Assembly (NCBI GenBank): GCA_014860745.1
Contig: JACZJC010000056.1
Span: forward strand, 1 to 64,000
DNA: 64,000 bases
From: Anaerolineales bacterium
GTDB lineage: Bacteria; Chloroflexota; Anaerolineae; Anaerolineales; Villigracilaceae
Direction: 5' to 3'
Positions 1 to 64,000 of this stretch are shown here, in pieces. Every line of letters starts with the position of its first letter. Positions within the stretch are counted from its first letter, which is position 1. Position numbers and translations under genes: made by a program. The notes beneath the pieces are model-generated. The model saw only the letters and a list, made by a program, of their open reading frames with translations. It did no database searches and was not told the origin of the DNA.

Positions 1-384
1 TCGGTTTTTTGCTTGACATCTGGCAGTTTCAGAACAACAATAGACATGGATGAGTTCCTTATAAGCTTGGTGTCGATAACCTTATCTTACAAGAAACTCA
101 TCCTTTTTTCGCCTCAAACCCACCGCTTGTGTTACAGACTCCAAGGGCGAGACTCGCCCAGTGGGACTAAACCCGGAGGAGTTTGCCGTACTTTATTAAT
201 ATTCTCCCGCAAACCGCTCGTGCACCAACATGAATTCCTGGCGTTTGTTCATCACGCGGACGAGACCGCCTTTTGCGGCAGGAGGGTGCGTCGCACCAGA
301 CTAAAATGGATTGGTTCAAGCGATGGCAGAATCCTGTTAATGAGATTCTCCAGTCGGTAAGGTGCGACGCACTCTGGTTGCGGA
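1..384. other. gene-poor stretch downstream of the ROCO gene
   Basis: I see no convincing intact gene here. The stretch holds a partial copy of the 3' end of the neighbouring ROCO gene (196-270) and three short palindromes: GGGCGAG-A-CTCGCCC at 145-159, GGTGCG-T-CGCACC at 285-297, and a near copy of the last at 361-373 (GGTGCG-A-CGCAC). The two GGTGCG palindromes bracket the segment between the duplicated 3' ends, which suggests small repeat-mediated rearrangements. Confidence 0.6.
196..270 (-). repeat. partial duplicate of the ROCO gene 3' end
   Basis: Read on the minus strand this encodes the peptide tail RVMNKRQEF..VHERFAGEY followed by TAA, the same tail and stop as the ROCO gene at 385-459. 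By eye about nine of 75 bases differ. The copy starts exactly at the stop codon and loses similarity upstream, so it is a gene-end remnant rather than a functional gene. It could be the leftover of a second tandem ROCO gene or a duplication by recombination. Confidence 0.75.
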
Positions 385-3300
385 TTAATACTCTCCTGCA
401 AACCGCTCATGCACCCACAGGAACTCTTGGCGTTTGTTCATCACGCGGACGAGACCACCGAAGCCAGGGTCTTTTTCTTTGAGGAAGGAATGCAGTTCGC
501 GGAGGAGGGCGCCTTCGGCGCGCTGCATTGCGCCGTGGGGGAGGTCGGGGGCGTCAGATTTATCATTCCAGTCGGTGAGTTTGCCTGAGCCTTTGAGCAT
601 GGAGTCGAAGACATCTTTGCCGAAGGCGAGTTGCTTTTCGATGGATTTATATTGATCGTCGCTCATCATCAACTTGGTGGTGGATGAGGCAACGGGCAGG
701 ATTAGACTCAAGGTGGCAGTCAGGGCTTTGAGATAGGGCGCGGCTTTGATGACCCATTCATAGGGCAAGTCCATTTCGTAGATGCCGCGATGGTCGCCTT
801 CTTTGTTGAGGATGAACAAGGGCAGTTGGGAATGTTCACACCACAACAAAATGCGGAATTTTTGACTGACCAGTTGCTTTGGCTTTTCAAGGAAATCAAA
901 GTCCACAGGTCTCATGCTAAACAAGCGCGGACCTTCCTTGGCTTCGTCGGTGAAGATTTGCATGAGGCTGTTGTAGGAGGCGTCGGCTTTGCTGAGCAAT
1001 TCTTTTTGACTGGCATCGAGGTTATCAAAACGCCCCATTGCTTTTTCATTTTGCGTGATCAAAATTTGACGCAGGCTGCTCAGTTCATCCAGCACGGCTT
1101 GATTGGCAAGGGACTCGCCTGTCAGCACAGGGCGCGCGGCAGGCGCATTGAGCAGGAGACTGTCTATGTTTTGCCATTCGTTGCAGACGGGACAAGGTTG
1201 TTCAGGACGACCAGCCTTTTTATTTTCGATCAATCTTCGTACTTCGAACAAGCCGATACAGGGAGTTTTTTTCAAGCACGGAACCATCACATCACAGCGC
1301 AGACCTTCCCAGAAACTTTCGACGAGGTATTTCACTTCTTCAGTGAGCATGGCGAGGAAGCGTTCGGGGTACGGCGCGCGGACGGTGATATGCACATCGT
1401 TGTCTTTGTGCTCGAGCAGGGCGCGCCCGTTGTAGTCATCGTCGAGAACCAGACCGCGCTGCCAGTGGACGCTATCGGCGTAGGCGGCGCGACCGAGCGA
1501 ATACTTGTGTAGGCGCACGATGAGTTGATAGAACAAGCCTTCGGCGGTGGCGGTGTTGCCTTTGTCATCTACGATGCGGCAGATCTGGGTTTGCTGGAGG
1601 TCGCCTGAGGATGGGGTTGAAATCCACGCGGTGGCGAAATTCTCGGGGCGGTTGTCGGGGACGAGTTGGGCAATGAGAGATTGGGGGTCGTGGGGGCGAC
1701 CGCGAGGGTCGCCCGTACCATCCGAAGCAGGATCAGCCACACGGTAGGAAAGATCGAAGCGTTCCATCAGGCGTAGGAAGATCGGGTGGAGAGTCGCTGG
1801 GTAGCGAGAATCCGCTCCACGAGTCGGATCATCCCATAAATGATTAAGGCGCGAGAATCTCACCAAGCCGTGCGCGGCGCGTGTGACTTCATCATCAAAG
1901 ATATAGCTGATGGCGGTCGCGAGCCAGTCGGGTCTTAAGATGACGATGTCGCGCAGGGCGGGGTCATGCTGGTAATGCGTGAGATGACCGAGACGGTGCG
2001 AAATGGTGATGAACAGGCGCGCGATCTCATCGTCCATTTTGTGAGCGCGGCAGATGGCGAGGACTTCATCCAGCGGCAAATAAGGGACGCTGCGGGCTTG
2101 CAGGGTTTCGCGCACATCCTGAAAACTTTTTGGCACGGAGCGTCCCACTTCGGGCAGTTCGGCGGCGAGGCGGGCGATGGCGAGTTTGAGTTCATCAATA
2201 CCTTTGCGATTTCCGTGCGCGTCGGGCTTGCTGTCTATAAAGAAGAAGTCGGCGACGGTTTCCCTGCCGAAGAGATCCCAAAGTTCCTGACGGTCAATAT
2301 CGGGCTGGCGCTGCTGCGGACCGCCGTGCGTGGCGACGACCAGGATTTTTGCGTCTGGCTCGCGGTGCTTGACCAGTTTGATCCATTCCTTGACGAAGCC
2401 CTGCTGGGGACCTTCGCGCGGCTTCCAGACAACGAGATAGACGGCGGGCGCGCTGAAGAATAACTGGTGCGTGGGACGATAGACGCGCTGTCCGCCAAAG
2501 TCCCAGCCGTTGAGGGTGATTTCGGTTTGGGTGTCAGGGTGGGTGAGTTTGATGGGTTTGATCTTGATGCCGTGTGTTGTGTCATGTTCTTGCCACGGAT
2601 TGTCCAATAACGCGTCCATTAAACAAGTCTTGCCCACTTCTCCTTCGCCGACGAGGATGAGTTTGGCTTCGTTAAGCGTGATTTGCGCTTCGGCTTTGGC
2701 GCGCAGGTAGGCTTTGACTGAGTCAAGACCTTGTTTGTAGGCTTCGGCGAGTTCGGGGTTGAGGGGGTTAGCGTTTAGGTTGAGTTCCTTCAAATACTCA
2801 AGTTTGGCAAGGAATGGGGATAAGTCCGTGAGCTGATTTTCATCGAGAAATAGTGATTGCAATTCCTCAAGTCGATCTAACCCTTCTGGCAACTTTGTAA
2901 GTTTAGTAGATGAGAGATCCAGTGACTTTAATTTAGTGAACCAACCTAATGACTCTGACACTATCCTCATTTGAGCTTCTGATATGCAAATCGCGAGATA
3001 TCCGTCTGTTTTTCGTCGATTTGCAGGAATTTCCTTAAGCCGTATTTTTAACATCGTGAATCGGCCAAGGGATTTTGGCAGGGCCGTCAGGGGGTTGTCG
3101 TTAAGAATCAAATCCTGTAGTTGTGTAAGATTGCCGAGCGATTCAGGAAGTACTGTCAATTGGTTGTTGGATAGATTCAGCGAGTCCAACTGCGTGAGAT
3201 TGCCGATCGACTCTGAAAGAGCTGTCAATTGGTTGTTGGATAGACCCAGCGAATGCAGCTGCGCGAGATTGCCCAGTGACACTGGCAGAGCCGTAAGTTT

Positions 3301-3942
3301 GTTGTTGGATAGTTCCAACGAGTGCAGCTGCGCGAGATTGCCCAGCGACACTGGCAGAGTCGTAAGTTTGTTGTTGAAGAGATTCAGTGAGTGCAACTGC
3401 GCGAGATTGCCGAGCGATTCAGGAAGTACCATCAATTGGTTATTGTTGAGATCCAGCAAGTGCAACTGCGCGAGATTGCCAATAGACACTGGCAGAGCCG
3501 TCAGTTGATTGTCACCGATGGTCAGCCAGTCCAACCGCGCGAGATTGCCAATAGATTCTGGTAGAGCCATCAATTGGTTTTTCTTGAGATGCAGCGTCCG
3601 CAATTGAGTGAGCTTGCCAAGCGACTCTGGCAGTGCTGTCAGTCGGTTGCCAAAGAAATCCAGTATCTGTAACTGCGTGAGCTTGCCAAGCGACTCTGGC
3701 AGAACCATCAATTGGTTGTTGGTGAGATACAGCGACTGCAACTGTGCGAACTTGCCCAGCCACTCTGGCAGTGCTGTCAGTCGGTTGCCAAAGAAATCCA
3801 GTATCTGCAACTGCGTGAGTCGTCCGAGCGACTCTGGCAGTTCGGTGAGTTCCATATTAAGTAGCCTAAGTTCCGTTGCCCCCGAGCGCCGTGCTTCTTC
3901 GATTTTCTTTTCTGCTTCGTAATAGGCTTGGTCATGTGGCAT
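385..3942 (-). CDS. LRR-Roc-COR (ROCO family) GTPase
   Basis: Large ROCO-type protein of about 1185 residues. The N-terminal third is a run of leucine-rich repeats with a 23-residue period (pattern LPESLGNLAQLHSLNLSNN). A Ras-like Roc GTPase follows: P-loop GEGEVGKTCL near residue 430 and a G3-type motif DFGGQ near 485. A COR-like region comes next, then a C-terminal part with a CPVC pair and no family I recognise. Bacterial ROCO proteins are GTPases that usually cycle through dimerisation; the cellular role of most is unknown. I place the start at ATG 3942 (MPHDQAYYEAEKK) because an AAGG lies 8 nt upstream and a second copy of this gene start at 4483-4520 also begins at this ATG. An upstream ATG at 3981 would add 13 residues read from a low-complexity AATC-rich spacer. 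The gene lies beside a broken GxxExxY gene and repeats, so it belongs to a mobile or rearranging region. Confidence 0.9.
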   Translation of the reverse strand: MPHDQAYYEAEKKIEEARRSGATELRLLNMELTELPESLGRLTQLQILDFFGNRLTALPEWLGKFAQLQSLYLTNNQLMVLPESLGKLTQLQILDFFGNRLTALPESLGKLTQLRTLHLKKNQLMALPESIGNLARLDWLTIGDNQLTALPVSIGNLAQLHLLDLNNNQLMVLPESLGNLAQLHSLNLFNNKLTTLPVSLGNLAQLHSLELSNNKLTALPVSLGNLAQLHSLGLSNNQLTALSESIGNLTQLDSLNLSNNQLTVLPESLGNLTQLQDLILNDNPLTALPKSLGRFTMLKIRLKEIPANRRKTDGYLAICISEAQMRIVSESLGWFTKLKSLDLSSTKLTKLPEGLDRLEELQSLFLDENQLTDLSPFLAKLEYLKELNLNANPLNPELAEAYKQGLDSVKAYLRAKAEAQITLNEAKLILVGEGEVGKTCLMDALLDNPWQEHDTTHGIKIKPIKLTHPDTQTEITLNGWDFGGQRVYRPTHQLFFSAPAVYLVVWKPREGPQQGFVKEWIKLVKHREPDAKILVVATHGGPQQRQPDIDRQELWDLFGRETVADFFFIDSKPDAHGNRKGIDELKLAIARLAAELPEVGRSVPKSFQDVRETLQARSVPYLPLDEVLAICRAHKMDDEIARLFITISHRLGHLTHYQHDPALRDIVILRPDWLATAISYIFDDEVTRAAHGLVRFSRLNHLWDDPTRGADSRYPATLHPIFLRLMERFDLSYRVADPASDGTGDPRGRPHDPQSLIAQLVPDNRPENFATAWISTPSSGDLQQTQICRIVDDKGNTATAEGLFYQLIVRLHKYSLGRAAYADSVHWQRGLVLDDDYNGRALLEHKDNDVHITVRAPYPERFLAMLTEEVKYLVESFWEGLRCDVMVPCLKKTPCIGLFEVRRLIENKKAGRPEQPCPVCNEWQNIDSLLLNAPAARPVLTGESLANQAVLDELSSLRQILITQNEKAMGRFDNLDASQKELLSKADASYNSLMQIFTDEAKEGPRLFSMRPVDFDFLEKPKQLVSQKFRILLWCEHSQLPLFILNKEGDHRGIYEMDLPYEWVIKAAPYLKALTATLSLILPVASSTTKLMMSDDQYKSIEKQLAFGKDVFDSMLKGSGKLTDWNDKSDAPDLPHGAMQRAEGALLRELHSFLKEKDPGFGGLVRVMNKRQEFLWVHERFAGEY

Positions 3943-4027
3943 GGTCTTAACCTTGATTTTCTTGATTTGCCTGATTGCCATGATGGATTGCTTGGCTTAT
4001 CTGGATTTTCAAAATCATGGTAATCCT

Positions 4028-4420
4028 CTAATCCTTTTCATCATGGTTAAGGAGTTTGTTGTTGTGAACGCGCTTGAATTGTAAACTCTTCGCGCCGAAA
4101 TTGATAAGTAAACCGATCTCCATCTTATAGGCTTCGAGATAATTCATGGCTTGGGCGAGATGAGCATCTTCCAGTTGAATGACGGCTTTGAGTTCGACCA
4201 TGATTAATTTCTCAACGAAGAAATCCACCCTGCGCGTGCCGATCTCATGTCCGCGGTAAAAGATGGACATTTCCTTTTCACGTTCAAAGGCAATGTTGTG
4301 ATAGGAGAATTCAATTTCCAGCGCGCGCTAGTAAATAACTTCCTGAAAGCCGTTACCAAGTGTGGAGTGGACTTTCATCGCGGCGGCGATAATACGGCGG
4401 GTGAGGTCTTTATGTTGCAT
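4028..4420 (-). pseudogene. GxxExxY family gene interrupted by an in-frame amber codon
   Basis: From ATG 4420 the minus strand reads a 130-codon GxxExxY family protein: a start MQHKDLTRRIIAAAMKVHS, then the name-giving motif G24-F-Q-E27-V-I-Y30, and the family core RVDFFVEKLIMVELKA with a C-terminal INFGA..L.FKR. Codon 31, right after the motif Tyr, is TAG (4328-4330). Homologues usually have a residue such as Gln there, so a single CAG to TAG change would explain it. Without readthrough only an 80-residue piece from the internal ATG at 4270 can be made. GxxExxY proteins are common small proteins of unknown biochemical role, often found near LRR genes and repeats as here. Confidence 0.75.
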
Positions 4421-4482
4421 GCTGATTTTCGTCTCCCAATCAAGGCAATCCTCTAATCCTTCAAATCAAGGTTAAGACGTTT

Positions 4483-4520
4483 TTTTCTGCTTCGTAATAA
4501 GTTTGGTCATGTGGCATGGT
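4483..4520 (-). repeat. duplicate of the ROCO gene start
   Basis: These 38 bases match 3908-3945 with two differences and again encode MPHDQxYYEAEK on the minus strand beginning at an intact ATG. After about 13 codons the similarity ends in an AATC-rich spacer. Together with the 3' end copy at 196-270, both ends of the ROCO gene exist twice, as expected if a neighbouring paralogue was deleted. Confidence 0.75.
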
Positions 4521-4533
4521 GGTTTAACCCCTC

Positions 4534-4693
4534 TGCCCCGCTTTGCGGGGCATCTCCCCTAAAGGGGAGAATTTTGTAACTGCAATAGCAATTTGGATTG
4601 TCTGACGATGAGTTTGGTTGAATCGCATCGCGCCAGCTTTCTGATGTTTTGTCCTTCCCCTTTAGGGGAAGGTGTCACGCGTACTCGCGTGAC
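4534..4693. repeat. cluster of four perfect hairpins
   Basis: Back-to-back palindromes: TGCCCCGC/GCGGGGCA (4534-4552), TCTCCCCT/AGGGGAGA (4553-4570), CCTTCCCCT/AGGGGAAGG (4653-4672) and GTCACGCG/CGCGTGAC (4674-4693). Loops are two to four bases. The first pair and second pair carry related CCCCT/AGGGG cores, so this looks like two halves of one interspersed repeat. It may also stop transcription reading out of either side. Confidence 0.7.
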
Positions 4694-4801
4694 GGAAGGG
4701 GTTGTTCGTTGCGTTTATTTTACCCGCCCAGCGTCAATTGCAACATGCATGTTTCATAGGAGTACAGGATTAACATCACGCCCAAAGGGGATGAACGCTT
4801 A

Positions 4802-4830
4802 TTGTTTGCCGGGGGGAACTTTACTATAGT
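4802..4830 (+). promoter_or_regulatory. candidate sigma-70 promoter for the Fe-S protein gene
   Basis: TTGTTT (4802-4807) and TATAGT (4825-4830) are separated by 17 bases. The -10 matches five of six consensus bases and the -35 only the TTG core plus position. A transcript would begin about 30 bases before the ATG at 4870. Confidence 0.45.
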
Positions 4831-4869
4831 ATTACCAAACCCTCATCTTGTAGTTGCAGGCAGGCTGAC

Positions 4870-6150
4870 ATGTCACATACCACGTTGAAGTCAGGCTATA
4901 CCGAGCTGGTCGATCGGCTGAACCGTTTTCCGCAGGGCGCGCCGCCGTCGGATACGCTGTATAAGATCCTGCAGATCCTGTTCAGCGAGCGCGAGGCGCA
5001 ATTGGTGGCGCTGCTGCCGATCAAGCCGTTCACTGCCGAAAAAGCCAGCCGGGTCTGGAAAATGGATCTGACCGAAACGCGCAAGGTGCTGGATGAGCTG
5101 TCCAGCCGCGCGATTTTGGTTGACGTGGAGCACGAAGGCAAAACCACGTACACTCTGCCGCCGCCGATGGCTGGATTTTTCGAATTCTCGATGATGCGCC
5201 TGCGCGGCGACGTCGACCAGAAAGTGTTGGGGGAATTGTTCTATCAGTACTTGAATGTCGAAGAGGAATTTATCCGCGAGTTATTTGTGCGCGGCGAGAC
5301 TCAATTGGGGCGGGTCTTCGTCCACGAACCTGCTCTCTCGCAGGAAAATATTTTGCACGTGCTCGATTACGAACGCGCGTCCGAGATCATCCATACCGCC
5401 AGCGTGCGCGGGATCGGTGTGTGTTACTGCCGCCATAAGATGATGCACATGGAGCGTAACTGCGATGCGCCCATGGACATTTGCATGACCTTTAACGGCA
5501 CGGCCCAATCCCTGACGCGGCATGGATATGCCAGAGCGGTGGACGTCCGCGAGGGGCTGGATCTGTTACAACAAGCCTACGAACGGAATCTGGTCCAGTT
5601 CGGAGAGAACGTCCGTGAACGCGTCAATTTCATCTGCAACTGCTGTGGCTGCTGCTGCGAGGCGATGATCGCCGCCCGCAAGTTTGGCATGTTGAACCCG
5701 GTGCATACCTCCAACTTCATGCCGGTCATCGATGAAACCAAATGCAACGGCTGCGGGAAATGTGTCAACGCCTGCCCGGTGGAAGCGATGACCCTGGTCT
5801 CCAGCAATGACCCGCATCACCCCAAGATGAAAAAAGCCAGGGTCGCAGAGGATGTCTGTTTGGGATGCGGCTTGTGTGTGCGCACCTGCTCGCACGATGG
5901 CTTGTCCCTGCGTTCGCGTCCGCAGCGTGTCATCACCCCGCTCAACTCTGTCCACCGCACTGTGATGATGGCGATCGAGCGCGGCGATCTCCAAAACCTG
6001 GTGTTCGACAATCGCGTGTTATGGAATCACCGCGCGCTGGCGGCTGTCCTGGGCGTGATTCTGCGCCTGCCGCCCATCAAACAGGCTATGGCTTCCCGGC
6101 AGTTCAAGTCGCGCTATATTGAATATCTGCTGACTCACATCAGGGTTTGA
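4870..6150 (+). CDS. winged-helix-like 4Fe-4S cluster protein
   Basis: 426-residue protein. Residues about 25-105 resemble a winged-helix segment (KASRVWKMDLTETRKVLDELSSRAILV). The rest is very cysteine-rich: CYCR..NCDAPMDIC near 183-205, a dense CNCCGCCC block near 256-263, and two classical ferredoxin motifs, CNGCGKCVNACP (near 295) and CLGCGLCVRTC (near 332). That is enough for two [4Fe-4S] clusters of the bacterial ferredoxin type and possibly a third metal site in the dense block. Such proteins are soluble electron carriers or accessory subunits; no partner gene is adjacent, so the redox partner is unknown. A promoter-like pair lies just upstream and the gene appears monocistronic. Confidence 0.8.
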   Translation: MSHTTLKSGYTELVDRLNRFPQGAPPSDTLYKILQILFSEREAQLVALLPIKPFTAEKASRVWKMDLTETRKVLDELSSRAILVDVEHEGKTTYTLPPPMAGFFEFSMMRLRGDVDQKVLGELFYQYLNVEEEFIRELFVRGETQLGRVFVHEPALSQENILHVLDYERASEIIHTASVRGIGVCYCRHKMMHMERNCDAPMDICMTFNGTAQSLTRHGYARAVDVREGLDLLQQAYERNLVQFGENVRERVNFICNCCGCCCEAMIAARKFGMLNPVHTSNFMPVIDETKCNGCGKCVNACPVEAMTLVSSNDPHHPKMKKARVAEDVCLGCGLCVRTCSHDGLSLRSRPQRVITPLNSVHRTVMMAIERGDLQNLVFDNRVLWNHRALAAVLGVILRLPPIKQAMASRQFKSRYIEYLLTHIRV

Positions 6151-6163
6151 TCGCCACCTGCTG

Positions 6164-6490
6164 CTACCTATAAAATCTTTTTAAATTTACACCCCAAAGC
6201 GGGAAGGAAAGCCCAAGCAAAATAAATCCGTTCAGCGCCAGCCCCATGCCAAACCATTCGAATTCCGTGGTGTGCGGTCCGGCGCAAGTATTCGTGACGA
6301 ACCCTGCCGCAGAGAGTGGAAAGCCATAACCGGTCACTTCATACATGGGGTGACCCTCCGTGCCGGTCTCCGTCAACGCGGGGAAACAATACGGTCCCGC
6401 CGTGCCCGGGCGGGTCGCCAACACCTGCAAAAGCAGAAATAAGATCGTCAGCCCGATGGAAATTGTCTTTGAGTTGAAAAAATTTTTCAT
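6164..6490 (-). CDS. small membrane protein of unknown function
   Basis: 108 residues. Hydrophobic segments at about 9-28 and 80-100 suggest two membrane spans with a loop containing two Cys (GPYCFPAL and TNTCAGPH) that could form an extracytoplasmic disulfide. I do not recognise a family. It is the last gene downstream of the thiolase/DinB/dehydrogenase operon on the same strand, but a stem-loop at 6502-6529 separates it from that operon, and it converges with the Fe-S gene 13 bases away. Confidence 0.6.
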   Translation of the reverse strand: MKNFFNSKTISIGLTILFLLLQVLATRPGTAGPYCFPALTETGTEGHPMYEVTGYGFPLSAAGFVTNTCAGPHTTEFEWFGMGLALNGFILLGLSFPLWGVNLKRFYR

Positions 6491-6501
6491 GGGAATAATT
6501 A

Positions 6502-6529
6502 TGCAGGGGCGAGGTGACTCGTCCCTGCA
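6502..6529 (-). terminator. stem-loop after the dehydrogenase gene
   Basis: TGCAGGGGCGAG pairs with CTCGTCCCTGCA (one G-T pair) around a four-base loop. It lies between the stop of the 3-hydroxybutyryl-CoA dehydrogenase gene and the small membrane protein gene. A similar TGCAGGGAC hairpin occurs at 43997-44027, so it may be an interspersed repeat used as a terminator. Confidence 0.55.
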
Positions 6530-6534
6530 TAAGA

Positions 6535-7380
6535 TTAATAGGTATAAAACCCGCGTCCGCTCTTCCGACCCAAATACCCCGCATCCACCATCTTGCGCAG
6601 CAGGGGAGCGGGACGATACTTATCTTCACCGAGGTCACGCTGCAAAACCTCCATCACGAATAAAACTACATCCAGCCCGATCAGGTCGGCGAGGGTCAAT
6701 GGGCCCATGGGATGATTCATGCCGAGCTTCATCACCTGGTCGATGGCTTCAGGTGTGCCGACATTTTCCTGCAAAGCGAAGATCGCCTCATTGATCATCG
6801 GGCACAGGATGCGGTTCGAGATAAACCCAGGCGAGTCATTGGCTTCGACAGGTTCCTTGCCCAGCGCTTTGCACAGATCCATGATGGTCTTTGTGGTTTC
6901 ATCGGATGTGCCAAGTCCACGGATGACTTCAACCAGTTTCATCAACGGCACGGGATTCATGAAATGCATGCCAATGACTTTGTCGGGTCGCTTTGTGATA
7001 CCGGCGATCTTGGTGATCGAAATGGACGAAGTATTGCTGGCCAGAATCACGCCTTCGCGGGCGTTGGCGTCCATGTCTTTGAAGATCTTGAATTTCAGTT
7101 CGGGGTTTTCCGTCGCAGCTTCGATGACGAGGTCAGCGTCCTTCATCGTATCCATGTTGCTCACAAATTGAATCGCATCTGCCGAGGCTTTTTGTTCCGC
7201 GGTGAGAGTTCCTTTTTCCAACAACTTTGCTGTGGATTTGGCAATCGTCGTTTTGGCTTTCTCGAGCGCGGCAGGCATCACGTCCATGCAGGTGACTTGA
7301 TAGCCTGAGGTGGCCGCAACCTGCGCGATGCCGTTTCCCATGGTCCCTGCGCCGATTACAAAAATCTTTTTAATGTTCAT
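6535..7380 (-). CDS. 3-hydroxybutyryl-CoA dehydrogenase
   Basis: 281 residues, the usual length for short 3-hydroxyacyl-CoA dehydrogenases (Hbd/PaaH type). N-terminal Rossmann motif [11 protein letters not shown] at about 10-20 binds NAD(H). The signature [14 protein letters not shown] near 138-151 includes the catalytic His, and the C-terminal all-helical domain ends in [13 protein letters not shown]. It interconverts 3-hydroxybutyryl-CoA and acetoacetyl-CoA. The thiolase encoded upstream in the same operon makes or cleaves acetoacetyl-CoA, so the two form a short C4 acyl-CoA module. The start is ATG 7380: its ATGA overlaps the stop of the DinB gene and a GGAAGG lies 6 nt upstream, giving translational coupling. 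Confidence 0.93.
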
Positions 7381-7862
7381 TGTTGTGCCTTCCATAACTT
7401 GACATTATCTTGAATTTGCTCAATATGCCCGGGAATGTGGCGTGAATAAATGTCGATCCATTTATCAAAGGTATATTGTCCTTCAACTTCAGGATGTTTG
7501 ATCCAGTGCGTGAACACTTCCTCTGGCTGGTGCTTCAATAATTCATACGTAGTTTTTCGCGCAATGCGGGTTGCTTCCAGCGCATCTTCAAGATTGTGTT
7601 CGTGATAGTTCAACTCGATAGCCCACTTATCCTGGTCGTAGCCCATCAACGTGCCGCCGGGTTCCACGATCAGCTTCCGCGCGCGGAGTGCGGCATTCGT
7701 CTCCGAGTCCGCGATATGGATGATGATCTCGTGGACGCTCCACTCTGTTGGTTTGGGTTTGAACTTCATCGCCTCCGCCGGGACCTCGGCCAATGCCGCT
7801 TTCAACAAGTCGAATCCACGCCCATAGAGTTCGATCTTCGATTCGCGTTCAGTTTTATCCAT
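7377..7862 (-). CDS. DinB family (metal-binding four-helix) protein
   Basis: 161 residues of the DinB/YfiT-like fold. The [14 protein letters not shown] segment and the C-terminal [10 protein letters not shown] supply the three His expected to bind a divalent metal. DinB-like proteins include thiol S-transferases (bacillithiol, mycothiol) and many of unknown substrate. The start is ATG 7862 with GGAGG seven bases upstream; a TTG two codons earlier is less likely. It sits between thiolase and dehydrogenase genes and overlaps the latter by four bases, so it is co-expressed with acyl-CoA metabolism. The spacer in front of it is a 7-nt-period repeat that also supplies the ribosome binding site. 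Confidence 0.82.
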
Positions 7863-7864
7863 CC

Positions 7865-7911
7865 TCAATCCTCCAATTCTCCAATTCTCAATCTCTAGTC
7901 ACTAGTCTCTG
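7865..7911. repeat. degenerate heptamer array before the DinB gene
   Basis: Units of seven or eight bases such as CCAATTCT, CAATTCT, CAATCTC, TAGTCAC and TAGTCTC follow each other between the thiolase stop and the DinB start. On the minus strand the array reads into the GGAGG used as the DinB ribosome binding site. Similar arrays occur at seven other places in the window. Confidence 0.6.
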
Positions 7912-7916
7912 CTCTC

Positions 7917-9116
7917 TTACTCCACTTCCACTGCCATCGCCACCGCTTCTCCGCCGCCAAGACATAATGAAGCGATGCCGCGTTTCAAGCCGCGGTTTTT
8001 CAATGCGTAGATCAACGTGGTCAACACGCGCGCGCCGCTGGCTCCAAGTGGGTGACCGAGAGCAATCGCGCCGCCGTTCACGTTGACCTTGTCCCAATCC
8101 CAGCCCTGTTCGGCAAGGGCATACCCGTCCGCGAGGACTTGAGCAGCAAAGGCTTCATTTAACTCGATCAGGTCAACATCTTTCAGTGTCCAACCGATTT
8201 TGTTCAACAATTTTGGAATGGCATGAGCAGGGGCAGCGAAGAGATATTTCGGTTCCACGGCCGCCTGCGCGTAGCCAATAATTGAAGCAAGAGGTTTAAG
8301 TCCATTTTTTTCTGCATACGCACGGGAGGAGATGACCGCCGCCGCTGCGCCGTCATTCATGGACGAAGCATTGCCAGCAGTTACTTTGCCGTCTACTTTG
8401 AAGGCGGGTTTGAGTTTGGCAAGTCCTTCAAGAGACGAGTCTTTGCGCGGACCTTCGTCTTTGTCGAAGATGGTCACGTCACCTTTTCGGCCAGGGATTT
8501 GGACGGGAACAATTTCCAGCTTGAAGCGTCCCGCTTCTTGAGCCTCAACAGCTTTCAGGTGAGAGCGAAGCGCGAACTCGTCCATTGCGGCGCGGGTTAC
8601 TTCATATTCATCCGCGATGAATTCAGCCGCCATGCCCATTCCCCAATTTTCAAATGGATCCCACAAACCATCATTGAGCAGGGCGTCGGTCATTTGCGTG
8701 TTGCCGAATTTCAACTCGCCCATGCGCCCGCTGACGAGATACGGAGCGCGACTCATCGACTCCATGCCGCCGGCGATGAAGAGCTCCGCATCACCCGCGC
8801 GGATGGCCTGGGCAGACATCATGGCAGCTTTCAAGCCTGAGCCGCAGACTTTGTTAACCGTGGTTGCACCGACAGTAGCTGGCACGCCTGCAAAGATGGC
8901 CGCCTGCCGCGCGGGAGCTTGCCCTTCACCGGCTTGAACCACATTTCCCATCAATACTTCTTCCACGTCTTTGGGGTCGATACCCGCCCGTTCTACTGCG
9001 GCTTTGACCGCGATAGCGCCAAGGTTGGTGGCGTTCATTCCGCTCAAGGAGCCCTGGAATTTTCCAATGGGGGTGCGCGCGGCGCTGAGGATCACAGCTT
9101 CATTTTCTTTGTTCAT
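7917..9116 (-). CDS. acetyl-CoA C-acetyltransferase (thiolase)
   Basis: 399 residues, full length for a type II thiolase. The nucleophile is Cys91 in NKVCGSGLKAAM. The C-terminal half carries GHPLGASG (His about 355) and CLGGG (Cys about 385), the general base and acid. It condenses or cleaves acetoacetyl-CoA. The start at ATG 9116 has AGGAGA six bases upstream. It is the first gene of an operon with the DinB-like and 3-hydroxybutyryl-CoA dehydrogenase genes, and a TATAAT lies 26 bases upstream. The route could serve C4 fermentation, fatty acid use or a polyhydroxyalkanoate-type pathway; nothing else here decides which. Confidence 0.95.
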   Translation of the reverse strand: MNKENEAVILSAARTPIGKFQGSLSGMNATNLGAIAVKAAVERAGIDPKDVEEVLMGNVVQAGEGQAPARQAAIFAGVPATVGATTVNKVCGSGLKAAMMSAQAIRAGDAELFIAGGMESMSRAPYLVSGRMGELKFGNTQMTDALLNDGLWDPFENWGMGMAAEFIADEYEVTRAAMDEFALRSHLKAVEAQEAGRFKLEIVPVQIPGRKGDVTIFDKDEGPRKDSSLEGLAKLKPAFKVDGKVTAGNASSMNDGAAAAVISSRAYAEKNGLKPLASIIGYAQAAVEPKYLFAAPAHAIPKLLNKIGWTLKDVDLIELNEAFAAQVLADGYALAEQGWDWDKVNVNGGAIALGHPLGASGARVLTTLIYALKNRGLKRGIASLCLGGGEAVAMAVEVE

Positions 9117-9141
9117 CGGTTTCTCCTGTGGGTATTGGCAT

Positions 9142-9147
9142 ATTATA
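9142..9147 (-). promoter_or_regulatory. candidate -10 element of the thiolase operon
   Basis: The minus strand reads a perfect TATAAT 26 bases before the thiolase ATG. No good -35 hexamer is present at 16-18 bases spacing, so the promoter may be activated or weak. Confidence 0.4.
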
Positions 9148-9218
9148 CAGTAGGGGCAGGGGCTCGTGCTGCGTTGTCGTATCACCCCGCCCAGTCAAGG
9201 TAAGGTAAAATTTTGTCC

Positions 9219-9605
9219 ATGAATGAATTGAATTCCCTCTATGATTTGATGGGCGGTGAAGCGGGCATTCGCGCCCTCGTTGACCGTTTTTATGACTTGA
9301 TGGATACGTCGCCCGAAGCGAAGGACATCCGCGCATTTCACGCAGCCAGTTTGAAGCAGTCGCGCGAGAAACTTTTTATGTTTCTTTCGGGCTGGGCAGG
9401 CGGGCCTTCGTTGTATATCGCAAAGCACGGCCATCCACGCCTGCGCCAGCGTCACATGCCGTTTTCCATCGGCGAAGTGGAACGCGATCAATGGCTGTGG
9501 TGCATGAAGAGTGCCATCGATGAAGGCGATTTACTGCCTGAGGTTAAGGAACATTTGAAATCACGTCTTTCAGAAGCGGCGGATTTTATGCGGAATCAGG
9601 GATGA
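9219..9605 (+). CDS. group II truncated haemoglobin
   Basis: 128 residues from ATG 9219. Family landmarks of the trHbO group are visible: LYDLMGGEAGIRALVDRFYDLM at the start (helices A-B, with the B10 Tyr), the HGHPRLRQRHMPF segment with the proximal F8 His, and WLWCM with the conserved G8 Trp. It binds haem and probably O2, NO or peroxide in the cytoplasm. A TTG two codons upstream (9213) has better spacing from the AAGGTAAGG, so the true start may be either. Transcribed divergently from the thiolase operon. Confidence 0.9.
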   Translation: MNELNSLYDLMGGEAGIRALVDRFYDLMDTSPEAKDIRAFHAASLKQSREKLFMFLSGWAGGPSLYIAKHGHPRLRQRHMPFSIGEVERDQWLWCMKSAIDEGDLLPEVKEHLKSRLSEAADFMRNQG

Positions 9606-9686
9606 GTAATAAGTAATAAGGGATGAGTTGACGAGTTCTCAACGCGGCAATTGCTTGTTATTCGTTATCTCGTTACTTTGTAACTG
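9604..9686. repeat. heptamer-type arrays between haemoglobin and AlkD-like genes
   Basis: Two blocks: TAATAAG repeated with variation just after the haemoglobin stop, and TGTTATT-CGTTATC-TCGTTAC-TTTGTAA near 9656-9683. Seven-base spacing with drifting sequence matches the arrays elsewhere in the window. The convergent genes on both sides end within it. Confidence 0.55.
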
Positions 9687-9689
9687 CCT

Positions 9690-10364
9690 TTATCCCCCAA
9701 TATTCTTCAGCGCCTCGCGCCGACTTAGCGGATGCAGTTCCTTCGTCGCCTTTACAAACTTCTTTACAGGTGCGGGATTCGTCCACGCGTATTGACGCAG
9801 CGCCCAGCCGATGGCTTTGTTGATGAAGAATTCATCCGAGCCGAGGTTTTCCTTGATGATCTCGCACAGCAGGCCGAAGTCAGTTTCTTCTTTGTAGCCG
9901 AGTTGAAATAGAAGGGTGGTGCGCCTCAGCCAGAAATTTTCCGACCTGCGCCATTTTTTGAGATATTTTTCCTTCACTTTGGTGAAGCGTTTGAAGTGCG
10001 CGCCGACGGTGTTGCCAGCAATCGTGTCCACTGTGTCCCACCAGGATTTGGTGATGAGCAGGTATTCAATGGTGGTGATAAATTCGGGTTCGAGTTCGTT
10101 TTCCAGCCTTCCTAAAAAACTCGTGGCCGCGTATTGAAATTCGCGCTGAGGCAGGCTCCACATGTCGCGGCAAATCGTATCAAGTTGATCGAGCGGGGGA
10201 AGTCCGTTTTGCTGAATGAATTCCTTTTGCAGGGCCGCGCGGACCGGCGTCTTAATCCCCAGGTACTCGAATTGATCCCGCATGTACTTTTTCATCGGCC
10301 CCGCCTGTGCAGGGTCTGCGTGTTGCACAAAGGAGGATTGGATTGAAAGGACGTAGGGGTTCAT
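9690..10364 (-). CDS. AlkD-like DNA alkylation repair enzyme
   Basis: 224 residues, all-helical HEAT-like protein of the AlkD/AlkC family. Recognisable pieces are the N-terminal MKKYMRDQFEYLGIKTPVR, the WWDTVDTIA segment with the Trp and Asp that line the active site in AlkD, and the C-terminal EFFINKAIGWALRQY. AlkD removes N3- and N7-alkylated purines from DNA by excising the base without flipping it. Ribosome site GAGGTGAT lies six bases before the ATG. It stands alone, converging with the haemoglobin gene. Confidence 0.9.
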   Translation of the reverse strand: MNPYVLSIQSSFVQHADPAQAGPMKKYMRDQFEYLGIKTPVRAALQKEFIQQNGLPPLDQLDTICRDMWSLPQREFQYAATSFLGRLENELEPEFITTIEYLLITKSWWDTVDTIAGNTVGAHFKRFTKVKEKYLKKWRRSENFWLRRTTLLFQLGYKEETDFGLLCEIIKENLGSDEFFINKAIGWALRQYAWTNPAPVKKFVKATKELHPLSRREALKNIGG

Positions 10365-10441
10365 TTAATCACCTCGTTAATGAGGGAAGTCACGGAATGT
10401 GATTTCCATACCGTGACCTTTCTTGTGCCTGAAGTATAAAT

Positions 10442-10891
10442 TCAATTCCGGACGACACTTACCCGGTCGTAGATCGTGGCTCCTTTGGGTAATTTATCCA
10501 ATCCTGAAAAATCGTTCTTGTCTTTTGCATCTGCCAGATAGGAGTAAAAAGCATCTTGTGCGCTTTTATCAGCTAAAACTACGATGATGTCCGCGGCGAT
10601 GCCGCTATCGTTTTCCTGCCCAATGAATACCGTGGCAGACCATTCTCCATTCGCTTGTACATCCGCCGGAAAGTTTTGCGGATAATATCTGCCCGTCGCA
10701 GGCAGATACACAACAGGCCAAATCACAGAATCAGGGGGCAGGATTTGGCTCTCACCGTCTATGGTCTGGATCTGGCTTACTCTTGACCCTTCCGTCGGCT
10801 CGTTGATATCCACCTTGGTTTCAGCAGGTATGCATGATGAAATCAACATGCCAATGAACAAAAATGATATAAGTTTTGTATATCCCTTCAT
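10442..10891 (-). CDS. hypothetical lipoprotein
   Basis: 149 residues with a lipoprotein signal: basic start, hydrophobic stretch and lipobox LISSC (Cys20). The mature part begins with a short module like an Ig-type surface domain (VDINEPTEGSRVS ... GEWSATVFIGQ), followed by a region without a family I recognise. It would be anchored on the outer face of the cytoplasmic membrane. It follows a membrane protein gene by four bases and its AAGGAT ribosome site lies within that gene's end, so the pair are an operon. Confidence 0.6.
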   Translation of the reverse strand: MKGYTKLISFLFIGMLISSCIPAETKVDINEPTEGSRVSQIQTIDGESQILPPDSVIWPVVYLPATGRYYPQNFPADVQANGEWSATVFIGQENDSGIAADIIVVLADKSAQDAFYSYLADAKDKNDFSGLDKLPKGATIYDRVSVVRN

Positions 10892-10895
10892 GATT

Positions 10896-11303
10896 TTATC
10901 CTTTTGGATTTTCCTGTTTATCGGATGGTTTCCGCAAAAAGGGGACCAGCCAGAAACCCCAAATGAACGAATAGATGGATACCAACATGGTGATTTGCAG
11001 GATCACCAGGAAGAAAATGGCGGGTTCGAGAATCTGCCTTGGGTTCTTTCCGATCTGAAATACCATGAACCACACGAACAACCCATTCGGAATTGCCAGG
11101 CTTAAAAAAAGCAGCACGGAAACCAATCCCTTCAATACCGCTTTTTTAAGCCGTGATTCTTTGAATGATTTGGAAATGTCGGGGATTATTTTTGATATCT
11201 CGATCGCGCTTTTCATTATGCCGGCGATGGCAACGAGTATGATTGCGAGGGTGGATAAAATCTCAACTATGTTTGTCGAATTGTTCATATTTTCCATCAC
11301 CAT
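10896..11303 (-). CDS. hypothetical membrane protein
   Basis: About 135 residues with three hydrophobic segments (near 10-30, 55-80 and 95-120 from the chosen start) and a basic SKSFKESRLKKAVLK stretch between the first two. No family recognised. The start is uncertain: ATG at 11303, 11297 or 11288 are all possible and none has a strong ribosome site; an ATG further up would lie inside a terminator stem. It is translated with the following lipoprotein gene, four bases away. Confidence 0.55.
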   Translation of the reverse strand: MVMENMNNSTNIVEILSTLAIILVAIAGIMKSAIEISKIIPDISKSFKESRLKKAVLKGLVSVLLFLSLAIPNGLFVWFMVFQIGKNPRQILEPAIFFLVILQITMLVSIYSFIWGFWLVPFLRKPSDKQENPKG

Positions 11304-11375
11304 AATTCGGTTTATGAACAATAATATATCTTTATTTGCGGCAATGCTACTGACATTTGTCATGACCCGAATGAA

Positions 11376-11404
11376 GAACGCCCCCTGCATATCAGGGGGC
11401 GTTC
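11376..11404 (-). terminator. strong hairpin after the DUF3048 lipoprotein gene
   Basis: GAACGCCCCCTG and CAGGGGGCGTTC form a perfect 12-bp stem with a five-base loop, placed five bases after the stop codon of the DUF3048 gene on the minus strand. The following T-run is weak. Confidence 0.75.
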
Positions 11405-11408
11405 ATAC

Positions 11409-13037
11409 TTACTTCGCGCCTTCGGGCGGATAATACTTCATCTGCCACGTTCTATTCCCCTCATCCGTGATCCGGGAATATGGCGTGGCGACGAAGATCC
11501 ATGTGTTGCCGGGCTTGAGCGGCACCTGGTTTCCATTCGCATCCACAAAGTAAAGCGGACGCGCCTGCCCGGTCCGCTTTTCGTATTCGCGGGCTTTCAG
11601 ACTCCAGCGGACATCATATTTTTTGCCGTCGCGAAACAGGAAGGCATATCCGCCGTCGCCGAGTTCGAGATGAATATCCATATTGGTGGGGGAGATGACA
11701 TCATGTTCCACCATGATGACGATGATGTTTTCGAACTGCAATTGCCTGCCGGTCAAGCGGTCGATGGCCGGGCGCAGTTGCCCCGCGGTTTCAACCTCGG
11801 CATTATCCACGAAACGCAGCCACGACTCAGAGAGAGGGTCATAGACCCAGCCGGATTGATTGAGCAGGGCAACGTGCATAATGAGCTGATCCATCGGAAT
11901 GCCGCCCGCGGGCGCTTCCTCGCGGAACAAATTGCCGGAGTAATTAAAATTACTTGGCGTCAGTCGTTTGTTATCCGCCGCGATCTTCAACATCCGTTCC
12001 AGCGACATCATCGCGCCGCCGCTGGCTTCGTCGTGCGGCACGAACACGCATTGCGGGATCAACTCCAAAACCTCGGGCGAGGCAAAGGCGTAGATCAAAC
12101 ACGAACTGCGGAAGAGATTCCCGGCATCCGCATAAAACATGCGGCCAGAGCGGATGGGGCCGACTTCCGCGATGGGCATTTGGGTGGAGTCGTTGACGGG
12201 TGGGTTAATGGATTCGGACGGAATCAAGCCGGCGTCGAGATAAAGAAGCGAGGCTGTGACGTTCGCCTCCATCCGCCCTGTGACCGGGTCGGCGTCGCTA
12301 TCGGCATTCTCATCCCCGACGTTTTGACCTGTAAATTCCAGCCAGGCCGGCAGGTCGATTTCAACAGTATACCGGCCTGCGTTCACATTGAATCCGTAAT
12401 AGCCGTTCGAGTCGGTGGTGGTTTGTTGAATGAGTTGACCGGACGAATTATAAAGATTGACGCACACACCGATGACGCCTTTTTCGTAATCTTCCTGCCG
12501 CCCGTTTTTGTTTTCATCGAGCCAGACCCAATTACCGAGTATGTTCGAGGTCTTGGTAAAAATTTGCTGGCGGATTTCGCACCCGCCAGTGATGGGGATT
12601 TCCGGTTCGGGAACCTCACCATAAAATACGCTCAGAAAGCGTGTGGCGCCTTCGGTTATATAAAATTCAAAAACCCAGGGCGCAAACGATAACCCTGCCT
12701 GCGGACGGGCTGTGACTGGAAAATGCGAGATGGAAACGAGCAAGGCAGGCGTTTTAAGTTGGCCTGGGTCTTTCACTTGCTGGGCGTTCAATGGGTTGTA
12801 ATCAGCTGGAAAATTTTCAATCTCAGGGCCGAAAAAGGCGGGAGCGGATAAGGATTGCGGCGCGGGTGAGGCAGTTGGCAGGGTGATGGTTTGAGTCGGC
12901 GTGATTTGGACAGGCGGTATATCGCTTTCTGGCAGATCCGCTGTTTCAATTTTTGTGCCGCAGGATGTGAGCATCACGAAAAAAAGGGCGGCAAAGAAGA
13001 TTGCGACGGCGCTCTTTCTTATAATCGGTTGAATCAT
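11409..13037 (-). CDS. DUF3048 lipoprotein with an inserted SdrD_B-like domain
   Basis: 542 residues. Lipobox LTSC puts Cys26 at the membrane anchor, followed by a Thr/Pro-rich linker. A DUF3048 (YerB-like) N-terminal part is seen from about 95 (TPALLVSISHFPVTARPQAGLS, then ATRFLSVFYG) and is continued only after about 300 with AEVGPIRSGRMFYADAG. Between them, about 160-270, is a prealbumin-like SdrD_B/Cna-B domain (NWVWLDENKNGRQEDYEKGVIGVCVNLY). The DUF3048 C-terminal domain closes the protein (DGKKYDVRWS, GNTWIFVA). DUF3048 proteins are envelope proteins of unknown activity. GGAGA lies five bases before the ATG. A DUF3048 fold split by an SdrD_B module is the striking point. Confidence 0.85.
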   Translation of the reverse strand: MIQPIIRKSAVAIFFAALFFVMLTSCGTKIETADLPESDIPPVQITPTQTITLPTASPAPQSLSAPAFFGPEIENFPADYNPLNAQQVKDPGQLKTPALLVSISHFPVTARPQAGLSFAPWVFEFYITEGATRFLSVFYGEVPEPEIPITGGCEIRQQIFTKTSNILGNWVWLDENKNGRQEDYEKGVIGVCVNLYNSSGQLIQQTTTDSNGYYGFNVNAGRYTVEIDLPAWLEFTGQNVGDENADSDADPVTGRMEANVTASLLYLDAGLIPSESINPPVNDSTQMPIAEVGPIRSGRMFYADAGNLFRSSCLIYAFASPEVLELIPQCVFVPHDEASGGAMMSLERMLKIAADNKRLTPSNFNYSGNLFREEAPAGGIPMDQLIMHVALLNQSGWVYDPLSESWLRFVDNAEVETAGQLRPAIDRLTGRQLQFENIIVIMVEHDVISPTNMDIHLELGDGGYAFLFRDGKKYDVRWSLKAREYEKRTGQARPLYFVDANGNQVPLKPGNTWIFVATPYSRITDEGNRTWQMKYYPPEGAK

Positions 13038-13085
13038 AAATCTCCAGTTTCAGAAGGGCTGCGTAGGTTGTCCCCGCCTTATCTT

Positions 13086-13568
13086 CTATTTGCGAAAGGC
13101 TTCCTTTACCCGTTTATAGGTATCTTCCAACGCTTCGGGCAGCACACGCGTATCCCCAAGCGCGGACATGAAATTTGTGTCCCCAGCCCAACGCGGGACG
13201 ATGTGAATGTGAACATGCCCCAAAACTCCGGCGCCCGCGGCCGAACCGATGTTTGCGCCCATGTTGAATCCCTGGGGCTTATAAATTTCACGCAGGGCGG
13301 TCATGCAGCGCGCGGTCAATTCCATCACCTCGGCGCGTATTTCCGAGCCTAGGTCTTCGAGGTTTGCTTTGTGTTCATATGGGACGACCATCAAATGCCC
13401 GCTGGTGTAGGGATAGCGGTTGAGGATCACATACGCGAGTTTTCCGCGGAAGGCGATGAGATTTTCCGCGCCATCCGCTTTGGACTGTGCAATACAAAAG
13501 ACACAGCCATCTTCTTTTTCGTGGTTATCGATATATTCCATACGCCAGGGTGACCAGAGGTGATCCAT
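13086..13568 (-). CDS. HIT family nucleotide hydrolase/transferase
   Basis: 160 residues with the HIT signature HVHIHIVPRW near 115-125; the middle His is the nucleotidylated nucleophile of the family. A CVFC pair at about 22-25 starts a zinc-binding N-terminus typical of the Ap4A phosphorylase/FHIT-like branch. Such enzymes cleave dinucleoside polyphosphates or aminoacyl-AMP-type compounds; the exact substrate cannot be told from sequence. It lies between the envelope lipoprotein and GT-C-like genes on the same strand. Confidence 0.88.
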   Translation of the reverse strand: MDHLWSPWRMEYIDNHEKEDGCVFCIAQSKADGAENLIAFRGKLAYVILNRYPYTSGHLMVVPYEHKANLEDLGSEIRAEVMELTARCMTALREIYKPQGFNMGANIGSAAGAGVLGHVHIHIVPRWAGDTNFMSALGDTRVLPEALEDTYKRVKEAFRK

Positions 13569-13597
13569 GAGATGCGGCGATTGTAGCAGAAAAATTT

Positions 13598-15043
13598 CTA
13601 ATACGGCTCAATAATTGGGAAGGGGAGGGTGAAATCTCCGTAGGAACTACCGGCGTAATTCCCGAAATAAAACATAAGATCAGAGAGTATGACAGCCGCC
13701 AAGAGAATGTATACCCAGGATGGGCCTTTGTTTTCGCCGATCCATTGCAGGGGGACAGCCACCAGCCAACAGATGGCGGGAATTACGGCGATAAAATGCG
13801 AAGAGGCGGGTGTACCGACGATGATCACCCCGCCAAAGATGGAGACCAGCGTCACCCAGATCATTGGGAAATATTGCCTCCTATAAAGAGACCAGCCCGC
13901 CCCAGCCAGGAACAGGATCGAGGCAATGCCGGTTAAGAACGGGATTTGAGGCGCATAAAAGTGGGTAACGTCCGTATAAAAATTATACGCGCCGAATGAA
14001 CGTGTCACCTGGTAGATGAAATAATCCCAAACGGTGGCGGAATCTCCGAGAGTGGCGCGGATCGCATCCGGAGTCCAGCCATAAACGATAGAGAAGCGGT
14101 CGAAAAAATGATCGGGCGTCATGAATGCAAAAACGATCAGCGGCGCAGAAACAACCACGGCAAGCGCGAGCATCTTCCCGGTGTAAAGGGCGAAGCGGAG
14201 GCGGTCATTGGTCTGCTTCCATATCTGCCAATTGATTATGGAAATAAGGAAGACAAGGATATAACCCCCGGTATAAAAATATGCTGTAAACCCAAGGCAT
14301 AAACCCGCCAGCAAAGCCCCGCCATCCTGACTTTTCCGCCAGCCTCTCAGGAAAAATCCCAGAGTAAGCGGTAGAAGAAACGTCACCCAAATGTTGCTCA
14401 ATGCAATACGCGACCAATGGATATGGTAGTGATAGGTCGTCATCAGGATTGCGGTCAGCCAGGCCATTTTACGCCCGGCTATTTCATTCACCATGAGAAA
14501 AACGCCGGCAATGGACAATGTCCCTGCAAGGATGCTGGACATGCGCGCTCCCGTTGTGGAAAAGCCGAACAGCGCCGTGCTCGAACGCAGGATATAAGCA
14601 TACAGGACGGGTTGGGAATCCAAACCGGTGCGCAATGGATTAATGGTCACCCAGCCAAGGCTGGGATGGAAGACGTTCTGAAGTGCAAAATCCACAGATC
14701 CCGCTTCATCCGGGAGAAAGGCCGGCGGGAAATTCATAATATTCACCACGCGCAGAAAAAAAGCGAATCCAAGCAAGATGAACAAGCCGATCCATGTGCG
14801 GTTGAAATTAATTTGGAACAGCGCAGATTTTTCCGTCGGATACAAAATCACAAAACAGATCAGGATCGAATAGAGCCACAATAAAATCGGGGTGATGTGG
14901 ATGAACGGCTCGTCGGCATAAAGGATCCCAATGCCTGTCGACAGGATCATTGCGGCAAAGGTCACCCAGGTCTGCCTGGCGCGGACTGTGGTCGACCAAA
15001 GGGTTTGCCAGAATTGAGTAAGAAGATCTCGCAAGGAAAGCAT
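13598..15043 (-). CDS. GT-C type (ArnT/PMT-like) membrane glycosyltransferase
   Basis: 481 residues with about a dozen hydrophobic segments. Near residue 114 the motif PPAFLPDEAGSVDFA lies in the first large extracytoplasmic loop; an Asp-Glu pair there is the catalytic mark of GT39/PMT-like glycosyltransferases, which use polyprenyl-phosphate sugars. Acceptor and sugar are unknown. It is transcribed divergently from xseA with about 110 bases between starts. Confidence 0.7.
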   Translation of the reverse strand: MLSLRDLLTQFWQTLWSTTVRARQTWVTFAAMILSTGIGILYADEPFIHITPILLWLYSILICFVILYPTEKSALFQINFNRTWIGLFILLGFAFFLRVVNIMNFPPAFLPDEAGSVDFALQNVFHPSLGWVTINPLRTGLDSQPVLYAYILRSSTALFGFSTTGARMSSILAGTLSIAGVFLMVNEIAGRKMAWLTAILMTTYHYHIHWSRIALSNIWVTFLLPLTLGFFLRGWRKSQDGGALLAGLCLGFTAYFYTGGYILVFLISIINWQIWKQTNDRLRFALYTGKMLALAVVVSAPLIVFAFMTPDHFFDRFSIVYGWTPDAIRATLGDSATVWDYFIYQVTRSFGAYNFYTDVTHFYAPQIPFLTGIASILFLAGAGWSLYRRQYFPMIWVTLVSIFGGVIIVGTPASSHFIAVIPAICWLVAVPLQWIGENKGPSWVYILLAAVILSDLMFYFGNYAGSSYGDFTLPFPIIEPY

Positions 15044-15154
15044 ACGATTTATTCAATGGACGAACGCGGTTTGATTTTAGCAGATAAAATATCGCAGCCT
15101 AACATCCGCGTTTTCCCATTCACTATTCCTTCATTTTCGATTATCCTCTCCATA

Positions 15155-16360
15155 ATGCAGCCGACCCTCTTTTCCACCAACCACCTCACCGTCTCCCAGC
15201 TTACTTTCCGCATTCGCAAATTATTGGAAGGAGACCTGGAATTGCAGGACGTGTGGGTGGAAGGGGAAATCTCCAACCTCTCGCGCCCCGCATCAGGTCA
15301 CATCTACTTCACCCTCAAAGATAAAAATGCATCCCTGAAATGTGTCATGTGGAAGACTGACGCAATGCGGTCGCGGCCTGCTTTTCAAGACGGAGCAGCC
15401 GTTGAAGTGCATGGCAGGATCGCGGTTTATGAACCGCAGGGGCAATATCAACTCATCGCCAGCATCATTCAGCCCAAAGGCGAGGGTGAGCTCTTTCAGG
15501 AATTTTTACGTCTCAAGGCCATGCTTGAAGCGGAGGGACTCTTCGACCCCGAGCGTAAACGACCGATCCCCGGCCTGCCGAAGAAAATTGGTATTGTCAC
15601 ATCAGCAACAGGCGCGGCTTTGCGCGATATGCTCAACACCATCCGCCGCCGCCTGCCGCTTGCGCAAATAATTCTTGCGCCGTCGCCCGTGCAGGGGGTG
15701 GAGGCCCCGCCCGCGTTGGTCAATGCCTTGCAAGCCATTAACAAACAAAACCCGGATGTGATTCTTCTTGCGCGCGGCGGAGGTTCCATCGAAGACTTGT
15801 GGGCATTCAATGACGAGGGTGTCGTCCGCGCAGTTGCGGATTCAAAAGCCCCCGTCATCTGCGGTGTTGGTCACGAAACAGATTTCACCCTCTGCGACTT
15901 TGCTGCCGATCTCCGCGCGCCGACTCCGACCGCCGCAGCCGAACTTGCGACTCAAACGACATTGGATGACCTCAAATTACTCCTCGCCGCTTCCCAAACC
16001 CGCCTCTCTACTTTAACCTTGAACCTGCTCGCTGAACAAAAAGCATTTGTCTCATCCCTGGCATCCCGCCTGAAATACGTTTCCCCCGAACGAAGGATCC
16101 AGTCTGAATACCAGCATCTGGATGAACTCTCCCGCCGCGCCTTATCGGCGATTCATCACCGCATCCAGCTGCAATCCGCAAACGTGGATGGAATCTTCAA
16201 ACGCTTGCAAGCATTGAATCCTGAAGGTATATTATTGCGCGGGTATGCCATTGTCACGCGGAAGGTGGATGGAAAGGTCGTTAGCAGAGTCTCGCAGGCG
16301 CAAGGTGATATGAACGTGCGCGTGAGCGACGGTGAATTCGAAGTAAATCGTAAATCGTAA
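15155..16360 (+). CDS. xseA: exodeoxyribonuclease VII large subunit
   Basis: 401 residues. The N-terminal OB-fold is clear (VSQLTFRIRKLLEGDLELQDVWVEGEISNL), followed by the family signature region LFDPERKRPIPGLPKKIGIVTS and the catalytic core with LLARGGGSIEDLWAFNDE and CGVGHETDFTLCDFAADLRAPTPTAAAE. A coiled-coil arm and the closing YAIVTR..DGKVVS complete it. With XseB it degrades single-stranded DNA from both ends. Shorter than the E. coli subunit (456). Its last codons (VNRKS and the stop) are read from a tandem GTAAATC array. Confidence 0.96.
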   Translation: MQPTLFSTNHLTVSQLTFRIRKLLEGDLELQDVWVEGEISNLSRPASGHIYFTLKDKNASLKCVMWKTDAMRSRPAFQDGAAVEVHGRIAVYEPQGQYQLIASIIQPKGEGELFQEFLRLKAMLEAEGLFDPERKRPIPGLPKKIGIVTSATGAALRDMLNTIRRRLPLAQIILAPSPVQGVEAPPALVNALQAINKQNPDVILLARGGGSIEDLWAFNDEGVVRAVADSKAPVICGVGHETDFTLCDFAADLRAPTPTAAAELATQTTLDDLKLLLAASQTRLSTLTLNLLAEQKAFVSSLASRLKYVSPERRIQSEYQHLDELSRRALSAIHHRIQLQSANVDGIFKRLQALNPEGILLRGYAIVTRKVDGKVVSRVSQAQGDMNVRVSDGEFEVNRKS

Positions 16361-16373
16361 ATCGTAAATCGTA
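16343..16373. repeat. four perfect GTAAATC heptamers at the xseA stop
   Basis: GTAAATC is repeated four times without change from 16343 to 16370, followed by GTA. The first units are read as the xseA C-terminus Val-Asn-Arg-Lys-Ser and its TAA stop; the remainder fills most of the 23-base gap before xseB. This is the cleanest of the heptamer arrays in the window. Confidence 0.9.
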
Positions 16374-16383
16374 TGGAGTTATT

Positions 16384-16629
16384 ATGGCAAAAACTAAATC
16401 GTCCCCAAAACCTGTGGAAGAATTGACTTATGAAGAATCTCTGGCTGAACTGGAAGGTATCGTCGAAGCGCTCGAAGGGGAACAGAATCCGCTTGAAGAT
16501 TCGATGAAGCTGTTTGAACGGGGTCAGGCCCTGGTCGCGCATTGCGGCGCTTTACTCGAGTCAGCCCAGCTTAAAGTGCAGAAACTGGCCGGTGAGTCGG
16601 TCATCCCCTTTGAAGAAGAGTCGGAATGA
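16384..16629 (+). CDS. xseB: exodeoxyribonuclease VII small subunit
   Basis: 81 residues, typical XseB size. The family core LTYEESLAELEGIVEALE followed by LEDSMKLFERGQALVAHC is intact. It wraps several copies around the XseA arm. GGAG lies eight bases before the ATG. It is 23 bases from xseA and its stop overlaps the start of the DUF212 gene, making a three-gene operon. Confidence 0.95.
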   Translation: MAKTKSSPKPVEELTYEESLAELEGIVEALEGEQNPLEDSMKLFERGQALVAHCGALLESAQLKVQKLAGESVIPFEEESE

Positions 16630-17078
16630 TATTTGAACAGTTGCTCGTGAATAAAGTTTTAATCGCCGTGACGGCGGGTTGGCTGGTGGCGCAGGCGTTG
16701 AAGATTCCCACCGAATATTTGCGCTCCCGCCGCTGGATGTGGGCCATGTTTTTTGCGGCAGGCGGAATGCCTTCCTCGCATTCCGCGTTGATGGTGGCAG
16801 GGACCCTTGCCACGGGGTTGTATCACGGTTTTGATTCCCCGCTGTTTGCGATCGCTGTCGGGATTACCATGATCGTTGTGCATGATGCCGCGGGCGTCCG
16901 CAGGCAGGCTGGCATGCATGCGGAACGGATCAACCTCCTGTTCGAGGAACTTCTCAAAGGCCACATGTGGGACGAAAACGAATTAAAGGAAGTCATCGGT
17001 CACACACCGCTGGAAGTGATCGGCGGAATCATTTTGGGGTTGATCGTCGCTGCCGTGCAATGGATGGTTTGGCCGTAA
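16626..17078 (+). CDS. divergent PAP2 family (DUF212, YuiD-like) membrane protein
   Basis: 150 residues. The conserved core GGMPSSHSALMVAG resembles the second PAP2 phosphatase motif, and VHDAAGVRRQAGMHAE and LKEVIGHTPLEVIGGIILG are hallmark DUF212 segments. Four hydrophobic segments. Family members are suspected lipid-phosphate phosphatases but the activity is unproven. ATGA overlap with xseB gives translational coupling. Confidence 0.9.
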   Translation: MIFEQLLVNKVLIAVTAGWLVAQALKIPTEYLRSRRWMWAMFFAAGGMPSSHSALMVAGTLATGLYHGFDSPLFAIAVGITMIVVHDAAGVRRQAGMHAERINLLFEELLKGHMWDENELKEVIGHTPLEVIGGIILGLIVAAVQWMVWP

Positions 17079-17088
17079 CGAGTATTAT

Positions 17089-17201
17089 GTCATTGCGAGG
17101 AGGGCTTTAACCCGACGAAGCAATCCCAGAGAATGTTGGAGATTGCTTACCCTTACGGGTACGATGTCGTCGCGAAGAACAAGAGCGCTCCTCGCAATGA
17201 C
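17089..17201. repeat. GTCATTGCGAGG-type inverted repeat element
   Basis: Perfect 14-base arms GTCATTGCGAGGAG (17089-17102) and CTCCTCGCAATGAC (17188-17201) enclose about 85 bases, with a second inner pair around GCAATC/GATTGC. This is a known style of interspersed palindromic element in many bacterial genomes. It fills the gap between convergent DUF212 and murJ genes and ends one base from the murJ stop, so it probably also acts as a two-way terminator. Confidence 0.8.
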
Positions 17202-17202
17202 G

Positions 17203-18777
17203 TTAACTTCGCTTCAACCTTCTCATCACCCCATTTGCAATATATGTCAACTCCGGCACGCGCAATACGAACAACACGGCGCCATACGCAGCAGCACCGA
17301 TGACAACGCCCGCCAGGGTGAGAATCCATGGGCTGAAATTATTTCCAAAATATAACCAACCGTAAATGCACAACCCCATGACAAGCGCCGCCACGGATGA
17401 TGGAATCGCGCCGCGCAAGATATGACCGCCTTCAATCCCGTTCAATCGCTTGCGCATCACAATAAATAAAACGGTCACTTCCAGTGCAGTTGCAAGGGAA
17501 TTAGCCAGGGCCAGACCGCCGTGGGGGAACCAGCCGAGCGACTCAAATATTTTTGCAAAAGCAATGCTGAAGACTACATTCAATCCCATCGCAATCGATC
17601 CAATGATGACCGGGGTCTTGGTGTCGTGTTGGGCATAATATGCGCGGGTTAATATCTCCATCACTGAATGTCCCACCATGCCAGCCGCGTACCAGAGCAA
17701 TGCCCAGGCGGTTAGTTGAACATCGTGCTCATCGAATTTACCGCGTTGAAATAAAAACGAAACCAACGGCTCCCGCAGGAAAATTAATCCAACACTGGCG
17801 GGAACTGCCATCAACAAAATCCCCCGTAAGGATGAAGCCAGCGACGAGCGCATTTCATTCTGCTGACCCAGCGCGTGCTGGGCTGAAAATGTCGGCATCG
17901 CTGCAATCGCCACGGATTGGGCAATTGCCGCCTGCGCCATGATCATCAATGAAAAGCTATAAGCCAGGCTCGCCACGCTTCCTTCCACCATATCGGAAGC
18001 CAGCCGAATGTTCACCCAGAAATTAAGCTGTACCACCGCCACGCCTACCAATCGCGGTCCCATCAAGAAGATCACCTTGCGAACTTCGGGATTATCCAAC
18101 CCAAAGGTGAAACTGTATGCGCCGCTTTGTTTCATCATGGTTGGGATTTGAACAAGAAGATAAAAACCAGAGCCGATCACCACGCCCCACGCGAGACCGT
18201 AAATTCCCATCGAAGGCGAAAGCACCAGCGCGCCGAAAATGATTCCCAATTGATACATGGCGGGAGTCAATGCAGGCACTAGGAAAATTTTATGCGCGTT
18301 GAGAATGCCAACCATCAATCCACCCAGGCCGAACATCACAGCCGAAACGAGTTGAATGCGCAGCAGGGAAACCGTCAATGCAAAGAGTTCTGGTTTTTCC
18401 GAGAAGCCCGGAGCCAGCGCGTAGCGCACCACTTGCGGCGCAAAAAATGCAAATAGCAGCGCAAGCAGGCTGAGGGTCAGCGTGACCGCATTCGCCAGCG
18501 AAGAAGCCAGCCGCCAGGCGGAGTCCTTTTCATCTTTGGCAAGCAATCCCGTGAATGTTGGAATAAAAGCGGAGCCCAAGGCCCCGCCCGCCACCAAAAG
18601 AAAAAGCGTTTCGCTTACGCGGTTTGCGGCTGTAAATGCATCCAGTTCCGGCGATGCGCCAAAAATTCCCGCCACAATGATGCTGCGCACAAGCCCGGTG
18701 ATTTGCCCGAGGACAATGGCGATCATCACCGTACCCGCTGCGCGCGCGATCTGTCGATTTGCATTTGATTCTGTCAT
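17203..18777 (-). CDS. murJ: lipid II flippase MurJ
   Basis: 524 residues with about 14 membrane spans of the MATE/MOP-type fold. The family pattern is visible: N-terminal AAGTVMIAIVLGQITGLVRSIIVAGIFG, then FRLASSLAN-like ..AWRLASSLANAV and GGALGSAFIPTFTGLLAKDE, and the central LREPLVSFLFQRGKFDEHDVQLTAWAL. It moves the peptidoglycan precursor lipid II to the outer face of the membrane. It stands alone and is transcribed divergently from the phospholipase-D-like lipoprotein. Confidence 0.93.
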   Translation of the reverse strand: MTESNANRQIARAAGTVMIAIVLGQITGLVRSIIVAGIFGASPELDAFTAANRVSETLFLLVAGGALGSAFIPTFTGLLAKDEKDSAWRLASSLANAVTLTLSLLALLFAFFAPQVVRYALAPGFSEKPELFALTVSLLRIQLVSAVMFGLGGLMVGILNAHKIFLVPALTPAMYQLGIIFGALVLSPSMGIYGLAWGVVIGSGFYLLVQIPTMMKQSGAYSFTFGLDNPEVRKVIFLMGPRLVGVAVVQLNFWVNIRLASDMVEGSVASLAYSFSLMIMAQAAIAQSVAIAAMPTFSAQHALGQQNEMRSSLASSLRGILLMAVPASVGLIFLREPLVSFLFQRGKFDEHDVQLTAWALLWYAAGMVGHSVMEILTRAYYAQHDTKTPVIIGSIAMGLNVVFSIAFAKIFESLGWFPHGGLALANSLATALEVTVLFIVMRKRLNGIEGGHILRGAIPSSVAALVMGLCIYGWLYFGNNFSPWILTLAGVVIGAAAYGAVLFVLRVPELTYIANGVMRRLKRS

Positions 18778-18813
18778 AGGATTGCGCGATTATAATCCTT
18801 TCGGGAGATTTCC

Positions 18814-19914
18814 ATGAAAAAATTTTTCACCCTGCTATTTTTGATTATATTAACTGCTTGTGACTCAACATCACAAGCGCCTCCGACTCCGCCGACAACT
18901 GACTCTGTTACTCAATCGTCGCCAACGCTGACGAATATTTCTCTGCCCTCGGGCTATGGCGTGGATGGCGGCTGGTTCCAGTTGTATTTTACGAATCCTG
19001 AAAGTCCGCTTGCTACACAACGAACAGGCGGCATTGACGGCCCCCTGGCTGCGGCGATAGACTCCGCAAAATTAAGTGTGGATGTTGCGGTGTACAGCTT
19101 GAGCCTGAACAGCATCCGTGACGCTCTGCTTCGCGCGCATGATCGCGGTGTGCGAGTCCGCTTGGTGATGGAGAGCGATAATCTTGACCGGGCCGACCCG
19201 CAAAAGTTAAAAGATGCGGGCATCCCCATTTTGGGTGATCGCCGCGAAGGATTGATGCACAACAAATTTGCCGTCATCGATAACTCTGAAGTGTGGACGG
19301 GCTCCGCGAACTTCACGGACTCTGGCGCATATGATGACAATAACAATTTGATCCGCATCCGTTCGGTGAAACTGGCCGAGAATTTCACCAGGGAATTCGA
19401 AGAGATGTTCATCGACGATAAATTCGGAGATAACATCGTATCGGAAACCCCCAACCCGCGAGTGACGATTGACGGCACGCCTGTCGATACTTACTTCTCC
19501 CCCGACGATGATGTGCAAGCCAGTTTTTTGGAGATCGTCTATGCTGCACAGGAAAGTATTTATTTCATGGCATTCTCCTTTACAGCGGACCCGATAGGGG
19601 AGGCAGTTCGTGCCCGCGCAGAGGATGGCGTTACGGTGGCAGGGGTGATGGACACCGAACAGGTCAACTCAAATGTCGGCACGGAGTTTGACGCGTTCAA
19701 TCAGGCCGGACTGGATGTGTACCGTGACAACATCGACGGTCAGATGCACCACAAGGTGATGATCGTCGATGAGAGCATAGTTATATTCGGCTCCTATAAT
19801 TTCACCAACAGTGCCGAGGAAAGGAACGATGAAACTCTGCTCGTGATCTACAATGAAGAGATTGCGGCACAGTTCATCGCGGAATTTCAAAGAGTGTATG
19901 CGCAGGTAAAGTAG
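18814..19914 (+). CDS. phospholipase D-fold lipoprotein
   Basis: 366 residues. The signal ends in a lipobox LTAC, so the protein is an exported lipoprotein with a Thr/Pro linker. Two HKD motifs mark a complete PLD active site: MHNKFAVIDNSEVWTGSANF near 148 and MHHKVMIVDESIVIFGSYNF near 311. The family includes phospholipases, nucleases and phosphodiesterases; the compact double-HKD form without extra domains is closest to Nuc-like nucleases (cleaving DNA) but lipids cannot be excluded. GGGAG lies seven bases before the ATG. Confidence 0.85.
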   Translation: MKKFFTLLFLIILTACDSTSQAPPTPPTTDSVTQSSPTLTNISLPSGYGVDGGWFQLYFTNPESPLATQRTGGIDGPLAAAIDSAKLSVDVAVYSLSLNSIRDALLRAHDRGVRVRLVMESDNLDRADPQKLKDAGIPILGDRREGLMHNKFAVIDNSEVWTGSANFTDSGAYDDNNNLIRIRSVKLAENFTREFEEMFIDDKFGDNIVSETPNPRVTIDGTPVDTYFSPDDDVQASFLEIVYAAQESIYFMAFSFTADPIGEAVRARAEDGVTVAGVMDTEQVNSNVGTEFDAFNQAGLDVYRDNIDGQMHHKVMIVDESIVIFGSYNFTNSAEERNDETLLVIYNEEIAAQFIAEFQRVYAQVK

Positions 19915-20036
19915 ACATATTGAACGGTTTTTCACAATCCATGGCTTTTTCAAAAAGTCCCTTGAAAGGGCCGTAACTTTTTCCCCTCTTTTCCGACATT
20001 TCAGATGAAACATTTCTAATACGAAAGAGGTGAAAC

Positions 20037-20609
20037 ATGAAAAAAATGTCCCGAGTTCTTATCTTTGTTCTGGCGTTGACCGCTTTGCTCATCAGCGCCT
20101 GTGGGGGAGCGGTTACCGCCGTGTCAGCCGGTACGGGTAAAGGCCAGGCCTCCCTTGTGGAGTTCACTGGCGTGATCGAAGCCATCAACGGCAACCAGTG
20201 GACCGTTAATGGACAGGTCATTACCGTCGAACCCACCGTTCTGCGCGATGGTCCATTTATTGTGGGCGATACCATCAAAGTTGAAGTGGAAGTACAGACG
20301 GACGGTTCCATTTTGGTAACCCGGGTGGAAGCCCCGCCCTCCGTGCCTGCGCCTGCTGATAATACCAATACCAATGCGAATGCAAACAGCAACGCCAGCA
20401 ATGCGAATGGAAACGTCAACTCAAATGTCAATTCGAATGTCAACTCGAACGACAGCAATGCAAACACCAATCTGAATGGTAATAGCAATGATGATGACCA
20501 CAACGGCAACAGCAATGACAGCGATGACAATTCGAATGACGACGACAGCGATGACGACGACAGCGATGATGACGACAGCGATGATGACGATAGCGGCGAT
20601 GACGACTAA
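20037..20609 (+). CDS. DUF5666-like lipoprotein with Asn/Asp-rich tail
   Basis: 190 residues. Lipobox LISAC (Cys21), then one DUF5666-type beta domain about 38-100 (VEFTGVIEAINGNQWTVNGQ.. and a DTIKVEVEVQ strand). The last 85 residues are almost only Asn, Ser, Asp and Gly, beginning NTNANANSNASNANGN and ending in repeated DDDDS. The acidic end could bind calcium or give a disordered brush at the cell surface. The same kind of tail ends the anti-sigma-like protein at 22790-23968. GAGGTG lies before the ATG and a strong hairpin follows. Confidence 0.75.
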   Translation: MKKMSRVLIFVLALTALLISACGGAVTAVSAGTGKGQASLVEFTGVIEAINGNQWTVNGQVITVEPTVLRDGPFIVGDTIKVEVEVQTDGSILVTRVEAPPSVPAPADNTNTNANANSNASNANGNVNSNVNSNVNSNDSNANTNLNGNSNDDDHNGNSNDSDDNSNDDDSDDDDSDDDDSDDDDSGDDD

Positions 20610-20640
20610 TCGTTCCGTAGAAATCAACTAATACCTTGTC

Positions 20641-20677
20641 GGGTCGTCTGGATCAATTGAATACTTCCAGACGACCC
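20641..20677 (+). terminator. terminator after the DUF5666-like gene
   Basis: GGGTCGTCTGGA pairs perfectly with TCCAGACGACCC (12 bp) around a 13-base loop, 31 bases after the stop. No long T-run follows. Confidence 0.7.
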
Positions 20678-20708
20678 CTCATCACTTAAATCACCCCTGG
20701 GAAAATCG

Positions 20709-22187
20709 ATGTCAAAACGCTTTCTTGTTCCCGCCCTCCTTTTCATCCTGTTTTTTTCTGTGATGGCCATCGTCCAGTTTGCCACACCCGATATGCCTGA
20801 TAATGACGGTTACTATCACATCAAATTGGCCTGGCTGATGCGGACGGAAAGCCTGAAGCCTGAGTTTCCATGGCTGCCATTGAGCATTCTCAATCAGAAT
20901 GAGTTCTACGACCACCATTTTCTTTTTCATGTGGCGCTCATCCCCTTCACTTTTGGAAACCTGCGCATTGGCGCCAAGTGGGCGGCAGTTTTCTTTTCAG
21001 CGGTTACCTTTTTATGCATCTGGTATTTATTCAACCGCCAAAAGGTGCCGTTCTCCTGGTTGTGGGCGTTCGCCCTGCTTGGAATATCAGATGCCTTCCT
21101 ATACCGCATGTCCATCACCCGCGCCCAATCTCTCTCGCTGGCGGTTTTGGCACTAGGATTGGCATGGATGTTGGAAGGAAAATACAAACGGCTCGCCCTG
21201 CTCTCATTTCTGTATGTTTGGATGTACGATGCCTTCCCATTGATTTTGGCTGTCGCTGGATTGTACTTTCTGGCTGTTTTATTGATGGAACGCAGGCTGG
21301 AGTTCCGTCCATTACTTTGGGCGGGGGTTGGAATTATGGCCGGGTTGATCATCAACCCATATTTTCCACAAAACCTGCTCTTTACCTACCACCACCTTTT
21401 GCCGAAATTAATGGACCCAACCTCTGTAAATGTCGGCAATGAATGGTACCCCTACGACACTGGCCAGCTGCTCCAGAATTCCCTGCCAGCCTTGGTCGCC
21501 TTCGTCAGCGGCGCCTTGGCTTTGGGTCTGGCCGGCCGAAAAATGGACCTGCGAACCGCCTTTTCTTTTCTCGTCGCACTACTTTTTGGGTTGATGTTCT
21601 TCAAGGCACGCAGGTTTGTGGAATATTTTCCGCCGTTTGCGTTGATCTTTGCCGCTTTTGCCTGGGCTCCTTTGTTCCCTTCCCACACTCGGATGATTGT
21701 GCCGGATTCAAAATCTAAACTCCTTGCAAATCTTCATGTCGTTTTACTGGCGGGAGCGGTTATCCTTGGCATCGTCAGGACGATCCCCGCAGTCCAGGGA
21801 CAAATGGCCGATTCCAAGCCTTATGATTTATACGGCGGCGCCTCTCTCTGGCTGATGACGAATACCCCTGATGGAGCGCGTGTCTTTCAGACTGACTGGG
21901 ATGATTTTCCACGCCTCTTCTTTTATAATACGCACAATACCTATCTGGCCGGTCTCGACCCGACGTATCTTCAACTTTACGACGAAGAGTTGTATGATGA
22001 GTGGGTAAGCATCACCCGCGGAGAAGTGGAACGGCCTTCTCGGTTAATTTGGGACCACTTCTCTGCGCGCTATGTGCATACGGATTTGGACCATAAAAAT
22101 TTCCTGCGTCAGGCGGCGAACGACCCCGGTCTGGTTGAAGTGTACCGTGATGGGCAGGCTGTCATCTTTGAAGTGCTTGAACCATAA
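20709..22187 (+). CDS. multi-spanning GT-C-like membrane protein
   Basis: 492 residues with about ten hydrophobic segments. Residues about 30-40 read MPDNDGYYHIKLA, an Asp-rich loop after the first span like that of STT3/PMT-type GT-C enzymes, and the C-terminal part after the last span is a soluble region of about 110 residues (SLWLMTNTPDGARVFQTDWDDFPRLFFYN). I infer a polyprenyl-sugar-dependent transferase; the substrate is unknown. It lies 46 bases upstream of the ECF sigma gene and may share its transcript. Confidence 0.6.
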   Translation: MSKRFLVPALLFILFFSVMAIVQFATPDMPDNDGYYHIKLAWLMRTESLKPEFPWLPLSILNQNEFYDHHFLFHVALIPFTFGNLRIGAKWAAVFFSAVTFLCIWYLFNRQKVPFSWLWAFALLGISDAFLYRMSITRAQSLSLAVLALGLAWMLEGKYKRLALLSFLYVWMYDAFPLILAVAGLYFLAVLLMERRLEFRPLLWAGVGIMAGLIINPYFPQNLLFTYHHLLPKLMDPTSVNVGNEWYPYDTGQLLQNSLPALVAFVSGALALGLAGRKMDLRTAFSFLVALLFGLMFFKARRFVEYFPPFALIFAAFAWAPLFPSHTRMIVPDSKSKLLANLHVVLLAGAVILGIVRTIPAVQGQMADSKPYDLYGGASLWLMTNTPDGARVFQTDWDDFPRLFFYNTHNTYLAGLDPTYLQLYDEELYDEWVSITRGEVERPSRLIWDHFSARYVHTDLDHKNFLRQAANDPGLVEVYRDGQAVIFEVLEP

Positions 22188-22233
22188 GCTCATGGGACGA
22201 GCTGAACGATTGAACGAAAATTTCGAAACACGG

Positions 22234-22797
22234 ATGTCAATAAACACAATGTCTGTAGTGGATGGGCAAGAAGAATTGCGAAGCCTGCGCCAGTTCGATT
22301 CACAAGCGATCGGCGCGGTATATGACCAGTATTTTTCCGAGGTCTATCGTTATGTGTTGTACCGCATTGGCGACCAGACTCTCGCCGAGGATATTACAAG
22401 CGATGCGTTTATACGCCTGCTCGAAACCGTCCAGGCTGGTCGCGCGCCTCACTCCAACTTAAAGGGATGGTTGATCGGCACAGCCTCTCATCTTGTAGCC
22501 GATCATTTCCGGAAAAAATATCGCCGCCCGGAAGAAGGAATTTCCGAATCATTGCCTGACCTGACACCCGGTCCCGCCTCCGAAGTGGATCAACGCGAAC
22601 AAAATCGTGCCGTTCAGAACGCGTATGCGCAATTGACTCATGAACAGCAGGATGTGCTGGCCCTGCGTTTTGGGCAGGGATATTCTCTCGAGGAAACCGC
22701 GGCATTTATGAAAAAAAATATCAACGCGGTGAAAGCTCTCCAGTTCCGTGCGCTGGCTGCCCTTCAGCGCGAGGTTGGCGAGGTGGATTATGAATAA
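22234..22797 (+). CDS. ECF-type RNA polymerase sigma factor
   Basis: 187 residues from ATG 22234. Region 2 (AIGAVYDQYFSEVYRYVLYRIGDQTLAEDITSD) and region 4 (LTHEQQDVLALRFGQGYSLEETAAFMKK) are separated by a short linker and there is no region 1.1 or 3, as in ECF sigma factors. No good ribosome site marks the start; ATG 22249 is an alternative. The stop lies eight bases inside the next gene, whose product looks like its membrane partner. Probably controls envelope genes, perhaps including the lipoprotein at 20037 that shares the partner's unusual tail. Confidence 0.9.
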   Translation: MSINTMSVVDGQEELRSLRQFDSQAIGAVYDQYFSEVYRYVLYRIGDQTLAEDITSDAFIRLLETVQAGRAPHSNLKGWLIGTASHLVADHFRKKYRRPEEGISESLPDLTPGPASEVDQREQNRAVQNAYAQLTHEQQDVLALRFGQGYSLEETAAFMKKNINAVKALQFRALAALQREVGEVDYE

Positions 22798-23968
22798 AAT
22801 ATTTGATGCACTTGAAATTTGCCTTAAGGAAATGGAAAACGGCGCGGACTTGGAAACCGTCCTTGCCCGATTCCCCGAACTTGCGGGTGAGTTACGGCCA
22901 ATTTTAAGAACCTCCCAGAAGGCGCGCAGCATTTCACCCGCAGCACCTTCCCAGGAAGTCATTCGCCGCGGCCGTGCACGCTTAATGCAGCGCGCCGCGG
23001 AAATGCGCGAATTGCGGGTTGCACCTCGCGTACGGGTTATCCCTGGTTTTCAAAGGCTTGCCCTGTCCTTTGCCCTTGCCGCTGTTCTTCTTCTGAGCAG
23101 CACCGGACTGCTTAACGCTTCCGCCTCTGCTTTGCCCGGGGAAAATCTTTACCCTGTAAAACGTACCTGGGAAGGCCTGCGCCTGTTTTTGATCTTCAAT
23201 AAGGATGCGCGCGAACTCTTGGAGCATCAATTCAAAACGGAACGGTTGAATGAGGTGAATGAACTGTTGGCGGAAGGCCGTCATGAGACTATTCAGTTCG
23301 CCGGCCTGTTCATGCAGGTAAATGGCAAAAATTATATTTCCGGTATCCCGGTCAACCTGGCTCCTGACATGCGGGTGCCCGATAATGGCATGGCGGTCAT
23401 CATCACCGGGCAGACCAATGACCTGGGAGTTGTTGAACTCTTCACCCTCGAAATACTGCCGGACGGCTCGGTGGTGCCTGTTGGAAACCCGATCGCGGTG
23501 GAACTCGAATCTGAATCGGGGGATGAAAATGAAACAGACTCAGGATCCAGTTCAGGGTCCACGGGAGAGGCGCCCGGAAACACTCCTCAATATTACGCGA
23601 TTGATGGAACTCTTCAGTCCATCTCCACAACAAATCTCGTCGTAAATAACCTCACTTTGTATCTCGATAATTCAAAGATCGACGGTAGACTTTGTGTGGG
23701 TGCCCGGGTGGAAGTGGAAGGATACTTCGCGGCAGACGGCAGGTTCGTCGTCAAAAAAGTGGAAGCGAAAGGATCATGCCAAACCGAAAACAGCAACAGC
23801 GGGAACGGCAATTCGAACACGAATTCGAATTCGAACGATAACTCGGTGTCGAATGATAGCGGTCATAATGACAATGACAGCGGTGGCAACGACAATAGTG
23901 GCGGCCACGACGATGATGATAACGGCGATGACCACGATGACGATGGGAACGATAGCGACGACGATTAA
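22790..23968 (+). CDS. anti-sigma-like membrane protein with DUF5667/DUF5666 domains
   Basis: 392 residues. Residues 1-85 are cytoplasmic and start with a helical ALEICLKEMENGADLETVLARFPEL segment common in proteins encoded next to ECF sigma factors. One membrane span at about 87-107 is followed by a DUF5667-like piece (LPGENLYPVKRTWEGLRL..), two DUF5666-like beta domains, and a 65-residue tail of Asn, Ser, Gly and Asp ending DDDD. The sigma gene overlaps it by eight bases. I infer that the N-terminus binds the sigma factor and the exterior senses the envelope; no zinc-binding ZAS motif is evident. Confidence 0.75.
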   Translation: MNKIFDALEICLKEMENGADLETVLARFPELAGELRPILRTSQKARSISPAAPSQEVIRRGRARLMQRAAEMRELRVAPRVRVIPGFQRLALSFALAAVLLLSSTGLLNASASALPGENLYPVKRTWEGLRLFLIFNKDARELLEHQFKTERLNEVNELLAEGRHETIQFAGLFMQVNGKNYISGIPVNLAPDMRVPDNGMAVIITGQTNDLGVVELFTLEILPDGSVVPVGNPIAVELESESGDENETDSGSSSGSTGEAPGNTPQYYAIDGTLQSISTTNLVVNNLTLYLDNSKIDGRLCVGARVEVEGYFAADGRFVVKKVEAKGSCQTENSNSGNGNSNTNSNSNDNSVSNDSGHNDNDSGGNDNSGGHDDDDNGDDHDDDGNDSDDD

Positions 23969-23973
23969 TATCC

Positions 23974-24003
23974 AAAACTGCGAGACTACCCCTCGCAGTT
24001 TTT
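23974..24003 (+). terminator. rho-independent terminator of the sigma operon
   Basis: AAAACTGCGAG and CTCGCAGTTTT form an 11-bp stem with a seven-base loop and a T-run, five bases after the stop codon. Confidence 0.9.
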
Positions 24004-24075
24004 ATTTCCGCACGGAATTAATTTGCCTTTTGGAATAAAATCGATTAAATTAGTACCTAGCACGCACGTTCTATG

Positions 24076-24108
24076 AGGCCCGAAAGGTAATATAAGCCTT
24101 TCGGGTCT
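24076..24108 (+). promoter_or_regulatory. hairpin in the leader of the HerA-like gene
   Basis: AGGCCCGAAAGG pairs with CCTTTCGGGTCT (9 perfect pairs extended by wobble) around a nine-base loop, ending 26 bases before the ATG. No T-run follows, so it is more likely a leader structure than a terminator. Confidence 0.45.
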
Positions 24109-24133
24109 GTACAGCAAATTATGGAGAGTCATC

Positions 24134-26698
24134 ATGTCTGAATCTAATTTTTACCTTGGCCGTCATGTCGATGCAAAGACTGCAAAACTAACCGCAAAGC
24201 CGATTGAATACGACCCTGCCGACCTGACCACCCATGCGGTCGTCACCGGTATGACAGGCTCAGGCAAAACGGGTTTATGTATTGCTTTGCTGGAAGAGGC
24301 TGCGCTTCAAGGCGTACCTGCCATCATTATCGACCCCAAAGGCGATCTCACCAATTTACTGCTGCATTTTCCCAACCTCGCACCGCAGGATTTTCAACCA
24401 TGGATCGACCCTGAAATGGCACGCCGCGCAGGTAAATCCCTCGAACAAGCTGCGGATGAAGCCTCCTCCGCCTGGCGCACTGGACTCAAGGAATGGGGCA
24501 TAGGCGCAGACCGTTTGCAAGCCTTACAGAACGCCGCTCAATTTGCCATCTTCACCCCGGGCTCGGATGCGGGCATACCCGTCAGTGTGTTGTCGTCACT
24601 TGCCGCTCCAGACTTGGATTGGGAAACCAATCGCGAGGTCCTACGTGAACGAATTTCCAGCACAGTTACAGCCTTGCTCGGATTGGTCGGAATGAATGAC
24701 ATCGACCCGATTCGTTCGCGTGAACACATCCTGCTCTCGAATATCTTCGAAACTCATTGGAGCGAAGGCAGGGATATTGAGTTGACTGAATTAATTCTGC
24801 AAACGCAAACGCCTCCTTTCGATAAGCTTGGCGCATTCCCGGTCGACACCTTCTTCCCTCAAAAAGACCGCATGGAACTGGCAATGATTCTCAACAACAT
24901 CCTTGCCGCGCCCGCCTTTGAAACCTGGCGTGAAGGCCAATCGCTCGATATTCAATCCCTGCTCTTCACCGAAGACGGCCGCCCGCGTCATAGCATTTTC
25001 TACCTTGCCCATCTTTCCGATGGCGAGCGCATGTTCTTCGTCACCTTGCTTCTTTCCGCCGTCGAAACGTGGATGCGCACTCAAAGCGGCTCCACATCCC
25101 TGCGGGCTTTGCTTTACATGGATGAAATTTACGGCTACCTTCCACCCACAGCGGTTCCCCCGTCAAAAGGCCCGTTACTGCGAATGCTAAAGCAGGCGCG
25201 CGCCTTCGGCCTTGGCCTATTGCTTGCCACCCAAAACCCGGTCGACATCGATTACAAAGCCCTCTCCAATACCGGAACATGGTTCATAGGCAAACTGCAA
25301 ACGGAGCGCGACAAGAATCGCCTGCTCGATGGTCTTGAAAGCGCGGCAGGCGGCATTCCCCGTGCCGCAATGGACAAGCTCATTTCATCGCTTGGCAAGC
25401 GGGTCTTCGTCATGCATAATGTTCACGAAAAAATGCCTGTTTTAATGCAAACCCGCTGGGTGATGAACTTCCTTGCCGGGCCGCTCACACGCAATCAGAT
25501 TCCCGCTCTCAATCAACTCGCCAACGCTGACACATCGGTTCAGACTCCGCCCGCACCTGTTTCCGTTTCAAGGAAAGAATCCAAGCCGCAGCCTTCAATG
25601 GATAACCTGCAACCTATTGCAGTTGCCAGTAATCAGTCATCAGTGACCAGTGTGCCAATTGCCAATCGTAAATCTGAAATCGTAAATCCAAAATCCGAAG
25701 GCAGTATGACCAAACCCCCCATCCCTGCAGGTGTTCGAGAATATTATCTCCCGCAAAACTTCAGCCTGCCTGAAGCCTTTCAATCCGCAGGACGTTCCAT
25801 GCCTCCGCAAGCCATGGTCCAGGGAGTGATGTATCGTCCAGCCTTGCTTGCCGCTGCCCAGGTGCGCATCATGGACCGTAAATATGGTGTGGATACGGAA
25901 ACCATACGCGCCGCCCTCGTGGATACTTTGGATCGCCGCGGTATCGTCCGCTGGGAGGAAGCTCCCTATGCTGGTCCCTCGCTCGATAAAGTGGAGACCA
26001 TGCCTGCCCCATCCGCACGCTACAGCGGCATTGATTCGCCCCTCAATGACTCGAAATTGATGACCGCCCTGCAAAAAGATTTTACAGATTGGGTCTTCCG
26101 TAACACGGAAGTCACCGCTCGCGCAAATCTCGCGTTGAAAATTTTTGCAGGACCTGATATCACGCAGGCCGAATTCATGAAAGAATGCGCCAGCGCCGCG
26201 AGCGACGCGCGTGATGCCGAGATCGCAAAGAAAACCGCCGCAGTCGATAAAAAAATCAAAAGTGTCCAGGACAAGCTCTTCCGCGAAGAGCGCGAACTAC
26301 AGCAGGACCAGGCAGACCTGCAAAATCGCAATATCGAAACCGGTCTCAGCGGTGCAGAGGCTGTTGCCGGTTTATTAGGTTTAGGCCGCAAGAAGAGCCT
26401 CTCTACTTCGGTCTCGAAATTTCGCATGGCGCAAAATGCAAAGGAAGATGTGCGTGAATCGGAGGAAAGCATCGCACAATACAAAAAAGACCTTGCCGAC
26501 CTCGAACGTCAGCGCGAAGATATCACTACCGAAGTCAATGACCGCTGGGGCAGTGTGGTTAATGAGATCAGCGAGGTGCGGATCAAACCCAAAAAGACCG
26601 ATATTTATGTCAACATCTTTGGCGTGGCTTGGAAGCCGTATTATGTCATCCAGGCTGGGGATGAGACGATGGAACTGCCTGCCTTTGGTGCGGAATAG
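24134..26698 (+). CDS. HerA-like (FtsK/VirB4-type) ATPase
   Basis: 854 residues. N-terminal ATPase: Walker A MTGSGKTGL near 41-48, IIDPKGDL following, and Walker B LLYMDEIYGYLPP near 333-345, with a LLLATQNPVDIDYKAL sensor segment. The type is that of the HerA-like/DUF853 helicases or pumps. A linker about 465-535 is unlike the rest: residues about 498-521 are encoded by ten heptameric repeats. A C-terminal region of about 300 residues contains a long Lys/Glu-rich coiled coil. GGAGAG lies before the ATG. The substrate is unknown: DNA translocation and protein secretion are both possible. It is followed by a hairpin repeat. Confidence 0.85.
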   Translation: MSESNFYLGRHVDAKTAKLTAKPIEYDPADLTTHAVVTGMTGSGKTGLCIALLEEAALQGVPAIIIDPKGDLTNLLLHFPNLAPQDFQPWIDPEMARRAGKSLEQAADEASSAWRTGLKEWGIGADRLQALQNAAQFAIFTPGSDAGIPVSVLSSLAAPDLDWETNREVLRERISSTVTALLGLVGMNDIDPIRSREHILLSNIFETHWSEGRDIELTELILQTQTPPFDKLGAFPVDTFFPQKDRMELAMILNNILAAPAFETWREGQSLDIQSLLFTEDGRPRHSIFYLAHLSDGERMFFVTLLLSAVETWMRTQSGSTSLRALLYMDEIYGYLPPTAVPPSKGPLLRMLKQARAFGLGLLLATQNPVDIDYKALSNTGTWFIGKLQTERDKNRLLDGLESAAGGIPRAAMDKLISSLGKRVFVMHNVHEKMPVLMQTRWVMNFLAGPLTRNQIPALNQLANADTSVQTPPAPVSVSRKESKPQPSMDNLQPIAVASNQSSVTSVPIANRKSEIVNPKSEGSMTKPPIPAGVREYYLPQNFSLPEAFQSAGRSMPPQAMVQGVMYRPALLAAAQVRIMDRKYGVDTETIRAALVDTLDRRGIVRWEEAPYAGPSLDKVETMPAPSARYSGIDSPLNDSKLMTALQKDFTDWVFRNTEVTARANLALKIFAGPDITQAEFMKECASAASDARDAEIAKKTAAVDKKIKSVQDKLFREERELQQDQADLQNRNIETGLSGAEAVAGLLGLGRKKSLSTSVSKFRMAQNAKEDVRESEESIAQYKKDLADLERQREDITTEVNDRWGSVVNEISEVRIKPKKTDIYVNIFGVAWKPYYVIQAGDETMELPAFGAE
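25627..25696 (+). repeat. ten-unit heptamer array inside the HerA-like gene
   Basis: Read in sevens: CAGTAAT, CAGTCAT, CAGTGAC, CAGTGTG, CCAATTG, CCAATCG, TAAATCT, GAAATCG, TAAATCC, AAAATCC. Each unit differs slightly from the one before, changing gradually from CAGT- to -AATC types. The 70 bases are read in frame as a Ser/Asn/Lys-rich linker. Confidence 0.85.
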
Positions 26699-26705
26699 TA
26701 TGTCG

Positions 26706-26734
26706 TTGCGAGGCGGACAAACACCGCCTCGCAA
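26706..26734 (+). terminator. TTGCGAGGCGG hairpin after the HerA-like gene
   Basis: TTGCGAGGCGG and CCGCCTCGCAA form an 11-bp stem with a seven-base loop, eight bases after the stop. It is a short relative of the GTCATTGCGAGG element at 17089-17201. Confidence 0.7.
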
Positions 26735-26800
26735 TAACGAATCATGTAATATAGTGACGGCCTCGTGTCGTCACTATGTTTTAAAGGACAAAATCATTTC

Positions 26801-27388
26801 ATGAGCATATTCATACTTTTGCTTGCCCTGGCAATCTGGGGAGTTGTCCATTCGTTCCTCGCTTCGCCTCTTGCCAAGGATTTATTCCGTTTGAAAGCTG
26901 GCGGCGCGGATTTTTACCGCCTCGCCTACAATGTCTTTGCGGGGATCAGCTTTCTGCCAATCTTGTATTTGATGGCATCCCTGCCAGATCGACCTATTTA
27001 TCAAGTCTCTGCGCCGTGGAGCTATCTCATGCTGGGCGGGCAGGCGTTTTCGGCCTTGATGTTATTTGTCGCTTTTCTGCAAACGGATTCGCTTTCATTC
27101 GTGGGGCTGCGCCAATTGATTGATGAAGAGAAAACAGGCGCGCTCGTCACACGCGGGTTGTATCGCGTGGTGAGGCATCCTTTGTATACGTTTGGGCTGC
27201 TTTTTATCTGGCTATCCCCGTCTGTTTCTCAAAATTCGCTGACTGTTTACATCGGCGCGACACTTTATACGTTGATCGGGGCTTATTTCGAAGAAAGAAA
27301 GTTGCTGCGCGATTTTGGCGAGGCGTATGTGGAATACAAGCGTAAAACCCCGATGATCGTCCCTGGGTTTGTGTTTGGAAGGAAATAG
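26801..27388 (+). CDS. isoprenylcysteine methyltransferase-like/NnrU-like membrane protein
   Basis: 195 residues with five or six hydrophobic segments. The C-terminal segment GLYRVVRHPLYTFGLLFIWLSP and the closing EERKLLRDFGEAYVEYKRKTPMIVP are the hallmark of the ICMT/PEMT-like membrane methyltransferase fold, where they bind S-adenosylmethionine. In bacteria these proteins methylate lipids or are of unknown substrate (NnrU, DUF1295-type). An AAAGGA lies 12 bases before the ATG. Confidence 0.75.
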   Translation: MSIFILLLALAIWGVVHSFLASPLAKDLFRLKAGGADFYRLAYNVFAGISFLPILYLMASLPDRPIYQVSAPWSYLMLGGQAFSALMLFVAFLQTDSLSFVGLRQLIDEEKTGALVTRGLYRVVRHPLYTFGLLFIWLSPSVSQNSLTVYIGATLYTLIGAYFEERKLLRDFGEAYVEYKRKTPMIVPGFVFGRK

Positions 27389-27394
27389 CAGCAG

Positions 27395-27416
27395 GCTGGG
27401 AGTTATCACTCCCGGC
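27395..27416. terminator. convergent terminator hairpin
   Basis: GCTGGGAGT and ACTCCCGGC (one G-T pair) with loop TATC, followed by TTTATAAT. It sits between the converging methyltransferase-like and SCO1-like genes. Confidence 0.65.
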
Positions 27417-27436
27417 TTTATAATGGGGGAGAAAAT

Positions 27437-28498
27437 TTATGGGGATGGCGCGGCAGGCGTCGGCGTGGGAGAGGCGGAGAGTGTTGGCGTCGCTTGCGGT
27501 GTAAGAGTCATAAATCCGTGCTGGTAGTTCAACTGGTTGATGTCCCATTTGCTTTTCATGTAGGTGACTATGAACTTGACCTCCCAATTTGCAAGCGCAG
27601 ATTTGAAGGCAGGCATGTGAATTGGCTTGTCGAGATTGCGACCCTCTTTGATGATGTTGATAAGGTCTTGTTCGGAATATTGCCAGGCACTGCCACTCTT
27701 ATCGAGCGGGGGAGGGAGATGTGATCCATCCGCCAATTCAGTTTGCCATTGCGGATTCCCTGCCAGATCCGCGCCATGGCATTGAGCGCAGTGGTGTTGA
27801 TATAACCATTCGCCGCCATCCACATGAGATGGGATGAGGGTGACAGCGCACACAACGGGAGTATAGGTTGGGCCAGCCAGTATTTGCGCGCTGATTGGCA
27901 TTTCGTTTTCGATCAGGTAGCGCAGGTCTTCGCTCATTTGAGTGGATGTGGTTCCATGCGGGAAGTTGAGAATATAATAACCGTTTCGGTCGATAAGAAT
28001 GGTGAAGGATGTATGATCGACGGAGTAATTGCCGCCCGCATCGGGTTGGTTGATTTTGTATTTTGCTCCGAAAGCGGATGTCATCAGATCAAGCTCTTCC
28101 CGGGTGCCTGTCGCGCCGATGAAATTATCTTGAAATAGTCTGACATATTTTCCAAGCGCTTCGGGCGTGTCGCGGGCTGGATCCACAGAAATGAAAATGA
28201 CCTGCACTTGGGCAGATTCTTCTGGGGTCAATCCGTTAAGTGCCATTTTGATATTCGCCAATGAGGTCGGGCAGACATCGGGGCAGGAGGTGTAGCCGAA
28301 ATAAAGCAGGACGAGCCTGCCGCGAAAATCATCCAATTGGACAGGGCCTGAATCTGCGCGCATAACGATGGGGGGAATCTTCATTGGTTCTTGCAGGACG
28401 AGGCCGTTGAATTTATGTCCGCCAAACGACCGAAAGCCAAAAACCATCAATACGATGGAAATAAAAACACTTCCGAGCAGGATGGATAGCCGTTTCAT
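27437..28498 (-). CDS. SCO1/SenC-cytochrome c fusion protein
   Basis: 353 residues. An N-terminal hydrophobic anchor (about 5-22) is followed by a thioredoxin-like SCO1/SenC domain with the copper-binding pair Cys72-PDV-Cys76 in GYTSCPDVCPTS and a later His in VDHTSF. A class I cytochrome c domain follows: WLYQHHCAQCHGADLAGNP carries the haem motif CAQCH near 237-241, and HMPAFKSALANWE contains the likely axial Met. The C-terminus is a Pro/Thr tail. SCO proteins load copper into the CuA site of cytochrome c oxidase; the fused haem domain could deliver electrons to keep the Cys or copper reduced. GGAGAA lies before the ATG. Confidence 0.88.
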   Translation of the reverse strand: MKRLSILLGSVFISIVLMVFGFRSFGGHKFNGLVLQEPMKIPPIVMRADSGPVQLDDFRGRLVLLYFGYTSCPDVCPTSLANIKMALNGLTPEESAQVQVIFISVDPARDTPEALGKYVRLFQDNFIGATGTREELDLMTSAFGAKYKINQPDAGGNYSVDHTSFTILIDRNGYYILNFPHGTTSTQMSEDLRYLIENEMPISAQILAGPTYTPVVCAVTLIPSHVDGGEWLYQHHCAQCHGADLAGNPQWQTELADGSHLPPPLDKSGSAWQYSEQDLINIIKEGRNLDKPIHMPAFKSALANWEVKFIVTYMKSKWDINQLNYQHGFMTLTPQATPTLSASPTPTPAAPSP

Positions 28499-28573
28499 GA
28501 ATTCTCCAAAACGTTGAGCAATGAGATGTTTATATCAAAGAGACGGGCTTTGGTCTTTGCGCGGGAGCAAACA

Positions 28574-28602
28574 GCAGACTCCGCTGGCGGGGCGGAGTCT
28601 GC
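28574..28602 (-). terminator. hairpin after the MFS gene
   Basis: GCAGACTCCGC and GCGGAGTCTGC make an 11-bp stem with a seven-base loop, 18 bases after the MFS stop codon on the minus strand and before the SCO1-like gene. Confidence 0.65.
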
Positions 28603-28619
28603 CGGGGCGTGGTGGATAC

Positions 28620-29882
28620 TTATGAAGCGGGAACAGGCTGCTCGTCGGAGGATGAGGCGGGCATGAAGCGTCCCTGCCTGCCGAGGCGCAGGTGTAAGGC
28701 GTAAAAAGCGGAGGCGGCCACAGCGCAGAGAATCCCACCGATGTACCAAAGCAGGTTGGGGTTGAGGTTGTCGAGGATCAGGCCTGCGAGCATGGGCGCG
28801 AAGGTGGAGGGCAGCAGCCAGGTGAGGCCAAAGATGGCCATGTAACGTCCACGCATTTCGACGGGGGCAAAGTTGGCGGCGAGGGTTTGGCTGGTGGGCA
28901 TGATGAGCATCTCGCCGATGGTGATGACCACGATTGCGGACATGAACATCCAATAGACGGAAACGAAGCCGAACATGGTGAAGCCGAGCATGTAAAAAAG
29001 AGTGCCGGCCGCCATGACAACAAAGGGTGGGCGGTTTTTGATATTACTTGACACTTTGAATTGAAAAAGAATGACCGTGATGGCGCTGGTGGTCATCAGG
29101 AAGCCGTAGCCCTGAGGGTCGATGCTGTGATTGTCCCGCAGAAAGACCGAGAGCGAATTGTACATCTGCTGGTAGACCGCGCCCATGAGAATGGCGGCGA
29201 CGATGAAGGCCATGAAGGCGAAGTCTTTGAGGACGATGCCGTAGCCAGCAAGGGTTTTCAAAATGGATTCGTGTGGTTTGTTTTCTTCATGAGAGTGCTG
29301 GGGCTTGGTTTCGGGCATGAAGTTGTAAAAAATTATCGCAACGATGCAGCTGACGATGGCGTCGATGATGAAGAGGAGCATGAAGGAGCGGTTGGCGAGA
29401 AAGCCGCCGATGGTGGGACCGATGATCCATGCCAGGTTGCGGACGACGCGCATCAGGCCGAAGCCTTCCTGCCGTTGTTTTTCGTTGAGGATGTCTGCCA
29501 TCATGGCCTGATGTGCGGGACCGGAGACATCTGAGAGCAGGCCGATGAAGGCTGCCAGGGGGAAGAGCACTGCCAGTGAATTGACCAATCCTAATGTCAG
29601 TGTGCTGAGGGCGCTGAACACCAGCCCGAAGAGAATCAATTTGCGGCGGCCAAAGCGGTCGGTGAGCGCGCCGCCGATCATGTTGCCGACGATGCCGAAG
29701 ATGGAGAACATGGCCAGCACCATGCCGGCCTGGGTCATGCCGACGTTGAATTTGCCGGTGATATAGAGGGAAAAGAAGGGGAAGAGTAACGTCCCGCCGA
29801 TGCTGTCGATAAAGAAGGTCAGGACGATGATCCAGAAACGGGGAGGGAACTCGTGATAAAGTTTGTTGAGTCGGGTGAACAT
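28620..29882 (-). CDS. MFS family transporter (multidrug-exporter type)
   Basis: 420 residues with 12 predicted membrane segments. The loop after helix 2 has the MFS motif GGALTDRFGRRKLILFG, and the helix 4-5 area reads LLSDVSGPAHQAMMADILNEKQR, as in drug:H+ antiporters. Probable proton-driven exporter in the cytoplasmic membrane; substrate unknown. AAAGG lies before the ATG; single gene with a hairpin after it. Confidence 0.88.
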   Translation of the reverse strand: MFTRLNKLYHEFPPRFWIIVLTFFIDSIGGTLLFPFFSLYITGKFNVGMTQAGMVLAMFSIFGIVGNMIGGALTDRFGRRKLILFGLVFSALSTLTLGLVNSLAVLFPLAAFIGLLSDVSGPAHQAMMADILNEKQRQEGFGLMRVVRNLAWIIGPTIGGFLANRSFMLLFIIDAIVSCIVAIIFYNFMPETKPQHSHEENKPHESILKTLAGYGIVLKDFAFMAFIVAAILMGAVYQQMYNSLSVFLRDNHSIDPQGYGFLMTTSAITVILFQFKVSSNIKNRPPFVVMAAGTLFYMLGFTMFGFVSVYWMFMSAIVVITIGEMLIMPTSQTLAANFAPVEMRGRYMAIFGLTWLLPSTFAPMLAGLILDNLNPNLLWYIGGILCAVAASAFYALHLRLGRQGRFMPASSSDEQPVPAS

Positions 29883-29962
29883 GGGAGCCTTTCTGCACGG
29901 CTCTGATTATAGAACGGATGTTTTATTTGTCAAGAAGCAATGGATGGTTTTCAATGAGATCG

Positions 29963-30313
29963 TCAACCAGCCTCCATCCCGAGGATGGACGCCAGGCCTT
30001 GAACGAAGATGCTGCTTCCAAACAGCAGGACCGTGTTCTTCACGTTTCCACTGACAATGGACCAGTGAATCCCAAACGCGAAAGCGGATACTCCAAGGAT
30101 GACGAGAAATAATCCGCTGAGCAGGAGTCGGCTTTGGCTGATGGGTTGGATGTTGTCCTTGAAGGTCAGGATACCGAAATAGACGGCAAGTATCCCTGCG
30201 CCTGTTTTGAAGGCGACCCAGCCCAGGGCCTCGCCTGCGGACACGCAGGAGAGGATCAGCAGGATGCCGAAGAGCGAATTGAGAAAAGATATGAGAATGG
30301 AAATGACTTTCAT
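29963..30313 (-). CDS. small four-helix membrane protein
   Basis: 116 residues that are almost entirely four hydrophobic helices (about 5-25, 33-48, 62-80, 90-110). GGAGG lies eight bases before ATG 30313, which fixes the start; reading further upstream in this frame only gives the reverse of the RRM gene. I do not recognise a family. Confidence 0.65.
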   Translation of the reverse strand: MKVISILISFLNSLFGILLILSCVSAGEALGWVAFKTGAGILAVYFGILTFKDNIQPISQSRLLLSGLFLVILGVSAFAFGIHWSIVSGNVKNTVLLFGSSIFVQGLASILGMEAG

Positions 30314-30422
30314 GACCGTGCCTCCTTGTTCTTGCTGAAAGGATACAGGGAAGGCGCTGGCAAATTCTCTTGAGAGTCTGTCAAAGACTATAAGACTTTC
30401 GCTGTCCGATTTTGCGGATAAA

Positions 30423-30456
30423 AAAATCCCCCGTTCTCCAATGAACGGGGGATTTT
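30423..30456 (-). terminator. rho-independent terminator of the RRM gene
   Basis: Minus-strand stem AAAATCCCCCGTTC/GAACGGGGGATTTT (14 bp, six-base loop) ends in a run of T. It lies 27 bases after the RRM stop. Confidence 0.9.
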
Positions 30457-30482
30457 GTGCTGCTAAGTATTTTGTGCTGTGC

Positions 30483-30734
30483 TTAGACTTTCGGCTTGGC
30501 CACATTGACCTTGAGCGCGTTATCGGCCAGGGAATAAGCATTGAACATGCTGATGGCTTTTTCCGCCTCGGCCTGGTCGGGCATGGAGACAAAAGCAAAG
30601 CCCTTCGAGAGGCCGGAGCCCTTGTCCATGACGAGTTCCACCGAAGTGACTTTCCCAGCGGTTGCGAACAGGGTGTTGATTTCATCCTGGGTGGTGGACT
30701 TGTTCAGGTTTCCTACATAGATGCGAGTATCCAT
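30483..30734 (-). CDS. RRM domain RNA-binding protein
   Basis: 83 residues comprising one RNA recognition motif. RNP2 is IYVGNL at residues 5-10 and RNP1 is KGFAFVSM near 44-51. Small single-RRM proteins of this type occur in cyanobacteria and Chloroflexota and bind single-stranded RNA, often in cold response. The start is ATG 30734 (MDTRIYVGNL). Monocistronic with a strong terminator. Confidence 0.93.
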   Translation of the reverse strand: MDTRIYVGNLNKSTTQDEINTLFATAGKVTSVELVMDKGSGLSKGFAFVSMPDQAEAEKAISMFNAYSLADNALKVNVAKPKV

Positions 30735-30880
30735 TTTATTACTGCTTTCTTCCAGCTCGGCTGGAAACAAAATGACCGCGTCCCTAATAAGAGGGTCAGC
30801 GGTCAAGGTACAACAGAGAGATCCAATTTATTACCCATTCAGTGTAACACACAATCTGCCCGCAGGCGGGGCAAATCCAA

Positions 30881-30952
30881 CCATCCTCGAATTCACACGA
30901 ATAAACGAATGCCCGTGCCCTATTCGAGAATTCGTGACCTATTCGAGGATGG
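30881..30952. repeat. inverted repeat element upstream of the STAND gene
   Basis: Perfect outer arms CCATCCTCGAAT (30881-30892) and ATTCGAGGATGG (30941-30952), with weaker inner pairing between TCAC..GAAT and AATTCGTGA. The remaining 230 bases between the RRM and STAND genes hold no gene, only this element, a small hairpin at about 30857-30873, and a heptamer array. Confidence 0.65.
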
Positions 30953-31013
30953 TCATTATTGATTTTGCACACAGGGATTTTTGTGCTAAAGTAGGGACAT
31001 CGTGCAGGGTTGA

Positions 31014-31034
31014 AGGTCAAAAGTCAAAAGTCGG
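31014..31034. repeat. three-unit heptamer array before the STAND gene
   Basis: AGGTCAA, AAGTCAA, AAGTCGG directly precede the start codon region of the STAND ATPase gene. Confidence 0.6.
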
Positions 31035-31042
31035 TGGCAAGC

Positions 31043-33937
31043 ATGGCAGATAACGCTTTCGTCAAAATCGGGACTGCACTTCTTAAACACCAAGTTAAAA
31101 AATTGGTGGGCGAGGAGGCTATGGGCGCCATCGGCGCAGAACTCGCGGATATTGGCGGGGATAAACTCGACGCGTGGCTCGGCGAAAAATCCACGATTGA
31201 AGAACTCAATAAAGCTGGGGAAACCGCGGAAAGATGTTTCCACGATTCAGTTGGGGATCATGAACTCGAACAATGGATGGTCTCGCTTCCCATCGGGAAC
31301 TTACCCAAAGTAACCGAAGCTCTTGCAAAACTCCCGACTTCACCAGACGAAAAAGGACTTGAAAAAGCTCTGCGCGAATCCGTTTCAGATTGGAGAAAAC
31401 TTCCTCCTGAAAAAATAGACCTCGCTGTAAATTCGTTTCTCTCCTGTTTGCGGAGCGCATTACTGCCCATCGAAAAACAGACCTTGATGGTGATTGGTCG
31501 TTCGGTCTTGCGGACGGAAGACAAAGTTAATCAGCTTTTGAAGTTGGTGGAAAATTTACAAGCCCTGAAACTTTCCAACTTGAAACCTGCAACCTTGAAC
31601 CCGCCTGGCTGGTTCTACGGTCATCGCTACGGCGACTTGGCAACTTTCACAGGTCGCGCTGCTGAAATGGACATGCTCAATGCTTGGTTGAATAATGACA
31701 AAGACAATCTGCTCATGCTGCGCGCCTTGGGCGGATTCGGCAAATCCGCGCTGGCATGGACGTGGTTCAACCGCGTCCACCGTGAGCAGTGGCAGACGGC
31801 GGTCTGGTGGTCGTTCTATGAAAAGGAATCGGGCTTTGAGAGTTTTCTCGCGGAGACGCTGAAACATCTCGGCGTGGAGGTCAAAGAGTCCGCGCGGCAG
31901 CAGGTCAATGATCTGCTGGAAGCCATGTGCGGGACGAACATCCTGATCGTGCTGGACGGCTTCGAGCGCTTGCTGCGCCAATACGGGCGGATGGATGCCG
32001 CGCTGGTAAGCGATGACGAGGAGGCGGACATTGACCCATCCCAGCGCGATTGCTCCTCCCCGCTGACGGAAACCTTCCTGCGTGGCTTGAGCGGCGCGGG
32101 GATGCGCTCCAAAGTCTTGATGACCACGCGCCTGTGTCCGCGTGTATTGGAGAGCGCCGACGGCAAACTGCTCAAAGGCTGCCGCGATGAGTCGCTCTCC
32201 GCCTTCTCGCCCGAGGACGCGGTGACGTACTTCCACAACGAAGGCATTAAAGCCACGCGCGCGGAGATCATCGAAGCGTGTGCCGCGTACGGTTATCACC
32301 CGTTGAGTTTGAGCCTGCTGGTCGGTTTGATCAACGAAGACCATGAAAAGCGCGGCGATATTGAGGCGGTGAAGAATCTGGAAATCTTCGAGGACGTGAA
32401 AGCCAGACGACATCACGTTTTGGAACGCGCGTATAAAAGTTTAGCCCCCGAGCGCAGGGATTTGCTGAGCAAGATTTCCTGCTTTCGCGGCTCGATGGAA
32501 TACGCCGTGCTCAAAAAGGTGTTCCCCAGCCCTGATCTGGACAAAGCCCTGCTCGACCTGCGCAAGCGCGGACTGCTGCAATACGTCTCCCCTCTCCTTG
32601 TAGGAGCCCCCTTCGGGGATGATAAGGGGGCGGGGGTGAGGTTCGATATGCATCCGATCGTGCGGCATTATGCGTATGACCACTTCACCGACGAGAAGCG
32701 GCGCAAAGAGACACACGTCGAACTTGCCATGCACTTTATTGACGTCATGCCTGTGACGAACACGAAGGTGAAAACGCTGGAAGACCTCGCGCCAGTTATC
32801 GAACTGTATCATCACATGGTCAGGGCGGGGAATTTGGATGAGGCAATCAAGTTATTCCGTGACCGACTTCAACACGCCATTTATTTTCAATTTGGCGCAT
32901 ATCAACTACAGATTGAACTTTTACGCGCTTTATTTCTCGACGGTGAAGATAAACCGCCGCGCTTGAAAAGTGAAGATTACCAAAGATGGACTCTCAACGA
33001 ACTTGGTAACACCTATTCCATTGGCGGGCAGCCACGTCGCGCCATTCCGCTGTTTGAAATGCAAAATAACATTTGCGAAAAAAAAGGTGATAAGAAAAAT
33101 CTTGCAATCACGTTGGGGAATATGGCGTACATGGCACAAATATACATCGGCGCACTGAGAGAGGCGGAGCGCAACCTGCGCCGTAGAATTGATTTGTGCC
33201 GCGAGATTGCGGATGAAATCGCCGAAGCCATCGGTGATCAGGAATTGGGGCACGTCCTGTCCTATTGCGGCGTGTGGCAGGAGGCGGAGCAGGAATATTC
33301 AAAGTCGCTAGAAGTGACGGAAAAGAATTCGCATGTTCAAAGTCAAGGAATAACTTGGTCATACCGCGCCCTGCGTTTCCTGCTCATGGCAAGAGACAAT
33401 CCAAAATCACAAATCGAAAATCTAAAGTCGTCAATCGAATGTGCCCAACGCGCCCTTGAACTGATAGATGAAGATACAAAGCGAAGATACCCACATCCAA
33501 GAGATTATGTTGGTGCTTACTGGCTGCTTGGTGCGGCTTATCGCGCGGTCTCGACAAACTCGACCACCGACGAATTGACTCTGGCAGAAGAAAACCTGTC
33601 CAAAGCGCTCAATCTGTGTCGGCAAATCAATGCGGTTGATGCAGAAGCCGACATCCTGCTTGATATTGCGCGGTTACGTTATGCCCAAAACGATTTCAAG
33701 GACGCGCAGGAAAAAGCGTCCGAGGCGCTGGTGATTACGGAGCGCAGCGGGTATGTGTTGCAGGGGGCGGATGTGAATTTGTTCCTTGCGCAATATGCGT
33801 TGGAGCAGGAGAAGGACAAAGTCAAGGCAAAAATCTATGCTGAGGAAGCCAAGAAACTCGCCACGTGCGACGGTCCGCCGTATTATTACAAGGTGGCGTA
33901 TGAGGAAGCGGAACGGTTTCTTGAAAACCTAAAGTAG
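31043..33937 (+). CDS. STAND-type NTPase with C-terminal TPR-like repeats
   Basis: 964 residues. Residues 1-170 are a helical N-terminal region without a recognised effector fold. The NTPase core begins about 205: Walker A ALGGFGKSALAW near 232-243, a Walker B-like NILIVLDGFERLL near 300-312, and a TTR motif (KVLMTTRLCPR) near 360, the arrangement of NB-ARC-type STAND proteins. From about 620 the protein is made of TPR-like helical pairs. STAND proteins are switch ATPases used in signalling and in anti-phage defence. Two heptamer arrays lie inside the reading frame. The start ATG 31043 has no clear ribosome site. No effector gene is next to it. Confidence 0.8.
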   Translation: MADNAFVKIGTALLKHQVKKLVGEEAMGAIGAELADIGGDKLDAWLGEKSTIEELNKAGETAERCFHDSVGDHELEQWMVSLPIGNLPKVTEALAKLPTSPDEKGLEKALRESVSDWRKLPPEKIDLAVNSFLSCLRSALLPIEKQTLMVIGRSVLRTEDKVNQLLKLVENLQALKLSNLKPATLNPPGWFYGHRYGDLATFTGRAAEMDMLNAWLNNDKDNLLMLRALGGFGKSALAWTWFNRVHREQWQTAVWWSFYEKESGFESFLAETLKHLGVEVKESARQQVNDLLEAMCGTNILIVLDGFERLLRQYGRMDAALVSDDEEADIDPSQRDCSSPLTETFLRGLSGAGMRSKVLMTTRLCPRVLESADGKLLKGCRDESLSAFSPEDAVTYFHNEGIKATRAEIIEACAAYGYHPLSLSLLVGLINEDHEKRGDIEAVKNLEIFEDVKARRHHVLERAYKSLAPERRDLLSKISCFRGSMEYAVLKKVFPSPDLDKALLDLRKRGLLQYVSPLLVGAPFGDDKGAGVRFDMHPIVRHYAYDHFTDEKRRKETHVELAMHFIDVMPVTNTKVKTLEDLAPVIELYHHMVRAGNLDEAIKLFRDRLQHAIYFQFGAYQLQIELLRALFLDGEDKPPRLKSEDYQRWTLNELGNTYSIGGQPRRAIPLFEMQNNICEKKGDKKNLAITLGNMAYMAQIYIGALREAERNLRRRIDLCREIADEIAEAIGDQELGHVLSYCGVWQEAEQEYSKSLEVTEKNSHVQSQGITWSYRALRFLLMARDNPKSQIENLKSSIECAQRALELIDEDTKRRYPHPRDYVGAYWLLGAAYRAVSTNSTTDELTLAEENLSKALNLCRQINAVDAEADILLDIARLRYAQNDFKDAQEKASEALVITERSGYVLQGADVNLFLAQYALEQEKDKVKAKIYAEEAKKLATCDGPPYYYKVAYEEAERFLENLK
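31565..31599 (+). repeat. five-unit heptamer array in the STAND gene
   Basis: CTGAAAC, TTTCCAA, CTTGAAA, CCTGCAA, CCTTGAA are read as the linker LKLSNLKPATLN just before the NTPase core (residues about 175-186). Confidence 0.75.
33398..33439 (+). repeat. six-unit heptamer array in the STAND gene
   Basis: AATC (once AGTC) recurs exactly every seven bases at 33398, 33405, 33412, 33419, 33426 and 33433. It encodes a loop (NPKSQIENLKSSIE) between TPR-like helices near residues 786-799. Confidence 0.85.
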
Positions 33938-33938
33938 C

Positions 33939-34049
33939 CATGTCACCCTGAGCGATAGCGAAGGGTCTCTACCATAATCATCGAGACTCTCACTGCACTG
34001 GCGTGCAGCGCAAGTGTCGGTCGCAAGAGCACTCCCTCAGAGTGACATG
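33939..34049. repeat. TGTCACCCTGAG-type inverted repeat element
   Basis: Arms CATGTCACCCTGAG (33939-33952) and CTCAGAGTGACATG (34036-34049) match at 13 of 14 positions. Inside are GCGATAGCGAAGGGTCTC-like bases typical of an interspersed palindromic element known from many bacterial genomes. It separates the STAND gene from the convergent GGDEF gene. Confidence 0.75.
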
Positions 34050-34130
34050 AATGGGGCGTATGATGAGCACTGGCGATGTGGTAAGGATTGAAATAGCCCA
34101 CTTTGAAAGGCAATAAAAAATCAATGTCAA

Positions 34131-34991
34131 TTAATCATCGCCTGGAGTGGTCAGCATATTTACTTTATGCATAACCACACAATTTCTCCCTGATTGTTTG
34201 GCTTGATACAGCGCCGCATCAGCCATCTGGAGCAGTTGTTCACCTTTTATTTTATCGCCAGTCAACGTAGCAGCCCCTATACTGACAGTACAACTTACAT
34301 CCTTGCATTTACAAAACTCGTCTTGAAAAGCTGGAGATTTGTTCTCCACCAATGATCGGACTCGGTTGGCAATTGACCAGGCAGTGGTTTTATCAGTGTT
34401 TGGCAGCAGAATAATGATCTCGTCGCCTCCATAACGGACAACAATATCCATCCTGCGAGTGGCTTGTTTTAACAGACTACCGATGCATATTAAGATCTGA
34501 TCCCCAACCTGATGTCCATGAAGATCATTGATCTTCTTATAATGATCCAAATCCAGCATGAGCATGGAAACAGGAATATTGTAGTTCCGCGCTCTGGAAA
34601 TTTCTTTTTCAAGACATCGCTCAAGATGTCGTCGGTTATACATGCCTGTCAGTTGATCTGTGATATTTTCCGTCTGTAAAATATCCAATTGTTTGAGGTC
34701 TTTAACAGTAGTTAAAGTTAGTATACAAACGGCCAGGACAAATAAAGCACCAAAAAAGAAAATTAACGCAACAACCAAGTCTTCTAAATGTCGCTCCTGT
34801 ATCGTAAAAGCTATATAGACAAGATACCCCATTATAAACACCAGGATTAAGGCCCTTAACCCCCACCAACGCCTACGCATTTCCCCCGTCGGCATTTCTG
34901 CCAAAATCTGTGTTGCCGGGTACAGGGAATAGCAAAGTATGAAAATACCTGAAATAATTAGACCAAAGAAAAAAGACTGATCAAAATTCAT
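34131..34991 (-). CDS. membrane diguanylate cyclase (GGDEF domain)
   Basis: 286 residues. Three or four hydrophobic segments in the first 105 residues form a small membrane sensor part. The GGDEF domain starts near 115 (TDQLTGMYNRRHLE). The active-site motif reads RYGGDEI near 186-192, with Ile in place of the usual Phe; the residues needed for metal and GTP binding (Gly-Gly-Asp-Glu) are kept. RRMD five residues upstream fits the RxxD product-inhibition site. Probably makes c-di-GMP. One sampled 60-base line has 21 G+C, lower than neighbours, so the gene may be acquired. Confidence 0.88.
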   Translation of the reverse strand: MNFDQSFFFGLIISGIFILCYSLYPATQILAEMPTGEMRRRWWGLRALILVFIMGYLVYIAFTIQERHLEDLVVALIFFFGALFVLAVCILTLTTVKDLKQLDILQTENITDQLTGMYNRRHLERCLEKEISRARNYNIPVSMLMLDLDHYKKINDLHGHQVGDQILICIGSLLKQATRRMDIVVRYGGDEIIILLPNTDKTTAWSIANRVRSLVENKSPAFQDEFCKCKDVSCTVSIGAATLTGDKIKGEQLLQMADAALYQAKQSGRNCVVMHKVNMLTTPGDD

Positions 34992-35201
34992 ACAGCCTCC
35001 ATTTTGTGCAAAATTTCACTTTCCTTATCTTACTATGGAATTTCCAATTTATTCTTGCATTTATGTTATTGGAATATCGTGCAACACTCATTTCTAAACG
35101 CTCTGCAATTTTCTGCAGCCCTTACCATTTATATGGGTAGAGTGATATGGAAGAATTGAATTTCCGACCCAAATACCGTAAAGGAATGGCACGCCAATTC
35201 G

Positions 35202-35230
35202 TTGACATCCTCCCCCTTTTTTGCTACACT
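35202..35230 (+). promoter_or_regulatory. sigma-70 promoter of the purine island
   Basis: TTGACA (perfect -35, 35202-35207), 17 bases, then TACACT (35225-35230; four of six consensus bases with the key T-A-T positions). The expected start of transcription is about 35237, within the palindrome that follows. Confidence 0.8.
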
Positions 35231-35233
35231 TGA

Positions 35234-35248
35234 AGTTGTCAGACAACT
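35234..35248 (+). promoter_or_regulatory. GntR-type operator palindrome
   Basis: AGTTGTC-A-GACAACT is a perfect 15-base palindrome. Its core TTGTCAGACAA fits TNGTNNNACNA, the consensus of FadR-branch GntR regulators. It covers the expected transcription start, so a bound protein would block the promoter. Two GntR regulators are encoded in the island, both with UTRA-type effector domains, so which one binds is open. Confidence 0.65.
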
Positions 35249-35252
35249 AAAC

Positions 35253-35287
35253 AAATCTCCAATCTCTAATTCTCCAATTACCATTTA
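35253..35287. repeat. heptamer array in the leader of the 8-oxoguanine deaminase gene
   Basis: AAATCTC, CAATCTC, TAATTCT, CCAATTA, CCATTTA fill the untranslated leader up to six bases before the ATG and occupy the place where a ribosome binding site would be. Confidence 0.65.
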
Positions 35288-35293
35288 CTTCCC

Positions 35294-36673
35294 ATGCCCA
35301 CCCTCCTCATAAAAAACGCACACATCGTAACCATGGACGACCATCAGCGGGAGATTCCCGAGGGTGGTCTCTTTATTCGAGACGGCATCATCCAACAGGT
35401 TGGGTCCGAGGCGGAACTTCCCAAGACTGCCGATGAAGTCCTCGACCTCAAGGGGCATGTCGTCCTGCCTGGGCTGGTCAATACCCATCATCATTTTTAT
35501 CAGACCCTCACGCGCGCCGTCCCTGCCGCACAGGATGCAAATCTTTTCAACTGGCTCAAAACTTTATATCCCATTTGGGCGCGACTCACTCCTGATGATA
35601 TTTTTATTTCGACTCAGACCGCACTGGCAGAACTGGCCCTTTCGGGATGCACCACCGCATCGGATCATCTCTACCTGTTTCCAAACGGCTCAAAACTGGA
35701 CGATGAAATTGCTGCGGCTTCCGAGATCGGGGTACGCCTGCAAGCATCGCGCGGTTCGATGAGTCTCGGTGAATCCAAGGGCGGGTTGCCGCCCGATTCA
35801 GTTGTAGATAGCGAAGACAACATCCTCAAAGATTCGCAGCGTCTCATCGAAAAATATCATAACGCGAAAACAGGCGCGATGACCCAGATCGTGCTCGCGC
35901 CCTGCTCGCCGTTCAGCGTTACCTCAGACTTGATGAAACAGTCTGCGAAGCTGGCACGTGAATATGGTGTGCATTTGCATACGCACCTTGCTGAAACCGA
36001 AGATGAAGAAAAATTCTGTATGCAGATGTTCGGTCATCGTCCTGTGGGATATATGCAGGAAGTGGACTGGGTGGGGGATGACGTCTGGTTCGCGCATGCG
36101 GTCTGGGTCAATGACGAAGAGATAAAAGTCTTTGCCAAACATAAATGCGGCGTGGCGCATTGTCCCACTTCGAACATGCGGCTGGCTTCGGGGATCGCTC
36201 CTGTCAAAGAATACCGCGCGGCAGGCGTCAACGTTGGCTTAGGCGTGGACGGTTCCGCATCCAACGATGGTTCTCATCTGCTGGCCGAGGTCCGCAACGC
36301 CATGCTTGTCTCCCGAGTCAAAGAAGGACTGACGGGCTATTCCCTATCCAACGATCCCAATCGAAAATTAATGACCGCTCGCGATGCTCTGCATTTGGGC
36401 ACTCGTGGCGGGGCGGCGGTATTGGGCAGAAATGATATTGGAAGTTTGGAAAGCGGAAAGTGCGCAGATTTTTTTACGATCAACTTGAACAAGCTCGGCT
36501 ATGCGGGCATGCACGACCCTGTCTCTGCCATAGTATTCGGACAGCCCATGAATGTGGATTACACTGTAGTGAATGGAAAGTTCGTTGTGAAAGAAGGCCA
36601 GCTGGTGACCGTGGACTCACGTAAATTGATCGAGAAGCATACCAAAGCCGCCAAACGGTTGCTGGCTGGTTAG
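35294..36673 (+). CDS. 8-oxoguanine deaminase-like amidohydrolase
   Basis: 459 residues, metal-dependent amidohydrolase of the TrzN/AtzB/SsnA branch. Metal ligands: His65 and His67 in VNTHHHFYQT, a His in the HTHLAETEDEE segment near 227, and Asp in LGVDGSASND near 320. The family-typical SNMRLASGIAPVKEYRAAGV is intact. Closest known activity is conversion of 8-oxoguanine to urate; SsnA-type proteins of purine clusters and hydroxyatrazine hydrolases are relatives, so guanine-like substrates are possible. First gene of the island, under the promoter at 35202. No ribosome site is visible because a repeat lies there. Confidence 0.85.
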   Translation: MPTLLIKNAHIVTMDDHQREIPEGGLFIRDGIIQQVGSEAELPKTADEVLDLKGHVVLPGLVNTHHHFYQTLTRAVPAAQDANLFNWLKTLYPIWARLTPDDIFISTQTALAELALSGCTTASDHLYLFPNGSKLDDEIAAASEIGVRLQASRGSMSLGESKGGLPPDSVVDSEDNILKDSQRLIEKYHNAKTGAMTQIVLAPCSPFSVTSDLMKQSAKLAREYGVHLHTHLAETEDEEKFCMQMFGHRPVGYMQEVDWVGDDVWFAHAVWVNDEEIKVFAKHKCGVAHCPTSNMRLASGIAPVKEYRAAGVNVGLGVDGSASNDGSHLLAEVRNAMLVSRVKEGLTGYSLSNDPNRKLMTARDALHLGTRGGAAVLGRNDIGSLESGKCADFFTINLNKLGYAGMHDPVSAIVFGQPMNVDYTVVNGKFVVKEGQLVTVDSRKLIEKHTKAAKRLLAG

Positions 36674-36687
36674 AAGGGATTGAACCG

Positions 36688-37023
36688 ATGGAAATAGTGA
36701 TCAATACGCTGGTGTTTCTTTCCCGTGGAATCCCAGGGTTGGTGGTTTCCGGGTTGGCGATCATCTTAGCGTTTCTTGCGTTAATTAGAAAAGACGAAAG
36801 TTTGATGATAACGGCTGCCTTGTTCGCTTTTCTTGTTACATATACGGCGGGCGCATGGGTGGGCGTTTTGCTGGTGGTTCGGCTGATGCCGCTCTTTTTA
36901 TTGTTGTCTGCATTTGCCATTAGCAGACATGAACCGGTGTTCGCGTGGATCTTGCCGATCCCAACCCTTGGCTACCTCATTTATTTTGTTTTTAAACTTG
37001 TTGCTTCAAATTTCAGCGGTTAA
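36688..37023 (+). CDS. small membrane protein of the purine island (1)
   Basis: 111 residues, four hydrophobic helices. No family recognised. It lies 14 bases after the deaminase gene and resembles the next small gene: both start with a short lead, FLSRGIPGLVVS or FLFGFPGVFLS, keep a TY in the middle and end with AW.L..P. It may be an accessory membrane component, but nothing shows a function. Confidence 0.6.
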   Translation: MEIVINTLVFLSRGIPGLVVSGLAIILAFLALIRKDESLMITAALFAFLVTYTAGAWVGVLLVVRLMPLFLLLSAFAISRHEPVFAWILPIPTLGYLIYFVFKLVASNFSG

Positions 37024-37088
37024 CGAATTGCGGTGTAGCAGGTTTGTGGAGAGACCATGTATCCAGCGGTGATCGGCATTGAGTGCTC

Positions 37089-37424
37089 ATGGATATTTTG
37101 ATCGTTTTCCTTTTCGGGTTTCCCGGAGTCTTCCTTTCCTTATTGGTTTCTGCCGTGGGAATCTTGAAGGATCAGTACTGGCTGGTTCTTATTGGTGCTT
37201 TCCTCTTTATGCCTTTTACCTATTATTTGAATGGCTCGCCGGGACTTCATGGTGGTTTTGTTATTCTTCTGCCGCTTTTTCAATTGGGTTCGACGCTGGC
37301 TGTTTACAAAAAGAAAAGAACCCTGGCGTGGCTTCTGCTGGCGCCTTCGATTTTGATGGTTTTATGGGTTGTTGGAGTGGTATTGGTCTATTCGTTTGGA
37401 ATCAAAGAAGGCGTAGTTTATTGA
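37089..37424 (+). CDS. small membrane protein of the purine island (2)
   Basis: 111 residues from ATG 37089, four hydrophobic helices, probably a tandem paralogue of the preceding gene on the basis of the shared G.PG...S start, TY and AWLLLAP segments. A GTG two codons upstream is an alternative start. No function recognised. It precedes adenine deaminase by 30 bases. Confidence 0.6.
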   Translation: MDILIVFLFGFPGVFLSLLVSAVGILKDQYWLVLIGAFLFMPFTYYLNGSPGLHGGFVILLPLFQLGSTLAVYKKKRTLAWLLLAPSILMVLWVVGVVLVYSFGIKEGVVY

Positions 37425-37454
37425 TACGGGAACCTCACAAAAAATGGAGAACTT

Positions 37455-39245
37455 ATGACATCTTCCACAAAACTCACTCGCACACTCGTTGATGTTGCCA
37501 TGGGACGCTCTCCCGCTGATCTTGTTATTCGCGGGGGTAAATGGGTCAGCGTGCAATCGGGTGAGATCATCCCGAACACCGATGTGGCGATGGTGCAGGG
37601 GCGCATCGCCTTTGTCGGGCGGGATGCGGGGCATACGATCGGTAAGAAGACCAAGGTGATCGAGGCCAAAGGAAAATACCTTGTCCCCGGTTTGCTGGAT
37701 GCGCACATGCATGTTGAGTCGGGCATGGTCACGGTGACGGAATTTGTGCGGGCGGTGGCGGTGCGCGGGACAACGGGCATGTTCATCGATCCGCATGAGA
37801 TTGCGAATATCTTTGGCCTCAAGGGTGTCAAGTTGATGGTAGACGAAGCGCAGAAGCAGCCCATCCATGTTTGGGTGCAGATGCCCTCCTGTGTTCCATC
37901 CGCGCCCGGGTTTGAGACGCCGGGATCCTCCATCGGCCCGAAAGAGGTGACCGAAGCCATGCAATGGAAAGGCATCATCGGCCTCGGTGAGATGATGAAC
38001 TTCCCGGGCGTAGTCATGAGCGACAGGAAGATGCTCGATGAAATGTCCGCGACTCATGCGGCTGGCAAGGTGATCGGCGGACATTACGCCTCACCCGACC
38101 TGGGACTACCGTTCCACGGCTATGTGGCAGGCGGCGCGGAAGATGACCACGAAGGCACGCGCCTGGATGATGCGATTGCCCGGGTACGGCAGGGCATGAA
38201 AGCCATGCTGCGGTATGGTTCGGCCTGGTTCGATGTCGCCGCGCAGGTGAAAGCGATTACCGAAAGGAAAATGGATTCGCGCCGCTTCATCCTTTGCACG
38301 GACGATTCGCATGCGGAAACTCTCGCGGTGGAAGGCCACATGGACCGCGTCCTGCGCCATGCCATCAGCGAGGGCTTGAATCCGATGACAGCCATACAGA
38401 TGATGACGATCAACACGGCCGAGCATTTCGGCCTCACCAAAGAGATGGGCATGATCGCGCCCGGCCGCTGGGGTGATGTGGTGCTGGTGGATGATTTGAT
38501 GAACTTCAAAGCGGAGATGGTCATTGCAAAGGGACAGGTCATTGCCGAGAAGGGCGAGTGGCAGGTCAAATTACCTGCGGTGAAATATCCCAAGTGGGTG
38601 ACCAATTCCGTGCATTTGAAGCGAAAACTGACAGCGGAGGATTTTGTCCTTCGGACGAGAGCAGATGACGGTGCGGAGATCGAGGCGCATGTCATCGGTG
38701 TGATCGAGAATCAGGCGCCCACCCGCCATCTCCGAATGAAGGTCAAGGCGGTGAGCGGAGAAGTCAAAGCGGATTTGAAACGCGACCTTGCGAAGATCGC
38801 GCTGGTGGAACGTCATCGCGCGACGGGAAAAGTCACTGTGGGTTTGATCAGCGGATTTGGCTTTACGCGAAAATGCGCCATCGGTTCGACCGTGGCGCAC
38901 GACAGCCATCATATGATCGTGGTGGGGACGGATGATGAGAGCATGGCGATCGCCGCGAATGAGTTGGCAAAATGCGGCGGTGGTCAGATCGTGGTGATGG
39001 ATGGCAAGGTGATTGGATTGGTGGATTTGCAGATCGCGGGTTTAATGTCGAACGAACGCGCGGATGTTGTGGCAAAGAAGGCCGCTACCGTGCTGGATGG
39101 CTTCAAAATATGCGGAAGCGAATTGAACAACCCGAACATGCAGTTGAGTCTGATGGCGCTGGTGGTCATTCCGGAATTAAGGATTTCGGACAAAGGACTT
39201 GTGGATGTCAACCAGTTCGATTTTGTGCCGGTCTTGGAAGATTGA
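37455..39245 (+). CDS. ade: adenine deaminase
   Basis: 596 residues, length and layout of the Ade family. The metal site is set by LDAHMHVESGMVT near 84-94, FIDPHEIANIFG follows, and FILCTDDSHAETL near 280 carries the catalytic Asp. The C-terminal domain typical of Ade (GFGFTRKCAIGSTVAHDSHH) is complete. It turns adenine into hypoxanthine and ammonia, feeding the xanthine dehydrogenase encoded downstream. GGAGA lies five bases before the ATG, and the regulator gene follows six bases after the stop. Confidence 0.95.
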   Translation: MTSSTKLTRTLVDVAMGRSPADLVIRGGKWVSVQSGEIIPNTDVAMVQGRIAFVGRDAGHTIGKKTKVIEAKGKYLVPGLLDAHMHVESGMVTVTEFVRAVAVRGTTGMFIDPHEIANIFGLKGVKLMVDEAQKQPIHVWVQMPSCVPSAPGFETPGSSIGPKEVTEAMQWKGIIGLGEMMNFPGVVMSDRKMLDEMSATHAAGKVIGGHYASPDLGLPFHGYVAGGAEDDHEGTRLDDAIARVRQGMKAMLRYGSAWFDVAAQVKAITERKMDSRRFILCTDDSHAETLAVEGHMDRVLRHAISEGLNPMTAIQMMTINTAEHFGLTKEMGMIAPGRWGDVVLVDDLMNFKAEMVIAKGQVIAEKGEWQVKLPAVKYPKWVTNSVHLKRKLTAEDFVLRTRADDGAEIEAHVIGVIENQAPTRHLRMKVKAVSGEVKADLKRDLAKIALVERHRATGKVTVGLISGFGFTRKCAIGSTVAHDSHHMIVVGTDDESMAIAANELAKCGGGQIVVMDGKVIGLVDLQIAGLMSNERADVVAKKAATVLDGFKICGSELNNPNMQLSLMALVVIPELRISDKGLVDVNQFDFVPVLED

Positions 39246-39251
39246 GGACTC

Positions 39252-39968
39252 ATGGCTAACTTTCCTTTTCAACGATTGCAGACGGATTTGGCGGCGTTGA
39301 TCGCGCGTTCCCCGGCAGGCCAGCGGCTTCCTTCAGAGCCGGAGCTTGCCAGGCAGCTCGGCGTATCGCGCGCCACCCTGCGTGAGGCCATGCGTACCTT
39401 CGAAACCCAGGGATTGATTCGCCGCAGGCAGGGATCGGGCACCTTTGTTGTCGGGAAAATGCAGGTGTTGGATAGCGGTCTCGAAGTGCTCGAAAGCCTG
39501 GAGACCATGGCGAAGCGTTTGGGGCTTGAAGTTTCGGTCAGCGATTTGAATATTGAACCGATCAATGCGGATGAGGATATCGCGAAGATGCTGGATATCC
39601 CAGTCGGTGAATCCATCACCCGGGTAAGACGCGTTGTCCGCGCCGATAACCGGCCCGTTGCCTATCTTGTAGATAACCTGCCGGAGATGGTTCTGCGCTC
39701 GAAAGATCTGCCCGTTGATTTTCACGGCTCGGTACTGGACTTTTTGCTGGGCCGCGGGGATGCTTTGACATCTTCCCGCACGAATGTCAGCGCCATTGGC
39801 GCAACGGCTGAAGTGGCGAAGGCCATCGAGATCCAGCGCGGCGATGTGCTGCTGCATTTTTACTCGCAGCTTTTCAGCGCGGAAGGCAAGGTGGTGGATT
39901 ACTCGCTGACTTATTTCATTCCGGGCTATTTCCATTTTCATGTTGTACGGCGTGTGAATCCAAGATAA
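39252..39968 (+). CDS. GntR/HutC family regulator with UTRA domain (1)
   Basis: 238 residues. N-terminal winged helix with LPSEPELARQLGVSRATLREAMRTFETQGLI.. and the wing RRRQGSGTFV. The C-terminal half is a UTRA ligand domain (SITRVRRVVRADNRPVAYLVDNLPE ... DYSLTYFIPGYFHFHVVRR). In this setting the ligand is probably a purine or a breakdown product. Co-transcribed with ade, so likely feeds back on the island. The site it reads could be the palindrome at 35234-35248. Confidence 0.9.
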   Translation: MANFPFQRLQTDLAALIARSPAGQRLPSEPELARQLGVSRATLREAMRTFETQGLIRRRQGSGTFVVGKMQVLDSGLEVLESLETMAKRLGLEVSVSDLNIEPINADEDIAKMLDIPVGESITRVRRVVRADNRPVAYLVDNLPEMVLRSKDLPVDFHGSVLDFLLGRGDALTSSRTNVSAIGATAEVAKAIEIQRGDVLLHFYSQLFSAEGKVVDYSLTYFIPGYFHFHVVRRVNPR

Positions 39969-40015
39969 GCCGGCAGTGATTTTAGGCCGATCCAATTTTA
40001 TTCAAAGAGGTAAAA

Positions 40016-41233
40016 GTGAAAACACAAGAAATTAAAAAGAAAGTCCAGGAAAATCGCGAGAACATCATCCAGTTTATGCGCGATATTTGCGCCATCCCTT
40101 CGATGGATTCGAAGATTGGCCCCGTGGGGGAGCGTATTCAAGCTGAGATGAAGAAACTTGGGTTTGATGAAATGCGCTTCGACAAGATGGGCAATACGGT
40201 CGGACGGATCGGAGACGGCAAAAAGGTAATTGTATACGATTCACATATTGATACAGTCGGCGTCGGCGACCCAAGCGAATGGGAATGGGATCCGTTCGTC
40301 GGAAAAGTCGAAAACGGCTATCTCTACGCGCGTGGTGCCTGCGATGAAAAAAACAGCACACCTGGCATGATCTATGGACTCGCGATTGCGCGCGATCTCG
40401 GTCTGCTCGATGGCTGGACGGCCTATTATTTCGGAAATATGGAAGAATGGTGTGACGGGATTGCGCCCAACACATTTGTTGAAGTTGATCCGAAAGTTAA
40501 GCCCGATTTTGTCGTCATCGGCGAGCCGACCAGGATGCAGGTTTACCGCGGACACAAGGGTCGCATCGAGTTGAAGATCACGGCTCACGGCCAGTCAGCA
40601 CACGCGGCATCGCACTACCTGGGCGACAACGCCGTGTATAAAATGATGGCCACCATCACGCAAATCCGCGAGCTGGATCGTCGGATGCGCCTCGGTATGG
40701 GCTATCATCCGGTGCAGGGCTATCCTTCCATAGCAGTGACTGACGTTGTGGCACGTACGGCTTCGCTCAACGCGGTACCAGATCAGTTCACGATCTATCT
40801 CGACCGCCGAATTACTTCGAATGAACCGCGCGACGAGGTCATCGCCCAGATCAAGGGGCTGATCCCTGACTATTTGCAGGCAGAAATCCATGTCGAAGAG
40901 TTATTCTACGATACACCATCCTACACAGGCTTTGTATTTCCTGTATCGAAGTTTTACCCTCCCTGGCTGCTGGATGACGCGCATCCGTTGACACAGGCCG
41001 GGCAAAGCACTATCGAGGCGCTATGGAATGAGAAACGGATGCTGGGTACGTGGGATTTTTCGACGAACGGCACCTATTGGGCTGGCAAGGCTGGCATCCC
41101 CTCCATCGGCTTCGGCCCCGGCGACGAGAAAACCGCGCACATGCGCAACGAAAACGTGTTTCTCGACGATGTAGTGCGCGCCACGGAGTTCTACGGGCTG
41201 CTTCCAAAAATGATCGCTGAAAAAAAGCCGTAA
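40016..41233 (+). CDS. ygeY: YgeY-like M20 family hydrolase
   Basis: 405 residues, M20 metallopeptidase fold. Metal ligands and catalytic residues: YDSHIDTVG near 74-82 (His and Asp), RGACDEKNS near 106-114, and NMEEWCDG near 141-148 (Glu base and Glu ligand); the lid domain follows. The DEKNSTPGM and STNGTYWAGKAGIPSIGFGPG segments match the YgeY group found in purine/selenium-linked clusters rather than ArgE or DapE. It presumably hydrolyses an amide or ureido bond of a ring-opened purine product. Starts with GTG, with GAGG seven bases upstream. Confidence 0.85.
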   Translation: MKTQEIKKKVQENRENIIQFMRDICAIPSMDSKIGPVGERIQAEMKKLGFDEMRFDKMGNTVGRIGDGKKVIVYDSHIDTVGVGDPSEWEWDPFVGKVENGYLYARGACDEKNSTPGMIYGLAIARDLGLLDGWTAYYFGNMEEWCDGIAPNTFVEVDPKVKPDFVVIGEPTRMQVYRGHKGRIELKITAHGQSAHAASHYLGDNAVYKMMATITQIRELDRRMRLGMGYHPVQGYPSIAVTDVVARTASLNAVPDQFTIYLDRRITSNEPRDEVIAQIKGLIPDYLQAEIHVEELFYDTPSYTGFVFPVSKFYPPWLLDDAHPLTQAGQSTIEALWNEKRMLGTWDFSTNGTYWAGKAGIPSIGFGPGDEKTAHMRNENVFLDDVVRATEFYGLLPKMIAEKKP

Positions 41234-41360
41234 GTGAATATGAAGGGTTGCCCCTTCTCGGATTTATTGTTAATACAGAAAGTCAGACCGAAAAGCAAAT
41301 TTTAGATTTACAGGAGATCACTATCGTCCACCATATTCATCACTAGTAAGGAGGATCGTC

Positions 41361-42314
41361 ATGCGTAGTTTCAGCGGTCGCGACATTTTGTCGCTCAAGG
41401 AATTCGAGCGGAATGAATTCTTTCATGTGTTCGATGTGGCTCAGAAAATGGAGCCGATTGCACGCGCAAGAAAGAATGTGGACTTGCTCAAGGAGAAGAC
41501 TCTGGTAACTGCTTTTTACCAGCCCTCGACCCGCACCCGTTTGGCTCATGAATCTGCAATGCACCGTCTGGGCGGTCATGTTACGGGATTTTCCGATGCC
41601 AAGATGACTCGCGCCGGTGACTTCTACCAGGAGTCGATCAAGGATACGGTCAAGATGCTTGAGTTCTATGGCGATGTGATCGTGATGCGCCACTTCCAGC
41701 AGGGCGCGCCGCATGAAGCCGCGAAATGGGCGAGTGTGCCGATCATCAACGGCGGTGATGGCTGGGGCGAGCACCCGACCCAGATCCTGACCGATCTGTA
41801 CACGGTCCTGCGCGAGAAGGGTCGCATCGATGGACTCAAGTGGCTCGCGGTCGGTGATATGCGCATGCGGACCATGCACTCTCTCGGTTATGCTTTGAGT
41901 CAATTTGATTGCCCCATTACCTTTGTCGCTCCGCCTGATATGGGACTCACTCCTGAATTCAAAGCTGAGCTCAACCAGTACAGCGTGAACTTCAAGGAAG
42001 CCGATCATGTTGAGAAAGCCATTGCAGAAGCGGATGTAATTTTGGTGGAACCGGTTGTGCAGCCCGATTACACAAAGTCGCGCGATGAACGCACGGGCGA
42101 ACTTGATCTGACGCCTGCGAATTACAAAATTACGCGCGAGCTGCTGGAGAAGAAAGCAAAACCAGATGCGATCCTGCTCCATTCGCTGCCGCGTATGGAT
42201 GAGATTCCCACCGATGTGGATATCACACGCTGGTCGCGTTACTGGCAGGAAGCCTTCAACGGTGTCGTAATGCGAATGACGCTTCTTGCTTTGGTCTTGG
42301 GCGCAACGGAATAG
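41361..42314 (+). CDS. aspartate carbamoyltransferase-like enzyme with altered substrate site
   Basis: 317 residues, clearly related to PyrB along its length. Carbamoyl-phosphate residues are kept: STRTR 56-60, Arg110-His111 (VMRH), HPTQ 138-141, Arg170. Against E. coli PyrB (from memory) two regions differ. The 80s loop that carries Ser80 and Lys84 (GKKGETLADT) is replaced by AGDFYQESIKDT, without that Lys. The aspartate-binding MTRVQ (Arg229) reads EPVVQ (230-234), so the Arg is gone and about ten extra residues follow. HPLPR is HSLPR (274-278). It lies with YgeY-like, YgeW-like and carbamate kinase genes, not with pyrimidine genes. I infer a catabolic carbamoyltransferase with a non-aspartate partner. 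AAGGAGG lies seven bases before the ATG. Confidence 0.8.
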   Translation: MRSFSGRDILSLKEFERNEFFHVFDVAQKMEPIARARKNVDLLKEKTLVTAFYQPSTRTRLAHESAMHRLGGHVTGFSDAKMTRAGDFYQESIKDTVKMLEFYGDVIVMRHFQQGAPHEAAKWASVPIINGGDGWGEHPTQILTDLYTVLREKGRIDGLKWLAVGDMRMRTMHSLGYALSQFDCPITFVAPPDMGLTPEFKAELNQYSVNFKEADHVEKAIAEADVILVEPVVQPDYTKSRDERTGELDLTPANYKITRELLEKKAKPDAILLHSLPRMDEIPTDVDITRWSRYWQEAFNGVVMRMTLLALVLGATE

Positions 42315-42431
42315 ATGGCTTCATAATAATGCTGTTTGATGGTTGGGCGGTTTGTTGCAGCAAACAAGCCGCCCGGCAACCATGCATATCGATCTGTGTT
42401 GAACGACTGCATTGTTTTAGAAATATCGACC

Positions 42432-42956
42432 ATGAAAACTCTTGAAATTAGAAGGCATTCCATCCGCTCCCAGCCCGGTGACCACCTGAATCAATCCGGT
42501 GTAACCCTTGCGCGGCTGGTTGGGCAGAACATCGGTCCCTTTGACCGCGTGGTTACTTCCACGCTCCCACGGGCGTTTGAAACCGCCATCGCCATGGGCT
42601 TTGCTGTGGACGAACAGGTTGAGTTAATGAGCACATACGGCCGCGATGTGGAAAAGGAATCCCCCTGGCCATTGTCCTTTGCAGAATATGCGGAAATTAC
42701 CCGTCGCGGCGGGGCAGCTGCAAAATATGCCCGCAAGCTGGCGAAGTATTATGCCGGGATCATGAACCATATTTCTGAAAGCCGTTCGGCACTGGCGATC
42801 AACCACGGCGGCGTCGTGGAGTTGGGGGTGGTGGGCTGCCTGCCCGGCAACGATTTTTCATCCTGGGGCGGCTCGGTGGAGTATTGCGAAGGCGCAAGGC
42901 TGTATTGGGATACGGACAGGTTCATCAAAGGTGAATCGATTCGGATCTCGATATAG
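42432..42956 (+). CDS. histidine phosphatase family protein
   Basis: 174 residues from ATG 42432. The RRHSIR at residues 6-11 fits the RHG-type phosphohistidine motif (here His with Ser instead of Gly), TSTLPRAFETA carries the second Arg, and AINHGG holds the second catalytic His. So a phosphoglycerate-mutase-like phosphatase is likely though the Gly to Ser change is unusual. Between the two carbamoyltransferase genes; substrate unknown. No clear ribosome site. Confidence 0.7.
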   Translation: MKTLEIRRHSIRSQPGDHLNQSGVTLARLVGQNIGPFDRVVTSTLPRAFETAIAMGFAVDEQVELMSTYGRDVEKESPWPLSFAEYAEITRRGGAAAKYARKLAKYYAGIMNHISESRSALAINHGGVVELGVVGCLPGNDFSSWGGSVEYCEGARLYWDTDRFIKGESIRISI

Positions 42957-42998
42957 ATGATTATATTTAGTTGAAAACTTAAAAAACAGGAGATAAAA

Positions 42999-43988
42999 AT
43001 GCAAACAAATTTTCGCGGTCGTGATTTTATCGGCGACCTCGACTTCACGAAAGAAGAAGTCGAAACGGTTTTGGAAGTAGCCTGGGATTTGAAACGCAAG
43101 CGCGCGCTCGGTGAACCGCATCCCTATTTGCGTGATAAGGTGTTGGCGATGCTGTTCTTCTTTTCGTCCACACGCACGCGCGGATCGTTCGAGGCGGGTA
43201 TGGCGCAGTTGGGCGGACATGGCGCATTCATCGACAGCAACACCACCCAGATTTCACACGGCGACACCCCCGTTGAAATCGGCGAGATCTTCGGCCGTTA
43301 TTTCGACGGGATCGCCATCCGTCACTGCGATTTTGGGGACGGTAATAAATACTTGAACGATGTCGCCAAGTCGAGCCGAGCGCCGGTCTTGAACATGCAA
43401 TGCGATGTTTATCATCCCTTCCAGTGCCTTGCCGACCTGATGACCATCATGGAAAAGAAGGGCAGGGATTTACGGAAGAAGAAGATCGTTGTTTCGTGGG
43501 CTTATGCCGCTTCCTATCTCAAACCCATCTCTGTGCCTCAATCATTAATTCTCCAAATGCCTCGTTTTGGCATGGATGTGACCCTCGCATACCCGCCCGA
43601 ATTTTCTCTCATGCCCGAGATCGTTGCGCAGGCTAAAGAGCAGGCGAAGATCGCGGGTACCAATTTTGAGATCATTGATTCCAAAGATGGAATGGCCGAT
43701 GCCTGTAAGAATGCGGATGTGATCTACGCCAAATCCTGGGGACCGCTGTTGACTACCAACGACAAGGCCGATGGCAAGAAACTCCAGGATATGTACAAGA
43801 ACTGGATCATGGATGATGCCAAGTTGAAGGTTGCTCACAAGGATGCCATCTACATGCATCCCCTGCCTGCTGACCGTGATATCGAAGTCACAAGCGCTGT
43901 TCTGGATGGTCCGCAGTCTGTTGTGTTCGATGAAGCCGAAAACCGCCTGCACGCGCAAAAGGCTGTCATGGCTTTAACGATGTCATAA
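42999..43988 (+). CDS. ygeW: YgeW-like knotted carbamoyltransferase
   Basis: 329 residues. Carbamoyl-phosphate loop SSTRTR near 54-59, HPFQCLADLMT near 140-150 (HPxQ), and MHPLPADRD near 287. The segment SYLKPISVPQSL near 174-185 is the Pro-rich loop of the knotted branch (N-acetyl- or N-succinylornithine carbamoyltransferases and YgeW), after which the DVTLAYP strand continues. YgeW proteins belong to purine-degradation clusters; their substrate is not settled. With carbamate kinase next door the reaction probably runs towards carbamoyl phosphate. AGGAGA lies six bases before the ATG. Confidence 0.8.
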   Translation: MQTNFRGRDFIGDLDFTKEEVETVLEVAWDLKRKRALGEPHPYLRDKVLAMLFFFSSTRTRGSFEAGMAQLGGHGAFIDSNTTQISHGDTPVEIGEIFGRYFDGIAIRHCDFGDGNKYLNDVAKSSRAPVLNMQCDVYHPFQCLADLMTIMEKKGRDLRKKKIVVSWAYAASYLKPISVPQSLILQMPRFGMDVTLAYPPEFSLMPEIVAQAKEQAKIAGTNFEIIDSKDGMADACKNADVIYAKSWGPLLTTNDKADGKKLQDMYKNWIMDDAKLKVAHKDAIYMHPLPADRDIEVTSAVLDGPQSVVFDEAENRLHAQKAVMALTMS

Positions 43989-43996
43989 TAAACGGA

Positions 43997-44027
43997 TGCA
44001 GGGACAAGGCCTGGCTTTGTCCCTGCA
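43997..44027 (+). repeat. intercistronic stem-loop
   Basis: TGCAGGGACAAGGC pairs with GCTTTGTCCCTGCA (14 positions, one G-T pair) around the loop CTG. It lies between the YgeW-like and carbamate kinase genes, where it may stabilise or trim the transcript. Similar to the hairpin at 6502-6529. Confidence 0.65.
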
Positions 44028-44051
44028 ATAATTCGATCAGGAGATTTATTG

Positions 44052-45005
44052 ATGACCAGCAAACTTGCAGTCGTTGCAATCGGGGGGAATGCCTTGATTA
44101 AGGATGAAAAACATGTTTCGGTGGAAGATCAGCAGGTGGCTCTGCGTGAGACCGCCGTCCATATTGTGGATATGATCGAGGCGGGTTGGAATCTGGCGAT
44201 TGGCCATGGCAATGGACCGCAGGTGGGGTTCATTTTGCGACGGTCCGAGATCGCCGCAAAATTGGAGGGCATGCACGAGGTCCCGCTGGATGTCTGCGGC
44301 GCGGATTCACAAGGCGCGATCGGATATGCGCTTCAGCAGGCGCTGCGGAATGAGTTTTTCAAGCGCAAGATAAATAAAAAAGCCTGTACCATCGTTACCC
44401 AGGTCCGTGTGGAACAGAGCGACCCTGCCTTTCAAAAACCGTCCAAACCCATCGGCTCCTTTATGGATGAAACCGAAGCGAAACGCCGTGAAAAGGAGAT
44501 GGGCTGGTCTGTCGTCGAAGATGCAGGCCGGGGCTGGAGAAGAGTCGTCGCCTCTCCCATGCCGAAAGAGATCGTCGAGTTTGAATCTGTCAAATTGCTG
44601 CTGGACGCCGGGCACGTTGTTGTCACCGTGGGCGGCGGTGGAATTCCTGTCGTGGAACGCAGCGATGGGGAACTGGTCGGAACCGCGGCAGTGATCGACA
44701 AGGATTTTGCGTCGTCGCTTCTTGCTCAGACCATCAAAGCGGATCTGCTGCTGATCGCCACTGCCGTGGAGAAGGTCGCCATTAATTTCGGCAAGCCCGA
44801 ACAGAAATGGCTCGATAAAATGACTCTTGCCGAAGCGAAGGCATTTCTTTCCGAGGGCATTCATTTTGCCAAAGGTTCGATGGCGCCGAAGATCCAGGCT
44901 GCAATATTATATTTGGAGAACGGCGGCAAACAGGCGTTGATCACCAATCCTGAAAGCATTGGGCGCGCCCTCAAAGGTGAAACAGGTACCTGGATTGTGC
45001 CGTAG
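44052..45005 (+). CDS. carbamate kinase
   Basis: 317 residues, amino acid kinase fold of the ArcC/YqeA type. The start VVAIGGNALIKDEK, the GHGNGPQVGF loop near 57-66, the RRVVASPMPKEI segment and VTVGGGGIPVV near 196-206 are standard carbamate kinase signatures. It uses carbamoyl phosphate and ADP to make ATP, CO2 and ammonia, so it is the energy-conserving step after the two carbamoyltransferases. ATG 44052 has AGGAGA eight bases upstream; a TTG just before is less likely. The next gene starts four bases after its stop. Confidence 0.95.
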   Translation: MTSKLAVVAIGGNALIKDEKHVSVEDQQVALRETAVHIVDMIEAGWNLAIGHGNGPQVGFILRRSEIAAKLEGMHEVPLDVCGADSQGAIGYALQQALRNEFFKRKINKKACTIVTQVRVEQSDPAFQKPSKPIGSFMDETEAKRREKEMGWSVVEDAGRGWRRVVASPMPKEIVEFESVKLLLDAGHVVVTVGGGGIPVVERSDGELVGTAAVIDKDFASSLLAQTIKADLLLIATAVEKVAINFGKPEQKWLDKMTLAEAKAFLSEGIHFAKGSMAPKIQAAILYLENGGKQALITNPESIGRALKGETGTWIVP

Positions 45006-45008
45006 TTG

Positions 45009-47024
45009 ATGAAAAAATGGATTGAACGAATCGATGCCCTGAGATTCTCAACTCGAGGGGCTGTGTGGTTCCTGCTTTTCATTGCCGCGCTGTCTTACGG
45101 CTTATTTTTCTGGCAGCGCGGCTTTTACTGGGATGAATTTCCCTGGGCGTGGATCTATTTCCGCCTTGGCCCGGATGTTCTCATAAAAACGTTCACCACC
45201 AGCCGCCCGTTTTGGGGCATGATCTATCAATTGACATTGCCGATCCTTGGGCCAAACCCATGGGCCTGGCAGTTGCTTGCAATCATCTTGCGCTGGCTGA
45301 CGGCAGTTTTGTTGTGGGCGATTTTGCGCCTGCTGTGGCCATCCCACACACGGCCTGCGTTTTGGGCGAGCCTGCTTTTCCTTGTTTATCCGGGCATGGG
45401 GCAGCAATATATTGCATTGATGTACAGCCATTTTTATATTGTGCTGTGCTGTTTCCTGTTATCGCTTTACCTTTCCCTGCTGGCATTGAAAAACGAAAAA
45501 CGCCGTGTAGTTTTATTTGCCGCGTCTTATGTGCTTGCAGCAGTAAACCTGCTGACGATGGAGTATTTTTACTTCCTCGAGTTTGTGCGGATCTTCCTCT
45601 TCTGGCAAATGCTGCCGGGCGGGGCTAGGCAGCGAATCCAAAAATCTGTGCTCTACTTTTTGCCGTATTTTTTAATTTTTGCAGGCGTCACAATTTGGCG
45701 CGCCTTCTTCTTTACTTTCCAAAATGCCAGCTACAAATACGTCATGCTGGATGCCTTGCGTGAGGATTTCCTTTCCGGCCTGCTGCTCTTGTCAGGTAAC
45801 ATCTTATTGAGCTTTTGGCGAACGGTGTTCGAAGTATGGATTTACTCCGCCGCGACCATTGGCACAACTGGACTGGGACCGCTCACACTTACTTTGATGC
45901 TGGTTCTGTTATTCTCGGTCATTTTCCTCGTTGGAATATTCCTGTTTAAATTTAATGCAAACGATGGCGATGACCGCGTTTTTGCAAAGCAGGCGGGTTT
46001 TATCGGGCTTGTGTTCTGGGTGCTTTCTGGTGGTTCGGTCTGGCTGATTGGAATTGTGCCGCAGCACAATTTCTCGATTGACCGCTTCATGCTGCCTTTT
46101 ATGCTGGGCGCAAGTTTGCTGCTCGCATGCCTGATCGCTTTGATAAAAAACAAACGGGCGCAAATGATTCTGCTGGCCTTGCTGGTTGGGTTTGCCGCGA
46201 GCAGGCATTTTCGTTTGGATAATGTATACCGCCACGACTGGGCCGCACAAAAGGATTTGTTCCAGCAAATGACTCTTCGTATTCCCGCGCTGGAAAAAGG
46301 GACGATCCTGCTTTCGAACGATTTACCGGTAACTTATTATTCTGATAACTCGTTGACCGGCCCGCTAAACTGGATCTACAGCCCGCCCGGTGAGATGAAT
46401 GTGATGCTTTATTTTGCATCCATCCGCGTTGGCAAGACCCTGCCAAGTGTGGAACCGGGCCAGCCGCACGAATTGTATTACATTGGCCCCACGTTTTATG
46501 GGAACACCTCCAATATTCTTGTGATCGATTACGAGCCGCCTGGCTGTTTCCGGGTGATCGACCCGGAAGTGGAGGAAACGAATCGTCTGCTGCCGCCCGC
46601 CGTGCGCGATGTGGCGCGTTATTCGAATCAGAGTGTGATTCTTTTCGAGAAACAGAACCAGCTGCCAGGTCAGTTTTATGGAGGCGAGCCGGCTCACGAC
46701 TGGTGTTATTATTTTGGACAGGCCGAACTGGCGCGTCAAAAAAAGGATTGGGAGCAGGTGGTCGAGCTGGGTGAGATTGCTTTTGCGTTGGACGATCATC
46801 CCAACGACCCGCTCGAACGCTTTGTGTTTATCGAAGGCTACTCTCATGTTGGAGATTGGAAAAAAGCGGTAGAATTGTCAACAACATCATATAAGATATC
46901 CAAAAGCTATGTAGGATCGCTGCTTTGCAGGTTGTGGAACCGCATCGAGCGTGAGACTCAAAGTACACCGGAGCAGTCTTCTGCGCTGGCTGATGTACGA
47001 AGCAAATTCGAGTGTTCACCTTAG
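45009..47024 (+). CDS. large multi-spanning membrane protein
   Basis: 671 residues. About 11 hydrophobic segments up to residue 420, then a soluble C-terminal part of about 240 residues. The first outside loop contains FYWDEFPWAWIYF, an Asp-Glu pair placed as in GT-C glycosyltransferases. The C-terminus includes a TPR-like helical pair (GQAELARQKKDWEQVVELGEIAFAL). No exact family. It starts only three bases after the carbamate kinase stop, so it is co-transcribed with the purine genes although nothing in it suggests a purine role. Confidence 0.6.
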   Translation: MKKWIERIDALRFSTRGAVWFLLFIAALSYGLFFWQRGFYWDEFPWAWIYFRLGPDVLIKTFTTSRPFWGMIYQLTLPILGPNPWAWQLLAIILRWLTAVLLWAILRLLWPSHTRPAFWASLLFLVYPGMGQQYIALMYSHFYIVLCCFLLSLYLSLLALKNEKRRVVLFAASYVLAAVNLLTMEYFYFLEFVRIFLFWQMLPGGARQRIQKSVLYFLPYFLIFAGVTIWRAFFFTFQNASYKYVMLDALREDFLSGLLLLSGNILLSFWRTVFEVWIYSAATIGTTGLGPLTLTLMLVLLFSVIFLVGIFLFKFNANDGDDRVFAKQAGFIGLVFWVLSGGSVWLIGIVPQHNFSIDRFMLPFMLGASLLLACLIALIKNKRAQMILLALLVGFAASRHFRLDNVYRHDWAAQKDLFQQMTLRIPALEKGTILLSNDLPVTYYSDNSLTGPLNWIYSPPGEMNVMLYFASIRVGKTLPSVEPGQPHELYYIGPTFYGNTSNILVIDYEPPGCFRVIDPEVEETNRLLPPAVRDVARYSNQSVILFEKQNQLPGQFYGGEPAHDWCYYFGQAELARQKKDWEQVVELGEIAFALDDHPNDPLERFVFIEGYSHVGDWKKAVELSTTSYKISKSYVGSLLCRLWNRIERETQSTPEQSSALADVRSKFECSP

Positions 47025-47095
47025 AAGTTTGAACGGCTTTATTCCAAAAAAACAGTTGTAAAGCACAATTGTTTAGACAGCTTGAAAGGAGGTCA

Positions 47096-47164
47096 ATGGA
47101 ATTTGTTGACCCGCCAAGTATCGTCTCAAACCACTTATTTCATAAGGAGAAGAAGAATGCGTAA
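47096..47164 (+). CDS. possible 22-residue leader peptide
   Basis: ATG 47096 follows a near perfect ribosome site (AAAGGAGGTCA). The frame reads MEFVDPPSIVSNHLFHKEKK plus two residues and stops at TAA 47162-47164, inside the first codons of the substrate-binding lipoprotein gene. Ribosomes ending here could restart at ATG 47157. It may instead be an accident of a good Shine-Dalgarno. Confidence 0.35.
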   Translation: MEFVDPPSIVSNHLFHKEKKNA

Positions 47165-48419
47165 AAATCTTTCCCGCCTCGCATACATTGCGTTGGCACT
47201 CATGTTCGTCCTTGCTGCTTGTGGCACCCCTGCTGCAACAGAGGCCCCCGTCCCTGCCACTGAAGCGCCCGCCGCAACGGAGGCCCCTGCCGCCACCGAA
47301 GCGCCCGCCGCTGAGCCGTTCGTTTTTGGTATGCTGCTCGTTGGTCCGTACAACGACAACGGTTGGAGTCAGGCTCATTATGAAGCCGGCTTGTATGTGG
47401 AAGAAAAATTCGGCGCGAAGATGGTTTACCTTGACAAGGTCAATCCCGCCGATCGTCCCGGCACCACCCCGGATCAACTTGCGGAAGAACTGGTTGCCCA
47501 GGGCGCCAAACTGGTCATCTTCAACTCGGATGATATGAAAGATGCCTCCACCACATTCGCCAAGGCCAACCCTGATGTGTACGTCATCATGGCTTCCGGT
47601 GATCAGGTTTGGGAAGATGGCAAGGTCTACGAAGAGATCCCCAACCTCATGAATATCATGGGCCGCATGGAATACGGCAAGATGATCGGCGGTTGTGCCG
47701 CCGCCCTTTCCACCGAGACCGGCAAGATCGGTTACCTTGGACCATTGATCAACGATGAAACCCGCCGCCTCGCTGCCTCTGCCTATCTTGGCGCCCGCCA
47801 CTGCTGGGAAGAAGCTGGCAACGACCCCGCCACCCTTGAATTCAAAGTGACCTGGATCGGTTTCTGGTTCCACATCCCTGGTTTCACCACCGACCCCGTC
47901 GATGTTTCCAAGGATTTCTACACCACTGGTTATGACGTTGTCATCTCCGGTATCGACAACCCCGTCAATCTCGCTGAAGCCCAGAAGCTGACCACAGAAG
48001 GCACACAGTCGTTCGGTGTTGCCTATGACTACGTTGCCGCGTGCAGCGCCGCTCCTGATGTCTGCCTCGGTGTGCCGTACTTCAACTGGGGTCCCGATTA
48101 CCTCGCCGCCATTCAGTCTGCTTCGGATGGTTCCTGGCAGTCGGCGTTCCTCTGGCAGAGTCCGGATTGGAGTGACATCAATAACCACGATACCTCCGCG
48201 ATCGGCTTCGTGAAAGGCAATGCCTTGAGCGCTGACGCTGGAGCCGTGTTGGATGAGTTCATCGCCGACCTCGCAGGCGGCCTGAACCTGTGGAGTGGCC
48301 CCATCAATCTGCAGGACGGCACCGCCTATCTTGCCGACGGTGAAGTGGCAACCGACCAGCAGGTTTGGTATTTGCCGCAGCTGCTCGAAGGCATGCAGGG
48401 CTTGAGCGCCTCCGAGTAA
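47157..48419 (+). CDS. BMP-type purine nucleoside-binding lipoprotein (transporter 1)
   Basis: 420 residues. Signal with lipobox LAAC (Cys22), followed by a TEAPAATEAPA linker. The mature part is a BMP/PnrA-like periplasmic-binding-protein fold, beginning FVFGMLLVGPYNDNGWSQAHYEAG and including NIMGRMEYGKMIGG and KIGYLGPL. Family members bind purine nucleosides. Start ATG 47157 has AAGGAG 10 bases upstream. A hairpin after the stop separates it from the ATPase gene, as often seen where the binding protein is made in excess. Confidence 0.9.
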   Translation: MRKNLSRLAYIALALMFVLAACGTPAATEAPVPATEAPAATEAPAATEAPAAEPFVFGMLLVGPYNDNGWSQAHYEAGLYVEEKFGAKMVYLDKVNPADRPGTTPDQLAEELVAQGAKLVIFNSDDMKDASTTFAKANPDVYVIMASGDQVWEDGKVYEEIPNLMNIMGRMEYGKMIGGCAAALSTETGKIGYLGPLINDETRRLAASAYLGARHCWEEAGNDPATLEFKVTWIGFWFHIPGFTTDPVDVSKDFYTTGYDVVISGIDNPVNLAEAQKLTTEGTQSFGVAYDYVAACSAAPDVCLGVPYFNWGPDYLAAIQSASDGSWQSAFLWQSPDWSDINNHDTSAIGFVKGNALSADAGAVLDEFIADLAGGLNLWSGPINLQDGTAYLADGEVATDQQVWYLPQLLEGMQGLSASE

Positions 48420-48437
48420 TCCGTTTTTGTACGTCCC

Positions 48438-48467
48438 AAAGGGGCACAGAGAAATCTGTGCCCCTTT
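48438..48467 (+). terminator. hairpin after binding protein 1
   Basis: AAAGGGGCACAGA pairs perfectly with TCTGTGCCCCTTT (13 bp) with a GAAA tetraloop. It lies between the binding protein and ATPase genes, so it is probably a partial terminator or an mRNA-stabilising stem. Confidence 0.75.
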
Positions 48468-48504
48468 CTCGAAATTGCACGCATCATGGAGAATCACAAC
48501 GCCC

Positions 48505-49995
48505 ATGAACGTTGAACTCAAAAACATTCACAAGCATTTCGGTACTGTGCATGCCAACAAAGCCATAAATTTGAATATTCCCACGGGTACGATTCAGGGA
48601 ATATTGGGGGAGAACGGCGCCGGTAAAAGCACGCTGATGAAGATCCTTTCCGGCTTTATTCAGCCAGACCCCGGTAGTGAAATTATTCTGGACGGTAAAC
48701 CTGTCGTTATTCATTCTCCCGCCGATGCGATCAAATATGGCATTGGCATGTTGCACCAGGATCCATTGGATTTCCCTCCAATGAAGCTTCTGGATAATTT
48801 TTTACTTGGATTATCAGGCGGGCTTTTCCCTAATCGCAAGGAAGCGGCACAAGATTTCAATTTGCTTGCCCGTGAATATGGTTTTTCATTTGACCCCGAA
48901 AGTTATGTGGACTCACTTACGGTGGGCGAACGCCAGCAATTGGAGATCATGCGCTTGCTTTTCCTCGGTGCCCGTGTTTTTATTTTGGATGAACCGACCA
49001 CTGGTATTAGTGCAGGCCAAAAGGAAAAGCTGTTCGCGACTCTTAAGAAATTCCCCGATCAGGCAATGACGGTTATTTTTGTTTCGCATAAGCTGGAAGA
49101 CGTGGAACACCTGTGCGATCGCGTGGCGGTTTTACGCGGAGGCGTACTGGTCGGTGAGACAAAACCACCCTACGTGACTTCCAAACTTGTGGCGATGATG
49201 TTCGGCAAGGAGATCACCCTTGGTGCAAGGCAGCCAGCCCAGGCAGGTGATGTTGTACTTTCATTAAAAAATATTTCACTCGAAGATGTGCGTTTAAAAA
49301 TAAAAAATGTAGATTTGGAAGTTCGCGCGGGCGAAGTAATCGGGCTGGCGGGGATGGAAGGTTCCGGCCAGGGAATGTTCATCCGTGCCTGTGCGGGGCT
49401 GACAAGACCCGTCGGCGGCAGGATCAGCTTAAACGGCCGGGATTTGACCGGGAAGTCGTATCACACCTTCAAACGCGCGGGCGTGAATTTTCTTCCAGCC
49501 GCGCGTCTTGAAGAGGGCCTCGTCCCCGGACTAAATTTGATCGATCATTTCGTTCTGGCGGAAGAACCGAAGGGGATTTTTATCGACCGCGCTGCCGGAC
49601 AAAAACTTGCCGAAGACCGCATCCAGTCATTTAATATCCGCGGCACTCCGCTCTCGACTGTTGAATCGCTTTCGGGCGGCAATCAGCAGCGAGCGGAATT
49701 GGCATTGTTGCAGACGCCGCTTTCTTTGGTTCTGCTCGAACACCCCACCCGCGGGCTGGATATCGAATCAGTTATCTACATTTGGAGCAAACTAAAAGAG
49801 CGCTGTAAACAGGGCGCCTCGATCATTTTTATTTCATCCGACCTCGAAGAAATATTGCAGTACAGTGACTGCCTGCTTGTTTTCTTCAGCAGCAAGGTCT
49901 CGCAGCCGATTGATGCAAGCGCAACCAGTGTGGAAGAGCTTGGCCAGTTGATTGGCGGAAAAGGTTGGGCAGACACGGGAGATGAACATGCTTAA
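48505..49995 (+). CDS. nucleoside ABC transporter ATP-binding protein (transporter 1)
   Basis: 496 residues with two ABC domains in tandem, the RbsA/NupO layout. First domain: Walker A GENGAGKST near 35-43, a signature region SLTVGERQQLEI and Walker B VFILDEPTTG near 155-165. Second domain: its P-loop reads GMEGSGQGMF, without the Lys, and the signature is LSGGNQQRAELAL; the degenerate second P-loop is common in this family. Start ATG 48505. Its last 8 bases overlap permease 1. Confidence 0.92.
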   Translation: MNVELKNIHKHFGTVHANKAINLNIPTGTIQGILGENGAGKSTLMKILSGFIQPDPGSEIILDGKPVVIHSPADAIKYGIGMLHQDPLDFPPMKLLDNFLLGLSGGLFPNRKEAAQDFNLLAREYGFSFDPESYVDSLTVGERQQLEIMRLLFLGARVFILDEPTTGISAGQKEKLFATLKKFPDQAMTVIFVSHKLEDVEHLCDRVAVLRGGVLVGETKPPYVTSKLVAMMFGKEITLGARQPAQAGDVVLSLKNISLEDVRLKIKNVDLEVRAGEVIGLAGMEGSGQGMFIRACAGLTRPVGGRISLNGRDLTGKSYHTFKRAGVNFLPAARLEEGLVPGLNLIDHFVLAEEPKGIFIDRAAGQKLAEDRIQSFNIRGTPLSTVESLSGGNQQRAELALLQTPLSLVLLEHPTRGLDIESVIYIWSKLKERCKQGASIIFISSDLEEILQYSDCLLVFFSSKVSQPIDASATSVEELGQLIGGKGWADTGDEHA

Positions 49996-51025
49996 AGGCC
50001 GTTTTGGAGGGTTTTTCTTTCAACTGATCGCGCTGCTCCTTGCGTTCGGATTTGTTTCACTGATATTGCTCTCGGTGGATGCCTCACCGGCTGAAGCCTA
50101 CAAAAATATGTTCAACGGCTCCTTCGGCTCGATGCGTAAATTTGCGGAAGTACTGGTGGCCTTTGTGCCTCTGCTGCTTGTGACTGCGGGACTGTTGGTG
50201 ACATTTTCCTCCGGCTTATGGAATATCGGCGTGGAGGGACAGGTTGTATTAGGCGCGATCACGACCACCTGGGTCTTTCGCTATTTCATCGAAAGCGATC
50301 TGCCCCCGGCATTGATCATTACGCTGGCCATTCTTGGCGGTATGTTGGGCGGTGCAGTGTGGGCTTCCTTCACCGGTGTATTGAAGGTATTTGGCGGGGT
50401 GAATGAGATATTTGGCGGACTGGGGCTGAACTTTGTTGCCACGGCTCTGACAATCTATCTCATCTTCGGTCCGTGGAAACGTCCCGGAGTTGCTTCCATG
50501 AGCGGGACCGTGCCCTTCCCCGATGAATTCTCATTACCGCTGCTAGCCGGCCTGCGAATCAGCCCCTGGGCATTGGCTATTGCGCTGGCTGGCATTGTAG
50601 TCATATATTTCATTTTACAGGGTACTTATTTTGGCCTGCGGCTTAAGGCAGTGGGGAAGAACTTCCGCGCTGCGTATTTACTCGGTATTCCCACCTGGCA
50701 ATATTCCATGTACTCCTTTCTGATCTGCGGCGCGCTCGCAGGCGCGGCGGGAGCCGTGCAGGTGGCGGCGGTTTATCACCGTTTGATCCCGTCCATTTCA
50801 AGCGGATACGGGTATCTGGGCCTCATGGTTGCCATGCTGATTAATTACAATGCAATCTGGGCAGTGCCGGTTGCCTTGTTCTTTGCGGCGTTGAATATCG
50901 GCAGCATTCAACTGCCTATCCTGATGAAACTTGATTCGTCGCTCTCCGGCGTTCTGCAAGGCGTATTGGTCTTGTTTGTTTTGCTGGCAGACGGTGTGCG
51001 CCAGAAATTCGCAAGGAAGGCATAA
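49988..51025 (+). CDS. nucleoside ABC transporter permease A (transporter 1)
   Basis: 345 residues, about nine or ten hydrophobic segments, BPD_transp_2 family. The family loop GLWNIGVEGQVVLGAI near 80 and VNEIFGGLGLNFVATAL near 145 are typical of BmpC/NupP-type permeases. GGGAG lies six bases before ATG 49988; a second ATG two codons earlier is too close to it. Overlaps the ATPase gene and is one base from the next permease. Confidence 0.9.
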   Translation: MLKGRFGGFFFQLIALLLAFGFVSLILLSVDASPAEAYKNMFNGSFGSMRKFAEVLVAFVPLLLVTAGLLVTFSSGLWNIGVEGQVVLGAITTTWVFRYFIESDLPPALIITLAILGGMLGGAVWASFTGVLKVFGGVNEIFGGLGLNFVATALTIYLIFGPWKRPGVASMSGTVPFPDEFSLPLLAGLRISPWALAIALAGIVVIYFILQGTYFGLRLKAVGKNFRAAYLLGIPTWQYSMYSFLICGALAGAAGAVQVAAVYHRLIPSISSGYGYLGLMVAMLINYNAIWAVPVALFFAALNIGSIQLPILMKLDSSLSGVLQGVLVLFVLLADGVRQKFARKA

Positions 51026-51026
51026 C

Positions 51027-52025
51027 ATGACTCAGGAAACTATCCTCATCGGATTGGCTGGTGTGCTTGCGGCGGCGGCTCCTGTAATCTTTGCCGTACT
51101 TGGCGAAACGCTTTCAGAACGGGCCGGTGTTATTAATCTTTCCATGAATGGGACGATCCTGCTTTCGGCGATGGGCGGATTCGCAGCAGCATACACGACT
51201 GACAACATCGTTCTGGGATTTCTGGCGGGAATGTTAATTGGCGCGCTTGTGGCATTGGTGGTGGCATTTGCAAGCATTACCTTGAAGCAATCCCAGGTGG
51301 CGGTTGGCTTCGTGCTTGCCCTCACCTGCCGCGACCTTTCCTATTTTCTTGGCAACCCGTATATGGGCTTGCCCGGTCCGCGATTGCAGGCAATCCCCAT
51401 TCCCGTCCTCGGCGATATTCCGGTGATTGGGCAGCTTTTCTTTCGCCAGGATCCCATCACCTATATCAGTTTTGTTGCTATCTTTCTTGCGTGGGTATGG
51501 ATCTTCCGCACCCGCCCTGGTCTGATGCTGCAAGGCATTGGCGAAAAGCCCGCTGCGGCATTCATTCGCGGCGCAAATGTAAATCTCATGCGTTATGTAT
51601 ACACGGTTATTGGCGGCGCGCTGATCGGCCTGGCCGGCCCCGCATATTCCCTCGCCATCCGCGCCGGTTGGATGGGCACGATCTCCGGCCTGGATGGCAT
51701 CGGCTGGATCGCCTTATCCATCACCATCTTTGGCGGATGGAACCCATCCCGCGCGGCGTTTGGGGCGTACCTCTTTGCATTTTTACAATGGCTTGGCTTG
51801 GTATTGCAGCCCGTGCTTACTCAGGTCCCTTCGCAGGTCTTGCAGGTTGCTCCCTTCCCTTTGATGATTTTGACGCTTCTGCTCGTGAACATCGGTGACG
51901 CTGAATGGGTGGAGCGGGCGCTTGCGGCCATGCCTGAAAATACGCGCAAGATCATGGTAAAACTTTTGAGAGCCATGCGCGCATCCCCGCCTGCGGCATT
52001 GGGTGTGCCATTTGAGCGGGATTAG
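51027..52025 (+). CDS. nucleoside ABC transporter permease B (transporter 1)
   Basis: 332 residues, BPD_transp_2 family, eight to ten hydrophobic segments. The start TLSERAGVINLSMNGTILLSAMGGF is the B-type (NupQ/BmpD) version of the family loop. With permease A it forms the membrane channel. AAGGAAGG lies before ATG 51027. Last gene of transporter 1, followed by a terminator-like hairpin. Confidence 0.9.
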   Translation: MTQETILIGLAGVLAAAAPVIFAVLGETLSERAGVINLSMNGTILLSAMGGFAAAYTTDNIVLGFLAGMLIGALVALVVAFASITLKQSQVAVGFVLALTCRDLSYFLGNPYMGLPGPRLQAIPIPVLGDIPVIGQLFFRQDPITYISFVAIFLAWVWIFRTRPGLMLQGIGEKPAAAFIRGANVNLMRYVYTVIGGALIGLAGPAYSLAIRAGWMGTISGLDGIGWIALSITIFGGWNPSRAAFGAYLFAFLQWLGLVLQPVLTQVPSQVLQVAPFPLMILTLLLVNIGDAEWVERALAAMPENTRKIMVKLLRAMRASPPAALGVPFERD

Positions 52026-52053
52026 GTAAAAAATCCCCAGGAAACCGGAAATC

Positions 52054-52098
52054 TGACATCTTATTTGGACATGCGCCTTTTGAGATGTCACATTTTTA
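52054..52098 (+). terminator. terminator after transporter 1
   Basis: TGACATCT (52054-52061) and AGATGTCA (52083-52090) form a stem closing a 21-base loop, followed by CATTTTTA. Weak but well placed 28 bases after the stop. Confidence 0.5.
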
Positions 52099-52132
52099 TT
52101 AATTTGCAGGATGAAAGTCACTTGAAATTACC

Positions 52133-52152
52133 CCTTGTAAACAGGTACAAGG
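52133..52152 (+). promoter_or_regulatory. operator-like inverted repeat upstream of GntR regulator 2
   Basis: CCTTGTA-AACAGG-TACAAGG: perfect 7-base arms with a six-base spacer, 47 bases before the regulator's start codon. GT...AC half sites like these are bound by GntR proteins, so self-regulation is the simplest reading. Confidence 0.6.
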
Positions 52153-52199
52153 AATAAACGTCAGACGATTATCATCCTACAAATTGGCAGACCATAATA

Positions 52200-52931
52200 A
52201 TGATCCACGTTCATGGAAAAACAGTTGCAAAGCAGGTGGACGAGATCCTGCTGGAGCGGATTCGGGGCGGCTCCTATTTGCCCGGCAGCCGGATGCCCTC
52301 GGAGAGTGAATTATCCGAGGAGTTGGGGGTAAGCCGAGCCACCATCCGGACTGCACTTGCCAAACTGGCCGCCAGCGGTTTGATCCTTCGAAAACAAGGG
52401 GACGGTACTTACGTTAATGCGCGCGCCCGGGATGCCAGCGCACTGTTTGGGAATTTATGGGACCTGGTGGAGTTGATCGAAGGGAATGGGTTCAAACCTT
52501 CCATTCGGCTTCTTTCCATCGAACGACGGCCTGCCACAGAAAAGGAAGCGTATGCGCTGGCCTTGGAGGCCGGTGATGATCTGGTTTGCCTGCGCAGGGT
52601 GTTCTATGCGGACACGCAGGCAGTCATCCTGTCGGAAAATGCCATCCCGTTTTCGCTCTTGCGGGAGCCCTTCGAGAAGATCGACGGCAGTCTTCACATC
52701 CGTGATATTTTCCAAAAATATTTCCATCAGCGAATTGCCTTTGCAATAACAGATATCCGCTCCACAACGATTGGAACGGAGGCGCACCTGCACCTCGGCG
52801 GTGTTGACAGCAGGGCAATCCTGCAATTGCAGGTGGCCTTTTACGGCAAAAACTACCTGCCGCTTGCTTTGGGCGTGAATGCCTTCGATGATTCGGTTCT
52901 GCGATTAAGCCTTGTGCAGGCCTGGAGTTAA
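52200..52931 (+). CDS. GntR/HutC family regulator with UTRA domain (2)
   Basis: 243 residues. The winged helix is typical (MPSESELSEELGVSRATIRTALAKLAASGLI, wing RKQGDGTYV). The UTRA half resembles that of regulator 1 (LVCLRRVFYADTQAVILSENAIP), so the two are paralogues. It opens the second transporter operon and has an inverted repeat in its own leader. No ribosome site is clear before ATG 52200. Confidence 0.9.
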   Translation: MIHVHGKTVAKQVDEILLERIRGGSYLPGSRMPSESELSEELGVSRATIRTALAKLAASGLILRKQGDGTYVNARARDASALFGNLWDLVELIEGNGFKPSIRLLSIERRPATEKEAYALALEAGDDLVCLRRVFYADTQAVILSENAIPFSLLREPFEKIDGSLHIRDIFQKYFHQRIAFAITDIRSTTIGTEAHLHLGGVDSRAILQLQVAFYGKNYLPLALGVNAFDDSVLRLSLVQAWS

Positions 52932-52988
52932 TTGCCTGCCCGATGGTCTGTGAAATTATGATTTGGTGCCAAGGAGGATGACGCTTCA

Positions 52989-54125
52989 ATGCAATCCAAG
53001 CTGAGTTCACTGTTCGATGCATTCCTGCCGGTCATTGCCACACTGGCTGCACTTGCGGTAGGGGCAGTAATGCTGCTTTTCCTCAAGGTTAACCCATTGG
53101 AGGCTTATGCAGCATTGTGGGATGGAGCGTTTGGCAGCGCAAACTCGTTTGCAGAGACGCTGGTGAAAGCCACGCCCCTGCTGCTGGTGGCGCTGGGCAT
53201 TTGCATCTCTTTCCGTGGAGATGTGATCAATATTGGCGGCGAGGGGCAGATGATCATTGGCGCTGTCCTTGCAACCTGGGTCGGCCTGACACTTACCGGA
53301 TTACCCGGCTGGCTTGCCATCACACTTGCAATGTTGGCGGGTTTTTTGGGAGGCGCAGTATGGGGCGGAATCCCCGGTATTCTCAAGGCATATTTCAGGG
53401 TAAACGAAATTCTCAGCACGGTGATGATGAACGCGATTGCCGTCCAGTTGATGAACTTCCTTTTGCGCGGACCGATGATCGACCCTTCCCAGGCGGAATT
53501 GGCTTCGAAGATTCCGCAGACCGCCCGGTTATTGGATATTTTTCATCTTCCGCGCCTGGCCCCGACCCGACTTCATTTGGGCGCGCTGATCGCTGTTGTG
53601 CTTGCAATTCTCGTCTATATTTTGCTTTGGCGCACCACCGCTGGATATCGCATCCGCGCGGTCGGGCAGAACCCAAATGCTTCTCGTTATGCCGGCATTA
53701 AAGTTCCCCGCTATGTGGTGCTTGCGCTTTTATTAAGCGGCGCGTTTGCAGGGTTGGCAGGCGCAGTACAGGTATATGGTGTGAATTACCGTATGATCAC
53801 AGACGGCTCTTCCTCCGGATTCACAGGGTCGGCGGGATTCAACGGCATCGTTGCCGCTTTGTTTGGGCAGCTGCATCCCATCTGGTCCATTCCCGCTTCG
53901 ATCTTATTTGGGGCACTGCTTGTTGGAGCGAACAAAATGCAGCGAGTGGTGCAAGTTCCTTCGGCATTGATTACAGTTTTGAATGGATTGGTCGTTATCT
54001 TCGTGGTCAGCAGCGAGATATGGCGCCGCCGCAGACAACGCCGCAGGCTGGCAGCCGCCCCAGTGGAAGAATCCCCGCCGGAAGAGGATCAGCCCAACGT
54101 TCAGACAAAAGAGGCGAACCAATGA
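52989..54125 (+). CDS. nucleoside ABC transporter permease A (transporter 2)
   Basis: 378 residues, A-type BPD_transp_2 permease with about nine membrane segments. Family loops GDVINIGGEGQMIIGA near 78 and VNEILSTVMMNAIAVQLMN near 138 are intact. The C-terminus has a basic RRRRQRRR stretch and an acidic Pro/Glu tail on the inner face. GGAGG lies before ATG 52989. Its stop overlaps the next start. Confidence 0.9.
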   Translation: MQSKLSSLFDAFLPVIATLAALAVGAVMLLFLKVNPLEAYAALWDGAFGSANSFAETLVKATPLLLVALGICISFRGDVINIGGEGQMIIGAVLATWVGLTLTGLPGWLAITLAMLAGFLGGAVWGGIPGILKAYFRVNEILSTVMMNAIAVQLMNFLLRGPMIDPSQAELASKIPQTARLLDIFHLPRLAPTRLHLGALIAVVLAILVYILLWRTTAGYRIRAVGQNPNASRYAGIKVPRYVVLALLLSGAFAGLAGAVQVYGVNYRMITDGSSSGFTGSAGFNGIVAALFGQLHPIWSIPASILFGALLVGANKMQRVVQVPSALITVLNGLVVIFVVSSEIWRRRRQRRRLAAAPVEESPPEEDQPNVQTKEANQ

Positions 54126-55054
54126 TTACCGATCTCCTCTCGACCACTGTTCTGATCGGTATACTGGCATCTGGCGTACGGCTTGCGACTCCTTATCTTT
54201 ATGCAGCTATCGGTGAAACATTCAGCCAGAAAAGCGGGGTTCTGAATCTGGGTGTAGAAGGGCAAATGCTGATTGGATGTTTTGCTGCTTTTTACGTGGC
54301 ACTGACCACTGGGAATTTGTGGCTTGGGTTGTTGGTTGCGATCCTCGTCGGCGCACTGATGGGGCTGGCAATGGCGTTCGTCACTGTTAACCTGCATGCC
54401 CAGCAGGGGATCAGCGGAATCGGCTTTTATTTGTTCGGATTGGGCATGAGCGAGCTGCTCTTCCAGCGGCTGATGGGAACTGTGGAAACAGTAAGGGGTT
54501 TTCCGAAAATCGAGATCCCTGTTTTGATCGGCATTCCTTTCATAGGCGAAATCCTGTTCAACCAGAATATTCTTGTATACGGTGCGTACCTGCTCGTGCC
54601 CCTGGCCTGGTTCATTTTGAATAAGACCACGCTGGGGTTGAAGATCTCCTCGGTTGGAGAGAACCCGGATGCCGCCGACTCGCTTGGTGTGAGCGTGGCG
54701 CGCGTCCGGTATTTTACGATCACCCTGGGCGGTGTGCTTTCCAGTGTGGCGGGCGCTTCGCTTTCGATAGCGCTGTTGAATGTCTTTCAGCAAAACATGA
54801 CCAGCGGTCTGGGTTTCATCGCCGTGGCGCTGGTTTATTTTGGCGCATGGCGTCCGTTCGGGGTGCTGGCGGGCGCGTTGTTGTTCAGTATGGTTAATTC
54901 ACTCCAATTATGGGTTCAAGTTTTGAATATTCCCATCCCATCGGATATTGCGGTGATGATGCCGTACGTGCTTACGATATTGGTTCTGGTTGCCACTGTC
55001 TCCAGGGTCCGTGCGCCCTCCGCGTTGACGAGACCCTTCGAGCGGGAAGAATGA
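54122..55054 (+). CDS. nucleoside ABC transporter permease B (transporter 2)
   Basis: 310 residues, B-type permease with eight to ten hydrophobic segments. The loop FSQKSGVLNLGVEGQMLIG near 31-49 and ISSVGENPDAADSLGV near 180 are family signatures. ATGA overlap with permease A; its own TGA overlaps the start of a short frame ahead of the binding protein. Confidence 0.9.
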   Translation: MITDLLSTTVLIGILASGVRLATPYLYAAIGETFSQKSGVLNLGVEGQMLIGCFAAFYVALTTGNLWLGLLVAILVGALMGLAMAFVTVNLHAQQGISGIGFYLFGLGMSELLFQRLMGTVETVRGFPKIEIPVLIGIPFIGEILFNQNILVYGAYLLVPLAWFILNKTTLGLKISSVGENPDAADSLGVSVARVRYFTITLGGVLSSVAGASLSIALLNVFQQNMTSGLGFIAVALVYFGAWRPFGVLAGALLFSMVNSLQLWVQVLNIPIPSDIAVMMPYVLTILVLVATVSRVRAPSALTRPFEREE

Positions 55055-55167
55055 ATTTGCGTGAAGGAGGTATGCTCATACAAAGTAAAGTTGAAGTTCT
55101 ATGTAATACTAAACCATTTGAAAAATCTGTTCGTCAAAATAGATATAAAGATATAAGGAGAAGATGA
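55051..55167 (+). CDS. possible 38-residue coupling peptide
   Basis: ATG 55051 overlaps the permease stop (ATGA), and the frame MNLREGGMLIQSKVEVLC... is open to TGA 55165-55167, overlapping the start of the binding-protein gene. An internal ATG at 55072 gives 31 residues. It fills the whole gap between two genes, so it may carry ribosomes across. Coding function is not shown. Confidence 0.3.
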   Translation: MNLREGGMLIQSKVEVLCNTKPFEKSVRQNRYKDIRRR

Positions 55168-56228
55168 TGAAGAAATTTGCATGGATCCTGACATTGATCG
55201 TTGTAATGTCAATGGCGTTGAGCGCGTGCGGACAGCCCCCTGCGCCCGCTGTCGAACCGACCGAAGCTCCCATGGAAGCGACGGAAGCCCCTGTGGCCAC
55301 CGAGCCGCCCGCCGCGCCGGCAGAGCCGTTCCGCGTGGCTGTGATCATGCCAAGCGCCATCAATGACCTGGCTTTCAGCCAAAGCATGTACGACGCCCTC
55401 CTCCGCATTCAGGAAGAAATGGGCGGGCCGGATGCGTTTGAACTGGTGTACTCGGAAGGCATGTTTGTTGTGGACGATGCCGCCGCCGCCATTCGTGACT
55501 ACGCTTCACAGGGGTATGACCTTGTGGTCGCGCACGGTTCTCAGTACGGTTCCTCCCTGCAGGAAATCGCCCCCGATTTCCCCGAGACCAGTTTTGCCTG
55601 GGGCACCACAGCGGAGACCTTTGGCCAGCCCAATATTTTTGCCTATGAAGCAGCCTCTCAAGAAGGCGGTTATGTAAATGGTGTGCTGGCTGCCTCGCTC
55701 TCGACGAGCAAAGTGATCGGCGTTGTCGGCCCGATCGAAGTTGGCGATGCAAAACTGTATGTGGATGGATTCAAAGCCGGTGTGGCCGCGACCAACCCTG
55801 ACATCACCGTAAACGTGAACTACATCGGTTCGTTCTCTGACGTTGCGCTGGCTTCTGAAGCTGCGACGACTCACATCTCCGCTGGCGCAGATGCGTTGAC
55901 CGGCACGGCCCAAATGGTTGTGGGTGCCATCGGCAAAGCTGAAGCAGCGAATGCTCTTTGGTTCGGAACGCAATCGAATCAGACCTCCCTTGCTCCGTCC
56001 ATTGTGGTTGCCTCACAGGTGTATCACTGGGAAGTAGCCCTGCGGGAGATCATCACCCTGATCGGTGAAGGCACCCTCGGCGGACAATCCTTCAAAGCTG
56101 ACCTTGCCAATGGCGGCGAAGTGATTGAATTCAACCCGGATTATGCCCTTCCTGATGATGTCAAAGCACTGGCAGAATCGACCATCCAAGGGATCATCGA
56201 CGGGACCATCACGATTACCCTTCCGTAA
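55167..56228 (+). CDS. BMP-type purine nucleoside-binding lipoprotein (transporter 2)
   Basis: 353 residues. Lipobox LSAC followed by a short TEAPMEATEAPVATEPPAA linker, then a BMP/PnrA-like domain (RVAVIMPSAINDLAFSQSMYDAL, LVVAHGSQYGSSLQEIA, KVIGVVGPIEVGDAKLYVDGFKAG). It differs clearly from binding protein 1, so the two transporters probably prefer different nucleosides or bases. GGAG is six bases before ATG 55167; ATG 55164 is an alternative. Confidence 0.9.
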   Translation: MKKFAWILTLIVVMSMALSACGQPPAPAVEPTEAPMEATEAPVATEPPAAPAEPFRVAVIMPSAINDLAFSQSMYDALLRIQEEMGGPDAFELVYSEGMFVVDDAAAAIRDYASQGYDLVVAHGSQYGSSLQEIAPDFPETSFAWGTTAETFGQPNIFAYEAASQEGGYVNGVLAASLSTSKVIGVVGPIEVGDAKLYVDGFKAGVAATNPDITVNVNYIGSFSDVALASEAATTHISAGADALTGTAQMVVGAIGKAEAANALWFGTQSNQTSLAPSIVVASQVYHWEVALREIITLIGEGTLGGQSFKADLANGGEVIEFNPDYALPDDVKALAESTIQGIIDGTITITLP

Positions 56229-56249
56229 CTGGATCACTCAGGTATTAAA

Positions 56250-56277
56250 CTTCGGAAGCCCTGGGGGGCTTCCGAAG
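56250..56277 (+). terminator. hairpin after binding protein 2
   Basis: CTTCGGAAGCC pairs with GGCTTCCGAAG (11 bp, six-base loop) between the binding protein and ATPase genes, in the same position as the hairpin in transporter 1. Confidence 0.75.
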
Positions 56278-56303
56278 CCTGGAAAGATTTTTAGGATGCC
56301 ACC

Positions 56304-57872
56304 ATGACCGAATCGAAAAAGCTTCCTTCCGGCCAACCCCGTATCGAGAGCGTTGAAATGCGCGGGATCACCAAGCGATTCCCCGGTGTGCTCGCCAGCG
56401 ACCATGTAGACTTTGACGTGAAGTCCGGCGAAGTTCATGCCCTGCTGGGTGAGAATGGCGCAGGTAAAAGCACGTTGATGAAGATCCTTTATGGTTTGTA
56501 TCACCCGGATGAGGGTCGGATATTATTGAACGGCAGCCCTGTGACCATTGCCTCCCCGAAGGATGCGATCAATCTTGGGATTGGCATGATCCACCAGCAC
56601 TTCATGCTTGTGCCAACCCTGACAGTTGCTGAAAATGTTGCCCTCGGGCTGCCATCCTCCCTTGGATTCCTGACCGATCTTGACCGCGTGGCGAAGCGCA
56701 TCATTGAACTGGCCAATATCTATGGCTTGAAGGTGGATCCCAGTGCTTACGTCTGGCAGCTCTCTGTGGGGCAGCAGCAGCGGGTCGAAATCATCAAAGC
56801 CCTTTATCGCGGCGCCGCTCTTCTCATCCTGGACGAGCCCACCGCCGTCCTCACCCCGCAGGAAGTGGATGAATTTTTTACCATCATGCGTCAGATGATG
56901 AAAGACGGCTATGCACTTATTTTTATTTCCCATAAATTACATGAGGTCGTGGAGATCAGTAACCGCGTGACCGTTTTGCGCAATGGAAAAAAGATCGGGA
57001 CGCGCCCGACCTCCGAAACAACGAAACAAGACCTCGCCAATTGGATGGTTGGTCGTGATGTCGATTTTGCCCCGGACCGCGGCAACGTGGAGCTGGGTGA
57101 AGTCCGCTTGCAACTCAGGAATATATCCTGCGCCAGCGACCGCGGCACCCTTGGCCTGAGCGAAATCAACCTTGAAATTCATTCTGGGGAAATCCTGGGG
57201 ATTGCCGGAGTCTCCGGAAACGGGCAGCGCGAATTGGCCGAAACCATTGCCGGCTTGCGGAAGAAAACATCCGGGCAGATCCTTCTGGAAGGCCGGGATG
57301 TCACGCATTATGCGCCCGGTGACCTGACCGACCGCATGCTGTCCTACATTCCGGAAGAGCGAATGCGCGACGGCATGATCCGCGAATTCACCGTCGCGGA
57401 AAACTTGATCCTGCGTGAACATCATAAACGGCTGTTTTCCACGAACGGCTTCCTGAAATTAAAGGACATTTCAACACATGCCGATAATTTGATCTCGCAG
57501 TTCCATGTAAAAACCCCATCCCGTGAAACCCTGGCAAAGAATCTCTCCGGTGGGAACATCCAAAAAATAGTCCTCGCCCGTGAGATCTCGAGAAATCCGC
57601 GCGTGATCATCGCCGCACAGCCAACCCGCGGATTGGATATTGGCGCCACGGAATATGTCCGCGAACAATTGCTCGACCAGCGAAAAAGAGGGGCGGCAGT
57701 CCTGCTCATCTCGGAAGACCTGGATGAGATCCTTGCACTCTCCGACCGTGTTGCGGTCCTTTATGAGGGCCGGGTAATGGACATCCTGCCCCGCCGCGAA
57801 GCGACCCGCGAAAAACTTGGCTTGCTCATGGCAGGTGTTCATCCTGAAGAGGCTGCCACAGTTGTAAACTAA
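56304..57872 (+). CDS. nucleoside ABC transporter ATP-binding protein (transporter 2)
   Basis: 522 residues, two ABC domains. First: Walker A GENGAGKST near 50-58, signature LSVGQQQRVEI and Walker B LLILDEPTAVL. Second: GVSGNGQRE in place of a normal P-loop, signature LSGGNIQKIVLAR with RVIIAAQPTRGLDIGA. Same architecture as the ATPase of transporter 1. Last gene of transporter 2, about 100 bases before the xanthine dehydrogenase genes. Confidence 0.93.
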   Translation: MTESKKLPSGQPRIESVEMRGITKRFPGVLASDHVDFDVKSGEVHALLGENGAGKSTLMKILYGLYHPDEGRILLNGSPVTIASPKDAINLGIGMIHQHFMLVPTLTVAENVALGLPSSLGFLTDLDRVAKRIIELANIYGLKVDPSAYVWQLSVGQQQRVEIIKALYRGAALLILDEPTAVLTPQEVDEFFTIMRQMMKDGYALIFISHKLHEVVEISNRVTVLRNGKKIGTRPTSETTKQDLANWMVGRDVDFAPDRGNVELGEVRLQLRNISCASDRGTLGLSEINLEIHSGEILGIAGVSGNGQRELAETIAGLRKKTSGQILLEGRDVTHYAPGDLTDRMLSYIPEERMRDGMIREFTVAENLILREHHKRLFSTNGFLKLKDISTHADNLISQFHVKTPSRETLAKNLSGGNIQKIVLAREISRNPRVIIAAQPTRGLDIGATEYVREQLLDQRKRGAAVLLISEDLDEILALSDRVAVLYEGRVMDILPRREATREKLGLLMAGVHPEEAATVVN

Positions 57873-57975
57873 CGTTCAATTATCCATCGGTTCGGTGGTC
57901 GCGGCATTTGCCGCGGCGTTGGGTCGTGTAGCATCCCATCGAAAAGTGCCGCCGTCCAGAAAGAAGGCACCACCA

Positions 57976-58848
57976 ATGAACCTTTGGCAAAATTACATTC
58001 GCCCCAAAACCTTATCCGAAGCCATGGACGCGTTTGCCCACGCGCCGCGTCCGCTTATACCAATTGCAGGGGGGACCGATCTGTTGCTCGACCTTGAACA
58101 AGGCCGTCATTCACCCGTCCAGACTTTAATTGATGTGACATCCATTGCAGAGATGACTCTTCTCGAATTGAGAGGGGATGAACTCTTCATCGGCGCTTCG
58201 GTCCCGGTCAACCGCATCGCTCTCGACCCGCTGGCTGTTCGCCACGCCCAGGCATTGACCGAAGCCTGTAATTTGATCGCCGGGCCGCAAGTCCGCAATG
58301 TGGCCACTCTCGGCGGCAACGTGGCCCATGCCCTCCCCGCAGCAGACGGAACAATTGCCCTGCTCGCGCTCCATGCACAGGCAGAGATTTCGAGTGCATT
58401 GGGAACCCGCCGAATCTCATTTAAAGAATTGTTCCTCGGCCCCGGTAAGTCTGCACTCAAACACGGCGAAGAACTTATTGTCGGCTTTTACCTGCCGCGT
58501 TCCACAAAACATCAAGCATCCTGCTTCAAACGAATCATGCGTCCGCAGGGCGTTGCGCTTCCCATTTTGAATTGCGCCGTCTGGCTCGAACGTAAAACAG
58601 CGGCCATCAAGGATATTCGCATCGCGATCGGTCCCGGCGGCGGGACTCCCTTCCGCGCATCTCAAGCCGAAGATACCTTGCGTGGACAACCCCTCAACGA
58701 AACGATATTTGAATCCGCACTCGAAGCCCTGCTGGCCCAGGCCCAATTCCGCACCAGCCCTCGCCGAGCCAGCTCGGATTATCGCCAGCATATTGTTGTT
58801 GGTTTATTCAAAGATGTGGTTGAAACTGCATGGAGGAGAGCACAGTGA
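57976..58848 (+). CDS. xanthine dehydrogenase FAD-binding subunit
   Basis: 290 residues. PCMH-type FAD-binding domain: PIAGGTDLLLDLE near 29-41, IGASVPVNRI and QVRNVATLGGNVAHALPAADGTIALLAL near 103-130, the latter lining the flavin. The C-terminal CO_deh_flav_C domain follows (FKRIMRPQGVALPILNCAVWLE). It passes electrons from the Fe-S clusters of the large subunit to NAD+ or another acceptor. Comparable to YgfM of E. coli. ATG 57976; its TGA overlaps the start of the inserted GIY-YIG gene. Confidence 0.9.
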   Translation: MNLWQNYIRPKTLSEAMDAFAHAPRPLIPIAGGTDLLLDLEQGRHSPVQTLIDVTSIAEMTLLELRGDELFIGASVPVNRIALDPLAVRHAQALTEACNLIAGPQVRNVATLGGNVAHALPAADGTIALLALHAQAEISSALGTRRISFKELFLGPGKSALKHGEELIVGFYLPRSTKHQASCFKRIMRPQGVALPILNCAVWLERKTAAIKDIRIAIGPGGGTPFRASQAEDTLRGQPLNETIFESALEALLAQAQFRTSPRRASSDYRQHIVVGLFKDVVETAWRRAQ

Positions 58849-59693
58849 TGAATGAATCATCTGATTATTACGTTTACGTTTATATTGACCCTCGAAACTA
58901 TGAAGAGTTTTATTATGGTGAGGGGAGGATGAACAGAAAGGATTCGCATCTCGGTGACAAGAAAGAATCAAGAAAAACTGCGCGTATAAATAAAATTCAC
59001 AAGGCTGGGCTTAAACCAATTGTTAGAGTTATAGCGAAAAACTTAACACAGCGTGAAGCGCTTTTAGTTGAGAAAACTTTAATCTGGAAACTTGGGCGAA
59101 ATCTGACAAATGAATCCACCGGTCATTTTGTTGATAATTTTCGTTCTCATGACGATCTGTATAGGGAGCTATATGGTTTTGATTATCAGAATGGCATCTA
59201 TTATTTCAATGTTAATGAACACAATGGAGGAAGTTGGGTAGATTGTAAAAAATATGGTTTTCTATCCGCATGGGGAAGTAAAATTTTTGGCGAGCAAATT
59301 CAATCTTTCCATGAAGGTGATGTGGTTATGGCGTATTTGAGCCGTAAAGGTTATGTTGGCGTAGGTGTAATAACTGAACGGGCAGTAATGGCAAAAAAAT
59401 TCATGGTTAACGGTAAAAAATTAAGCGAATTAGATTTAGTTTCCAAACGTGTTATGGAACAAAATGCTGATGATACTGAAAAGTCTGCATATCTTGTTAA
59501 AGTTGCATGGAAAGCAACCTGTGATGCTCATGAAGCAAAGTGGATAAAAAGCAAGAAACTTTTTACGTCTCAAATGGCAAAAGCGTCATTACAAAACCAG
59601 AGAGAAACTATAGATTTCGTTTCGTCTGCCTTTAAAATTAATATAGAGAACCTCTTGAAGAAAGATAAAGTAATACAGGTGAATCAAAAATGA
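58848..59693 (+). CDS. GIY-YIG/PUA-like fusion protein inserted in the xdh operon
   Basis: 281 residues. Residues about 6-100 resemble a GIY-YIG nuclease of the LEM-3-like kind: YYVYVYIDPRN..EFYYGEG near the start, a basic KTARINKIHKAG, and VEKTLIWKLGRNLTN near 78-92 with the Glu expected to bind metal. About 110-215 resembles an EVE/PUA-type domain (GGSWVDCKKYGFLSAWGS, then FHEGDVVMAYLSRKGYVGVGVI), a fold that reads modified bases. The rest is Lys-rich. Two counted 60-base lines contain 19 G+C each, against far more in the flanking genes, so it is probably acquired. GGAGGAGA lies before ATG 58848, and both ends overlap the neighbouring xdh genes. A nuclease acting on modified DNA or RNA is an inference. 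Confidence 0.75.
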   Translation: MNESSDYYVYVYIDPRNYEEFYYGEGRMNRKDSHLGDKKESRKTARINKIHKAGLKPIVRVIAKNLTQREALLVEKTLIWKLGRNLTNESTGHFVDNFRSHDDLYRELYGFDYQNGIYYFNVNEHNGGSWVDCKKYGFLSAWGSKIFGEQIQSFHEGDVVMAYLSRKGYVGVGVITERAVMAKKFMVNGKKLSELDLVSKRVMEQNADDTEKSAYLVKVAWKATCDAHEAKWIKSKKLFTSQMAKASLQNQRETIDFVSSAFKINIENLLKKDKVIQVNQK

Positions 59694-62494
59694 ATAACAA
59701 CATTTCCCTTATTGTAAATGAACAATCTTATACTCTTGAATCCATCCCGGGTGAAACACTCTCAACCCTACTCCGTGAAAGACTGCGCCTCACAGGGACA
59801 AAGATCGGCTGCGAAGAAGCCGAGTGTGGCGCGTGTACCGTCCTTGTGGATGGTGAGCCTGTGGTCTCGTGCATCTATCCCGCCGAACGCGCGGATGGGA
59901 AAAGCATCCTCACCATCGAAGGATTGGCGGAACACGTGCATGAAGAGATGAAATTACATCCCCTTCAGGAAGCATTCGTGGAGCATGGCGCGGTCCAATG
60001 CGGATTCTGCATCCCCGGGCAAATCATGACGGCGTATGCGTTGCTAAATCGCAATCCGAACCCAACGAGTGATGATGTCCGATTTGCGCTGAAGGATACG
60101 CTATGCCGTTGTGCGGGCTACCCGACCATTGAGAATGCGATTCTTGCGGCGGCGGAATCTTTGAGAACGGGCGAGCCCATCAAGAAGCCACACATCCCTG
60201 ATTCGATTCACGAACATAAATCAGTCGGGCATACGCACACCCGCCACGATGGCATGGAGAAAGTCGTTGGCACAGCCGTCTTCACCGACGACCTTGTCTT
60301 CGATGGAATGTTATATGCCAAAGCCCGACGAGCGATGATTCCGCATGGCTTCTTGACCAAGCTCGATATTTCGAAAGCCAGGGCATTACCCGGAGTTGTG
60401 GCCGTTTTAACTGCCGAAGATATTCCCGGCGAAAAAACTCACGGACTGGTCACCTTTGATTGGCCTGTGATGGTCGGCATTGGCGAACGCGTCCGCTACG
60501 TGGGGGATGCGATCGCGATCGTAGCGGCGGAAACGCAACAGATTGCCGATCAGGCATCGGCGTTGATCGAAGCGGAGTTCGACCTCCAGCCCGTCATCAC
60601 GAATCCCGTGCAGGCGCGTCAGGAGGGAGTCCCGCAAATTCACGAAAAAGGAAATTTGCTCAAACACATCAAGGTCCGCAAGGGCGATATGGAAAAAGGT
60701 TTCGCCGAGTCGGATATCATCCTTGAACACACATTTCACACGCAGACAACTGATCATGCGTTCCTTGAACCTGAATGCAGTATTGGTGTGCCGCTGGCGG
60801 ATGGGCGCATGGAAATTTATTGCGGTTCGCAAATCCCGTATCAGGACCGTGAGCAGGTGGCGCGGGTGATGGGTTGGGATCAATCGCGGGTTCGCATCGT
60901 GGGGCAGTTGATGGGCGGCGGTTTCGGCGGCAAGGAAGATGTGATGGGGCAGATCCATGTGGCGATGCTGGCGGACGTGACGAAGCGACCCGTGAAGTTG
61001 CTGTTCGACAGGCACGAAAGTCTGCTTGTGCATCCGAAGCGGCATGCCACGCAAATTCGAGTCAAGATCGGCGCGAAGAAAGATGGGCGACTCGTGGCAT
61101 CCGAGACCGAACTCTATGGCGATACCGGCGCGTACGCATCGCTCGGTGAAAAGGTGATGACCCGCGCCACCACGCACTCGGCGGGTCCGTATGATATCGA
61201 ACATGTGCGTGCTGATTGTTACGCCATGTACACCAACAATCCGCCCGCGGGCGCGTTCCGCGGATTCGGCGTCACGCAATCGGCGTTTGCGGTCGAGTCG
61301 ATGATGGATATGCTTGCCGAAAAATTGAATATTGAACCTGTTGAACTGCGCCGCATGAATGCCTTGCATGTTGGAAGCATTACGAACACAGGACAGGAAT
61401 TACGCGAGTCGGTGGGACTGATGGAATGCATTGATAAGGTTTCAAGTGCCATGCGTCAGGTATCAGGTTTGTCGCAGGATGAGTTATTCAAGCCGCACGC
61501 CGCACCTGACACGCCACAACTGGTACGCTCTTGGGGTTTTGCCTCCGCATACAAGAACACAGGACTCGGCGGCGGCGCGCCTGATAAATCTGGCGCGGAT
61601 GTTGAACTTTACGCAGATGGCACCTTCCAGGTGCGAAGTTCCTCCGCCGAGATGGGGCAGGGACTTGTCACGGTCATGCGTCTGGTTGTTGCGGAGGAAA
61701 TGTCGGTGCCGCCCGAACAGGTTAAAGTTTTGGTGATGGATACCGACCTGGCGCCAAATGGTGGACCCACGACGGCTTCGCGTCAAACCTACGTGACAGG
61801 TAATGCGTCACGATATGCGGCGAAGACTTTGCGCGATGAGATCACGGCGACGATGGCCGAGAAATTCGACGTGCGCCCCGAGCAGATACGATTCGAGAAC
61901 GGCATTGTCCATGTCAACGGACATTCGCTGACGTATGCTGAAATCTACAAAGAAATGACCACCCTCGGAAAGCACCCGCGTGTCCGTTATGAGTACGAAG
62001 CGCCGAAGACTCAACCGCTCGGCACAGGCGGCGATATGCATTTCGCCTTTTCATTTGGCGTGCAGGCCGCCGAAGTGGAAGTTAACAAACTGACGGGTGA
62101 AGTACGCGTGCTGAAAGTCATTTCCGCCAATGACGTGGGCATGGCGGTCAATCCGCTTGGCTTGCAGGGACAGGTGGAAGGCGGCGTGATGATGGGACTT
62201 GGCCACGCCCTCACCGAAGAATTCATCGTGGAGAACGGTTACGTGGTCACCGATCATCTTGCCCGTTATCGTGTCCCTGGCATTATGCTGACGCCTGAGA
62301 TTACATCCATTATCGTTGAGCATGCCACCGCGGAAGGCCCTTACGGCGCGAAGGGGGTGGGCGAGATTTGCAGTATTCCCACCACGCCCGCGATTACGAA
62401 CGCGATTTATAACGCGGTGGGTGTGAGGATCGATAGAACCCCTGTCGATCAGGAATTGATCGCAAGGGAGATTTGGGAGAGGGAAGAGAAATAA
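59690..62494 (+). CDS. xanthine dehydrogenase, fused 2Fe-2S and molybdopterin subunit (XdhD-like)
   Basis: 934 residues. Residues 1-160 hold two [2Fe-2S] sites: Cys41, 46, 49 and 61, then Cys104, 107, 139 and 141. The molybdenum part runs from about 185: MGGGFGGKED near 404-413, AFRGFGVTQ near 523, GQGLVTVMRLVVAEE near 660, and the catalytic Glu in EGPYGAKGVGE near 890. The fused order and the length are close to XdhD of E. coli (956), which is encoded beside a YgfM FAD subunit. It would oxidise hypoxanthine or xanthine at molybdenum. Start ATG 59690 overlaps the stop of the inserted gene. Confidence 0.92.
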   Translation: MNNNISLIVNEQSYTLESIPGETLSTLLRERLRLTGTKIGCEEAECGACTVLVDGEPVVSCIYPAERADGKSILTIEGLAEHVHEEMKLHPLQEAFVEHGAVQCGFCIPGQIMTAYALLNRNPNPTSDDVRFALKDTLCRCAGYPTIENAILAAAESLRTGEPIKKPHIPDSIHEHKSVGHTHTRHDGMEKVVGTAVFTDDLVFDGMLYAKARRAMIPHGFLTKLDISKARALPGVVAVLTAEDIPGEKTHGLVTFDWPVMVGIGERVRYVGDAIAIVAAETQQIADQASALIEAEFDLQPVITNPVQARQEGVPQIHEKGNLLKHIKVRKGDMEKGFAESDIILEHTFHTQTTDHAFLEPECSIGVPLADGRMEIYCGSQIPYQDREQVARVMGWDQSRVRIVGQLMGGGFGGKEDVMGQIHVAMLADVTKRPVKLLFDRHESLLVHPKRHATQIRVKIGAKKDGRLVASETELYGDTGAYASLGEKVMTRATTHSAGPYDIEHVRADCYAMYTNNPPAGAFRGFGVTQSAFAVESMMDMLAEKLNIEPVELRRMNALHVGSITNTGQELRESVGLMECIDKVSSAMRQVSGLSQDELFKPHAAPDTPQLVRSWGFASAYKNTGLGGGAPDKSGADVELYADGTFQVRSSSAEMGQGLVTVMRLVVAEEMSVPPEQVKVLVMDTDLAPNGGPTTASRQTYVTGNASRYAAKTLRDEITATMAEKFDVRPEQIRFENGIVHVNGHSLTYAEIYKEMTTLGKHPRVRYEYEAPKTQPLGTGGDMHFAFSFGVQAAEVEVNKLTGEVRVLKVISANDVGMAVNPLGLQGQVEGGVMMGLGHALTEEFIVENGYVVTDHLARYRVPGIMLTPEITSIIVEHATAEGPYGAKGVGEICSIPTTPAITNAIYNAVGVRIDRTPVDQELIAREIWEREEK

Positions 62495-62498
62495 ACAA

Positions 62499-63308
62499 CT
62501 AATGGAAAAGAGAATGTCTAAATATTTCTTTTGCCACAACCTTGAATTCAGTGTCAGACTTTTGCATCTGATATAAGCGCGCTGGCGAATCAACGAGGAT
62601 TTCTGTTAAAGTATTTTTATCCGCATCTTTCATTTTGCAACCGAAGTAGATGCCAGTTAAAGCGGCTTTGTCAAATGGGTATGCTTGGTTTCCGTTTGAC
62701 AGGAATATCCGCCATTCTTTTTCGTAACACCACTGGAATGATTTTGTTCCTAACTGAGTTTCAACCAAAGACGGCAAATTGTGGGGTATATCCTTAAGGC
62801 TTAGAGACGGATATGAATTTGTTTCGGGATAATTGACTCTAAGTAAAGTTTTTCTTTTAACGGGTTTAAATGGTGGGAAACTTGTATCAAACTCCAAACA
62901 AAATCCTTGATGTCCGTTGGCATAGTGTGACCACATAAGTATGTTGTCGCTTTCTTCAGAAAAGCATGCTATTCCTAATCGCTTCCACTTATTTTCCTTG
63001 ACTGTGTTAGTTGCTCTCCGTGCAAATAAAACAACACCTTCTCTGAACCTGTCATTGATTTGACCTCCTTGAGTATAAGTTGAATCAAAAGCATTTTTAT
63101 CTGGTACTGATTCCCGAAGAGTATCAAATAGAGATCTCATATTTTGTTCTGTAACTTCTGTAATTGCAAAGTTTATATCGGAATCGAAGGGGTCGTTGAA
63201 ATTTTCGGGTTTCGAGAACCATAATTGCCTTTGCTGTAAATTGTTGAAAGCATAAGGCTCACAGGATTGGTATTTGTACAATTTTGAAGGGACTATCGTA
63301 TCTAGCAT
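62499..63308 (-). CDS. DUF2971 domain protein
   Basis: 269 residues. DUF2971 landmarks: LYKYQSC near residue 10, the segment LWFSKPENFNDPFDSDI near 29-45, ACFSEESDNILMWSHYANGHQGFCLEFD near 113-140, and YEKEWRIFLSN near 195. Function unknown; members are scattered in accessory regions and have been suspected in phage-related or toxin roles. One counted 60-base line contains 20 G+C, much lower than the xdh genes, so it is likely acquired. GAGGAG lies before the ATG. It converges with the xdh gene, five bases apart. Confidence 0.85.
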   Translation of the reverse strand: MLDTIVPSKLYKYQSCEPYAFNNLQQRQLWFSKPENFNDPFDSDINFAITEVTEQNMRSLFDTLRESVPDKNAFDSTYTQGGQINDRFREGVVLFARRATNTVKENKWKRLGIACFSEESDNILMWSHYANGHQGFCLEFDTSFPPFKPVKRKTLLRVNYPETNSYPSLSLKDIPHNLPSLVETQLGTKSFQWCYEKEWRIFLSNGNQAYPFDKAALTGIYFGCKMKDADKNTLTEILVDSPARLYQMQKSDTEFKVVAKEIFRHSLFH

Positions 63309-63451
63309 CTCAACTCCTCAAATGTGAAATTCTGTCTTTGAAAGTTGAAGAAATTATATCTGAATGCAATATCTCAATCGGGACTCTCAAGGTTTCAAGC
63401 CTGAGATTCTTTTTTCCTGCCTGTTTCCATATCGGGTAAAATTATGCCATT

Positions 63452-64000
63452 ATGAAAAACTTCACCGGCTACAAATGTTCGCTGTGCGGTACTGAATATC
63501 TTCAAGGCCAGGTCACCTATACCTGCCCGAAGGACGGCGGCAATTTGGATGTAATTCTTGATTACGACACCATCAAGAAAAAATTTCAGCCTGAAGACAT
63601 CACCTCGCGGACCGAGTCTTCACTATGGAGATACCTGCCGCTTTTGCCTGTTTCCGAGCCCGCGGGCGATTCCACACCCTTGCACGCCGCGGGTTGGACC
63701 CCGGTATTTGCCCTGCCGCGATTGGCGGAAAAGCTACGCCTGAAACATGTCTGGCTTAAAGACGAATCTCGCAACCCCACAGCCTCCTTCAAGGACCGGG
63801 CCAGCGCCGTGGTTGTCACGCGCGCGAAGGAATTGAAATCGGAGATCGTGGTGACCGCCTCGACCGGCAATGCGGGCGCGGCTTTGGCCGGTATGTCCGC
63901 TGCGGTGGGGCAGAAGGCCGTCATCTTTGCGCCTAAGTCCGCGCCGCAGGCAAAGGTGGCGCAGTTGCTCGTGTTTGGCGCAAAGGTCATTTTGGTGGAT
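63452..64000 (+). CDS. threonine-synthase-like PLP enzyme, cut by the window end
   Basis: 183 codons are present and the frame is open to the last base. The start MKNFTGYKCSLCGTEY and TYTCPKDGG form a zinc-ribbon (two Cys pairs) as in many bacterial ThrC proteins. Then come TPVFALPRLAEKL and LKDESRNPTASFKDRAS near 103-119, where the Lys binds pyridoxal phosphate, and TASTGNAGAALAG, the phosphate-binding loop. It converts O-phosphohomoserine to threonine in the usual role. Related fold-type II enzymes such as diaminopropionate ammonia-lyase (YgeX) belong to purine clusters, so the position just after the island is worth noting. Confidence 0.85.
   Translation, partial: MKNFTGYKCSLCGTEYLQGQVTYTCPKDGGNLDVILDYDTIKKKFQPEDITSRTESSLWRYLPLLPVSEPAGDSTPLHAAGWTPVFALPRLAEKLRLKHVWLKDESRNPTASFKDRASAVVVTRAKELKSEIVVTASTGNAGAALAGMSAAVGQKAVIFAPKSAPQAKVAQLLVFGAKVILVD

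Follow-up and report, generated by a model that had tools for sequence, protein, structure and literature searches.

Why should a gene for a putative nuclease stand between two subunit genes of a purine-oxidizing enzyme? The window, that is, the whole stretch of 64,000 nucleotides that was analysed, holds a xanthine-dehydrogenase-like (xdh) operon. Its FAD subunit gene is followed by the gene in question, here called the insert, and then by the gene for the 2Fe-2S/molybdopterin fusion subunit, the Mo gene. Upstream of xdh, two nucleoside-type ABC transporter gene sets and other purine-related genes were recognized by reading. A sequence-only reading of the window had described the insert as joined to both neighbours without a gap and as sharply different from them in base composition, and the description is accurate. 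At the 5′ joint, TGATG at 58846–58850, the FAD gene's TGA (58846–58848) shares a base with the insert's ATG (58848–58850). At the 3′ joint, ATGA at 59690–59693, the insert's TGA (59691–59693) overlaps the ATG of the Mo gene (59690–59692). The hexamer ATGAAT stands at both joints (58848–58853 and 59690–59695), and the G+C content of the insert is 0.36–0.38, as against about 0.53–0.60 on both sides. An assembly artefact has been discarded, since two further genomes, G045 and G085 (records JAUQXA010000010.1 and JAKOVF010000383.1), show the same arrangement. Their copies are also low in G+C, 0.38 and 0.39, with flanks at 0.58 and 0.56.

The features of the locus are collected in Table 1. ATG 57976 is taken as the start of the FAD gene, the ORF being open from GTG 57895. 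The insert start at 58848 was picked by alignment with relatives, and that ORF is also open from ATG 58830.

Table 1. Features of the xdh locus, in window coordinates.
Feature	Position	Strand	Basis or remark
xdh FAD-binding subunit	57976..58848	+	Pfam FAD_binding_5 8.3e-40, CO_deh_flav_C 9.1e-21
GGAGGAG, probable RBS of the insert, within the end of the FAD gene	58832..58838	+	inferred, read from the sequence
GIY-YIG/EVE gene, 281 aa	58848..59693	+	overlaps FAD stop (TGATG) and Mo start (ATGA)
GIY-YIG nuclease domain, aa 3–98, CMoRE/PD-T4-3 type	58854..59141	+	fold match, PADLOC, invariant motif
EVE/YTH-fold (PUA superfamily) domain, aa 115–263	59190..59636	+	fold match, PADLOC PDC-S11
C-terminal 10-residue tail KDKVIQVNQK of the insert	59661..59690	+	alignments, translations
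AGGTGA, probable Mo-gene RBS, inside the insert tail	59677..59682	+	inferred, read from the sequence
xdh 2Fe-2S/molybdopterin fusion subunit	59690..62494	+	Pfam Fer2, Fer2_2, Ald_Xan_dh_C, MoCoBD_1, MoCoBD_2

What kind of protein does the insert encode? Pfam recognizes a GIY-YIG domain only (PF22945, LEM-3_GIY-YIG, 6.3e-9, aa 21–111), and PADLOC reports PD-T4-3 on aa 4–92 (1.5e-9) and the candidate family PDC-S11 on aa 115–264 (4.2e-31). The pairing of a GIY-YIG fold with an EVE/PUA fold, proposed earlier from the letters, is borne out by an AlphaFold2 model (46 rows; mean pLDDT 82.9, pTM 0.63) and its comparison with the PDB. Residues 3–98 superpose by VIA-align on the CMoRE chain 9u75_A with a Z score of 10.0 and an rmsd of 2.7 over 86 residues, at 35% identity. 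Residues 115–263 form an EVE/YTH-type PUA domain that matches PH1033 (1wmm; Z 11.5, rmsd 2.8, 119 residues), VcaM4I (6yex_B; Z 10.7), and the YTH domains of YTHDC1/YTHDF2 (Z 9.0–9.7), these matches spanning 112–135 residues. Superposing the whole chain on 9u7u gives an rmsd of 13.6, the C-terminal half matching EVE/YTH folds, and the PD-T4-3 profile PDLC04031 does not extend over the whole protein, only profile positions 13–108 of 256 being covered.

Alignment A2 has 46 rows including the window; L128, L129, L138, L141, and L168 were left out (stops, missing start, fragment). The L129 copy has two in-frame stops, while the stops in the L128 and L138 reads come from reading past the true stop. 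Invariant across A2 are YVYVY (8–12), Y22, G24, G26, R30, E75, and N88, with Y23 nearly so. The insert protein thus has the GIYxY-YIG motif, as YVYVY plus YYG (22–24), and the conserved Arg and Glu of a GIY-YIG domain, R30 and E75, which would serve in catalysis. We predict that the product is probably a solo type IV, i.e., modification-dependent, restriction enzyme. The sequence-only reading saw no obvious place for such a protein in purine oxidation unless it acts in defence or mobility, and this would still be the best way to read the insert.

Is the insert a regular part of the operon? At E values up to 1e-20, 3 of 152 family genomes carry it: G000 (the window's genome), G045, and G085. 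It is therefore not fixed at the site across the family. All three copies lie directly between the FAD and Mo genes, a single fixed site at which the gene is present or absent. A class sample of 396 genomes yielded one further genome with a relative, G336, whose coordinates fit locus L166. The three xdh-borne copies form one clade in a quick tree of the GIY gene (SH-aLRT 98), and the Anaerolineae relative L166 comes next (99). On a tree of the FAD and Mo genes (40 rows, made up of the window plus 39 relatives, with G005 omitted because its Mo match is short), the carriers are far apart, and a single carrier clade is rejected (p-AU 1e-45).

One history to be weighed is a single ancestral insertion with vertical descent and many losses or overwritings, with no transfer between lineages. 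The three copies share a tail and a 3′ joint, as such a history would predict, and the dS between G045 and G085, 1.06 for the GIY gene, is near that of six neighbouring genes, 1.4–2.3. Since it is only slightly below the values of the neighbours, any exchange of the GIY gene must be old, and vertical descent with many losses could produce the same figure; a recent transfer between G045 and G085 draws no support from dS. However, so few carriers among 152 genomes speak against vertical descent, as do the lineages between the carriers, which have a short joint with another Mo 5′ haplotype. In addition, the flanking-gene distance, taken as the sum of tree branches, is 0.34 for G085–G000 versus 0.49 for G085–G045, whereas by the GIY gene G085 is far nearer to G045, a discord that is partly explained by the fast window branch. 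We regard a purely vertical history as rather unlikely.

The joints bear on how the gene entered. The 6-bp ATGAAT repeat of the window is not common to the copies: between insert start and Mo start, the other two share only ATGA (G045) or ATGAC (G085). A target-site duplication is therefore rejected, for the joint repeat varies in length (6, 4, and 5 bp) from copy to copy, and so do the 5′ joints, which are TGATG in G000 and spacers of 27 bp in G045 and 22 bp in G085. At the 3′ joint, G000 and G045 have the ATGA overlap with the Mo start, and in G085 the stop lies 2 bp before the ATG. Excision was also expected to restore a direct TGATG overlap of the two xdh genes. None of the 38 family junctions that lack the GIY gene shows such a joint, nor do nine further family relatives. 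The 38 consist of 27 spacers, 7–182 bp long up to the position that aligns with the Mo start of the window, and 11 junctions with other genes. Among order-level relatives, FAD and Mo genes that touch or overlap do occur: the joint reads, by eye, ATGA in L072 and TAATG in L077, and in L063, L066, L067, and L069 the ATG stands 1–9 bases after the FAD stop.

Past ..LLK, the three xdh-borne copies have similar tails: KDKVIQVNQK, KEEVVKVNQS, and KEQVIGE. The tail probably holds the RBS of the Mo gene, to judge from AAGGTAA in G045 and AGGTGA in G085, each a likely RBS 6–7 bases before the Mo ATG. This tail form was not seen in the printed A2 rows (every second row), which for the most part stop no more than about five residues from that point; L160, L162, and L164 extend further at the C-terminus, in unlike sequence. 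The 5′ spacer of G085 contains CGAGGAAA. Since other relatives have a similar sequence ahead of their Mo ATG, the gene may have entered between a CGAGGAAA-like site and the Mo ATG.

Is this insertion peculiar to the GIY gene, as had been supposed? It is not, for the same junction holds many unrelated genes in relatives. A Mo match was present in 57 family relatives, of which 41 were fetched with context; the rest were passed over because the contig was short, the identity lower, or the gene broken. After removal of G035 (L093), which has no FAD gene there, 40 relatives make up the set. Their FAD–Mo gap ranges from 7 to 1192 bp and is larger than 400 bp in 13 of 40, versus 3 of 254 gaps at the other junctions of the cluster (15 junction types, each seen at least five times). 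The ck-bmp1 gap (2.1–2.5 kb, 6/6) was left out of this count as a constant stretch of gene size, and a perm2b-bmp2 gap of 1823 and a negative abc2-FAD value arise from paralogue matching or stop finding. When nine further family relatives are added, 14 of 49 FAD–Mo gaps exceed 400 bp. The FAD–Mo junction is an intra-operon hotspot with turnover of its content.

Seven genomes (G001, G005, G016, G023, G044, G049, and G086) have a PD-(D/E)XK gene at the junction (PF13366, which from its name we take to be the GxxExxY type); the G016 copy contains a stop. Other occupants, from a domain scan of one protein per kind, are Fic (G052), Phd plus PIN (G058), LysE (G019), a membrane protein with a weak BNR match (G051), and a 297-aa protein without a Pfam match (G017). 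By eye, the start of the G051 gene overlaps the FAD stop as TAATG. The remaining family junctions are the 7–182 bp spacers, many with palindrome-like repeats, and the order-level relative G148 has a 661-bp insert with a short frame that looks antitoxin-like by eye. Since relatives carry other genes or a short spacer there, the oddity is the spot rather than the gene. Among the papers retrieved on intra-operon insertion hotspots, none has this junction as its subject, judged by titles or the first lines of abstracts.

The diversity of occupants bears directly on homing, in which a freestanding homing-type GIY-YIG gene would cut the empty FAD/Mo junction and copy itself in. Such a gene would be expected at one junction in separated lineages, which is where all three family copies are. 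A hint of a short co-converted tract comes from the first 100 alignment columns of the Mo gene, where G045 matches G085 at 8 of the 10 sites at which it differs from its sisters G049 and G009; yet the sites number only ten, and G083, which does not carry the gene, has a match at 6 of them. One of six phage records that match the GIY-YIG part is annotated as a putative homing nuclease. Against these points, homing leaves the many unlike genes at the junction unexplained, the wider flanks of each carrier go with that carrier's lineage, and relatives of the gene elsewhere stand at other places, some in integron-like arrays. The EVE/YTH domain, moreover, is not known to serve homing as a DNA-binding module. 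Homing is, in our estimate, improbable.

How, then, does the content of the junction change? Presence or absence of an insert requires 11 changes on the FAD+Mo tree versus a shuffled mean of 11.2, i.e., there is no phylogenetic signal. With five content classes, the signal is weak: 18 changes versus a shuffled mean of 21.1, with 16 of 300 shuffles as low. The short-gap class changes 8 times on the full tree, 7 times when the tree is built from the last 250 bases of FAD, and twice when it is built from the first 250 bases of Mo, class and Mo tree being not fully independent because the first Mo bases belong to the short-gap class. It follows that this class travels with the local Mo haplotype, which indicates recombination at the junction, and the short-gap class agrees with recombination through the genes on either side. 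The PD-(D/E)XK gene looks like one old occupant and not like repeated landings, since the junction copies of G005, G023, and G016 are 83, 79, and 68% identical to that of G001, with other copies in 61 genomes at 59% or less. An inverted repeat, CCACNGAGNCACNGAGACAC, has 1–11 matches per genome in 8 genomes, and its reversed control has 0–1. By eye, remnant-like ends were seen beside the Fic, LysE, Phd–PIN, and unknown inserts and beside the GIY copy of G045. Insertion through a GxxExxY-type element, with CCACNGAGNCACNGAGACAC as the element's repeat, was considered as well and set aside.

A broader proposal would make the junction a socket into which single genes, among them the restriction nuclease, Fic, the Phd–PIN toxin-antitoxin, PD-(D/E)XK, and a transporter, are exchanged between species as alternative alleles, maybe via recombination in the flanking xdh genes, and some of the exchanged genes would have become adapted for translational coupling. 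We put this forward as a tentative idea and consider it doubtful.

Where might the gene have come from? The wider protein family was sampled with two peptide patterns in a collection of one genome per species (84,980 species), a scan that reaches part of the family only. The yield was 50 loci, with 49 matching the query over almost its full length. At 44–64% identity, the loci are spread over Bacteroidota, Pseudomonadota, Patescibacteria-type lineages, Nitrospirota, Verrucomicrobiota, Actinomycetota, and others. By eye, the copy in L137 (Rhodanobacter) is part of a series of attC-like repeats at cassette spacing. Direct repeats of 125–167 bp flank both sides in L122, L127, and L129, with a shorter one in L137, so that 4 of 50 places have them versus 8 of 294 control positions scoring at or above the threshold. 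Attempts to count attC sites gave the following. Cores of attC type stand on both sides in 8 of 47 relatives versus 3.5% of 2817 control positions, and a paired-core rule is satisfied in 3 of 47 versus 2.4% of controls. A strict scan, blind to cores that overlap the stop codon, finds 0 downstream and 1 upstream of 49 loci, and a second stricter rule gives 3 and 3 of 49 versus 24 and 27 of 1470 controls. At the relatives' loci themselves, the only trace of IntI is a C-terminal IntI-like fragment in L135. We therefore suggest that part of the family, not all of it, travels in integrons. Phage defence genes have recently been reported in integrons.

Phage and plasmid origins of the full-length gene were rejected: all six phage records match the GIY-YIG part only, and 1 of 45 plasmid records covers at least 80% of the query. 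The latter is a Lichenihabitans plasmid on which the match adjoins an IS3 transposase gene.

An integron integrase might also have put the gene directly into a secondary site of the xdh operon. It has relatives in integron-like arrays, and IntI is common in the genomes of relatives, of which 33 of 61 score above the cut-off; G045 and G085 have it too. The window's genome is among those without it, a 43-residue match below the cut-off being all that was found when an intact IntI was sought in this draft of 98% completeness. None of the three copies has a complete attC-like pair behind the insert, whose stop, as seen above, overlaps or nearly touches the Mo start. After the window insert, neither a downstream attC-like core nor a core pair was found; its one upstream R′-like core has its equal at 18% of control positions. 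Other occupants of the junction have unlike ends, e.g., the CCACNGAGNCACNGAGACAC inverted repeat. With attC missing, direct integration is disfavoured, and we hold it to be very improbable.

The state of the window copy has to be considered separately. The other 45 rows have 89 positions with a conservation of 90% or more. The window copy departs at 9 of these, among them K25E, next to the YIG motif, and G142W, within the EVE domain (both 45/45 in the others); the G045 and G085 copies depart at none. The branch of the window copy measures 0.55 versus 0.055 and 0.075 for these siblings. Such a record would suit a degenerate passenger: a gene that came to lie in a spacer tolerant of it, now without function and subject to decay in the lineage of the window. 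Nevertheless, the frame is intact, R30 and E75 are kept, and dN/dS against the siblings is about 0.09–0.11, with dS saturated. Since four other rows (L160, L161, L163, and L164) also depart at 8 or 9 positions, the departures alone do not prove lost function. We think it unlikely that the gene is a mere passenger; the window copy may be decaying or re-specializing.

The explanation we favour, and believe to be probably correct, is that the insert is a type IV nuclease, captured probably once at the Mo start, coupled to the Mo gene through its tail, and one of the rotating contents of a junction hotspot. As its fold and relatives suggest, a modified base in incoming DNA would be recognized by the EVE domain, leaving the cut to the GIY-YIG domain. 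The ancestor of the insert is likely to have come from a widely transferred family, some of whose members are in integron-like arrays. Capture, probably a single event for the three xdh copies, would have taken place in this Chloroflexota family between the RBS and the start codon of the Mo gene. A short tail would then give the Mo gene an RBS and a stop-start overlap, features which suggest that the insert is expressed as part of the purine operon. The GIY gene would be one alternative content of the junction, kept in three lineages and lost or never gained in others.

The usual places to look for defence genes are islands, prophages, and integrons. In the present case, a probable restriction nuclease and several other single genes occupy one junction of a conserved metabolic operon and are nearly absent from the junctions next to it. 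If this is general, searches based on neighbourhood miss part of the defence repertoire. The junction also offers a natural case of an operon that takes up and loses genes without breaking translation downstream. If the socket proposal were true, a metabolic operon would supply purine-linked expression to rotating defence genes.

How does the insert compare with known systems? Fusions of EVE and GIY-YIG, the same two domains, have been published as predicted type IV, modification-dependent restriction enzymes (PMC7641849); the consulted portion of that article names them without an xdh operon site, and the word integron is absent from its main text. CMoRE (PD-T4-3) is described as a single-gene GIY-YIG restriction enzyme specific for 5hmC/5ghmC, with the GIYxY-YIG motif (PMC12923530). 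A negatively charged autoinhibitory loop is another trait of CMoRE. Like CMoRE, the insert is a single gene with an N-terminal GIY-YIG domain, an extra tyrosine (here YVYVY), and a C-terminal reader. Unlike CMoRE, for whose sensing domain that paper reports no homologue, the insert has an EVE/YTH fold as its C-terminal part. The kind of protein is thus known, from the reported fusions and the CMoRE-like nuclease domain. Given a nuclease domain with a 5hmC-specific relative and an EVE reader, base specificity is a direct test.

VcaM4I (PDB 6yex) likewise joins an EVE-type reader to a nuclease domain, with its reader in chain residues 1–161 matching at the Z of 10.7 given above; we take it to be an EVE-HNH protein, differing from the insert in nuclease (HNH) and in domain order. 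For PDC-S11 of PADLOC, the C-terminal part (positions 206–356 of 358) matches aa 115–264 of the insert, and the N-terminal part does not. A relative of the PDC-S11 kind in G111 (L004) apparently has, by reading, a NucS/DUF91-like domain instead, and a match on a Priestia plasmid is annotated DUF91. As for integron cassettes, some family members stand in cassette-like arrays, whereas the window copy is without attC and its genome without an intact IntI. An Aeromonas integron includes a cassette with a GIY-YIG domain as well (PMC10609294), a likeness at the level of the domain. Set beside these systems, the surprising part is the site: a turnover hotspot in a metabolic operon, where a probable RBS for the downstream gene is kept.

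The junction between the xdh FAD-binding subunit gene (FAD gene) and the gene for the 2Fe-2S/molybdopterin fusion subunit (Mo gene) holds a single-gene PD-(D/E)XK element in several of the fetched loci of relatives (Table). The element begins at the FAD stop codon or shortly past it and is flanked at these junctions by inverted repeats like CCACTGAGACACGGAGACACAGAGA; repeats resembling this sequence occur in 8 genomes, at 1-11 copies per genome. At the same junction in L023, a locus of genome G058, a stretch past the Phd-PIN insert looks by eye like a remnant of the 3′ end of the FAD gene, as though the insert had brought with it a second FAD tail.

At the FAD-Mo joint of L078-L118, two Mo 5′ haplotypes are found, namely the MSNIN-type, whose gap is short, and the MNNQI-type, whose gaps are longer. 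On the full tree the short-gap class requires 8 changes, on the local Mo tree 2.

The window's GIY-YIG/EVE protein shares an EVE-like C-terminal part with a 359-aa protein encoded in genome G111, whose N-terminal part appears by eye to be NucS/DUF91-like. In Robertkochia, a C-terminal integron-integrase-like fragment lies directly past the GIY/EVE relative. Of 61 genomes, 33 have a TIGR02249 integron integrase that passes the cut-off; the window's own genome has none that does, the sole trace being a 43-residue fragment (G000:C53).

Features and their coordinates
Feature	Locus	Position	Strand	Match
359-aa protein	L004 (G111)	901-1980
Integron-integrase-like fragment	L135 (Robertkochia)	7199-7381
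PD-(D/E)XK single-gene element	FAD-Mo junctions of L018, L022, L044, L045, L050, L060, L062			PF13366
DUF2971 gene	window	62499-63308	-	Pfam, 1.1e-8

Immediately past the window's Mo gene lies a second AT-rich gene, the DUF2971 gene. It was located in none of the 41 family loci fetched with a Mo match and neighbouring genes, some of which stop shortly past the Mo gene, and a homologue is present in 2 of 60 other genomes, at a different place. Its product strongly matches the candidate defence family PDC-S31 (6.8e-62).
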